A stretch of 21,943 nucleotides of DNA from a virus: positions 1-21,943 of IMG/VR virus record IMGVR_UViG_3300036761_000567; one strand, 5' to 3'. The stretch's first letter is position 1, and each line of letters begins with the position of its first letter. Below are positions 1 through 21,943 of this stretch, piece by piece. Under the pieces are notes generated by a model. It saw only the letters and a program-made list of their open reading frames with translations, ran no database searches and had not been told where the DNA came from. The position numbers and the translations under genes were made by a program.

Positions 1-833
1 TGCGGAAATTTGCCCCCCGAAGAACTTAGGCCGGTCCATTCCGCTTCGGGTTTTGCAATTTGCATTTTACCGGATGTAGTAAATCGGCCGTGCCACCCAA
101 AACCGGAAGTGGTTGCGGGAGTTCTGTAGTTTAACGCTTGTCGATCATAGGCGGCAAGTTGTTTCTGAGTATTCGCCAACTCCTGCATGGGCGTTAAACG
201 CGGACGAAACGCTTCCGCCGGGATATCCTTGCCCGCCGCCTTGAATTGCCGAGATCGCCCTACCGCCGGGTCAAGTTCACCCCGATCCACCATCTCCTGG
301 TAATTCTGGATATCGTGCTGCGCCATGGCGAATTTCAGGGCCGAGTCACTCTTAGCCTTTTGTTCGGCCGTGTCCAAAGTTTCAAGATCATTCCGGATAC
401 CTGCCTGGATGCCGAGTTTCTTTTTTAGATAGGCGGTAGCGAGGTCCTTCTTCCGCTCCTCTTTCTGTGCCGGGTCGAGATTGGAACTGTCCAACCGCTG
501 GAAATCAAGGCCATAACTCTGGTAGGCTACGTCAATATCAGGGTCGATGGTCTTCTGCAATGCCGTTCGATGACTCGCAATCTGGCCGAGGGTGTGGTCA
601 AGGTCGGTTTTGCTCTGGAATTTCAGGACCTCGAACGGATCGGAGGAACCTTGGGATTGTGCCGGAGATACCCGGCCAGCATCCCAATTCGGTTCGATCC
701 ACGGCCGTTCTCCCCATCCCACCGGGCGGGGATCGCCCCCCGGCCGCACATTCCGGTCAAGCGTCTGCATCTGAATATCGGCCTCACTCGGTTCGACGAT
801 CCCCGATAGGGGGGTAAAAGGTAATCCAAGCAT
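1..833 (-). CDS. Helical virion-associated protein, cut by left window edge
   Basis: The frame from the ATG at 833 stays open to base 1, giving 277 residues with no stop, so the C-terminus lies outside the window. The ribosome site AGGAG sits 8 bases before the start and overlaps the TAG of the tail-fibre gene, so the two are probably coupled. The first 65 residues are rich in Pro, Gly and Trp (for example RPVGWGERPW). From about residue 65 to 215 the protein is charged, Gln-rich and probably alpha-helical (DPAQKEERKKDLATAYLKKK, then DTAEQKAKSDSALKFAMAQH). Its place after the tail fibre and its helical composition would suit an internal or ejection protein of a short-tailed phage, but I recognise no family. 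The open frame is certain; the role is only a guess. Confidence 0.8.
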   Translation of the reverse strand, partial: MLGLPFTPLSGIVEPSEADIQMQTLDRNVRPGGDPRPVGWGERPWIEPNWDAGRVSPAQSQGSSDPFEVLKFQSKTDLDHTLGQIASHRTALQKTIDPDIDVAYQSYGLDFQRLDSSNLDPAQKEERKKDLATAYLKKKLGIQAGIRNDLETLDTAEQKAKSDSALKFAMAQHDIQNYQEMVDRGELDPAVGRSRQFKAAGKDIPAEAFRPRLTPMQELANTQKQLAAYDRQALNYRTPATTSGFGWHGRFTTSGKMQIAKPEAEWTGLSSSGGKFP

Positions 834-842
834 TATGCGCTC

Positions 843-2537
843 CTATGTAGGGGCGGTATAGGCCGTAACTATACCACCCGTTATGGTGATTGAACCGTCA
901 GACCCCAGGGCTGTCAACTTCGCCAAGGCCACTACCTGTGACGCCAAACCATCCGTACCATTCAGGTTGAATCCCGTATTGGATCGAATTACTCCTCCCG
1001 CCGTCACCAATCCGGTATTGGCTACCGTCAGCCGGGTTGTGAAAGTAACTGCGGTGTCGGCAGTACCAGAAGGTGCCGTTTCGAGTAGGACCGTTCCCGC
1101 CGAGAAAAATATGCGACTGGCATAGTCACTGGTGATGTACTTGTACGCCCCGCTGAGAAGATCGAGATTATATCCCACACAACCATAAGCATCCCCCAAT
1201 TCTCCCAGGAAGGTCGCTGTGCCGGATAGAATACGCCCTACGTAGCCGTATAGTCCCACCTTCACACCGACGCTATCAATCCGGAACCGCTCCTTATTAG
1301 TTGCTGTGCCTCGAATGAAGAATCGCATAACGGCCGAATCGGCGTCGGTAGCGTGAACGAAATTGAGACTGCCGGTATTGTTTGCATATATGACGGCATT
1401 GTCCGGTCCCCGTGCCCCAGCCTCCGTATAAGTCGAACTCAGTTGCTCTACCGATACACTACTACCAGTGTTATTTCCAAATAGAACTCTTGCCCCAGCC
1501 GAAGTACCGGCATTGCTATTACCCAGTTGGGCAGTTGTTAAACTGTCAGCATTGCTCGTTCTTGTGGCATTTGCAGGTAGGTATTGCGTATGATCGTCAT
1601 CTGCCAACCCCCCGATACCGCCGTGGTCAATCCCACCGTCTTTCACCTGAAGATTGTTGCCGCTCAACTGAAAGTCATTCGTATCGTAGTTGAACGTGAT
1701 TGCTTGTCCGCTGAGTGTCAGAGGGGCCGCCGTCACGGTTGCCGCCGCATGAAGCAGGGTATGGTCATACGTAGATGTATGCCCCGACAACAATCCCGCC
1801 GCTGTGCCTGTCGTGTCATAAGCCAGAGCCGGTATATCCGTTGTGACCAACGCCCGGAACGTCGGCGCAGCCGCCCCCCCTGAAGTCGGCCCCGCTAACA
1901 CATACGCCGCCGTCTGTGTGTCGAGGGATAGTTGTTGCCCCGTCAGACCCAACAGTACGTCGGCCGACGCTGCCAGCGAAACGGCATCGTGTAGCCCCGG
2001 CACCACCGCGAACCCGAACGTAGTAGCCGTTAGAGCTTGCAGGACGTGCCCAGTTGTAAGTCCCGATACGGTGTGGTCCCCACCATCAAGGACGTGCGCC
2101 TGGTTGTGGTGTTGGTTTGCGGTCACAGTGGCGAGGTCCGCGTGCGCGCCTCCGCCCGATAAAACCCCCGTTGTTGCCTTAATAATACCGGACATGCCGG
2201 TGAGCGTCAAACCCGCGAACGTCGGACTCGCACCGGTGTGATAGTCTTGGGGGCCGGACAGGGTAATCGTGCCGTCACCATCATTGGCAACTGTTACGCG
2301 GTTTGACGTGCCCGCGACCCACAAGGCCAAGTTCGCCACGCTGGCGAGGGTCTTGTTGGCATCAGTCGCCATCAATCGGGTCGCTGTCAGGCCGGTAAGG
2401 GCGAGACTGGCAAACACGGGGATCCCGGCCGGACCTAACGCGGCCCGAAACCGGGAAATAGCCATCGTAGTGTCTACCTCGAACCGCGGTGAACCGGGGA
2501 CCGGAACGTTGACGATATTAGTCAGTTCGACGGTCAT
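843..2537 (-). CDS. Tail fibre / receptor-binding protein
   Basis: This 564-residue protein is low in charge and rich in Ala, Gly, Thr and Ser, as trimeric fibres are. Its middle has His-containing fibre motifs: QHHNQAHVLDGGDHTVSGL at about 142-160 and LADDDHTQYL at about 311-320, a phrase seen in many phage tail fibres. Earlier segments such as SPTFAGLTLTG and ALVTTDIPALAYDTT are typical of trimeric beta-prism shafts. The C-terminus ends in a short beta-rich stretch (GSDGSITITGGIVTAY) with no obvious intramolecular chaperone. It should sit at the tail tip and bind the host surface. The start ATG overlaps the upstream stop by ATGA. The role is well supported by composition and motifs; the receptor cannot be told. 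Confidence 0.8.
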   Translation of the reverse strand: MTVELTNIVNVPVPGSPRFEVDTTMAISRFRAALGPAGIPVFASLALTGLTATRLMATDANKTLASVANLALWVAGTSNRVTVANDGDGTITLSGPQDYHTGASPTFAGLTLTGMSGIIKATTGVLSGGGAHADLATVTANQHHNQAHVLDGGDHTVSGLTTGHVLQALTATTFGFAVVPGLHDAVSLAASADVLLGLTGQQLSLDTQTAAYVLAGPTSGGAAAPTFRALVTTDIPALAYDTTGTAAGLLSGHTSTYDHTLLHAAATVTAAPLTLSGQAITFNYDTNDFQLSGNNLQVKDGGIDHGGIGGLADDDHTQYLPANATRTSNADSLTTAQLGNSNAGTSAGARVLFGNNTGSSVSVEQLSSTYTEAGARGPDNAVIYANNTGSLNFVHATDADSAVMRFFIRGTATNKERFRIDSVGVKVGLYGYVGRILSGTATFLGELGDAYGCVGYNLDLLSGAYKYITSDYASRIFFSAGTVLLETAPSGTADTAVTFTTRLTVANTGLVTAGGVIRSNTGFNLNGTDGLASQVVALAKLTALGSDGSITITGGIVTAYTAPT

Positions 2538-3238
2538 CTCGGTATCATCCCCGAAGAAGCAAATCCGCCTTGATCACCAGACTTGAGGGTCAATTCTCGG
2601 TTTGCCGTGGTGTTCTGCAATTGGGCGATATACCGCTGCAATGCCTGTTGAGCATAGTCCACACCCGCGGTCGTGCCCGTATTACTAAGACTGGTGCGCG
2701 CCCCTACGTCCGTTCCGTACCGAGAAGTTTCAGCCCCCACATTCACCCCATACATCCCGGCCGCGGTCTGACCAAGACCTGTCAGGATATCGGCCCGTTT
2801 GCTGGCCAGGCCGAGGTTGGTCTGCGCCCGGTTGGCCTCATCGTAGGCGATCCCGGCGGCGGGCATATTCAGGGTGTTGGCCATACCGGAGTTGACCGAC
2901 TGCATGGCAATATCAGAGAGAGTCCGCCGCTTGCCCTGCTGATACATCTTCTCCGTCTCGCCGGTGAGTCCGGCCAGGGCCTCGCGGAACAGGCCGGAGA
3001 CATCACCGTAACCTGGTCCCGCACCGCCTGCGGGTGCGGCCGAGGTGGCGGGCGAAGAAGTGGCAGTGGGTGCCTTAGCAGCAGACCGTCGTTGTAACTC
3101 TGCCTGAGCGAATCGCTTATCCCACGGTCCATTCATAGAGTTCTGGAGTTCGACATCCGACATCGTTGACCAGTCTTTTGTCGTCATGCCACCTTGTGTC
3201 GTCGTGCCAAGTCCACTACCTAAAGTACCCCACGCCAT
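2534..3238 (-). CDS. Helical structural or ejection protein (unknown)
   Basis: This is a 234-residue protein. I chose the ATG at 3238, which shares its A with the TAA of the upstream gene (TAATG) and follows a GAGGG site; a longer frame to 3295 exists but overlaps the neighbour. The N-terminus is Gly/Thr-rich, then residues about 50-75 form a low-complexity Ala/Pro/Ser/Thr linker. The rest is Ala/Gln-rich and likely helical (LTGETEKMYQQGKRRTLSDI, then YAQQALQRYIAQLQNTTANR). Lying between the beta-propeller gene and the tail fibre, it could be an internal virion protein ejected with the DNA. I do not recognise the family, so the function is inferred from position and predicted helix only. Confidence 0.6.
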   Translation of the reverse strand: MAWGTLGSGLGTTTQGGMTTKDWSTMSDVELQNSMNGPWDKRFAQAELQRRSAAKAPTATSSPATSAAPAGGAGPGYGDVSGLFREALAGLTGETEKMYQQGKRRTLSDIAMQSVNSGMANTLNMPAAGIAYDEANRAQTNLGLASKRADILTGLGQTAAGMYGVNVGAETSRYGTDVGARTSLSNTGTTAGVDYAQQALQRYIAQLQNTTANRELTLKSGDQGGFASSGMIPR

Positions 3239-4764
3239 TATCGTACCCTCTTTCCCGGCGCGCCGCCGTCCAGAATGATCTTCTCCATCCCCCATGTCTC
3301 GCCGACTGTACTGTTACCCACTTTGATTCCCGCGAAGGCCCCGCGAATCCCGCGCCTACGCTTGGCTCCGCGCGCCCGGCCCGGACCTGCAAAGGTCATG
3401 GCCAGTTTCGGATTCGTGCCCGTGTTGAGTTTCTCGATCAGGGTCTCGGCCACATCCTCAGACCAGAGTTGTACCGTGGCGTTGTTGGAGTCTGTCAGAC
3501 CCCCACTCGCCCCACCGGCCAAAATCATATCGACCGCCTCAAGAGAACCATCCCGGCCGTCCTCGGCCAGCGGAATCGGACCAAAACACACATAACTGTC
3601 GATAGCCGTACTGTCATCGTTGGTCGCGGCATCACTATGCGCCCGCACATACCCGTCCGCGCAGCCGAGAAGTAGGGCCTTGTAGTCGGGATCGTTGGCG
3701 TCGTACTGGAAAATCGAGTAGACGCCGTGCGTACTGGCGTGGGTATCGAGAAACATCCCGCCGGTCTGCAAATCAAGCCAATAGTTCGTACTGGTGCCGT
3801 CCGCCAGGAGGGTGATGCAAATCTTGATCCCACTACGCACAGCATCGTGGCCCATCAAGATTCGGTGTGTAGAGGGGTCGGCCCCGGTATCGACGATCAG
3901 GTTCGGTAGGTTGGCCGCGGTGATGTTCTCCACTTGAGCCGAGCCTTTGGCGAGTCTATAGATGCCGCCGGTGCCCCAGAAGTAGAGGTTGCCGTTGCCG
4001 TCGAAACACCACGAGGTATGTCCGAAGATGCCCGTGCCGTTGATATCGACCATCTGCCCGCCATAGGCAGGGTTGTCGATCATTATGTGCATGGAGTTGG
4101 CGCATCCGATGATGAGTTGCCCATCCCGCGCCGGGATTAATGCCCGCACCACGTCGCCGATCTGACCGGAACCGCCGGACCCGATGACCGTAGCCCGGTC
4201 TGCCGTCGTCCGGTAGATATTCCAGTCCCACGGGTTGCCCGCTGCCGAGGTCGGGGCCTGGTGGGGGTAGTTGGGGTTGCCCGATAGGATACACCGACCG
4301 CCGGACAAGCAACCGACATACGCCTTGGCGGGCATGGTCCCATAGTTCGTCGTATCACCACCGTAGACAGTCCAGTTGTACCAGTGCGGCGGCGCGGTCT
4401 CACCCCCGGAGGTCGTGAAGGAAATCGCGTTGCCATCGTCATCAGTACCAGTCACCGCCCCCGCGCTAAAGAGGGCCGCGGTAATACGATAACCGTAGAT
4501 TGTACACGCCGCGCTGGGGGTGTTGCTGGTGATGTAGTCCACCACCATCTGTCCCCCGGTTCCCGCCGTCAGGATATTCCCGCGATCCGGTGGATTGGTG
4601 CCGACATTAGTCGTGATGATCTTCGTATTCTGGAAATCGGCGACCTTGAGTTTGTCCCCGTTCACGATGAAGACCTTACCGTATGCCTCGAATACCATCA
4701 ACTGATCGGCCGTGTTGATGTCATCCCGTGCGGCGGTGAGTTCTATGAATGTTCCGGCTGGCAT
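3238..4764 (-). CDS. Beta-propeller tail (nozzle-like) protein, C-terminal part of a split family
   Basis: 508 residues from the ATG at 4764, which shares a base with the upstream TAA (TAATG), with GAGGA about 11 bases before. A frame open to 5112 exists but overlaps the 94-aa gene and adds an unlikely Cys/Arg-rich leader. The sequence is a run of short beta-strand repeats with Gly-Asn/Asp turns: MVFEAYGKVFIVNGDKLKV near the start, DGQLIIGCANSMHIMID and DGNGNLYFWGTGGIYRLAKG in the middle, and KALLLGCADGYVRAHSD later. This pattern suits a beta-propeller such as the nozzle of short-tailed phages (T7 gp12-like). The protein begins abruptly inside what I recall as the middle of a longer virion protein; the expected N-terminal half seems to lie in upstream cistrons. 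The structural role is likely, the exact position inferred. Confidence 0.65.
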   Translation of the reverse strand: MPAGTFIELTAARDDINTADQLMVFEAYGKVFIVNGDKLKVADFQNTKIITTNVGTNPPDRGNILTAGTGGQMVVDYITSNTPSAACTIYGYRITAALFSAGAVTGTDDDGNAISFTTSGGETAPPHWYNWTVYGGDTTNYGTMPAKAYVGCLSGGRCILSGNPNYPHQAPTSAAGNPWDWNIYRTTADRATVIGSGGSGQIGDVVRALIPARDGQLIIGCANSMHIMIDNPAYGGQMVDINGTGIFGHTSWCFDGNGNLYFWGTGGIYRLAKGSAQVENITAANLPNLIVDTGADPSTHRILMGHDAVRSGIKICITLLADGTSTNYWLDLQTGGMFLDTHASTHGVYSIFQYDANDPDYKALLLGCADGYVRAHSDAATNDDSTAIDSYVCFGPIPLAEDGRDGSLEAVDMILAGGASGGLTDSNNATVQLWSEDVAETLIEKLNTGTNPKLAMTFAGPGRARGAKRRRGIRGAFAGIKVGNSTVGETWGMEKIILDGGAPGKRVR

Positions 4765-5048
4765 TATATATCCTCGAACCAGACTTGGTTGTTTCCGATT
4801 GCCAACATCCGCTTCACAGTGGCAAGTGCGACGGGCGGCGTCTCGGCGTATGATGCCACCAGCACGGCCGATCCGCCACTTGTTCCACCGCCCGTGGCAA
4901 CGAGTTCCACAATATCGGCAGTTGTGAGTGTCGCCGATCCACCGCTCGTGCCGCCACCCGTGGCAACGAGTCCTACGAACGCCGCTGCATTTTGGGCAGC
5001 ACCAATATATAAGCCGGAGTATTGGGATGCCCCTACATTCCAACTCAT
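4764..5048 (-). CDS. Small tail linker protein with duplicated Gly-rich motif
   Basis: This 94-residue protein overlaps the spike gene by ATGA at its start and the beta-propeller gene by TAATG at its end. It contains LVATGGGTSGGSA twice, 22 residues apart (about residues 27-39 and 49-61), encoded by a 66-base direct repeat. The C-terminus, about residues 75-94 (TVKRMLAIGNNQVWFEDI), matches the end of the 186-aa protein at 6944-7504. Read straight on, WFEDI leads into PAGTFIELTAARDD of the next gene, as if one ancestral protein had been cut here. It probably forms a small beta-rich tail adaptor. The family is not recognised; tight coupling on both sides supports it being translated. Confidence 0.65.
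   Translation of the reverse strand: MSWNVGASQYSGLYIGAAQNAAAFVGLVATGGGTSGGSATLTTADIVELVATGGGTSGGSAVLVASYAETPPVALATVKRMLAIGNNQVWFEDI
4867..4971. repeat. 66-base-period direct repeat inside a tail gene
   Basis: Two 39-base copies (4867-4905 and 4933-4971) share the core cccgtggcaacgagt and differ mostly at third codon positions. They encode the two LVATGGGTSGGSA motifs. The synonymous differences mean the duplication is old and the peptide is conserved by selection rather than newly copied. Confidence 0.85.
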
Positions 5049-6562
5049 ACAGTGACCCCAGAATAGGTGTGGGCATCCAAGGCCGCATCAATGCAGGTAC
5101 TCGCCGCCCCAAGAGTGAAGTCTGAGCCCTTCACCACGCCGAAAGTACACGCACTGATGTTGTTTGACCCATTGGTGGGATCGGTGGCCAGCGTCACCTG
5201 ACCCGGAATACTGGCGATCGAAGTAATAGCATAGACGGCCAACTTGATCCCCGTGCCCGTGCCCGCAAAGATCGCCAGATAGTCTGAGGTTGTTACGTCA
5301 GCGAATGGATTACTGGCCGAAGTAAACACCAAACTGGTGGCGGTCGATGCTCCATCTGTACCCTTACCTATTGTTCCGGTCAGTGCGGGGTCAGTGGCGA
5401 TGTCCGTTGCTCCGGCGGTGACGTTGGTTCTGGGTGTGGTGTTGCCATAGAAGCAGTTGTATTCCCACAAATTCATCGGCTGAGCCGTTGCCCAGTTGGC
5501 CCCCACGAAACAATCGGCTACCACATTATTTATGCACGTCACCGGGGTACTCGTGCCACCTGCGATTCCACTTTTACAGTTTCGTATCGTGCAGTTGTAA
5601 ATTTGAGATTGGGCTACAGTTAAAATGCCCTGTCCTGAAGCCGCCGAAGAGCAGGTGTCAATCACACAGTTAATGGCCCGCCCGCCAGTAGAGGTGAATA
5701 CTATCCCCTGAGCACTATCGTGTGCATAGCACCCTATTAGCGTAGTGGAGTATGTCTGAAACGCCGCACCGGCGGGGGCGGACGCCTCGCACCCTACTAA
5801 CACGCAATTCCCCGTGGTGAGAACGTAAAAGGCAATTGCCGCAGAGGCAGAACTATTTACCACTTTACAGTTAAAAAACGAGGAGCTTCCGGTTTGGTTA
5901 TCCACCACCGAGGCAGCCGTGCCGGTAAACTGTAGATTAGACACTCTAATGAACGAATTAACTCCGAAGGTAAATGCTCCACAAGCGATAGTCGGTCGAT
6001 ACGCCCCAGTACAGGAGTCTCCGCGAGTAAGTTTATAGCCAGTCATAAGAATTGGAAGGGGGCCCGTCCCCGCCGTCCCCGCCGCTACATTACCCGCTAT
6101 GGTAAATGTCGTACCCGGACTTGTATTGCCTCCGTTGTACCAGATAGTATTACCGGCTTTCACCGCGGCGTGAAACGCTGTGTCCTGTGCTGCAATCCCG
6201 TAAGCCAAGGCACCGCCGACATTCACCACACCGTCCTTGGTCGTATTGGCAGACGCCCCCAAGGAACGGTCCACCGTGATGTTATAGGAGTCCACGCGGG
6301 TCCTGATCTCGTACCACCCAACGGTGAAGTTCGTCCCAGATACCACTTTGATGAGATTACCCACCATCGCTGTCGTGAATCCGCCCGTATCTGAAGTAAG
6401 GGTGGTAGAACCCGCCCCATGATAGCAATCCGTGGGGGCCAATACCGGAGTCGGTGCAGCCAGCGTGTAGTCCGTACTTCCGCCGGTAGTGACGTACCCA
6501 CCACCGTTGTTCATCGAACCGCCGGACGCGAATTCCCAGACCGTAGAAGCTGAAAGAGCCAT
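5045..6562 (-). CDS. Parallel beta-helix tail spike
   Basis: 505 residues. The N-terminal ~110 residues contain FTTAMVGNLIKVVSGTNFTV and ITVDRSLG, a motif set seen near the N-terminus of many phage spike proteins. Residues about 190-350 are a right-handed parallel beta-helix: rungs of about 20 residues such as RVSNLQFTGTA, FFNCKVVNSSA, LVGCEASAPAG, LIGCYAHDSAQGIVF, INCVIDTCSSAASG and IYNCTIRNCKSGI. Ladders of Cys and Asn stack inside the coil. No catalytic residues could be assigned, so polysaccharide cleavage is possible but not shown. The start at 6562 lies 4 bases after the upstream TAA with no clear ribosome site, suggesting coupling. The stop overlaps the next start by ATGA. Confidence 0.8.
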   Translation of the reverse strand: MALSASTVWEFASGGSMNNGGGYVTTGGSTDYTLAAPTPVLAPTDCYHGAGSTTLTSDTGGFTTAMVGNLIKVVSGTNFTVGWYEIRTRVDSYNITVDRSLGASANTTKDGVVNVGGALAYGIAAQDTAFHAAVKAGNTIWYNGGNTSPGTTFTIAGNVAAGTAGTGPLPILMTGYKLTRGDSCTGAYRPTIACGAFTFGVNSFIRVSNLQFTGTAASVVDNQTGSSSFFNCKVVNSSASAAIAFYVLTTGNCVLVGCEASAPAGAAFQTYSTTLIGCYAHDSAQGIVFTSTGGRAINCVIDTCSSAASGQGILTVAQSQIYNCTIRNCKSGIAGGTSTPVTCINNVVADCFVGANWATAQPMNLWEYNCFYGNTTPRTNVTAGATDIATDPALTGTIGKGTDGASTATSLVFTSASNPFADVTTSDYLAIFAGTGTGIKLAVYAITSIASIPGQVTLATDPTNGSNNISACTFGVVKGSDFTLGAASTCIDAALDAHTYSGVTV

Positions 6563-6566
6563 AGCA

Positions 6567-6941
6567 TTAATCCAGTGTGACAGTCAATGTACTCGCTAAG
6601 AACCGCGGAACCTTTCCCGACGTAACTGCCACGCCGCCGGTAAGGGCTAAGGCTACGCGGGGCACACCGCCAGACACGGCGGCGAAAATACACACGTATG
6701 TCACCGTGCCCCACGAGCCAGTGGCTTCCGGGAAGGTTATGGCCGCGCCGTTGGTCTTTGCTCCTGCCGCTGCTGGGTTCCACGTAGCCGCCGTAACGGC
6801 CACGCGGGCGTATCCGTTGCCCACCGGCTCTGCCAAGGTAGCGCCAGCGTCACCGGGGTCGGCCGTAGATAGGCCAACCCAATTGTTCATTTCCAACAGT
6901 GCGTCAAGGACAGCAACCTCTTCTGTGTCACTAAGACTCAT
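6567..6941 (-). CDS. Small tail-fibre-like structural protein
   Basis: 124 residues matching from memory a common phage family with the signature WVGLSTADPGDAGATLAEP, GNGYARVAV, NGAAITFPEATGSWGTV and then IFAAVSGG. Members are usually 110-150 residues and annotated as tail fibre or minor tail proteins, so this one appears full length. The start at 6941 comes 2 bases after the upstream TGA. The gene sits between a tail linker gene and a beta-helix spike, which fits a part of the tail appendage. The family match is good; its exact place in the virion is unknown. Confidence 0.75.
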   Translation of the reverse strand: MSLSDTEEVAVLDALLEMNNWVGLSTADPGDAGATLAEPVGNGYARVAVTAATWNPAAAGAKTNGAAITFPEATGSWGTVTYVCIFAAVSGGVPRVALALTGGVAVTSGKVPRFLASTLTVTLD

Positions 6942-6943
6942 GG

Positions 6944-7504
6944 TCAGACATCCTCATAAAAAAATCGGTGTCGCGCCGTCGCAATCAATCGTTTCGTCGT
7001 CGCCCGGTCGGCGGGTGGGGTAAACACATAGGTTGGCGTACCGCTGATCTCGAACATGAAATCCTGGGTCGCATAGGGCGTCCAAGTTCCCCCGGTATCC
7101 GTACTATGGAGTCGCTGTCCATATACGTAGGTAGCCGCTGTGCTATCTATCCGCCAGTTGATGTTATTAGACCCATTATCCCCGCCAGACAAAACGACGG
7201 CATACATACCAGCCGATATCGTCCCGAACGGGGCGAATGTCAACGTTACCCACTCCCCGCCCGTGTCCGTGGTTATGGTGTTTCCATTAAATCCAATTGC
7301 TCCCAGAGATGCGCTGGGCAATCCGCCCGCAGTAGTATATAGTGTAAACGCGCACGTCCCCGGAGACCCGACGCGGAATACTTTGAACCGGGCATCTCCC
7401 AGAGTAGCGGCCTCTATGGTGAAAGTCTGCGCGAGCCTTACCGTGCCCGCATCTTGTGCGACATACGAATCGTCGTCAGTAGTGTAGGCCGCCAGAATAC
7501 TCAT
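6944..7504 (-). CDS. Beta-sandwich tail protein with shared C-terminal module
   Basis: 186 residues. Residues about 1-160 look like a jelly-roll or carbohydrate-binding-like beta sandwich: TVRLAQTFTI, CAFTLYTTAGGLPSASL, GEWVTLTFAPFG, AGMYAVVLSGGD and NNINWRIDSTA, a layout like proteins with a sensitive outer beta sandwich. The last 20 residues (TKRLIATARHRFFYEDV) resemble the end of the 94-aa protein at 4764-5048. The start overlaps the upstream stop by ATGA. It may add a surface-binding domain to the tail. The domain call is by pattern only; the shared tail is seen directly. Confidence 0.65.
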   Translation of the reverse strand: MSILAAYTTDDDSYVAQDAGTVRLAQTFTIEAATLGDARFKVFRVGSPGTCAFTLYTTAGGLPSASLGAIGFNGNTITTDTGGEWVTLTFAPFGTISAGMYAVVLSGGDNGSNNINWRIDSTAATYVYGQRLHSTDTGGTWTPYATQDFMFEISGTPTYVFTPPADRATTKRLIATARHRFFYEDV

Positions 7505-7731
7505 GGACTCTCCACCGCGCTACAAGAGCACATAGCCACGACCGGCTGTGTTGACGCTCCGATCAACGTGCCCGCCCCCCACTTGAGGAGGCCCGGCCGT
7601 TGTCCGCCTCGGAGTCGGCCTTGCCAAAACGGGCGCACATTCTGCAAGCGGGGTGACGTGTTCTCCGGCGGATTACCAGGAAGACCGCCCTTGTGAAGCC
7701 CAGAAAACGGAAATACCAGCATTTGCGACAT
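7501..7731 (-). CDS. N-terminal piece of a tail beta-propeller protein
   Basis: 76 residues from the ATG at 7731, with GGAG 11 bases upstream overlapping the stop of the adaptor gene. The segment GNPPENTSPRLQNVRPF followed by GRLRGGQRPGL resembles, from memory, the opening of long phage virion proteins (NPP..TS..L.NVRPF..-R.RGGQRPGL) that normally continue for several hundred residues. Here the frame stops after SAVESP, at an ATGA overlap with the next gene. Either the phage makes this N-terminal segment as a separate chain, or the gene has decayed. The neighbouring downstream genes carry what look like the missing later parts. Confidence 0.65.
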   Translation of the reverse strand: MSQMLVFPFSGLHKGGLPGNPPENTSPRLQNVRPFWQGRLRGGQRPGLLKWGAGTLIGASTQPVVAMCSCSAVESP

Positions 7732-7741
7732 CGGGGTTCTC

Positions 7742-9004
7742 CTACGTGTTGTATACCACTGCGTCTCGCTGCACGTACACCGTTCGCGGCCCGGTTCCGG
7801 GAAGCATCACACCCAGTTTCTTCGGGGCCGAACGGCCGTCGATGGCGTGAGCGGTGGGGAGGTCTACGCTGAGGAACTTATCCACGTACCCGCGTTTCAC
7901 GTCAGAAAATTCCAATTCGGTCTGCGCGAGGCAGGCCGAGACAACCGCAAAGTCGAATTGCAACCCGCATGGATGCGTAGCCGCCTCATCCACGTAGTAG
8001 ATGCTCCCGACGCCGGGATTTGTACCGTCCGCCACACCATTCTGGTAGAGCCAGTCGGCCACGGTGAAGACGCCGGTAGAACCGACATAATCGGTACAGA
8101 CGGCATAACTGGTCTTACCCGTACCGCTGATGATCTTGATGGTCTTGCCGTTGAAGTAGTCGTTGGCATACAGGCCAATTAGGGCCGTATCAGTCAGAGT
8201 CGTCGCCCCACCACCCGTGGCCGTCCCCACAACCAACGTAAGTTTGTCGAAGCTCACTTTGTAGGGGAACACGACCGTATGTTCGGCGGTCGGGGCCGGG
8301 TCCACAATCAGTTCCCATCGGCGTTGCGTACTGTTGGGCAGGACCGCCGCCAGGAACGGAGAATCGCCCGATTGTACGTAAATCTCGCGGGCATGGCGAA
8401 TCGCCCCCTCACTGGTCCATTCGAGGCCACAAGCGTTCTCCCCGGCCGCAAAGGTGATGTCGCCGGTCACTTCCCCCTGGAAGTCCTGGCTGAGGAGGTA
8501 ACGTGCCGGGTCCGATTCGATGACTTGGGTTGATCGGCAGATTCGATATTCGGACGTTGTAGTGGGAGTGGACCCCCCAGATAGTGCAGCGAATAGAAAC
8601 TGTCCGGTCGCGCCGACGTAATCTGTGATGGTTGCATACTCATCCTCCCCGGTGCCCGCCGTGATGCGCAGGACATACCCATTGAAAAAGTCGTTCGCAT
8701 AATCACCTGCAATATCGCTGTCAGTCAAACTTGTCGCTGCTCCGGCCGAGGCCGTGCCCGTGTAGGCGCGAACCAGATTGACCGTCATCTGCCGGTTCCT
8801 CCACCGCCAACCCTCCGGTGGACCCTTTGCTATAAGGTCCCGGACAGCAGAATTAAGCACCGTAAGGCACCGATCAAGGTCGTGTCCGTCTATCGGAATC
8901 ATGGCCTTTTCTTGTCCGGTGGTCCCAAAATAGGCAATTTCGGCTGCTCGTGCAATCTCAAGAACAAGATCATATACCGACAAACTGGAGGTAGGTTCAC
9001 TCAT
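7742..9004 (-). CDS. Head-tail adaptor / tail tubular protein (gp11-like candidate)
   Basis: 420 residues. The N-terminal helical segment (VYDLVLEIARAAEIAYFG, then DLDRCLTVLNSAVRDLIAKG and WRWRNRQ) and C-terminal helical segment (LQFDFAVVSACLAQTELEFS) frame a beta-rich middle, as in gp11-like adaptors of short-tailed phages. Residues about 79-139 and 257-317 are two copies of one inserted domain: TSLTDSDIAG-YANDFFNGYVLRITAGTG with DYVGATGQF, and TTLTDTALIG-YANDYFNGKTIKIISGTG with DYVGSTGVF. Its position just before the beta-propeller pieces fits the tail-tube base. The start at 9004 lies inside the end of the broken endonuclease (8-base overlap). The adaptor call rests on fold pattern and gene order. 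Confidence 0.65.
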   Translation of the reverse strand: MSEPTSSLSVYDLVLEIARAAEIAYFGTTGQEKAMIPIDGHDLDRCLTVLNSAVRDLIAKGPPEGWRWRNRQMTVNLVRAYTGTASAGAATSLTDSDIAGDYANDFFNGYVLRITAGTGEDEYATITDYVGATGQFLFAALSGGSTPTTTSEYRICRSTQVIESDPARYLLSQDFQGEVTGDITFAAGENACGLEWTSEGAIRHAREIYVQSGDSPFLAAVLPNSTQRRWELIVDPAPTAEHTVVFPYKVSFDKLTLVVGTATGGGATTLTDTALIGLYANDYFNGKTIKIISGTGKTSYAVCTDYVGSTGVFTVADWLYQNGVADGTNPGVGSIYYVDEAATHPCGLQFDFAVVSACLAQTELEFSDVKRGYVDKFLSVDLPTAHAIDGRSAPKKLGVMLPGTGPRTVYVQRDAVVYNT

Positions 9005-9466
9005 TTGCGGTCTTCCTAAGGTATTCCTTTAGTTGGTCTAACACCACCGGGTCCTCACGAACCTGCCCCAAAACGAGGTTACACCTATGACACAATAATC
9101 CCCGGACCATTCCAGTTACGTGACTATGGTCAGTGGCAATTTGATCGTAAGAAACCGATACCCCACACACTTTACAACATCCGTTTTGTTTTGTTTTGCA
9201 TACATATCTCTGCGGGCCTCTGGCGTTAACCCATACGCACGTTTCAGACGGCACTTGTGGCTTATTCGTTTGATGTAATCCTTGTGCGATTGCGCCCACT
9301 TCTTCCAACGTTGTAAACATCTTTCTTTGTTCAGTGAGCGATATGTGTTATTTTTCGCCCGCGTACAAGTCCTACACCAACTGCTCAGGCTGTCTTTATG
9401 GTGACTACATTTAGTGAACGCACTTACATCCTGTTCTAACCCACATCGCGCACATCTTTTAGTCAT
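8997..9466 (-). pseudogene. Endonuclease VII-like HNH nuclease, frameshifted
   Basis: Two frames together encode a recombination endonuclease VII-type protein. The first (from 9466) starts MTKRCARCGLEQDVSAF with a second pair WCRTC at 30-34, an N-terminal zinc ribbon, then a basic helical linker to YGLTPEARRDMYAKQN. The second supplies the catalytic part: CCKVCG, then TDHSHVTGMVRGLLCHRCN and LGQVREDP, the family's DH-H-TG-VRGLLC-CN signature with two zinc Cys pairs. The frames meet at three CAAAA units (9184-9198). Removing one unit gives a single 154-codon frame ending at 8997. As given, ribosomes would miss the nuclease core. The gene overlaps neighbours at both ends (ATGA at the start). 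A real mutation, repeat-length switching or an assembly error are all possible. Confidence 0.85.
9184..9198 (-). repeat. (CAAAA)3 slippage tract at frameshift
   Basis: Three tandem CAAAA units (TTTTG on the plus strand). With three units the endonuclease frames are out of register; with two they join exactly. Short tandem repeats of non-triplet unit length inside a coding region are classic slippage sites. Confidence 0.9.
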
Positions 9467-9648
9467 TGCACAATAGTCTCCGGCAATAACTTGTTTTTCA
9501 CTTCTTGTCGATGTTCCTGATTCTCCTTAGCTTCACTATAGAGCAATTCAATCGCCTGTCCTGCGAGACTGTGTTCATCACGAGTCATTCGCGTCTGACG
9601 ACTTATGGTGTCAAGAATTTCTCTGGCTTGTTCTAACGTGATCCCCAT
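9463..9648 (-). CDS. Small helical protein (unknown)
   Basis: 61 residues from the ATG at 9648, with AGGAG about 10 bases upstream. A longer frame from a GTG at 9765 runs through the tRNA-like gene and is not credible. The sequence (ITLEQAREILDTISRQTRMT, then AIELLYSEAKENQEHRQEV) is charged and probably two or three helices. The stop overlaps the endonuclease start by ATGA, so both belong to the same small cassette between head and tail genes. No family is recognised. Confidence 0.65.
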   Translation of the reverse strand: MGITLEQAREILDTISRQTRMTRDEHSLAGQAIELLYSEAKENQEHRQEVKNKLLPETIVQ

Positions 9649-9670
9649 AATCAATCTCCTAAAAGTTAAG

Positions 9671-9739
9671 ACTCCAGGGGAGATTTGGACTCCCATTTCC
9701 GGTCGTGCGGACCGGGTCCTGCCGTTAGATGACTGGAGC
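9671..9739 (-). tRNA. tRNA-like gene, anticodon GCA (Cys), atypical
   Basis: The minus strand folds as a cloverleaf. The acceptor stem is GCTCCAG with CTGGAGT (7 pairs, first G-U). The D arm is ATCT-AACGGCA-GGAC with one mismatch. The anticodon arm is CCGGT-CCGCACG-ACCGG. A 4-base variable loop follows, then the T arm GGGAG-TCCAAAT-CTCCC. The middle of the loop gives anticodon GCA, for cysteine. Odd points: position 33 is C instead of the near-universal U, position 37 is C instead of a purine, the T loop begins TCC rather than TTC, and no CCA is encoded. Bases G9740 and C9670 could add an eighth acceptor pair. It may be a decayed or non-canonical tRNA. Confidence 0.65.
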
Positions 9740-9741
9740 CA

Positions 9742-9792
9742 TAGGCCGGGGCGGGGGAACGACACCCCGACCCTATTACCGGGAAGGCCCGG
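9742..9792 (-). other. Two GC-rich hairpins between head gene and tRNA
   Basis: Just after the 190-aa head gene, 9779-9792 forms a 5-pair hairpin (CCGGG, 4-base loop, CCCGG). Next, 9742-9775 forms a longer imperfect hairpin (5 pairs, a small internal loop, then 4 pairs). Neither is followed by a T run on the minus strand, so they are not classic intrinsic terminators. They may protect or process the mRNA 3' end or separate the tRNA from the head transcript. Confidence 0.4.
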
Positions 9793-9800
9793 CGTAGATA

Positions 9801-10373
9801 CTACGCGCGATCGGCCTCATCATTGTAGACCAGATCGCTGAAATACTCGACCTCGACGGCGTAGATGTGAATCGCGTCCGTCGTGTGAGCCGAAGTCGTG
9901 AACTCCCAATAGATCGCCGATCCGGGCACGAGCCCCTCGCCATCGGCCACGACCTCAACCCAACCAGCCTTGGTCGCCAGAGTCGGAATATGGTCAGACT
10001 GTGTGGGGGTCAAATCGGACCCCAACGCCGTCGCCACTTTCTTCTGCCACAAGGCCCCGATGATGTGGATGGCGTTGTTCGTATTTCCGGCCATTTGGGC
10101 CAGGAAGCGAACTCGCATCTCATCCTTCTGCGCGTCGTAGTCACGCGGCACCAGCATACTCAGGGTCAGTACCGCCGTACCGGAGGAGTCACAGATAATG
10201 CCATCGTAGTTCGTCTCGATAGCACCGCGGCCGACGTTAGTAGTCGTCGCGCTGAGGGCCGCACCGGCGGTCCCCTTGATCTGTTCCGTTACGTTGATGG
10301 AGCGTTTGAAACCAATCCCATCGGGCACGATCCCGTCGAGTTGCTGCAAAAACATTGCACCATTGACACCCAT
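9801..10373 (-). CDS. Head-associated structural protein (unknown)
   Basis: 190 residues with a strong GGAGG site about 8 bases before the ATG. The sequence is beta-rich with little low complexity (AVLTLSMLVPRDYDAQKDEM, then AIHIIGALWQKKVATALG and GSAIYWEFTTSAHTTDAIHI). Two alternating strand segments near residues 95-110 and 150-175 suggest a beta-sandwich. It lies two genes after the major capsid protein and before the tail block, so a capsid decoration or head-completion role is plausible. I do not recognise a family. Confidence 0.65.
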   Translation of the reverse strand: MGVNGAMFLQQLDGIVPDGIGFKRSINVTEQIKGTAGAALSATTTNVGRGAIETNYDGIICDSSGTAVLTLSMLVPRDYDAQKDEMRVRFLAQMAGNTNNAIHIIGALWQKKVATALGSDLTPTQSDHIPTLATKAGWVEVVADGEGLVPGSAIYWEFTTSAHTTDAIHIYAVEVEYFSDLVYNDEADRA

Positions 10374-10385
10374 AGCAACCCTCCT

Positions 10386-11174
10386 TTACCGGGCACCAGT
10401 CAAGAAAACCAGTGGCGGACCTTGCGTGGCCCCACGGCCGATAACGAAACCGGCACATTGATCGGTAACATAGTCCTTCGTAGCGACGGCAGGATGCACG
10501 TCGAGCGAACCATCATGCCGCCAGTAGACCGAGCGGACATAGGCCGAAGCCTGCACCGCGGCCTGCGGAGAACACCAGGCCCAACCATAGGTCTGGACCC
10601 AGAAGTACTTGCTGGCCGCACTGACGTAGGCTGCCGCCACGCCCGCCCACGACGCCGTACCGCCCATGTTACCGGAGCGGAGATCACTGAATGGGTTATA
10701 CGAAACCTCAATAAAGGTAGAGGTCGTGATCGCCTGATCCAACGGGGCATCCAGATAGATGGTCACAGTACTGGATGAACAGACCGTGTTACCGATAATC
10801 CGGCGAGTCTGCGCCGTGGTCCCGGCCGGAGCGAGAAACACATACCCGCCCTTGAGGGCATCTACGGCCAGGGTTTGGCTGGCGATAGTGACGACTCTAC
10901 TGCCGATGGCCTGGGCCGCAGCACAGGTCGTACCGCTAATCTTCGGGTCAGCGTTGTAGAACGCCACACCGAGACCGGAATAACAGGCTGCTCCCGAATA
11001 GCCATAATAGAACACACGACCATCGGGCAACTCGACTCTATCGCCAGTGTTGTAGACAGGACTCTTCGTCCCAGACACTTCATACAGGAAGTCGTACCCC
11101 CCGGCGTCTACGCCGGTTCGGACAACTTCTCCATTCGAGCCAAACATATTGACTCGTGCAATCGTCTTACTCAT
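10386..11174 (-). CDS. Head-associated structural protein, possible decoration/fibre protein
   Basis: 262 residues. The N-terminal half is beta-rich (GDRVELPDGRVFYYGYSG, then IGSRVVTIASQTLAVDALKG and GGYVFLAPAGTTAQTRRIIG). The C-terminal half contains KYFWVQTYGWAWCSPQAAVQ, then DQCAGFVIGRGATQG and PPLVFLTGAR. This resembles phage head proteins in which a GG-VFL or YFWVQ..G strand pattern occurs beside the capsid gene, but I can name no family with certainty. The start overlaps the 45-aa zinc-ribbon gene by ATGA. Following the major capsid gene, it is probably a virion surface or head-stabilising protein. Confidence 0.65.
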   Translation of the reverse strand: MSKTIARVNMFGSNGEVVRTGVDAGGYDFLYEVSGTKSPVYNTGDRVELPDGRVFYYGYSGAACYSGLGVAFYNADPKISGTTCAAAQAIGSRVVTIASQTLAVDALKGGYVFLAPAGTTAQTRRIIGNTVCSSSTVTIYLDAPLDQAITTSTFIEVSYNPFSDLRSGNMGGTASWAGVAAAYVSAASKYFWVQTYGWAWCSPQAAVQASAYVRSVYWRHDGSLDVHPAVATKDYVTDQCAGFVIGRGATQGPPLVFLTGAR

Positions 11175-11308
11175 TTGAAACTCCTAACTATGCGACCGAA
11201 GCCGCGAACTCTACTTAGGCGGCGTCCCTGCCGCAATTTTGCTTCCCTGGCAAAGGCATCAAGCGGCAGAACCTTCCCACACTTATTGCATCGTTTGGTT
11301 TCAGACAT
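11171..11308 (-). CDS. 45-aa solo zinc-ribbon miniprotein
   Basis: Reading the gap after the major capsid gene shows a 45-codon frame: ATG at 11308, stop at 11171-11173 overlapping the next gene by ATGA. It begins MSETKRCNKCGKVLPLDAFA, the CxxCG..LPL..F knuckle found at the N-terminus of endonuclease VII and HNH proteins. The remainder is Arg-rich (QGRRLSRVRGFGRIVRS), and the second Cys pair expected in a full ribbon is absent. It may be a decayed ribbon or a small nucleic-acid-binding peptide. AAGG about 9 bases upstream is a modest ribosome site. Coupling to both neighbours supports translation; function is unknown. Confidence 0.6.
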   Translation of the reverse strand: MSETKRCNKCGKVLPLDAFAREAKLRQGRRLSRVRGFGRIVRSFK

Positions 11309-11320
11309 TCTCTACCTTAA

Positions 11321-12424
11321 TCACGCAGTCAAGGCTTTATGTATCACAAACCCCGCTTGTCTGGGGCTATCGGACCAGCAATTACAGGCACCATCCTTGA
11401 ACATGGTCCAAACCGTGTGTTGGATCGTCCCGCCGTGGACCGGACCCGTGACCTTCATCCAGTAGCCATTGTAAACGACCGGGAAGAAGTGGGCGAAATC
11501 GACACAGTAGAACGGATAGGCCAGGTCGCTCGTCTCAGGGTCAGTCATCGTCTCAAGGGAGTCGATGTCGATGACATCGTGTCCGTTGATGAGCAGGTCC
11601 GTACCCTCGGACACGACCATGCGGCCAAGCGTCTCCTTGCTCTCATGCACATCATCCTTGGCATCGAGATACTTATACAGGGCGAGTTTCAAAGTCTGCC
11701 CAGTGTAGCATCGGCGTTTGGCAGCCTTACGAACCTCGAACTGCGTGGCACCCAGCGGGGCGCGGAACTTCGAGTACAAGAACGCCTTACGGACCCGATC
11801 CACGAAATCATTGTTGACTTCCGTGTAGAGGTCGGCCCAGTTTGCCCACTGCGAATAGGTACTCGCGTTAATGCCGGAGCAATCGTTGCTGGTCGTTCCA
11901 TCGGCGAACCTAATGGTCTTGCCGACCCAACCGGCCGTCGTGGTGTCCTTGTCCATCATACGGATGTAGTACGGAAGGCCCCGCATCTCTTTGCCGGTGG
12001 CCGACGTGGGGGTAGCCCAGAACGCAGCCTCAAACAACCAGGCGAGGTTCCACATAGCCTGGCACTCTTTGACCTTGGCCAGATCAATGAATCCTTCGGG
12101 ATCGGTCCTGTTTTGAAGGATTTCCAATTCATCCCAGGACCAGTTCGTCGTGAATCGCTTCCACGGCATCGTGAACTCGTGCAGGGTTTCGCCCTGGCCG
12201 AGTTGATCCTTCTCGTAGTAATCCACCCAACGGGCGTTGCCGGTCTGGCTCAACATCACCTTGCCGGTGACCGTAGTGCCGCCCTGCTTTTTGATGTTGT
12301 CCTGATTCAGGATACGGGCAGCCTCGAAACGACTATCATCCCACAGCACCGTCAACTCTTGCTTCGGGTACTTGGTATGGGTCGTCCCGAGCAACCCACT
12401 CAATTGGTCAATCGTGTAGGACAT
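11321..12424 (-). CDS. Major capsid protein
   Basis: 367 residues with an AGGAG site before the ATG. It directly follows the scaffold gene, the usual order. Its features suit an HK97-fold capsid subunit of this length: an N-terminal arm (LGTTHTKYPKQELTVLWDDS), a helix-rich segment (DLAKVKECQAMWNLAWLFEA) resembling a spine helix, a stretch ADLYTEVNNDFVDRVRKAFL, and the C-terminal beta segment YPFYCVDFAHFFPVVYNGYW. No prohead-protease gene was seen nearby. The identification rests on position, size and overall pattern; I could not name the exact capsid family. Confidence 0.8.
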   Translation of the reverse strand: MSYTIDQLSGLLGTTHTKYPKQELTVLWDDSRFEAARILNQDNIKKQGGTTVTGKVMLSQTGNARWVDYYEKDQLGQGETLHEFTMPWKRFTTNWSWDELEILQNRTDPEGFIDLAKVKECQAMWNLAWLFEAAFWATPTSATGKEMRGLPYYIRMMDKDTTTAGWVGKTIRFADGTTSNDCSGINASTYSQWANWADLYTEVNNDFVDRVRKAFLYSKFRAPLGATQFEVRKAAKRRCYTGQTLKLALYKYLDAKDDVHESKETLGRMVVSEGTDLLINGHDVIDIDSLETMTDPETSDLAYPFYCVDFAHFFPVVYNGYWMKVTGPVHGGTIQHTVWTMFKDGACNCWSDSPRQAGFVIHKALTA

Positions 12425-12442
12425 ATTTAACTCCTATGGGGG

Positions 12443-13495
12443 CTACCCAAGTTGTTTCAGGAGTGCCCCCACTTCTTGAATTGCTGTTTCCTTGTTGTAC
12501 GAACCCGCGGCCGATGCCGGGGTTTTACTTCCGCTCGGTTTTAGAGTGGCGCCCTTGGCCCGTCTCGTAACGGACTTGACGATCCGTTCGCGGATAAATT
12601 GTTCCGCCAACGGCGCTGCCACTTCCAAGTGCGCTCGTTCCATCGCCTCTGCGGCCGACATCTGCATCCCTGTCATTGCAGCCCCATCGAGGACCAACTG
12701 CGCCCGATTGCATACCTCAATTCGGTTGGCCCGCTGGCCCGGCGTCAACGCCTGCCAGTCGCCCGTCTGCGAAGTCTTTCCGTAGAAGTCGTCGTAGGCG
12801 TTCATCTCGTCCGCAGTAAAGAACGTGTTGATCTGCTGGCGGACAGCGACTTGGCGCTCGATCTCGACTTGAGGGTCAGATTGTACCGGTTGAGGCCGTG
12901 TCTCGGCACGGGGTTCCGGCTGACGCCCCTTGAGAAGCTCGCCGACGAGATCGACAATCGGGTCGTCCGCGTACTTCTCCTTAAGTCCGGCCATAAACTT
13001 AGCCGTCTTATCGTCCGTGACCTGCGGCGCGGCCGGGGACTGTTCCTTCAACTGCCGCGCCCGCTGCCCCAGTTCGCCAAGTTGTTTGCTACTGGCGTTA
13101 ATCATCTCGTAGCACTTGGCCAGGGTCTTGAGTGCAAGAGCGGGATTCTGATCGTAGAGTTCACCGACCTCCTCCGCCTTCATGCCCATGTGTAACGCCG
13201 CGCGATAGTGACTATCGGGTATAGCCGGACGATCTTCTGCCGGGGACTCCTCCGATTTTACCGGGGTAGATTCAACCACTTCCTCTGCCGGTTTCTCCGC
13301 AGGGGTCTCGGCCACAACCGGAGTCTCCTTCTCCGATGCGTCCGACTCCGCAGGGGTCGTCGGGGTAGAGGGGGTCTCTTCTGTCGGTTTTTGTTCGGGG
13401 GTCGCCGGGGTAGAACTCACCGGGGCTAATCCGCCACTAAAGTCAATCGCGTCAATCGCGGTTTGCAACTCTGCTACAGCTTTCTCATCATTCAT
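12443..13495 (-). CDS. Capsid scaffolding protein
   Basis: 350 residues. Residues about 20-90 are an acidic, Pro/Thr/Glu-rich low-complexity region (PATPEQKPTEETPSTPTTPA). The centre is helical and charged (KTLAKCYEMINASSKQLGEL), and the C-terminus is short and basic (KSVTRRAKGATLKPSGSKT), the layout of scaffolds that bind capsid subunits by their C-terminal end. It lies between the portal group and the major capsid gene, the normal place. It should guide procapsid assembly and leave before packaging. A GGGG site about 10 bases upstream supports the start at 13495. No embedded protease motif was seen. Confidence 0.8.
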   Translation of the reverse strand: MNDEKAVAELQTAIDAIDFSGGLAPVSSTPATPEQKPTEETPSTPTTPAESDASEKETPVVAETPAEKPAEEVVESTPVKSEESPAEDRPAIPDSHYRAALHMGMKAEEVGELYDQNPALALKTLAKCYEMINASSKQLGELGQRARQLKEQSPAAPQVTDDKTAKFMAGLKEKYADDPIVDLVGELLKGRQPEPRAETRPQPVQSDPQVEIERQVAVRQQINTFFTADEMNAYDDFYGKTSQTGDWQALTPGQRANRIEVCNRAQLVLDGAAMTGMQMSAAEAMERAHLEVAAPLAEQFIRERIVKSVTRRAKGATLKPSGSKTPASAAGSYNKETAIQEVGALLKQLG

Positions 13496-13508
13496 TTATT
13501 CATTCCCC

Positions 13509-13853
13509 TTAGTACTCTTTGTTATGACTAACCTTCAAAACGCCGCGGGCGTCGAGGTACTTTTCTCGTTGTTTAACGCTTGTGAACACCGGCCGACACG
13601 CGCCGTCAAGTGGTACGGCCGGATAGAGTTGGCGGTGCTCTGCTATTTGCGACGGGTGAATAGCCAGCGAATCGCTGTGCAACTCATGGCCGTTGTCACA
13701 GGGGGCATTGGTCGTGCGGACCTCGGCCGAGAAGTCCCGCTCCATCCCCGCCCCACACTGTCTACAGGTTTCCTCTGTATTACAGGCCGCCATAGGTTTC
13801 ACGACTTCATCTACCCAAACACACTGCGGGCATTTGTAGACGTAGGTGGGCAT
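13509..13853 (-). CDS. FmdB-type zinc-ribbon protein
   Basis: 114 residues opening MPTYVYKCPQCVWVDEVVKP, then CRQCG at about 35-39: two Cys pairs forming the FmdB-family zinc ribbon. The C-terminal part carries HSDSLAIHPSQIAEHRQLYP and then RPVFTSVKQREKYLDARG, a block I recall in phage versions of this family next to portal or scaffold genes. The usual role of FmdB domains is thought to be regulatory, but in phages it is unknown. It is 2 bases after the upstream stop, with no strong ribosome site, so coupling is likely. The family call is good; the function is open. Confidence 0.8.
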   Translation of the reverse strand: MPTYVYKCPQCVWVDEVVKPMAACNTEETCRQCGAGMERDFSAEVRTTNAPCDNGHELHSDSLAIHPSQIAEHRQLYPAVPLDGACRPVFTSVKQREKYLDARGVLKVSHNKEY

Positions 13854-13855
13854 AG

Positions 13856-14110
13856 TTACCGCGCCCTTTTCTGTTGTTCTGCATACTTCTCTTGATCGGT
13901 TTTAATACCGCCGGACGAGTCGCCCATTCCTTTTTGCACAGCCTTAGTCCGTACCGTAGACTCGTCCACCGATTTCGGCGGGGTCTTCATCGGTTTCCCC
14001 CAATCGGAGTCCTTCATCATCTTCGAGTACTTCTTCGTGAGTTCCTTCTTGACCTTGATGGACTCCTCCGGCGTGGCCTTCGCAAGTTTCGGCTTACTGA
14101 AAACACCCAT
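13856..14110 (-). CDS. Small basic protein (unknown)
   Basis: 84 residues, strongly Lys-rich (PEESIKVKKELTKKYSKMMK), without hydrophobic segments. The ATG at 14110 shares its A with the portal's TAA (TAATG). It is probably translated by re-initiation after the portal gene. Such small charged proteins often follow portal genes, but no function is known to me. Confidence 0.7.
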   Translation of the reverse strand: MGVFSKPKLAKATPEESIKVKKELTKKYSKMMKDSDWGKPMKTPPKSVDESTVRTKAVQKGMGDSSGGIKTDQEKYAEQQKRAR

Positions 14111-15933
14111 TACATCCCACCTCCCAACATGGCGTTCTGCTGCCCCACGGCTGCGGTTGCCTGTGACTGTTCATTGAATTGTGTAGTCGGCCCCGGCATC
14201 GGGGTTCCACCTACGGGAAATTGTCCATTTTGAGTCGTATCCATTCCGCCGAGAGGGCCACCTAATTTCTTGTTCTGTTTCCCGGCCGTACGCGCGTACC
14301 ATTGCATCCGACTCTGAAAATCGGGGTCGGTGAATATATCGTCGATGATCTCGGAAATCCCCTGATCCTCGGCAATCGTAGTCAAGTACCGCTGAATGTT
14401 GAACGGTTGGCCTGCCTGCATACTCACCATCAAGGCTTGGAAGGCTTGCGGGACCGTCTGGGTCGTGAACGCACTCACTCTCCGGGCGCGGTCCATCGGG
14501 TCCACTACGGACATCGACCGCCGCACGATAGTGAAACCGAGTGTGTCGAACTCACCGCTCTTATCCTGCGGTGTCAACCACAATTGCCGTTCCCGGCCGT
14601 CTGGCAGCCGTTTAATGAGCGGGATACCCGGTTGACCGGGTTGGAATAGGAGGTCGTCGTTGTGCAGATACCACGCCTCTTTGCCCGCCGACTCGGCCGC
14701 GAAGTCATACATCATGTCCCGCATGTCGCCGACGCCGATGGAGGCGTTCTGTTGGAGAATCTGTTGGCCTGTGGCCTTGTCCGAACTGATCCCGGCCCCG
14801 CTCATCAGGTCAGGATTGCCTGCCACGAGATTGAACCACCCGTAAATCGAACTGGTCATCTGCACGGTCTCGGCGGACGGCCCCTCAAACGTCTTGATCT
14901 GCACGCCATCAGGGTTATTGCTTGCAACCCACTCACCATCGGCGGCATCGTGGATCGCCTCGGCAACATCGGCATTGGCCGGATCATAGACGCCGACGTT
15001 CTTCTGCCGGTCGGCCTGCAACATAGCCTTCTTGAACAACTTGCACGCCATGTCCGACAAGTCCCGCCACACGCCCACGGGCGCTATTGGGAAGGGGTTG
15101 TCCGGCACGGGTGGAGTCAGGGACCCGAACGTGTACGGACCGCTCGGCGGACCGTAGTATTCCCCGACCTTGAGGAAGTCCGTCGCCCCGGCCTCTTCGG
15201 GGTCGGGAATATAACAAATACTCTCAGCTTCGGGGACCCACAGTTCTACGATATTCACGTAGTCTTGCAAATCCATCATTGCGAGAGCGTTGTTGTCGTC
15301 TTTGGAGAGGTCCGCCGCCCGGTTCTCGCTGGCCTTGGTGCCCGCGCGCGGGAGCGACTTGACCAGTTCCTCGTTGAAACCGTCAGCGGCGAGCAACTTA
15401 CTCCGCTCGATGCGGATGCGATGGCCGAGAAATGCCGCCCGACCCCAACGGATGCAACACGGGTCGCCCACGAAATCATCGAGACTGATCCGTTCGGTGT
15501 AGATTTGGCCGGGATCGACTTGGAGATCGGGAGAAACTGTCAATAACTGGCCGGATGCAGCAATACTCGTCTTGGTGACGGCAAGGCCGAAACACATATC
15601 GACGGCACAGGCGCGGAGGAGTTGGGCTTTGTGTGTCTTCTTGTGCAACTCATCGAGGGCCAAACCGAGTCGTTCGGCATAGCCCCGTTGCGCCAACACA
15701 GGCGTGAGAATCTTGTTGTACCCTTCCTTTTGGACAAGGTTCGGGATCAGGGATCGGATCGCAAGGAAGACAAGATTGAGCGGTTGGTCCCCGGTCAGTC
15801 CGGATTCCTTACTGAAATAGTCACCCACATAGGCCCGGATATGGCTCGCGCGGGCGAGACGGAAACGCTTTACACGCTCGAACCCGGCCTTAACAGAGTC
15901 GGAGATTTTTCCAGCAGTTAGTTCAACAGCCAT
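14110..15933 (-). CDS. Portal protein
   Basis: 607 residues, a usual size for portals of short-tailed phages. It lies directly after TerL (3-base gap), the normal packaging order. Its content fits: an N-terminal helical clip region (ISDSVKAGFERVKRFRLARA), PLNLVFLAIRSLIPNLVQKE, the segment LLRACAVDMCFGLAVTKTSI, then a beta region with LDDFVGDPCCIRWGRAAFLG, and a C-terminal tail rich in Gln/Gly (GGPLGGMDTTQNGQFPVGG). The late segment SGAGISSDKATGQQILQQNA resembles the helix before the tunnel loop. It should form the dodecameric ring at the packaging vertex. Call from order, length and pattern. Confidence 0.85.
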   Translation of the reverse strand: MAVELTAGKISDSVKAGFERVKRFRLARASHIRAYVGDYFSKESGLTGDQPLNLVFLAIRSLIPNLVQKEGYNKILTPVLAQRGYAERLGLALDELHKKTHKAQLLRACAVDMCFGLAVTKTSIAASGQLLTVSPDLQVDPGQIYTERISLDDFVGDPCCIRWGRAAFLGHRIRIERSKLLAADGFNEELVKSLPRAGTKASENRAADLSKDDNNALAMMDLQDYVNIVELWVPEAESICYIPDPEEAGATDFLKVGEYYGPPSGPYTFGSLTPPVPDNPFPIAPVGVWRDLSDMACKLFKKAMLQADRQKNVGVYDPANADVAEAIHDAADGEWVASNNPDGVQIKTFEGPSAETVQMTSSIYGWFNLVAGNPDLMSGAGISSDKATGQQILQQNASIGVGDMRDMMYDFAAESAGKEAWYLHNDDLLFQPGQPGIPLIKRLPDGRERQLWLTPQDKSGEFDTLGFTIVRRSMSVVDPMDRARRVSAFTTQTVPQAFQALMVSMQAGQPFNIQRYLTTIAEDQGISEIIDDIFTDPDFQSRMQWYARTAGKQNKKLGGPLGGMDTTQNGQFPVGGTPMPGPTTQFNEQSQATAAVGQQNAMLGGGM

Positions 15934-15936
15934 AGT

Positions 15937-17856
15937 CTATCCAAACGAATAAGGGCTCTGCCAACCGTTCGACTTCTTCACCGATGACTTCCATTTACTG
16001 AACCGATACCCCCAGGTCCCACTCGGCGCGGTGTCACTCTCCGGTTTTGGTTTCATCACTTCCTTGTCCATCACCGTCAAAGCGTCGGCCATCACCCGGT
16101 CCCCGTGGCCGAGGTACGCCGCCTTGTCTTTATCCACCAACTCCGCCGGACCGCACCCGCCACCGGGATAGGTAATGTACGTTTTTGCCTGGTCCAGACT
16201 TTGCCGGTCACGATTGATGATCCGGCCCTCCTTCAAGGCCCGTTCGTAAGCCCGGAGGAGGAGTTGTTTTCGTTCCCGATTCGTATGAAAACCGATCCTA
16301 TCAGTCTTCTTCTCAGCCACATTCCCTACCGACTCGTCACGGTAGTAGTGGGAATACCCCATCTGTTTGATGAAGACCTCGGTAAAGTCCCAACCGGGGC
16401 CGTTCTTTTCGTGTATCACGAAAGGTAGTCGTTGCGGCGCTCCTCCACCAACCCAGAGGGCCAGGGCTGCCACGGTGCGGGCAGCATCGTAGGGGGGCGT
16501 TGTTCGACTCGCCCACTTGGCGACGATTTCACCCGTTTGCTTGCACTTGACCGACGCGACCGTTTCGCTCGTGCCTTCACCGCCCTGCCCCTTACTGATG
16601 TCGATGCCGATAATGTAACTCTTACTCTGGTCAAGTCGCCCACTCGTGAGCGGTGCCCACACCTGCAACTCACCATCCTTGGCCCGCGTCAGGGACACGG
16701 CCTTGAGGTCGCGGGCGCGAAAGAGCTTCGATACATCAGCGTTAGGTATCTTCTCGCGGAGTTTTATGTTGAACCTTTCCTTGGGGTCGCGACAATACAA
16801 CGAGGCATGGAGATCGAGGTCCGAGTGAGTGAAGAAGCAATCTCCAACTGCGCCTTCTTGGGCGTATATCTCGGTCGCAACTTCCTTCCAACCCGAACGC
16901 TCTATTTCATGCTCAATAAAGGGGCTGGTAATACGGTAGCCCTTAGTTGTCTCATCCTGAACCAAAAACCGCTTCTTCCCTTTAACCGGATGGTCCCAAG
17001 CATAGATACCAAACACTTTGATCGTGCCGCTCGCCTTCCAATTCGAGTAGCAACTACCCGGAAGATCAGTCGTACTATTAACGATTCGGCACGGGCAAAC
17101 TGCCGCCGTTGACCGCTTGATACTTTCACCAGCCTGGCACTTCGCAAACTCATCGAGAAGGATCAAAGCGGCTCGGTCCCCACTAAACGCTGACGAGTTT
17201 GTCGATTCGCCTGCAATCGTACTACCATTAAGGGCATTGTGGATTCGCATACTCGTGCGATTTCCCCGACCTCGAACGGACACGCCCGGCGGTCGGAGCC
17301 AATCGGGCAGGTAGGCGTTCAGTGTGTCGTGTTTGAAAAACAGCGACTTCGAGATCGGACTATCTACGAGGTCCTCAACCCTGCTCAGTTCCCTTAGTTG
17401 GGTGTTGGGCCGTGTCAGCCAAAGCCAGTGAATAAAGGCCGCACAAATCCACGAACAGCCCATATCGCGGGACTTGTCCACAAGGCCATCATGTCCCTCG
17501 GTGAAGCACTTGTGCAGAAACTCGACAAGTTCGTCCTGCCGTTCAAAGCAAATCCACGGGTGTAGTGCAACTCGTGCCGGAACGTTACCCCACGTTTCCT
17601 CGGACACCTCCTGCTCGTGCAGAGTCCACACGAAGGTATTGATAAAGAACAGGGGCGATTCTACAATCGCGGCCCTCAAGTCCTGTTGCAAAACCGTATC
17701 CTTCTCGGCTTTGTGTAGCAACTTTTCCCGATACTCCCGATTCACCCCATCTTCCATCGGGACGATCAAGCCGGTGCGATTACACTTCCACGTCTTTCGC
17801 CCAGAAGGGAAAGGTGTCACCAAATCAGGTTTTACCGTGGAAATCCCGCCGGTCAC
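15937..17856 (-). CDS. terL: Terminase large subunit
   Basis: 639 residues. The packaging ATPase is marked by a Walker A-like GLVDKSRDMGCSW (about 124-136), Walker B ALILLDEFAK (about 230-239) and a coupling motif NSTTDLPG (260-267). The C-terminal RNase H-like nuclease is marked by YIIGIDISKG (Asp419), FVIHEKNGPG (Glu483) and HGDRVMADALTV (Asp586/Asp591). It cuts concatemers and pumps DNA through the portal. The start is a GTG at 17856 overlapping the 33-aa zinc-ribbon stop (GTGA). Both domains appear complete. The Walker A form lacking the usual GK belongs to the known KSRxMGxSW type. Confidence 0.95.
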   Translation of the reverse strand: MTGGISTVKPDLVTPFPSGRKTWKCNRTGLIVPMEDGVNREYREKLLHKAEKDTVLQQDLRAAIVESPLFFINTFVWTLHEQEVSEETWGNVPARVALHPWICFERQDELVEFLHKCFTEGHDGLVDKSRDMGCSWICAAFIHWLWLTRPNTQLRELSRVEDLVDSPISKSLFFKHDTLNAYLPDWLRPPGVSVRGRGNRTSMRIHNALNGSTIAGESTNSSAFSGDRAALILLDEFAKCQAGESIKRSTAAVCPCRIVNSTTDLPGSCYSNWKASGTIKVFGIYAWDHPVKGKKRFLVQDETTKGYRITSPFIEHEIERSGWKEVATEIYAQEGAVGDCFFTHSDLDLHASLYCRDPKERFNIKLREKIPNADVSKLFRARDLKAVSLTRAKDGELQVWAPLTSGRLDQSKSYIIGIDISKGQGGEGTSETVASVKCKQTGEIVAKWASRTTPPYDAARTVAALALWVGGGAPQRLPFVIHEKNGPGWDFTEVFIKQMGYSHYYRDESVGNVAEKKTDRIGFHTNRERKQLLLRAYERALKEGRIINRDRQSLDQAKTYITYPGGGCGPAELVDKDKAAYLGHGDRVMADALTVMDKEVMKPKPESDTAPSGTWGYRFSKWKSSVKKSNGWQSPYSFG

Positions 17857-17954
17857 TTGCCGTGTCTTTCTAAGTAATTGGCTGCGCGTCGTATAACATG
17901 AGGAAACTCCTCTATTAACTTTTCAATGCCACACTTAGAACAAACTTTTGTCAC
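17853..17954 (-). CDS. 33-aa solo zinc-ribbon miniprotein
   Basis: A 33-codon frame fills the gap between the small-terminase candidate and TerL. It starts with GTG overlapping the upstream TGA (GTGA) and ends overlapping TerL's GTG in the same way. The sequence starts MTKVCSKCGIEKLIEEFP, the CxxCG..K...EF knuckle, and ends in a helical basic stretch (RRAANYLERHGK). The second Cys pair is missing. Perfect four-base overlaps at both ends are strong evidence that ribosomes pass through it. Confidence 0.65.
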   Translation of the reverse strand: MTKVCSKCGIEKLIEEFPHVIRRAANYLERHGK

Positions 17955-18364
17955 TCCCCCATGACCTCCGCCGAAATCTTGTTCACCCGCTCCGTGTTGA
18001 TCCTCGAAATCTTATCGGGTACACTCTCCCGCCCACTATCCTTTTCCTGTTCCATCGTCCCGGCCTTCCCTTCTACCCTATCAAGGACCAACTTCACATA
18101 CTCGAACGTGGGCGCATGGACCGCGCCATCGGGGCCAGTACGGGGTAGGGCCTGTTCCCAAATGTGACGGGCGAGACGTTCGGCCTTGGACATCAATCGC
18201 GGCGGACCCACCGGACAACCCTTGGGGGCGTCGTCCTGCATGACCTCGGTGACTTCGGTCCCGATCGCGCGGAGGTAGCCGCTGAGGAGGGCTCCAGCGC
18301 GTTGTTTCTGGCCAAGTTCGAGGAGGTCTTTACTTTCGGTCGGCAGTTTCTTGGTCTTGGCCAT
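17951..18364 (-). CDS. Small terminase candidate
   Basis: 137 residues just before TerL. The ATG at 18364 follows a GAGGA site. The sequence is helical and charged: LLELGQKQRAGALLSGYLRA, then KAERLARHIWEQALPRTGPD and TFEYVKLVLDRVEGKAGTME. The C-terminal part has EKDSGRESVPDKISRINTER. A DNA-binding helix-turn-helix is not obvious. I call it a small terminase by its position and size; small terminase subunits vary so much that sequence alone cannot confirm it. Confidence 0.6.
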   Translation of the reverse strand: MAKTKKLPTESKDLLELGQKQRAGALLSGYLRAIGTEVTEVMQDDAPKGCPVGPPRLMSKAERLARHIWEQALPRTGPDGAVHAPTFEYVKLVLDRVEGKAGTMEQEKDSGRESVPDKISRINTERVNKISAEVMGE

Positions 18365-18431
18365 CGTCTTCCTCTATCTCCGGTTCCTTCGGTCCCAAAC
18401 ACTCCCGCAACACATCCTCACAATCGCACAT
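18330..18431 (-). CDS. 33-aa acidic Cys-containing miniprotein (possible)
   Basis: A 33-codon frame begins with ATG at 18431, immediately after the TGA of the upstream zinc-ribbon gene, with a good AAGGA site 7 bases away. It reads MCDCEDVLRECLGPKEPEIE and then an acidic tail, and overlaps the first 35 bases of the small-terminase candidate in another frame. Three Cys and a CDC motif stand near the start. The well-placed ribosome site supports it; the small size and out-of-frame overlap argue caution. It could serve mainly to couple translation. Confidence 0.45.
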   Translation of the reverse strand: MCDCEDVLRECLGPKEPEIEEDDGQDQETADRK

Positions 18432-18692
18432 TCATTTTTCCTTCTCTTTATGCCGTCTCAACGCCGCCGTCCGACGGTTATCGCGGCGATACTGGACCTC
18501 AGGTCTGCCCTTGCGGACACGATATTTGATGATATGAACCAAGGAACAATCGCAACACGCCACGATCTCAGTCTTGTTCAGAGGTTCCCAGTCTCCATCG
18601 TAGATTTGGCGATACTTGGTCACTCCCGGCTCCACCACATAACCAATCTCGCCGCTACTCCGGCACCGAGGACACAGGCGAGACCCTCCCAA
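18432..18692 (-). CDS. Zinc-ribbon protein, 86 aa
   Basis: Residues 7-10 are CPRC and residues about 46-49 are CCDC, a two-knuckle zinc ribbon, with a Lys/Arg-rich C-terminus (RRDNRRTAALRRHKEKEK) fit for nucleic-acid binding. The start is uncertain: to keep CPRC it must begin at the TTG at 18692, which has no clear ribosome site and overlaps the membrane-protein gene by 73 bases. The next in-frame GTG codons come after the first knuckle. No function can be assigned. Confidence 0.6.
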   Translation of the reverse strand: MGGSRLCPRCRSSGEIGYVVEPGVTKYRQIYDGDWEPLNKTEIVACCDCSLVHIIKYRVRKGRPEVQYRRDNRRTAALRRHKEKEK

Positions 18693-18868
18693 TAGGTGCC
18701 GTTACGCGCCAACCACATGCCGGTAAAGACTCCAACCGCCTCGTCTGCCATCACGATACCGCAGAGCAAATTCTTTCGCCGTGCGTCCCATGCGGCCGAC
18801 CGAGCCAAGGTAAGTCCCCAGACGGTCAGACCTACGCAGAACAGTAGTCCGAGTCGGAGGAGGTTCAT
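18620..18868 (-). CDS. Small membrane protein, holin-like candidate
   Basis: 82 residues with three hydrophobic segments: about 3-22 (LLRLGLLFCVGLTVWGLTLA), 35-53 (LCGIVMADEAVGVFTGMWL) and 61-77 (WEGLACVLGAGVAARLVMW), with charged residues between and a short charged tail. GGAG about 11 bases before the ATG supports the start. Length, number of segments and place near the terminase genes would fit a class I holin, but no endolysin is in the window to pair with. A competing 61-codon frame (18702-18887) begins at a TAATG but looks like a shadow. Confidence 0.55.
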   Translation of the reverse strand: MNLLRLGLLFCVGLTVWGLTLARSAAWDARRKNLLCGIVMADEAVGVFTGMWLARNGTYWEGLACVLGAGVAARLVMWWSRE

Positions 18869-18886
18869 CTTGGGTCTCCGGGGGCA

Positions 18887-19054
18887 TTATTTCTTCCTCT
18901 TGGGTTTACTGAATGACGCCTTCTCCGGCAGACCCTTGGGCGACTGTCCGGCAACATACTCTGCGGCCTTAGTCTGGGACAGACCCTTCTCACCGCCCTT
19001 CTTATGGGCCACCCACTGCATGTAACGGTACTGCGCCTTTGACGTAGCTGGCAT
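18887..19054 (-). CDS. Small basic phage protein, MPATSKAQ type
   Basis: A 55-codon frame opens at the ATG at 19054 with GGAG about 9 bases upstream. The sequence starts MPATSKAQYRYMQWVAHKKG and ends in a Lys-rich tail (SFSKPKRKK), with EKGLSQTKAAEYVAGQSPKG between. Very similar 50-70 residue proteins are common in tailed phages and bacteria, often annotated DUF3008-like from memory; their function is unknown. Basic charge suggests nucleic-acid contact. Confidence 0.75.
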   Translation of the reverse strand: MPATSKAQYRYMQWVAHKKGGEKGLSQTKAAEYVAGQSPKGLPEKASFSKPKRKK

Positions 19055-19058
19055 TTAG

Positions 19059-19163
19059 TTAACTCCGCTCAGTTGCGTGACAATAACACCCCCTACCATC
19101 CCGTTTGCTGCGGCAAAACTCCGCAAGGGGTTTTACTTCCCCGCAACTTGGACAGCGTTTCAC
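19059..19163 (-). CDS. 34-aa solo zinc-ribbon miniprotein
   Basis: The 180-base gap before the MPATSKAQ-type gene holds a 34-codon frame with a GTG start at 19163. It reads MKRCPSCGEVKPLAEFCRSK then DGRGCYCHATERS. CPSCGEVKPLAEF is the standard first knuckle, and CYC near the end is what remains of the usual second pair (YCKAC). The ribosome site is poor (AGG 3 bases away), so the start is uncertain, but no other start exists after the upstream stop. It stops 4 bases before the next gene. Similar knuckles occur at the start of the broken endonuclease and in two other miniproteins here. Confidence 0.55.
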   Translation of the reverse strand: MKRCPSCGEVKPLAEFCRSKRDGRGCYCHATERS

Positions 19164-19234
19164 AGTCCTGATAGTTTCGCCCTCGTTGACCGTTTACCCT
19201 TCTGTCCGGTAATATACTACTCCCGGAAACCGCA
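19164..19234. other. Short gap without gene
   Basis: This 71-base stretch separates the Ig-like gene from the zinc-ribbon miniprotein. It holds only a 13-codon frame (ATG overlapping the upstream TGA). I see no hairpin or promoter. Confidence 0.5.
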
Positions 19235-19600
19235 TCAACCGATCATCGAGGGCGCTACCAAATTTTCAACTGCCGTTTGCAAATCATCGACTTTCGCGTT
19301 AATCGTCGTCACCGTAGCCCCGATCTCTGCGACATTGAATTGTCCGACGGAGAACGACTTCACAGTTTTGCCGCCGTTCGCATCGTTTGTCTGCACGAGC
19401 CACAGGCCCTCGGCATCAGGGGTGAAGGACTTCTTGTAGCGGCCGGTCGCCCCGATCTCCACCATCGCCCCACTCTGCCCGGCATCCAGCGCTCCGGCCT
19501 CATCATACACACTCATGGTCACAACAACACCAGTGGCCCCGCCCGCGGCTTGGTACACAACGTCAATCGACTCGCCTACTTTATAGGTCTTGTCTGCCAT
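19235..19600 (-). CDS. Ig-like/beta-sandwich phage protein
   Basis: 121 residues. Residues about 1-88 form a small beta sandwich of the extracellular Ig-like type: TYKVGESIDVVYQAAGG, GVVVTMSVYDEAG, ATGRYKKSFTPDAEGLWLVQ and GGKTVKSFSVG. The G-Y..SFTPD..G-W pattern is common in phage adhesion or decoration proteins. The last 20 residues (VTTINAKVDDLQTAVENL) look like a short coiled-coil. An AAGG site precedes the ATG, which lies 20 bases inside the upstream gene. It may decorate the virion; placement away from the structural block makes this uncertain. Confidence 0.7.
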   Translation of the reverse strand: MADKTYKVGESIDVVYQAAGGATGVVVTMSVYDEAGALDAGQSGAMVEIGATGRYKKSFTPDAEGLWLVQTNDANGGKTVKSFSVGQFNVAEIGATVTTINAKVDDLQTAVENLVAPSMIG

Positions 19601-19763
19601 GAATTACCTTCCCACTCCGCACGATCTTGTGTTGTTTCAAAAGATTCTGGTACGCTTCCTCGAATTGTTCCTTCGGGATCAGGCCAAACGCAAAAGCGTG
19701 GCGAAGGTCATATTCGTCCGGGTGCGTCTGACAAGGGCGTCTTGTCGAACCCTTTCCGTTCAT
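19581..19763 (-). CDS. Small NGKGS-type phage protein
   Basis: 60 residues from the ATG at 19763, which overlaps the GroES-like stop by ATGA. It starts MNGKGSTRRPCQTHPDEYDL, the NGKGS.RRP opening of a small protein common in phages, then LIPKEQFEEAYQNLLKQHK, a helix. A longer frame to 20048 in the same register only shadows the GroES-like gene. No function is known to me for this family; the basic N-terminus hints at nucleic-acid binding. Confidence 0.75.
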   Translation of the reverse strand: MNGKGSTRRPCQTHPDEYDLRHAFAFGLIPKEQFEEAYQNLLKQHKIVRSGKVIHGRQDL

Positions 19764-20056
19764 TCTTGGGGCCACACTACGGCAACGTCCTCCTCCTTGA
19801 TGACCAGGGCCGGTTTCTCCTCGCCCGCCACACTGACAGTCAGATCGAAGGTCCGCGTTTGCATGACCCTGACGTAGGTCAACATGGGTACAAGAATCGT
19901 ATCGCCGACCCGAATGTACTTGACATCGGGACCGATAGCGATGACCTCGGCAGTGTTGCTCTCTTCTTGGGCCGTGTCCGGCAGAAGGATGCCCCGCCGC
20001 TCGCCTTGTTTCGCGCCACGCACTACGACCAGATTGTTCCCCAAACATTGTAGCAT
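19760..20056 (-). CDS. groES: GroES-like co-chaperonin
   Basis: 98 residues, a typical Cpn10 length. The start is the ATG at 20056 with GGAG 6 bases upstream; the frame open to 20188 only shadows the membrane miniprotein. The family order is clear: NNLVVVRGAKQGERRGILLP (first strand and the mobile loop with its hydrophobic GILLP anchor), AEVIAIGPDVKYIRVGDTIL (central barrel), and ALVIKEEDVAVVW (last strand, matching the IKEEDILAVV pattern of GroES). It would cap host GroEL to fold phage proteins such as the capsid, as T4 gp31 does. No GroEL is encoded here. The gene follows the miniprotein stop by one base, so it is coupled. Confidence 0.9.
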   Translation of the reverse strand: MLQCLGNNLVVVRGAKQGERRGILLPDTAQEESNTAEVIAIGPDVKYIRVGDTILVPMLTYVRVMQTRTFDLTVSVAGEEKPALVIKEEDVAVVWPQE

Positions 20057-20057
20057 T

Positions 20058-20210
20058 TCATTCTCCTCGATTTCCGATGAGCGACAACCCGAAGATACAA
20101 CTGAGTAACAACATCTCCCACGTATGCACGTCCAACATTGGGGAGAAATCCGACAACAACAGATAAAACACCCCAACCCCAACCCCAAGTCCCACCAACT
20201 TTCTAACCAT
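20058..20210 (-). CDS. 50-aa membrane miniprotein
   Basis: A 50-codon frame exactly fills the gap between the protease and the GroES-like gene: ATG at 20210, one base after the protease TAG, with GGGG 8 bases upstream; its TGA is one base before the GroES start. It has two hydrophobic stretches, about 5-19 (LVGLGVGLGVFYLLL) and 33-46 (MLLLSCIFGLSLIG), with the short polar segment SDFSPMLDVHTWE between. It is probably a membrane hairpin. The role is unknown: it could partner the membrane-anchored protease or be a holin- or spanin-like part. Confidence 0.65.
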   Translation of the reverse strand: MVRKLVGLGVGVGVFYLLLSDFSPMLDVHTWEMLLLSCIFGLSLIGNRGE

Positions 20211-20211
20211 A

Positions 20212-21075
20212 CTATCCCCTTTCATTCACATCTACTACTATTTCACCCGGAGGCCCTTGCGGGCCACACTCACCCGGAGGTCCTTGTGGTCCTTGCGGAC
20301 CGCGCATATCAGGTTGGATCACCCGGAACCGGCACAGGTCGAACCACGACCGCACCGCCCCGATAGTGTCGCGGAACCGGGCCACAGGCACCGAATAATT
20401 CAGTGTTTCCGCCATCCCGGCAACGAGGACACCGATAGCCTCACCGCGCATATTGAACACCGGCCCCCCGGAATTGCCGGGGAACGCCGGACTCGTGGTC
20501 TGGAACATGACGTGCCAGTCGTACTGTTTGCCCTCCGGCCAGAGTTTGGCAAGATTGCGGTTCGCGGCCGATAGGATACCGAAGGAGACGGTATTGAAGT
20601 TGTCCTGGCCGAGCGGACTTCCAAAAATAAAGAGTGCATCCCCCACGCGAAGATCATCGCCCTTTGCAAGCCGGGCATACGGCAGCGGGCCGGCGCCGGG
20701 CGGCAAGTCGAGTTTCATCAAGGTCACGTCGTTCTCGCGGTCCTCGATGACGTACTTGACCGGGTACTGTTTGCCGTCATCGAGCGTCACCGTGTAGACG
20801 CCGCACGGGTCGCCATCGGAGACGTGCCTGGCCGTAAACAGGATACCATTAGGGTCGATGAGACACCCGGAGCCCTGGCATCCCCCGCCATCGGGCGTGG
20901 TCTTACGGATGTGAACCACGGCCCCACGGACCTGTTCGACCTGGGGGGCGATGCTGAATTGCTGCACCGTGGTCTTGTAGACCGTCTTGTAGACGACCTT
21001 CTGGGGCCGCAGGAGCAACACCGGCAGGCTACCCACCAGGAAAGCGAGTATCAGGACAATACCCTTGCGAGTCAT
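20212..21075 (-). CDS. Membrane-anchored HtrA-like serine protease with collagen-like tail
   Basis: 287 residues with GGAGG before the ATG. Residues about 5-22 form a hydrophobic signal or anchor (GIVLILAFLVGSLPVLLL). The trypsin-like domain has all three catalytic residues: His84 in FTARHV, Asp116 in RENDVTLMKLD and Ser202 in FPGNSGGPVF. SPLGQ at about 153-157 is typical of HtrA/DegP proteases. No PDZ domain follows; instead residues 259-279 are seven Gly-X-Y triplets (GPQGPQGPPGECGPQGPPGE), a collagen-like stretch, with a short acidic end. The protease should act outside the cytoplasm. In a phage it could process virion or envelope proteins or block superinfection; this is inference. Confidence 0.85.
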   Translation of the reverse strand: MTRKGIVLILAFLVGSLPVLLLRPQKVVYKTVYKTTVQQFSIAPQVEQVRGAVVHIRKTTPDGGGCQGSGCLIDPNGILFTARHVSDGDPCGVYTVTLDDGKQYPVKYVIEDRENDVTLMKLDLPPGAGPLPYARLAKGDDLRVGDALFIFGSPLGQDNFNTVSFGILSAANRNLAKLWPEGKQYDWHVMFQTTSPAFPGNSGGPVFNMRGEAIGVLVAGMAETLNYSVPVARFRDTIGAVRSWFDLCRFRVIQPDMRGPQGPQGPPGECGPQGPPGEIVVDVNERG

Positions 21076-21083
21076 AGGACCTC

Positions 21084-21416
21084 CTACTGTATCAACTCCA
21101 CCAGGAAACCGAGGGCCGAATTTGTGTCGGTGGTATAATGCAAAACCGAGTAGCCGATAGGGATGTCAATTTCAAGCGACCTATATAGAGGACAGACCCA
21201 ACGCACGTTGCCATCGGTCGCCACCGTGGCCAGGCCAAAGCGGAACCCGCCCACAGCATACGCCGTGAAGCGGTACTTGGTCCCCGCCGTGACGGCTTGC
21301 GTGGTATTGGTCCCGGCCGTGCCCTGGGTCAGTTTCAGGGCGGTCTGGGTGGTCTTGGGTTGACTTGATTCGGGGGTGGGGGAGGTAAGCCAACCGTTGT
21401 TATCGTTGAGTAGCAT
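21084..21416 (-). CDS. Beta-rich phage protein (unknown)
   Basis: 110 residues from the ATG at 21416, 2 bases after the upstream TGA and with GGAG about 8 bases away. The first 40 residues are polar and Thr/Ser/Pro-rich. The rest alternates strands (TKYRFTAYAVGGFRFGLATV, then SLEIDIPIGYSVLHYTTDT), like a small beta sandwich. It may be a decoration or binding protein. I recognise no family. It is the second gene of the chain. Confidence 0.65.
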   Translation of the reverse strand: MLLNDNNGWLTSPTPESSQPKTTQTALKLTQGTAGTNTTQAVTAGTKYRFTAYAVGGFRFGLATVATDGNVRWVCPLYRSLEIDIPIGYSVLHYTTDTNSALGFLVELIQ

Positions 21417-21418
21417 GG

Positions 21419-21604
21419 TCACGTCTCCGCATAATTGCCACAATAATCAGTGTCGGCCGTCAGGGGGTGTCGGTAGAACTCCGCGGCATCCAATGCAGCC
21501 GCAGGCCCCCTATCGAGAGCGGACCACGGGGGCCAACAGTGGCACCGCCCGGTCGGGGTCTCATCTACCTGTTCCCAATACTTACACTTGCAACATGGAC
21601 TCAT
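21419..21604 (-). CDS. Small Cys-rich protein, first gene of the chain
   Basis: 61 residues from the ATG at 21604, with AAGGAG 5 bases upstream; an upstream GTG/ATG frame to 21637 has no such site. It begins MSPCCKCKYWEQVDETPTGR then CHCWPPW, and ends DYCGNYAET. Six Cys in three clusters suggest a zinc-binding mini-domain. Proteins with CxxCxYW...G.C.C.PP..P and a late Cys occur in phages as small unknowns. It is likely the promoter-proximal gene of this transcript. Confidence 0.7.
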   Translation of the reverse strand: MSPCCKCKYWEQVDETPTGRCHCWPPWSALDRGPAAALDAAEFYRHPLTADTDYCGNYAET

Positions 21605-21618
21605 GGGTTCTCCTTTTA

Positions 21619-21632
21619 GGGGAACAGTCCCC
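21619..21632 (-). promoter_or_regulatory. Hairpin 3 bases before the first ribosome site
   Basis: A 5-pair stem with a 4-base loop (GGGGA, CTGT, TCCCC on the minus strand) ends 3 bases before AAGGAG of the 61-aa gene. At that distance it could affect ribosome loading or serve as a protein-binding site. It is short, so chance is possible. Confidence 0.4.
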
Positions 21633-21712
21633 CGCATAAAACCCTTGTGTCATACGGGTGTTGAGGGGGAAATCTACCGGGGGCGGCTGCCGAGTGCGAG
21701 ATTCTGTGGTTT

Positions 21713-21730
21713 GGTTGTAGGGGTTGTAGG
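21713..21730. repeat. Two tandem copies of a 9-base unit
   Basis: GGTTGTAGG occurs twice in tandem on the plus strand, followed by a partial third copy (GGTTA). It may be an upstream operator, or simple G-rich drift. Confidence 0.6.
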
Positions 21731-21835
21731 GGTTATATCCTGGAGTGTGTTTGTCGTGTTCCGGGATTTTGGTGTCGCGTGGGGGACCAGGTACGCGGGG
21801 ACCCAAGCGGAGCATGGCACGCCAAGGGTGCCACC

Positions 21836-21849
21836 GGGGGGGGGGGGGG
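21836..21849. repeat. Homopolymer run of 14 G
   Basis: Fourteen consecutive G on the plus strand, one base before the hexamer tract. Such a run is rare in a phage genome and is prone to sequencing error. Confidence 0.9.
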
Positions 21850-21850
21850 T

Positions 21851-21936
21851 CGCACGCGCACGCGCACGCGCACGCGCACGCGCACGCGCACGCGCACGCG
21901 CACGCGCACGCGCACGCGCACGCGCACGCGCACGCG
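21851..21936. repeat. Hexamer tandem repeat (CGCACG), about 14 copies
   Basis: A perfect 6-base period runs for 86 bases, then changes to CTCTGCC at the window edge. Translated it gives only Arg-Val or Ala-His/Arg repeats, so I do not call a gene. It could be a real microsatellite, a physical end of the molecule or an assembly artefact at a contig end. Confidence 0.9.
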
Positions 21937-21943
21937 CTCTGCC

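What the first reader, a model, noticed from the sequence alone, without database searches (positions are those of the whole stretch)
3238..7731. A tail beta-propeller protein appears split into overlapping cistrons with spike genes inserted
The 76-aa gene at 7501 carries only an N-terminal signature (NVRPF with RGGQRPGL). The 508-aa gene at 3238 begins as if in mid-protein (PAGTFIELTAARDD). Two genes between them end in the same module (TKRLIATARHRFFYEDV and TVKRMLAIGNNQVWFEDI), and the second joins the propeller gene through TAATG at just the point where the text would continue. The fibre and beta-helix genes lie between the two copies. Together this looks like one ancestral virion protein broken into coupled pieces, with appendage genes inserted and the linker duplicated: a modular assembly by separate chains. 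The signature recall is from memory.
Basis: partly seen in the sequence, partly recalled or inferred. Interest (0 to 1): 0.75.

Follow-up and report, generated by a model that had tools for sequence, protein, structure and literature searches.

The report
Phage tail nozzle split into pieces
In a group of uncultured short-tailed phages, the protein that forms the tip of the DNA-ejection tail is encoded in separate genes, and appendage genes placed among them end in a short copy of the tip protein's own first hairpin, which suggests (not yet shown by experiment) that appendages plug into the tail tip as interchangeable parts.

Summary
The 76-aa, 94-aa and 508-aa genes encode pieces of one podovirus tail nozzle (T7 gp12/P22 gp10/SU10 gp17 fold). 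Intact homologues exist: ten marine viral contigs (five distinct sequences) plus L088 carry the N-terminal piece, a large insert, the module and the propeller in one chain. The 'module' is not a linker. It is the first beta-hairpin of the propeller, fused in about 65 relatives. In 22 relatives, the window included, the propeller lacks it, and in 21 of them the gene just upstream ends in exactly that hairpin. Separate appendage genes end in it too: at least 79 of 134 genes between the pieces, and only 3 of 1,166 genes outside, all three themselves appendage genes. Two hairpin types exist, a cargo type and a propeller type. Separate hairpin-ending genes occur in almost all loci whose appendages are not fused to the propeller, and in 0 of 22 where they are. 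Best reading: a nozzle assembled from separate chains, with hairpin-tagged, exchangeable appendages. Gene structure and homology are well supported; docking in trans is inferred.

The parts
7501..7731 (-). N76: N-terminal piece of the nozzle (FPFSGLHKGGLPG..NVRPF..RGGQRPGL..QPVVAMC), separate 76-aa chain
   Evidence: Profile A1; homologous to the N-terminus of single-chain nozzles L088 and L154-L163; solved single-chain nozzles have about 66-73 residues before the position where the hairpin begins
6944..7504 (-). Appendage gene 1 (186 aa): beta-rich domain that in relatives is fused in front of the propeller, plus C-terminal hairpin of type A
   Evidence: Resembles the N-terminal half of single-chain cargo+propeller proteins such as L105 and L085; weak phrog_5986 shared with L085; related domain in L135 weakly hits DUF4082/lectin-like
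6947..6994 (-). Hairpin module A, KRLIATARHRFFYEDV
   Evidence: divergent copy, below the profile cut-off
6567..6941 (-). Gp80-like fibre protein (PF23140, podophage GP4 fibre I), no hairpin
   Evidence: Pfam E 3.8e-25; lies between the pieces in 18/22 loci with a hairpin-less propeller and 0/40 with a hairpin-propeller chain
5045..6562 (-). Predicted beta-helix (NosD-like) appendage protein, no hairpin
   Evidence: NosD below curated cut-off, E 4e-4
4764..5048 (-). Appendage gene 2 (94 aa): Gly/Ser-rich repeats plus C-terminal hairpin of type P
   Evidence: L002 has a similar repeat + hairpin + propeller in one 607-aa chain
4767..4814 (-). Hairpin module P, KRMLAIGNNQVWFEDI, the piece missing from the propeller chain
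   Evidence: Corresponds to the in-chain first hairpin of L001 and relatives; beta-hairpin in the AlphaFold2 model of L001
4762..4766 (-). TAATG stop/start overlap joining the 94-aa gene and the propeller gene
   Evidence: same -1 spacing in 12 of 21 such junctions
4772..4775 (-). GAGG, a possible ribosome-binding site for the propeller gene inside the hairpin's Glu-Asp codons
   Evidence: enrichment over fused copies not significant (p = 0.09)
3238..4764 (-). Nozzle propeller and C-terminal platform region (508 aa), lacking N-terminal piece and first hairpin
   Evidence: Profile A2 matched in 111 stretches; the model of the 78%-identical L001 chain matches the nozzles of Pa223, SU10, VP1, P22 and T7

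Best explanation
The three pieces are one podovirus tail-nozzle protein encoded as separate chains. SHOWN: they are homologous to successive parts of single-chain nozzles. The order in the single chain is N-terminal piece, appendage insert, first hairpin, propeller, C-terminal part. The splits fall at the two ends of the appendage insertion site, and hairpin copies are kept at the C-termini of appendage genes. INFERRED: N76 packs back into the nozzle as its N-terminal platform strands. The hairpin at the end of the 94-aa chain completes the first blade of the hairpin-less 508-aa propeller and so anchors that appendage. The type-A hairpin at the end of the 186-aa chain is a second docking tag that replaces the covalent link seen in relatives where the appendage is fused to the propeller. 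Stop/start overlaps keep the pieces translated together. The outcome is a nozzle onto which different receptor-facing domains can be swapped gene by gene.
For: Single-chain homologues. The propeller model (pLDDT 86.5) with the hairpin in place matches solved nozzles, and its residues 8-10 align with residues 66-74 of those chains, so each solved nozzle has about one N76 more at its N-terminus. In 21 of 22 hairpin-less propellers the upstream gene ends in the hairpin at the junction. The hairpin is conserved at 52% mean pairwise identity against 8-16% in the flanking 70 residues. Two hairpin classes: Gly at position 7 in 1/61 type A, 14/22 trans type P, 30/38 fused type P of hairpin-propeller chains (p = 1.6e-9 for A against trans P). 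A separate hairpin-ending gene is found in 0/22 loci with appendage and propeller fused, 38/40 of the hairpin-propeller class and 20/22 of the trans class (the window's own was missed by the cut-off). L060 and L064 carry the type-A appendage gene upstream of N76. Twelve junctions overlap by one base, but spacing ranges from -4 to +11 in all frames.
Against: No complex prediction and no virion data. The fold of the single-chain L155 came out poor (pLDDT 48.8), so the place of N76 next to the hairpin is not modelled. The docking site of hairpin A is unknown where the propeller already has its own hairpin P. N76 gave no sequence match to solved nozzles. L081 does not fit the junction rule in sequence.
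Confidence: 0.66

Rival explanations
1. The hairpins at appendage C-termini are not docking tags but traces of gene shuffling: about 45 bp of shared sequence at which appendage cassettes recombine, kept partly because the Glu-Asp codons supply a ribosome-binding site for the next gene.
For: The hairpin/propeller break flips often on the tree (at least 13 changes forced by starred branches). GAGG lies in the hairpin codons shortly before the next start.
Against: Conservation extends over the whole hairpin at protein level. The two classes A and P stay distinct within one genome, which frequent recombination between them would erase. The GAG preference in trans over fused copies is not significant. 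The tag is also kept on genes upstream of N76.
Confidence: 0.2
2. Recoding (frameshift, bypass or readthrough) joins the pieces into one long chain, so there are no separate pieces.
For: The split points lie exactly where the chain would continue, and stop and start overlap.
Against: Across 21 junctions the start lies -4, -1, 0, +1, +2, +8 or +11 bases from the stop, in all frames, with ribosome-binding-like spacers in L024 and L146. Genes without hairpins (Gp80, beta-helix) sit between the pieces. In L060/L064 the appendage gene lies before N76.
Confidence: 0.07
3. The split is the product of homing-endonuclease insertions (genes in pieces, as for Aeh1 nrdA), and the appendages are incidental.
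For: Known precedent in phages (PMC2988022). L021 carries an HNH-like ORF beside its appendage genes (by reading), and the window has an endonuclease VII-like ORF at 8997-9466.
Against: No endonuclease lies at either break in the window. The break is shared by the whole clade, and its usual occupants are appendage genes. Nothing separates N76 from the propeller gene in L060.
Confidence: 0.06
4. Chance resemblance, sequencing error or misassembly in the window.
For: The window is a single uncultured contig.
Against: The same arrangement recurs in many independent contigs and in MAG contigs such as L173.
Confidence: 0.01

Closest known systems
Podovirus tail nozzle proteins (T7 gp12, P22 gp10, SU10 gp17, Pa223, VP1)
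   Same: Same fold by Foldseek and VIA-align (Pa223 Z 20.4, SU10 19.2, VP1 19.0, P22 gp10 18.2). In T7 the 45-residue N-terminus supplies three strands of the platform (PMC6702177), and tip domains are inserted into the propeller in T7 and SU10 (PMC6702177, PMC9509320).
   Different: Those are single chains. Here the N-terminal piece, the appendage domains and often the first hairpin are separate genes. The insert lies directly before the first hairpin, not between blades 2 and 3 as in SU10.
crAss001 muzzle gp44
   Same: Nozzle-type propeller with large domains inserted into it (PMC10172136).
   Different: One chain.
Split phage genes that reassemble (Aeh1 nrdA, gene 43A/43B of phage 25)
   Same: One ancestral protein encoded in pieces that reassemble (PMC2988022).
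   Different: Those are enzymes split by an insertion. Here it is a structural protein, with appendage genes at the break and the first hairpin repeated on them.
Gp80, podophage GP4 fibre I (PF23140)
   Same: The window's 124-aa gene is a member.
   Different: In Sinorhizobium phage phiM5 and Ochrobactrum phage OH it follows tail tubular protein A. Here it sits inside the split nozzle locus.

Membership tests
Podovirus tail nozzle (T7 gp12 / P22 gp10 / SU10 gp17 type) | Beta-propeller core with C-terminal platform region, nozzle fold | tested here: met
   Model of L001 (78% identical to the window's 508 aa) aligns over residues 8-530 with Pa223, SU10, VP1 and P22 gp10 nozzles; the number of blades was not counted
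Podovirus tail nozzle (T7 gp12 / P22 gp10 / SU10 gp17 type) | N-terminal residues of the same chain form part of the platform | tested here: inconclusive
   Absent from the 508-aa chain; carried by the 76-aa gene, whose size fits the 66-73 residues missing and whose homologue is N-terminal in single-chain relatives. Structure of the fused chain was poor
Podovirus tail nozzle (T7 gp12 / P22 gp10 / SU10 gp17 type) | Encoded in the structural block after portal, capsid and connector genes | tested here: met
   Terminase, SU10-type portal and major head protein matches upstream; the gene just before N76 (7742-9004) is conserved in place but matched no family, so calling it the adaptor is an inference
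Podovirus tail nozzle (T7 gp12 / P22 gp10 / SU10 gp17 type) | Hexamer at the tail tip | not testable with these tools
   No virion or complex
Homing-endonuclease genes-in-pieces | Endonuclease gene at the break | tested here: not met
   None among the genes between the pieces in the window; the endonuclease VII-like ORF lies at 8997-9466, outside
Homing-endonuclease genes-in-pieces | Pieces reassemble into a working protein | not testable with these tools
   Needs expression or a virion
PF23140 Gp80 | Match above curated cut-off | tested here: met
   89.1 bits against cut-off 27 for window 6567-6941

The most novel reading that the evidence does not exclude
A plug-in tail tip: the virus keeps the nozzle's first blade open and lets separately encoded appendages compete for, or share, docking slots through copies of the nozzle's own hairpin (types A and P), so that host-contact modules are exchanged as whole genes without touching the nozzle gene.
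Probability: 0.4. Interest if true: 0.8.

Novelty: new variant of a known kind. Interest (0 to 1): 0.64.

Why it matters
Phage appendages are usually described as attached through their own N-terminal anchors, or as domains inside one long chain. Here an essential gatekeeper protein appears to be built from several chains, and its own first hairpin has become a C-terminal tag on exchangeable appendages. That gives a natural experiment (fused, half-split and fully split forms among relatives) on how large virion proteins break up and reassemble, and it is directly testable by co-expression. It also shows that gene-by-gene annotation misses tail nozzles in this clade: the 508-aa and 76-aa products match no PHROGs or Pfam family, and neither matches any isolate phage in the held collection.

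Tried and rejected
Sequence search of solved structures with N76 (A1), propeller (A2) and fused (A6) profiles gave nothing credible. tblastn against 50,697 isolate phage records found no relative of the 508-aa gene, N76 or the fused chains (only chance-level hits in 34 and 35). AlphaFold2 of the fused L155 chain failed and was not used. Alignment A5 put the hairpins against the N-terminal piece and was replaced by A6. Programmed frameshifting was rejected because of the spread of junction spacings. A GAG codon bias in trans hairpins as proof of an embedded ribosome-binding site was not significant. Phage papers on a split nozzle: none found in the held library, which is not proof of absence.
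Full report
OBSERVATION. Minus-strand order is: 420-aa gene (7742-9004), N76 (7501-7731), 186 aa (6944-7504), Gp80-like 124 aa (6567-6941), beta-helix 505 aa (5045-6562), 94 aa (4764-5048), 508 aa (3238-4764). Neighbouring genes overlap by 4 bases, by 1 base (TAATG), or sit a few bases apart. The window is a 21.9-kb linear record of uncultured virus.

RELATIVES. Single-sequence and profile scans of viral contigs gave L001-L169. In 146 loci both N76 and the propeller are found, with 99 distinct propellers. Three MAG contigs also carry the family. No isolate phage in the held collection does.

INTACT HOMOLOGUES. Ten contigs (L154-L163; five distinct sequences) encode an about 1,026-aa single chain with the N76 signature at its start, an about 500-aa insert, the module (RQTVRLVVHGGIVREFDD) and the propeller; L088 has a 1,456-aa version. 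In 22 distinct loci N76 is separate, and one downstream chain of about 700-850 aa contains appendage + module + propeller. L002 has a glycine-rich repeat like that of the window's 94-aa gene, the module and the propeller in one chain (the match is weak but in register).

WHAT THE MODULE IS. In the closest relative with the module in the same chain (L001, 78% identical propeller) AlphaFold2 gives a confident model (mean pLDDT 86.5) in which the module is a beta-hairpin at the start of the propeller (strands 15-18 and 21-25). The best solved matches from phages are tail nozzles: Pa223 (Z 20.4), SU10 (19.2), VP1 (19.0), P22 gp10 (18.2), with T7 and GP4 also in the Foldseek list. In all four VIA-aligned nozzles the model begins at residue 66-74 of the solved chain, so single-chain nozzles have about 70 residues in front of the hairpin, the size of N76. 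In T7 gp12 the 45-residue N-terminus supplies three platform strands (PMC6702177), which is the role I infer for N76. An attempt to show this by folding the whole fused chain failed.

RULES OF THE LOCUS. (a) N76 ends within a few residues of the same point in all 89 split loci counted. (b) 22 propeller chains lack the hairpin, and in 21 the gene just upstream ends with it, with stop-to-start spacing of -1 (12 cases), 0 (3), -4, +1, +2 (2), +8 and +11. (c) Of 134 called genes between N76 and the propeller, 79 end in the hairpin at a conservative cut-off, against 3 of 1,166 upstream or downstream genes. Those 3 are an appendage gene in L005 that my interval rule misplaced, and the appendage genes of L060 and L064, which lie upstream of N76. 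(d) Two hairpin classes exist. The hairpins not next to the propeller (A) nearly never have Gly at position 7 (1/61); those next to it often do, whether in trans (14/22) or in hairpin-propeller chains (30/38). In chains with appendage, hairpin and propeller fused the share is lower (6/20), partly because the motif finder sometimes took them one residue out of register. (e) Separate hairpin-ending genes: 0/22 in loci where the appendage is fused to the propeller, 38/40 in loci with a hairpin-propeller chain, 20/22 in loci with the hairpin in trans. (f) A Gp80-like gene lies between the pieces in 18/22 trans loci and 0/40 hairpin-propeller loci (p = 4e-12; related sequences are counted as independent, so the p-value is too small). 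(g) The hairpin is the conserved part of these appendage genes (52% against 8-16% identity; the genes were chosen by the hairpin, which inflates this somewhat).

EVOLUTION. On a quick maximum-likelihood tree the single-chain forms are one side of a fully supported branch, and the hairpin-in-trans state is scattered (19 changes, 13 forced by starred branches, no more clustered than shuffled labels). The window (trans) and L001 (fused) are sisters. Since the solved nozzles matched here are single chains, fission at the base of the clade is the simpler reading, but the root was not tested independently.

MECHANISM. Committed reading: N76 rejoins the nozzle as platform strands; the hairpin on the 94-aa chain completes the first blade of the 508-aa propeller; the hairpin on the 186-aa chain is a second docking tag. 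Shown: homology, order, exact split points, conservation and co-occurrence. Inferred: docking in trans, stoichiometry, exposure of appendages. Frame diversity at the junctions, appendage genes upstream of N76, and hairpin-free genes lying between the pieces argue against one continuous polypeptide.

LIMITS. Loci are metagenomic, and some are near-copies. Gene calls are mechanical; the window's own two hairpins were read by eye because the first is below the cut-off and the second gene was masked by a longer ORF. No multimer prediction was available.

Noticed in passing
L003, L008, L019, L021, L044, L053, L061, L083, L092, L131, L175 (between N76 and propeller): A second recurrent split: a fibronectin-III-like domain is cut in mid-domain, one gene ending near LTWEAG and the next starting with a YNVYF-type strand (for example L175 6127-6645 / 6645-6917), while L011, L023 and L065 have it unsplit. 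Why a small domain would be cut there is unexplained.
   Followed up: partly
L060:7051-7983 and L064:7056-7967: The hairpin-ending appendage gene lies upstream of N76 instead of between the pieces, showing that its place in the operon is free.
   Followed up: yes
window 8997-9466, minus strand: An endonuclease VII-like gene (PF02945, E 1e-16 for 8997-9320) looks frameshifted into two overlapping ORFs (9116-9466 and 8997-9320).
   Followed up: partly
window 20212-21075, minus strand: Trypsin-like protease (PF13365, E 9e-27) with a signal-like N-terminus and a short collagen-like GPQGPQGPPG tail, an unusual gene for a phage.
   Followed up: no
L021, about 2587-3924: Extra ORFs, one with an HNH-like cysteine pattern, sit inside the split fibronectin-like domain, a possible homing-endonuclease insertion (by reading; Pfam did not identify 2587-3264).
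   Followed up: no
L005:7213-8001: The appendage fused to the hairpin is a Laminin_G_3/concanavalin-like lectin domain (PF13385, E 1.6e-18), which supports a surface-binding role for appendages.
   Followed up: partly
window 21850-21943: A (CA)n/(GT)n tract runs to the end of the contig, possibly where assembly stopped.
   Followed up: no
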